Below, piece by piece: positions 1 to 8,758 of a DNA stretch of 8,758 bases. The translations under genes and the position numbers were made by a program. The notes under the pieces were generated by a model. That model saw only the letters and a program-made list of their open reading frames with translations, made no database searches and was not told where the DNA came from. The first letter of the stretch is position 1, and every line of letters starts with the position of its first letter. The stretch comes from an uncultured bacterium (GTDB lineage Bacteria; CAIJMQ01), in the NCBI GenBank assembly GCA_903821905.1, contig CAIJMQ010000081.1, positions 1-8,758 on the forward strand, given 5' to 3'.

Positions 1-54
1 AATATAATATAGAAAAAATAAAATAGTAATTTATGTTTTCTCTAAACTAAATAC

Positions 55-60
55 AGGAGG
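55..60 (+). promoter_or_regulatory. Strong Shine-Dalgarno site of the ACT-domain gene
   Basis: AGGAGG lies 5 bases before the ATG at 66. It is a full match to the anti-Shine-Dalgarno core and fixes the start of the ACT gene. Confidence 0.8.
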
Positions 61-65
61 TAATA

Positions 66-461
66 ATGGCAATAAGCAAACAATTGACAGTTTATCTGGA
101 AAATAAACCTGGGCAACTTGCAAAATTATGCAAAGCAATAGCCACTGATAAAATTAATATACTTGCAATTTCAGTGGTAGATACTGCTGACACAGGTGCA
201 GTCCGTCTTGTAGTTGATAATGTTGTAAAAGCTAGTAAATCATTGAAGAAACTCAACTTACTTGTTCACATTAGGGAGGTACTTATAGCAACTTGCCATA
301 ATAAATTGGGCGTGTTGGAAAAAATAGCCAGTAAATTAGCGAAAGCCGGAATCAATATCGATTATGCTTACGGTAGCACCAATAAGAATTCGAAAGAAGC
401 TATGTGTGTATTCTCTGTTTCCGACCCTAAGAAAGCAGACAAAATACTTAATGGGAGATAA
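66..461 (+). CDS. Tandem ACT-domain protein
   Basis: A 131-residue cytoplasmic protein made of two ACT modules and nothing else. The first spans about residues 5-65 and opens with QLTVYLENKPGQLAKL; the second spans about 71-131 and includes CHNKLGVLEKIASKLAKAGI. Each has the beta-alpha-beta-beta-alpha-beta pattern and the conserved turn (KPGQL, NKLGVL) after strand 1, where ACT domains usually bind an amino acid. There is no catalytic domain, so the likely role is ligand sensing, perhaps acting on a partner enzyme. The start is fixed by a full Shine-Dalgarno site 5 bases upstream. The gene stops 4 bases before the GMP-synthase-like gene, whose ribosome binding site lies inside this gene's 3' end, so the two are probably translationally linked. 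Fold assignment is confident; the ligand and the partner are inferred. Confidence 0.88.
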   Translation: MAISKQLTVYLENKPGQLAKLCKAIATDKINILAISVVDTADTGAVRLVVDNVVKASKSLKKLNLLVHIREVLIATCHNKLGVLEKIASKLAKAGINIDYAYGSTNKNSKEAMCVFSVSDPKKADKILNGR

Positions 462-465
462 TTAA

Positions 466-1431
466 ATGCAAATCCAAGAAATAAAACCTGAAAATTTGAA
501 CCCTGAAAAATTTATAAATCAAAAAGTTCAGGAAATTTCTTCAACTGTAGGCAATGGTTCGGCTGTCAATGCATTGTCCGGCGGAGTAGATTCTTCAACA
601 GTTACTATGCTTGCCCATAAAGCTTTGGGCAACAGACTAAAAACTTATTTTGTAGACAACGGCATAATGAGAGAAGGCGAGCCTGGAAAAATTATATCAT
701 TGTTCAGAAAATTAGGAGTAAAAGTAGAACTCATTGACGCTAAAAAAGAATTTTTTAAATCATTTAAGGGGATAATCGACCCGGAAGAAAAAAGAGAAGC
801 TTTAACTCAAACATTCTACAAAAACGTATTTGCTAAATTAGTAAGAGAAAGTTCTACAAAATACCTTTTACAGGGAACAATCTTAACTGATGTGGATGAA
901 ACGATTGCAGGCATAAAGAGACAACATAACGTTTTTGAACAGTTAGGCATAGATCCCCAAAAAGCATTTGGTTACAAAATCATAGAACCTTTAATACAAC
1001 TAAGAAAACCTGCAGTAAGAACAATAGCGAAAGCACTAGGACTTCCAGAAGAAATATATGCAAGACATCCATTCCCAGGGCCTGCTTTAGCAGTAAGAGT
1101 TATTGGAGAAGTCACACCCGAAAGAATAGAAAAGGTTAGAAAAGCCACAAAGATTGTCGAAGAGGAACTTTCCGGAGTAAAAGCATTTCAGTATTTGGCA
1201 ATACTGCACGAAGACAAAGTTACCGGTATGAGAGATGGGAAAAGAGATTATGGTTTCCAGATTGAACTGCGATGTTGGGACAGTACAGATGCAAGAATAG
1301 CATCACCCACTAAACTGCCTTATGAAACCTTGATAAAATTAGCAGATAGGATAACTAAAGAAGTGCCAGGAGTAGTAAGCGTAACTTATAACATAACCCA
1401 AAAACCGCCTTCAACAATAGAAGCTGTTTGA
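466..1431 (+). CDS. guaA: GMP synthase-type ATP-pyrophosphatase subunit, no glutaminase domain
   Basis: A 321-residue N-type ATP pyrophosphatase related to the synthetase half of GMP synthase, which amidates XMP to GMP through an adenylyl intermediate. The PP-loop ALSGGVDSS is at residues 36-44. FVDNG (62-66), the DPEEKR segment (105-110), QGTI (136-139), RHPFPGP (200-206) and a C-terminal dimerisation domain ending KPPSTIEAV follow in GuaA order. Typical bacterial GuaA is about 525 residues with an N-terminal class I amidotransferase; that half is absent here, as in archaeal subunit B. Some usually conserved positions differ: EALTQ replaces the KIIGR segment, the SHHNVGGLP stretch reads RQHNVFEQLG, and the C-terminus ends in AV rather than WE or FE. 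It may be a GMP synthase using ammonia or a separate glutaminase, or a paralogue with another substrate. GGGAG at 453-457 supports the ATG. Confidence 0.8.
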   Translation: MQIQEIKPENLNPEKFINQKVQEISSTVGNGSAVNALSGGVDSSTVTMLAHKALGNRLKTYFVDNGIMREGEPGKIISLFRKLGVKVELIDAKKEFFKSFKGIIDPEEKREALTQTFYKNVFAKLVRESSTKYLLQGTILTDVDETIAGIKRQHNVFEQLGIDPQKAFGYKIIEPLIQLRKPAVRTIAKALGLPEEIYARHPFPGPALAVRVIGEVTPERIEKVRKATKIVEEELSGVKAFQYLAILHEDKVTGMRDGKRDYGFQIELRCWDSTDARIASPTKLPYETLIKLADRITKEVPGVVSVTYNITQKPPSTIEAV

Positions 1432-1468
1432 CCATAAAAAAACGTTTAAACTTAGTGAGGGAAATTAT

Positions 1469-2476
1469 ATGAAATGCTCATTAATAGCTATGCTGGGAGT
1501 ATTAATTATTTCTTTAGTAATTGTACAGAGCGCTACAGCAGGTCAACCCCAAATCGCATGTGGTGAGCCAATATACAACTTTGGAGAAGCAGCAAATATA
1601 AAAACCATAAAACACACTTTTGTTCTGCGTAATGAAGGAAATTCCCCTTTGATAATATCAAGCGTAAAAGCAAGTTGCGGTTGTACGACTACAAATATTT
1701 CAAATAAAACAATCAACCCCGGAGAAGAAGCCAATGTGGACGCAGAACTTTCTCTGTATGGATATCAAGGATATATAAAAAAAGATATAAGGGTAACGTC
1801 AAACGACCCAGCAAACTCAATATTTATATTAAGTATTATAGGTAATACTATTGTAGGAATTGAAATAAAATCAAGTGACACCGAAGTCAAAATAGAAAAC
1901 AATAATATTGATTTTGGATATATATCCGAAAATACTGCGGTTAGTAGATCAATCGATATTACTACTACAGAAAATAAACCTTTCCAGATTACAAAGATAG
2001 AAGCAGACCCTGTCTACTATGACACAAATTTAGAAACGATTGAAACCGGAAAATCTTACCGTTTGCATATAAACTTAAAACCTCAACTGTCTAAAAAAAA
2101 TCTGTCGGATAAAATATATATTTTTACGGATAATCCTAACTGTGAGAAGATAGATATAACGGTCTTAGCACATATATTTGGGATATTTACAATAATACCA
2201 GAAGAAATTGTATTACCGGCCAAAACCAAAAAACCTCTTACGCAATATTTATTAGTATATTCAACAGAGAATAAACCATTTGAAATTAAATCAGTAACTG
2301 CGCCAATGTCTTCAATTCAAACAGAAGTATTACCAATGGAAAAAGGATACAGTATCAAAATAAGTAATATTAACCCTGTCAAAGAATTAGACGGCAAGAA
2401 CTTACGCATAACAACAAATTTAGAAGAGAAAAAAGAAATCTTAATTCCTTTTCGAATAATATCATCTGAAAAATGA
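1469..2476 (+). CDS. Secreted DUF1573 / ASH-like repeat protein
   Basis: A 335-residue exported protein. Residues 1-24 form a signal peptide: Lys2, a hydrophobic core ALIVS-rich from about 5 to 20, and an A-T-A cleavage site before Gly25. There is no lipobox, so it is probably periplasmic or extracellular. Three immunoglobulin-like beta modules follow: about 29-128, with the DUF1573 hallmarks YNFGE, NEGNSPLII and SCGCTT (Cys70, Cys72); about 140-238, starting IDFGYI; and about 240-332. The phrase TENKPF(Q/E)I recurs at 167-174 and 266-273 in modules two and three, showing internal duplication. DUF1573/ASH modules are usually binding or structural domains, not enzymes; the ligand here is unknown. 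The gene starts 37 bases after the GMP-synthase-like gene, with GTGAGG at 1455-1460 as ribosome binding site. Confidence 0.82.
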   Translation: MKCSLIAMLGVLIISLVIVQSATAGQPQIACGEPIYNFGEAANIKTIKHTFVLRNEGNSPLIISSVKASCGCTTTNISNKTINPGEEANVDAELSLYGYQGYIKKDIRVTSNDPANSIFILSIIGNTIVGIEIKSSDTEVKIENNNIDFGYISENTAVSRSIDITTTENKPFQITKIEADPVYYDTNLETIETGKSYRLHINLKPQLSKKNLSDKIYIFTDNPNCEKIDITVLAHIFGIFTIIPEEIVLPAKTKKPLTQYLLVYSTENKPFEIKSVTAPMSSIQTEVLPMEKGYSIKISNINPVKELDGKNLRITTNLEEKKEILIPFRIISSEK

Positions 2477-2494
2477 GTTTTTAAAGAGAGTTTT

Positions 2495-2653
2495 ATGATA
2501 AAATTTTTACGGCAGCTCGGACAAAAGATAAAAAGAAATCTTATAGGCGATAAGTTCTTGTGTGATAGTTGTAAATACAACTGGAGAGAAGTATGCACAA
2601 GACCAGAAAAACCGAATGCTGCAAATTGTCAAGATTATAAACCGAGGAGATAA
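2495..2653 (+). CDS. Small four-cysteine (putative zinc-binding) protein, 52 residues
   Basis: A short frame from ATG 2495 to TAA 2653. It has a basic N-terminus ([16 protein letters not shown]), then Cys23-x2-Cys26, Cys34 and Cys45, ending NCQDYKPRR. Four cysteines spaced x2, x7 and x10, with aromatic and charged residues between them, suggest a small zinc knuckle. I recognise the overall look (CxxC, a third Cys, then C-x-DYK) but cannot name a family. AGAGAG at 2485-2490 can serve as a weak ribosome binding site with a 4-base gap. The frame sits tightly between the DUF1573 gene (18 bases) and ilvD (2 bases), and its last codons contain the AGGAG that starts ilvD. A pure spacer would not be expected to keep four well-spaced cysteines. 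It is probably cytoplasmic; function unknown. Confidence 0.7.
2644..2648 (+). promoter_or_regulatory. Shine-Dalgarno site of ilvD, inside the upstream small gene
   Basis: AGGAG sits 7 bases before the ilvD ATG at 2656 and within the final Arg codons of the 52-residue gene. Translation of the small gene therefore passes over the ilvD initiation site, which suggests translational coupling. Confidence 0.7.
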
Positions 2654-2655
2654 TA

Positions 2656-4314
2656 ATGAGATCGGATAAAATGAAAAAAGGGTTTGAAAGAGCAGGAAAT
2701 CGTTCTCTTTTAAAAGCTTCAGGTTTCATAGATGAGGAAATATCGCAGCCTATCATCGGCATAGCTAATTCATGGAACGAGATAGTTCCTGGGCATACGC
2801 ATCTTAAAGATATAGCAGCTGCTGTAAAAGAAGGAGTAAGACTTGCAGGAGCTACGCCAATGGAATTTCAGACAATCGCTGTTTGCGACGGTATAGCTAT
2901 GGGACATGAGGGGATGAAATATTCACTTCCTTCAAGAGAAATCGTTGCCGATTCGGTTGAGATTATGGCAAGTGCACATCCTTTCGACGGACTCGTATTG
3001 ATTCCTAACTGCGACAAGATAGTTCCAGGTATGCTCATGGCTGCACTGCGATTAAATATCCCAGTTATTCTTTTTTCAGGCGGTCCAATGCTTGCAGGAA
3101 ATTTAAAAGGTAAAACTGTTGATTTAATCTCGGTATTTGAAGCTGTAGGTAAATTCTCATCCGGGAAGATGAAAGATGCTGAACTCAAGGAACTTGAAGA
3201 ATATGCATGCCCAACCTGCGGCTCGTGTTCTGGTATGTTTACTGCTAATTCTATGAACTGCATAGCAGAAGCTTTAGGTCTTGCACCATTCGGTAATGGA
3301 ACAATTCCTGCAGTAATGTCTCAAAGAAAAAGACTTGCAAAGAAAGTCGGAATGAGGATAGTTGAACTTGTAAAAAAAGATATAAAACCACGCCAGATTG
3401 CTACAATTGCCGCATTCAAAAACGCCATGACAGTAGAGATGGCATTGGGCAGTTCCACTAATACTGTTCTGCATTTACCTGCTATCGCTCAAGAAACGGG
3501 AATAAAACTGGAACTTGATATGTTCGATAAAATATCGAGAAAAACACCTAATCTTTGTAAGTTATCACCTGCAGGTCCACACCATATGGAAGATTTAGAC
3601 AGAGCAGGCGGCATACCAGCTGTAATGAAAGAACTCTCCAAGAAAAATTTGTTAAACCTTAAGCTAACAAGTGTTGAAGGTAAAATAGAAACTAGAATAA
3701 AAAATGCAGTTAACTTGGATAAAGAAGTTATAAGACCGATTAATAAACCATATTACAAAGAAGGTGGAATTGCCATACTTAAGGGTAATCTTGCACCTGA
3801 TGGAGCAGTAATCAAACGTTCTGCAGTAAATGAAAAAGTGTGGACTTTTTCCGGCAAAGCTAAGGTTTTTGACTCAGAAGAAATTGCAATGAAAGCGATA
3901 ATAGCAAACAAGGTAAGAAAGGGTGATGTGGTCGTTATAAGATATGAAGGTCCCAAAGGCGGTCCTGGAATGAGAGAGATGCTCTCGCCTACCTCGACAA
4001 TCGTGGGTAAAGGACTTGATAATTCGGTTGCTCTTATTACCGACGGGCGTTTTTCAGGTGGAACAAGAGGTTTAGCCATAGGACATATTTCCCCGGAAGC
4101 GGCGGAAGGTGGTCCTATAGCATATGTTAAAGATGGAGATAAAATAGACATAGATATTCTAAAAAGACAAATATCACTCAAGGTAAGTGCTAATGAGTTG
4201 GCAAAAAGGAAAAAAGATATGAAGTTAAAACCACTTAAAGTAACATCAAATTTCCTTAAAAGATATTCACATCTTACAACTTCTGCAGATAAAGGAGCTA
4301 TCCTGAAATCCTAA
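2656..4314 (+). CDS. ilvD: Dihydroxy-acid dehydratase IlvD
   Basis: IlvD converts 2,3-dihydroxy-isovalerate and 2,3-dihydroxy-3-methylvalerate to the 2-keto acid precursors of valine, leucine and isoleucine, in the cytoplasm, using an Fe-S cluster and Mg2+. At 552 residues it is full length. Family motifs are present: [11 protein letters not shown] (77-87, Mg-binding Asp78), NCDK (118-121: Cys119, Asp120 and the usually carbamylated Lys121), [13 protein letters not shown] (188-200, cluster Cys191), GMREM (438-442, metal Glu441) and DGRFSGG (463-469, catalytic Ser467). At the first position where [2Fe-2S] members carry Cys (PCN), this protein has VPGH (44-47), like the E. coli type. Long stretches such as [12 protein letters not shown] and SPEAAEGG also fit archaeal and deep-branching IlvD. 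ATG 2656 is supported by AGGAG 7 bases upstream. No leader peptide or attenuator is visible before it. Confidence 0.97.
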
Positions 4315-4317
4315 AAA

Positions 4318-5277
4318 GTGAGCAAAGAAAAGAATTTAACTTTTTCCCCTGTTATAGAAGAAGAAAATCGGAGACTTGATAAATTTCTATCGTCAAAACT
4401 CGGATTTTCGCGTTCCAAAGTTCAGAAACTAATTAACAATGGAAACGTAAAAATCAATCAAAAGATAGTAGAAATCCCGCATCATAAAGTAAAAATAAAT
4501 GAACCAATAGAAGTACAATTATCTACAATTTCACCTTCTAACCTTGAAGCAGAAAACATTCCTTTAGAAGTAATATATGAAGATGAATACCTAATTGTAA
4601 TAAATAAACAGCCTGGACTTATCGTTCATCCCACTGGTGATAAAAAGACCGGCACATTGGTAAACGCTTTACTTAATCATTGCGGTGAAGAAATATTAAA
4701 GATAGGCGGGAATGAAAGAGGAGGACTAGTCCACAGATTAGACAAAGATACGTCCGGTGTTATGGTAATAGCAAAAACAGAAAAGATGCATATTGAAATT
4801 GCACGTCAGTTCAAACAAAGAGAAATAGAAAAGACATATATTGCACTTGCATGGGGAATTATAAAAGAAAATGGAGGAGAGATTAACACGCCGATTGGAA
4901 GGTCAGTGGGAGACAGGAGAAAAATGAGTATTTTTTCGGCAAAGGCTAGGGAATCCACGACTTTATTTAAAGCACAAGAAAGATTTCAAGATTTCACATT
5001 ACTTGAACTGAAACCTAAAACAGGTAGGACTCACCAGATAAGAGTCCATCTTGCATCAATAGGACATCCCATAATTGGTGATGCTGTGTATGGGGGAATA
5101 AAAAGAATTTCTTCATCGAGCTTAAGCAATATAAAAGATAAAATCAAAAGACAGTTTCTCCATGCTCATAAAATAAAGTTTTATCACTCAGAATTGAAGA
5201 AATCCGTTGAATTTTCCGCGCTTCTGCCGGAAGATATGAAATTTGTATTAGCTTGGGCTAAAGAAAATGCGAAATAA
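4318..5277 (+). CDS. rluD: RluD-family 23S rRNA pseudouridine synthase
   Basis: A 319-residue RluA/RluD-family enzyme that isomerises uridine to pseudouridine in RNA, most likely in the large-subunit rRNA (E. coli RluD is 326 residues). An S4 RNA-binding domain covers about 19-70 (RRLDKFLSSKLGFSRSKVQ). The catalytic domain spans about 83-290, with INKQPGLIVHP (95-105), the signature HRLDKDTSG (139-147) bearing catalytic Asp142, and KTGRTHQIRVHL (234-245). The start is GTG at 4318, the first possible in this frame because an in-frame stop (the ilvD TAA) is just upstream. No Shine-Dalgarno sits at normal distance (AGGAG at 4293-4297 is 20 bases away), so initiation probably relies on coupling to ilvD termination 3 bases earlier. 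Family assignment is firm; the exact uridine target (RluC, RluD or another) is inferred. Confidence 0.93.
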   Translation: MSKEKNLTFSPVIEEENRRLDKFLSSKLGFSRSKVQKLINNGNVKINQKIVEIPHHKVKINEPIEVQLSTISPSNLEAENIPLEVIYEDEYLIVINKQPGLIVHPTGDKKTGTLVNALLNHCGEEILKIGGNERGGLVHRLDKDTSGVMVIAKTEKMHIEIARQFKQREIEKTYIALAWGIIKENGGEINTPIGRSVGDRRKMSIFSAKARESTTLFKAQERFQDFTLLELKPKTGRTHQIRVHLASIGHPIIGDAVYGGIKRISSSSLSNIKDKIKRQFLHAHKIKFYHSELKKSVEFSALLPEDMKFVLAWAKENAK

Positions 5278-5758
5278 ACCGATTGTCCTCGTTTTAGCCC
5301 ACTGTCTTATCAATACCAAAGTAAGAGCTAAAGGGCTTACTCAGCATCCTGAAATAAAAGATAAAATACTAAAACTTGCTAAAAAATATAATGCAAGAAT
5401 CCAGCAATTGCCCTGCCCTGAATTTTTATTTCTCGGGGAGAGAGAACCAAAAACTTATGATGGGTATATAGAAGTCGTAGGATTTAAAGGTTCTTGTGAA
5501 AAATTAGCGAAAGATACAATAAATAATCTTAAAAATTTGAGAGATGGTACTGTTATAGTCATCGGCATAGCAAGATCACCAAGCTGTGCTATTTCTTATG
5601 TCTATGATAGGAATAATAATTTGAAAAAAGGGGAAGGAATATTCATATCATTTTTGAGAAAGAATCTTGAAGCAACGTTTATCGAAATAGACTATCGTGA
5701 GATTGAAGATTCAATTGGTAGAATTGATAAAATTCTGGGAACCACTTCTTCTTTATAG
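5267..5758 (+). CDS. TudS/DUF523-related putative desulfidase
   Basis: A 163-residue cytoplasmic protein resembling the DUF523/TudS superfamily. TudS uses a [4Fe-4S] cluster held by three cysteines to remove sulfur from 2-thiouracil. The matching pattern is AHCLIN near the N-terminus (Cys13), PCPE in the middle (Cys50) and RSPSC (Cys107), in the family order CLxx, CPE, SPSC; GEGIF (122-126) fits the GxGxF that follows. Cys77 is an extra cysteine. It is closer to the shorter TudS-related branch than to classic DUF523, because the RYDG motif after the first Cys is altered. The start codon overlaps the rluD 3' end by 11 bases, indicating coupled translation. Substrate is unknown: thiolated pyrimidines or another thioamide are possible. 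Family call moderate, function inferred. Confidence 0.68.
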   Translation: MRNKPIVLVLAHCLINTKVRAKGLTQHPEIKDKILKLAKKYNARIQQLPCPEFLFLGEREPKTYDGYIEVVGFKGSCEKLAKDTINNLKNLRDGTVIVIGIARSPSCAISYVYDRNNNLKKGEGIFISFLRKNLEATFIEIDYREIEDSIGRIDKILGTTSSL

Positions 5759-5832
5759 AATTAACTTTTTTATCCCCTTCTTAACAACAGCAGTCCTCGT
5801 GTGCAGAAAGTGCATCTTTCGCATATTCTTTC

Positions 5833-6285
5833 TTACATATTCTTTATCAAAGCAATTTCACCGCAGTCCGGGAACTTGGGACAACTAATACACTCTCTCC
5901 ATATTTTGTGGGGCAATTTTTCTTTAGAGATTTCCTTGAAGCCTATATTTTTAAAAAAATCCGAGACATAAGTAAGAACAAAAATTCTTTTAAGTCCCAA
6001 ATCAGGTGCATCCTTAAGGCATAAATCTACTAATTGTCTTGCTATACCTTTACCGTGCCAACTTTCTTCTACAGCTAAAGATTTTATTTCACCCAAGTCC
6101 TCCCAGCACAAATGAAGAGAACAACAACCTATTATTTTCCCATCTTCTTCAGCTACAAAAAAATCTCTAACATTATCATAAAGTTCCGCAAGTGAACGAG
6201 GAAGAAGCAATTCTTTACCACTAAAATACTCCAGTAATTTATAGATAGCTATCACATCTTGCGCTTTAGCTTTTCTGATATTCAT
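5833..6285 (-). CDS. argA: Short-form N-acetylglutamate synthase-like GNAT acetyltransferase
   Basis: A 150-residue single-domain GNAT enzyme, probably acetylating glutamate (or a similar amine) with acetyl-CoA as the first step of arginine synthesis. It starts MNIRKAKAQDV; LLLPRSLAELYDNVRDFFVAE (27-46) is typical of short ArgA-type synthases, EIKSLAVEESWHGKGIARQL (66-85) is motif A with the CoA pyrophosphate loop HGKGIA, and YVSDFFKNIGF (106-116) is motif B. The tail has three cysteines in CxxCPKFPDC (132, 135, 141), a feature of this subfamily and possibly metal-binding. Classic ArgA (about 440 residues) has an extra kinase-like domain, absent here. AGGAG at 6304-6308 is 18 bases from the ATG, longer than usual; no better in-frame start exists, because TAA lies 5 codons upstream. 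Specificity for glutamate is inferred. Confidence 0.75.
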   Translation of the reverse strand: MNIRKAKAQDVIAIYKLLEYFSGKELLLPRSLAELYDNVRDFFVAEEDGKIIGCCSLHLCWEDLGEIKSLAVEESWHGKGIARQLVDLCLKDAPDLGLKRIFVLTYVSDFFKNIGFKEISKEKLPHKIWRECISCPKFPDCGEIALIKNM

Positions 6286-6309
6286 TTGTATTTTCTTTTA
6301 AATCTCCTT

Positions 6310-6416
6310 TCACTTGCCAATTATATACTTTTTTACCACATCTATAGTATTTCCCGCATCACCAGTAACCTGAGTATTTTTTCCAAAATCTTCAATTTTG
6401 ATTTATCTATTTTCAT
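6310..6416 (-). pseudogene. Small ORF with an apparent single-base frameshift, unknown family
   Basis: On the minus strand AGGAG (6426-6430) is followed after 9 bases by ATG (6416-6414), a proper start layout. The frame as written gives only 24 codons (MKIDKSKLKILEKILRLLVM and four more, stop 6342-6344). From about 6402 another frame is open to TGA at 6310-6312 and encodes IKIEDFGKN, TQVTGDAGNTIDVV and KKYIIGK, which looks like real protein. Adding one A to the run of four A in the first codons (near 6400) would join both into one 35-residue protein. So this is either a frameshifted small gene or remnant, or a homopolymer error. It lies between araD and argA in the same direction. I recognise no family. 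Confidence 0.4.
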
Positions 6417-6425
6417 TTTCTTTTA

Positions 6426-6430
6426 CTCCT
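6426..6430 (-). promoter_or_regulatory. Shine-Dalgarno site before the frameshifted small ORF
   Basis: AGGAG on the minus strand, 9 bases before ATG 6416 and 21 bases after the araD stop. It is the main reason to think translation once began here. Confidence 0.5.
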
Positions 6431-6451
6431 TTTATGAATATCTAATATATT

Positions 6452-7117
6452 TTATTTCTGCCCGTATCTATCCGAATGATACCTGCTATACCATTTTTCC
6501 ACTTCATGCGGTGAAAGAGATTTTATCTCCTTCCCAAGAATACCACCCGAAACTAATGAATAGAAAGAAACTTCCGCACAATATTCAGCCATAAGAGCGT
6601 AAAATGCTGCTTTTGGCGGATTTTCGCCAACAGTAAAAAGACCGTGATTGCCAAGAATTATCGCGGGACATTTATTCTTCTTGTAGCTTTTAAGGAGAGT
6701 TTTTCCAATATTGTATCCCGTGTTATCGACATAATCAGTAACGGGAATTTCTTTCCCAAAAACGTCTGCATGGGCAGTAGTTATAACAGGAATGGGAATT
6801 CCCAATACTGAAAAAACCGTAACAAATTTTGAATGAGTATGGCATACTCCGCCGATTTTATTTATGTTTTTATAAAGGAAAAGATGATGAATCGCATCGA
6901 CTGAGGGCTTTAAATCGCCTTTTTTCATATTTCCTGCCATATCAACAATAGCCATCATGCCTTCCTTAAGATTCTCATAAGGAACTCCGCTCGGCTTAAT
7001 TACAACCGATTTATTTTTCCTGTCTATTCCGCTTACATTCCCCTGAGTCCCATAAACAAGGTTGTTTTTCCACAGATAAATATTTGCTTTGTATACGCTT
7101 TCTCTAAGATTTACCAT
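6452..7117 (-). CDS. araD: L-ribulose-5-phosphate 4-epimerase (class II aldolase family)
   Basis: AraD interconverts L-ribulose 5-phosphate and D-xylulose 5-phosphate, feeding arabinose carbon into the pentose phosphate pathway. At 221 residues it is near the usual length (E. coli 231). Visible features are TQGNVSGID (24-32), IKPSGVPY (40-47, phosphate binding), PSVDAIHH (71-78, Asp74), the metal ligands in CHTHS (His93, His95) and NHG (His158), AHADVF (115-120, Asp118) and the tail RYGQ (Tyr218). Asp in HAD and Tyr in YGQ are epimerase features that favour AraD over fuculose-phosphate aldolase FucA. It follows araB with a 14-base overlap, the expected pairing. AGGTG (7122-7126) is a suitable ribosome binding site. 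It looks intact. Some ambiguity within the AraD/FucA/UlaF family remains, but the kinase neighbour supports AraD. Confidence 0.9.
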   Translation of the reverse strand: MVNLRESVYKANIYLWKNNLVYGTQGNVSGIDRKNKSVVIKPSGVPYENLKEGMMAIVDMAGNMKKGDLKPSVDAIHHLFLYKNINKIGGVCHTHSKFVTVFSVLGIPIPVITTAHADVFGKEIPVTDYVDNTGYNIGKTLLKSYKKNKCPAIILGNHGLFTVGENPPKAAFYALMAEYCAEVSFYSLVSGGILGKEIKSLSPHEVEKWYSRYHSDRYGQK

Positions 7118-8621
7118 TTCTCACCTGTTCTTTTATTTTCAACAACTCTTTCATTATATGGAATAGATTTTTATTATAAATCTCTGTCCCAAAGCTGTCA
7201 TGAAGCTCCTTGTAAATGGCATAGAGTTTATTGTATATCTTTTGACTTGCTGGGTTTGGATTATACACAATTTTCTTAAGTCCGCATATTGCCTTCTGTG
7301 CATCTTCGGTCTTCCTGTATGCACCCCCAGCAACTGAAGCAAAAATCGCTGCACCCAAAGCACATGTTTGGGTACTCCTTGAAGTTTTAATAGGGCGATT
7401 AAAGATATCGGCATAGATTTGCATAAGTAAAGGATTCTTCTCGGCAATTCCGCCGCAATTAATAACCTCTCTCACTTTAACGCCATATTCTTCAAACCGA
7501 TTAATTATTACTTTTGCACCAAATCCTGTTGCTTCAATCAGAGAACGATAAACCTCTTCCGGTTTTGTATGCAGGGTCTGACCTATAATCATTCCGGTTA
7601 AACGAGCATCAACAAGAATTGTGCGATTACCGTTGTTCCAATCCAGAGCAAGAAGCCCGCTTTCTCCGGGTTTCAATTTTTTTGCTTTTTCTGTAAGTAA
7701 AGCATGAATATCAATACCCCTTAATTTTGCTTCTTTATGATAAGCCGGCGGAACGAAATTATTTATAAACCAATTGAATATATCTCCAACTGCTGACTGA
7801 CCTGCTTCCAGTCCCAAATATCCCGGCAAAATTGAACCATCAACTATCCCGCACAAACCCGGGATATCAGCAATTTTTTCTTTATTAGGCACTGCCATAA
7901 TATCGCAGGTAGATGTGCCTATAATTTTAACAAGTACCCCTAGTTTTATTCCTGCTCCAACTCCACCCATGTGAGCATCAAATGCACCAACTGCAACTGA
8001 TATGCCTTGCGGCAAACTGAGTTTTTTAGCCCAAACAAAAGAAAGTCCTCCCGCTGAAACATCGGAAGTATATGTTTTCTTATATAATCTATTCCTTAAA
8101 TCGGTGAACTTTGGCGAAAGTTTGCTTAAGAACTCCAACGAAGGAAGCCCACCCCATTTCTCGTTGTACATTGCTTTATGTCCTGCAGCACAAACACCGC
8201 GCTTAATTTTCAAAGGGTCGGTTATACCAGTCAAAACTGCAGGGATATAATCTGATAACTCAACCCACGAATAAGCGGCATCAAAAACTTTTGGGTCGAT
8301 ATGCAGACAATGTAAAATCTTTGAGAAAAACCATTCGGATGAATAGATGCCGCCGCACTTGGCAAGATATTCAGGATGTTCTTTTCGGGCAAGTTGAGTT
8401 ATTTCTTCTGCCTCTTTATAACTTGTATGGTCCTTCCACAACCAAGCAAGTGCGTTTTTGTTATTTTTGAATTCCTTATGAAAAGCAAGTGGTAAAGCCC
8501 ACCTATCAATCGGTAAAGGTGTACTGCCTGTTGTAGCAATACCTATACCGATAACATTATTCGGTCTGAAATTTTTATTTTTACGAGCGCTGGATAAAAC
8601 TTCTTTTATAGAGCTTTCCAT
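7104..8621 (-). CDS. araB: L-ribulokinase AraB, N-terminally truncated
   Basis: A 505-residue FGGY-family kinase (L-ribulose + ATP to L-ribulose 5-phosphate). AraB signatures are TTGSTPLPID (30-39), WKDHT (62-66), CGGIYSSEWFFSKILH (89-104), GAFDAHMGGVGAG (212-224, catalytic base Asp215), IIGTSTCDI (233-241), GLEAGQSAVGD (270-280), LDWNNGNRT (326-334) and CALGAAIF (420-427). E. coli AraB has 566 residues; the first 60-70 residues, with the GLDFG(S/T) phosphate motif, are missing. Residue 1 aligns inside the family, and ten codons upstream of the ATG (8622-8651) still encode family-like RQYPRDWLNG before an in-frame TAA (8652-8654). No Shine-Dalgarno precedes this ATG. The product is therefore probably inactive, or the 5' end is misassembled. 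It overlaps araD by 14 bases. Confidence 0.82.
   Translation of the reverse strand: MESSIKEVLSSARKNKNFRPNNVIGIGIATTGSTPLPIDRWALPLAFHKEFKNNKNALAWLWKDHTSYKEAEEITQLARKEHPEYLAKCGGIYSSEWFFSKILHCLHIDPKVFDAAYSWVELSDYIPAVLTGITDPLKIKRGVCAAGHKAMYNEKWGGLPSLEFLSKLSPKFTDLRNRLYKKTYTSDVSAGGLSFVWAKKLSLPQGISVAVGAFDAHMGGVGAGIKLGVLVKIIGTSTCDIMAVPNKEKIADIPGLCGIVDGSILPGYLGLEAGQSAVGDIFNWFINNFVPPAYHKEAKLRGIDIHALLTEKAKKLKPGESGLLALDWNNGNRTILVDARLTGMIIGQTLHTKPEEVYRSLIEATGFGAKVIINRFEEYGVKVREVINCGGIAEKNPLLMQIYADIFNRPIKTSRSTQTCALGAAIFASVAGGAYRKTEDAQKAICGLKKIVYNPNPASQKIYNKLYAIYKELHDSFGTEIYNKNLFHIMKELLKIKEQVRNGKS
7122..7126 (-). promoter_or_regulatory. Shine-Dalgarno site of araD
   Basis: AGGTG within the 3' end of araB, 4 bases before the araD ATG. 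It supports translation of araD from inside the araB coding region. Confidence 0.6.
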
Positions 8622-8758
8622 TCCATTCAGCCAATCACGGGGGTATTGTCTTTATCTACCATTGCTCTTTAATACTATAGAATGCTTAAAATTCAAGGAA
8701 CTAAATATAGTTAAAATTTGGATGTGAAGGTTAGGGAACATTTTTTTTATTTGTTGTA
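8622..8758 (-). other. Truncated region upstream of araB
   Basis: These 137 bases should hold the araB N-terminus but do not encode the GLDFG-type phosphate motif in any frame. Nearest the gene, 8622-8651 reads RQYPRDWLNG in the araB frame, matching the family segment before the AraB core. Further out, the same frame is open from ATG at about 8739 to the TAA at 8652, but its residues do not look like AraB. Another mini-frame (8662-8627) reads MVDKDNTPVIG then stops. A TATAGT box (8679-8674) has no good -35 element at 16-18 bases. Confidence 0.5.

Follow-up and report, generated by a model that had tools for sequence, protein, structure and literature searches.

A stand-alone GMP-synthase-like ATP pyrophosphatase clade of bacteria and archaea, encoded in one bacterial family next to a double-ACT protein

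Two adjacent genes

What could be the role of a GMP-synthase-type enzyme that lacks the amidotransferase half, and does the double-ACT protein encoded immediately upstream belong to the same system? The question is raised by the stretch of DNA analyzed here (8,758 nucleotides; hereinafter, the window), which is contig C81 of a 1.30-Mb MAG that is 84% complete; the nearest named record, JAHJCU010000004, carries the label Candidatus Omnitrophota. The first-pass annotation proposed that the two genes encode a regulated amide-forming or adenylating pair acting on a substrate other than XMP, with the ACT protein serving as ligand sensor or subunit.

The gene arrangement that it described is borne out. 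On the forward strand, the open reading frame for a free-standing double-ACT protein of 131 aa (66-461), preceded by the Shine-Dalgarno sequence AGGAGG (55-60), is followed by that for a stand-alone GMP-synthase-like ATP pyrophosphatase (ATPPase) with a dimerization domain (466-1431; 321 aa). Stop and start are separated by 4 nt (462-465, TTAA), and the likely ribosome binding site of the enzyme gene, GGGAGA (453-458), lies inside the 3' end of the ACT coding sequence, 8 nt before the ATG. This site is not kept in relatives, where the two genes are about 60-130 nt apart, so that its embedding is a local detail of the window. Downstream of the enzyme gene follow genes for a DUF1573 protein, ilvD, an RluA-type pseudouridine synthase and a TudS-related protein; the opposite strand carries GNAT, aldolase-type and ribulokinase-like genes. 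The TudS-related protein (5267-5758) is a putative desulfidase that matches NF045597 below the cut-off (3.5e-26) and is syntenic in the related genome G001. The ribulokinase-like FGGY kinase (7104-8621, reverse strand) is about 65 N-terminal residues short of the NCBIfam models and adjoins the L-ribulose-5-phosphate 4-epimerase/aldolase-family gene (6452-7117, reverse strand).

The family assignment of the enzyme is straightforward. Pfam detects an NAD_synthase/PP-loop domain (2.8e-11) and GMP_synt_C (2.1e-20) and no fused GATase domain, in agreement with the annotation, and the nearest solved structures are those of archaeal GMP synthase subunit B (2dpl, 4.6e-78; 6jp9, 4.7e-72). An AlphaFold2 model built on 8 sequences (mean pLDDT 81, below 50 in the lid and the C-terminus) likewise has archaeal GMP synthase subunits as its top structural matches, with a TM of about 0.8; LarE appears among the more distant matches, with 15-18% identity. 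Against the TIGR00884 (guaA_Cterm) cut-off of 338.75, the enzyme scores 307.7 bits and four other members of the clade delineated below score 295-310, all under the cut-off.

A distinct clade that coexists with GuaA

Could this protein simply be the GMP synthase of its host? The same genome contains a separate two-domain guaA, located on contig C108 (GATase 9596-10138, ATPPase 10166-11017), where it runs off the contig end; the 3' end of guaA is found at the edge of contig C33, followed by hisH, hisF, purF and pyrG. The C108 product passes the NCBI GuaA cut-offs (752 bits versus 400; 439 versus 338.75), and the gene order across the two contigs matches that in the relative G145, namely guaA, a 217-aa HisH-type GATase and pyrG. 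The would-be overlapping guaA ends on C108 and C33 (L193, L194) differ slightly, which may reflect either strain variation within the MAG or two copies. Both contigs also carry carA/carB-type genes. Because of this separate two-domain guaA, the conclusion that the window enzyme is not the ordinary GMP synthase of the cell is supported. Nor was a stand-alone GuaA-type glutaminase subunit that could complement it detected among the five GATase-domain places in this 84% complete MAG, which are of the GuaA, PyrG, HisH and, in two cases, CarA types as assigned from open-frame length, neighbours and sequence.

Such coexistence is the rule among the carriers. In 42 of 50 carrier genomes, GMP_synt_C is found in a second gene of GuaA type, whose open frame is mostly about 490-550 aa long; among these genomes is G064, a 5-Mb single contig for which both genes were seen in another search. 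In G160, one of the eight carriers without it, the start of guaA is seen at a contig end. The chromosome-level MAG G192, in which the clade member is the only GMP_synt_C gene, was considered as a case of natural replacement of the GMP synthase and rejected: neither CTP synthase nor a CarA-type GATase is present in it, and the genome is probably incomplete. As a separate observation, nine Omnitrophota-type carriers (G145, G146, G154, G156, G157, G160, G167, G183 and G192) encode a shorter, lower-scoring IMP-dehydrogenase-like protein of about 390 aa; in several Omnitrophota-type carriers, this gene lies beside guaA.

The window enzyme belongs to a well-delimited group. Proteins 65-83% identical to it are encoded in some of the 98 related genomes, as against about 34-45% for GuaA-type matches. 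Scanning one genome per species yielded at least 443 related loci; the best 80 of these, with 69-83% identity, come from bacteria (Omnitrophota, Desulfobacterota, Nitrospirota, Planctomycetota, Chloroflexota and Bacteroidota), archaea (ANME-1, Methanosarcinales, Bathyarchaeota and Asgard archaea) and several candidate phyla. The window's phylum is represented by 7 genomes, and the phylum survey around G064 by one. At least 86 relatives are full-length proteins of the same size with their own N-terminus, and the 30 compared show at least 62% mutual identity. On plasmids, only ordinary GuaA-like matches were found (about 39% at best), and the open-access literature searched yielded no description of the clade.

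In a maximum-likelihood tree of 65 sequences, the 38 clade members are monophyletic (support 100/100) and separated by a long stem. Within the clade, bacterial and archaeal sequences are mixed, which points to spread by horizontal transfer. The median identity is 71% between clade members, a figure biased upward because the loci were selected for their likeness to the query, compared to 61% between the GuaA ATPPases and 39% between the two paralogues of one genome (30 genomes with both). Between bacteria and archaea, with the same upward bias, the clade proteins are about 70% identical, above the GuaA of the same genomes in the sampled set. The sisters of the clade are two intermediate stand-alone GMP-synthase-like proteins, from G071 (L012) and G044 (L013), with 48-49% identity. 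The protein search of G071 (94% complete) matched no GMP-synthase-like gene besides this one.

Active site and possible reactions

Comparison of 86 clade members with 52 GuaA sequences, using the residue roles reported for GMP synthetases (PMC10526850, PMC11448925), reveals a combination of retention and clade-specific change. The ATP pyrophosphate-binding PP-loop SGGVDSS (residues 38-44; 577-597) is intact, and SGGVDS is invariant in the alignment. The XMP contacts Arg102, Lys302, Glu308 and Arg249 of the M. jannaschii enzyme have their kept counterparts in Arg110 (793-795), Lys313, Glu319 and Arg260, of which the first corresponds to the residue that contacts O6 of xanthine (PMC10526850) and the other three hold the phosphate; Gln242 at the ribose is kept in nearly all members. 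In the lid region, D142..E145..IKRQHN..QLGI (889-951), the catalytic Asp and Glu (D142, E145) as well as K151, H154 and N155 are preserved. The GuaA lid motif IK(T/S)HHN (PMC10526850) is, however, replaced by IKRQHN, with the GuaA-invariant first His changed to Gln153 in all 86 sequences, and HN is followed by a 4-residue insertion that the clade shares with the intermediate group.

Further changes are scattered over the substrate and interface sites. Ser305 and Asn309 (1378-1392) take the place of the GuaA-invariant Arg and Asp (M. jannaschii 294/298; Thermus 487/491), two residues that in Thermus GuaA are joined by a salt bridge at the dimer interface (PMC10526850, PMC11448925). In the C-terminal loop KPPSTIEAV (1402-1428), Lys313 and Glu319 are kept, whereas the GuaA-invariant terminal Trp-Glu is Ala-Val, and across the clade the C-termini read Ala/Val-Val/Ile. 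In all or nearly all members, the Gly beside the base-binding Pro-Gly-Pro is Ala207 and a GuaA Val is Trp271; Cys270 is near-invariant (98%); and the Glu of the glutaminase-docking motif KD(D/E)V(K/R) is Gly or Ala. Altogether, about 40 changes relative to GuaA are fixed in the clade. Some of them affect positions of known importance: the Plasmodium mutant in Arg539, the equivalent of M. jannaschii Arg294, is inactive, and mutation of the lid His equivalent harms the same enzyme (PMC10526850).

Given the retained residues, we infer that a 6-oxopurine nucleotide is first adenylated with ATP and then attacked by free ammonia. Under the reading that we prefer, and to which we would give an even chance, the clade members are glutaminase-independent, GMP-synthase-like PP-loop ATP pyrophosphatases that would act as ammonia-using adenylating amidases with XMP, or a 6-oxopurine nucleotide close to it, as substrate. 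The enzyme would bind XMP or a similar 6-oxopurine nucleoside 5'-phosphate; ATP would adenylate the base oxygen of the bound nucleotide with release of PPi; and free ammonia, or possibly another small nucleophile, would then displace AMP, with no coupled hydrolysis of glutamine. In the cell, the enzyme would work beside the housekeeping GuaA and not in its place. Whether the substrate is XMP itself is a matter on which the alignment speaks both ways: the retained phosphate and O6 contacts argue in favor, whereas the loss of Arg294, the lid His and the terminal Glu argues against, so that, with GuaA-invariant active-site residues changed, the substrate may not be XMP.

The strongest competing explanation, which we rate only somewhat short of even, holds that the PP-loop adenylation chemistry was kept and that what changed is the substrate or the nucleophile, with a sulfur donor or some other purine nucleotide as examples. 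LarE, a structurally related enzyme, uses a sulfur donor. A substrate or nucleophile other than that of GuaA is plausible inasmuch as residues of the substrate and interface sites are altered in a clade-specific manner: positions in the lid, at the C-terminus, flanking the base and at the dimer interface are remodelled and invariant across bacteria and archaea. The coexistence with GuaA in most carriers, the near-invariant Cys270 and the presence of LarE among the distant fold matches point the same way. On the other side, the residues that contact the phosphate, O6 and ribose of XMP are kept, and the likeness to LarE is at the superfamily level only. An extension of this idea, which we advance more tentatively still, is that a widespread, horizontally shared bacterial and archaeal family, largely from anoxic habitats, might adenylate some purine-type nucleotide that is not XMP, or employ a nucleophile that is not ammonia, to make an undescribed nucleotide or cofactor precursor.

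A narrower version of the preferred explanation, under which these proteins would be ammonia-dependent isozymes that convert XMP to GMP as GuaA does and are used when ammonia is plentiful, seems to us rather unlikely, if far from unreasonable. Ammonia-dependent NAD synthetases exist beside glutamine-dependent ones. Nearly all XMP-contacting residues are kept in the clade, and GMP synthetases form GMP with NH4Cl replacing glutamine (PMC10526850). Some of the loci adjoin genes of purine, histidine or carbamoyl-phosphate metabolism, namely purH (L077), purF (L047), carB (L062) and hisF (L042, L067, L076, L109), names that were read from the sequences and partly confirmed by Pfam. There is also G192, with its GuaB-like gene, purC and the clade's GMP_synt_C gene alone; as that genome also lacks CTP synthase and is probably incomplete, the absence of guaA from it proves little. 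What weighs against the isozyme is the set of about 40 clade-fixed changes, some at residues whose mutation kills or cripples PfGMPS, for which a redundant isozyme would have no evident need.

Could the genomic context decide between these possibilities? Neighbour clustering in the 80 loci retrieved, as candidates for a conserved operon partner, only generic families such as response regulators and ABC transporters, each in 10-11 loci, along with small groups of 4 that include hisF directly beside the enzyme gene. No Pfam family occurs in more than two of 62 adjacent co-directional neighbours, and no riboswitch was found upstream of the enzyme gene in 20 sources. Thus, neither a recurrent operon partner nor a riboswitch was found that would support a purine role. 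The loci with hisF directly 3' of the enzyme gene are from Methanosarcinales-type archaea, apart from one of Omnitrophota.

If the clade members are glutamine-free GMP synthases, they would provide their carriers with a second entry for purine nitrogen assimilation; if the substrate differs, an undescribed nucleotide modification would exist in ANME-1 archaea, Desulfobacterota, Omnitrophota and others.

The ACT neighbour and relationships to known systems

The third alternative is the one from which the annotation started, that is, a single regulated system in which the ACT protein senses an amino acid and controls the enzyme. Within the window's family, each of the four genomes, from two genera, has the ACT gene just 5' of the enzyme gene, at distances from 4 nt in the window to about 130 nt; in the window's genome, it is the sole ACT_8 gene detected. 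This pairing is compatible with a joint system, but G001 shows synteny across the entire region (ilvD, rluD, TudS-like, GNAT), so that proximity is to be expected, and the spacing varies. Among the best 80 loci, the only one with an adjacent ACT gene is from the same family (a few loci start too close to a contig edge to judge), and in the carriers G007, G012 and G064, outside this family, no ACT homologue was detected. Relatives of the ACT protein elsewhere often adjoin phenylacetate-CoA-ligase-like and 2-oxoacid-oxidoreductase-like genes (L187-L189, L191, L192; names read from the sequences), or unrelated genes. Furthermore, the first ACT domain best matches the AHAS small-subunit type (ACT_AHAS_ss, 7.8e-17) and ilvD, a gene of branched-chain amino acid biosynthesis, is close by, so a tie to branched-chain amino acids appears as likely as one to the enzyme. 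In our estimate, then, the joint system is improbable.

Thus, the ACT pairing is a lineage feature of the window's family. The ACT gene is a neighbour that is probably co-transcribed with the enzyme gene; its product may fine-tune expression or activity in this lineage but does not belong to the conserved machinery of the enzyme. The proposal of a general sensor or subunit is not supported, given that the pairing is limited to a family in which gene order is conserved too; the other part of the original idea, an amide-forming or adenylating enzyme with a substrate other than XMP, gains from the separate guaA and the altered residues. Of the three findings that the annotation named as damaging, namely absence of another GMP synthase, a GATase subunit encoded elsewhere and lack of conservation of the pair in relatives, only the last was made, and only outside the family. 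The object of interest is the enzyme clade rather than the pair. The weakest explanation, a decayed or truncated guaA copy, would fit the missing glutaminase half and the score under the curated GuaA cut-off, but is highly improbable in view of the at least 86 full-length, mutually similar relatives with their own N-terminus and intact catalytic motifs, and a truncated pseudogene is ruled out by the conservation of the clade.

How do these proteins relate to known systems? The ACT neighbour belongs among the ACT_8 double-ACT proteins (ACT_8 pair, 4.5e-13, 49.6 bits versus the cut-off of 23.5), being a relative of the BT0572-type pair (PDB 2f06, 9.4e-18). For the enzyme, the likeness to the LarE sulfur transferase and NH3-dependent NAD synthetase consists in a distant fold and PP-loop chemistry, at the superfamily level only. 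With bacterial two-domain GuaA (TIGR00884 / NF000848), it shares the ATPPase architecture and the catalytic Asp/Glu/Lys/His/Asn set, but it lacks the GATase, and the tested clade members fall below the equivalog cut-off. The closest counterparts are the ATPPase subunits of archaeal two-subunit GMP synthetases (PH1347, PDB 2dpl; M. jannaschii, PDB 6jp9), with about 38-44% identity. These pair with a separate GATase subunit, whereas for the window enzyme no partner glutaminase was detected; they end in Trp-Glu, in contrast to the Ala/Val-Val/Ile of the clade, which also differs in the Gln for His and the insertion in the lid and in the Ser-Asn at the place of the interface Arg-Asp pair. Common to both are the stand-alone ATPPase with a dimerization domain, the PP-loop, most XMP-contact residues and the C-terminal KPPxTIE. 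Although the window enzyme resembles the ATPPase subunit of a GMP synthetase and probably functions in the same manner, it lacks several defining features of GuaA, and we therefore file the clade as a variant and not as a member of GuaA.
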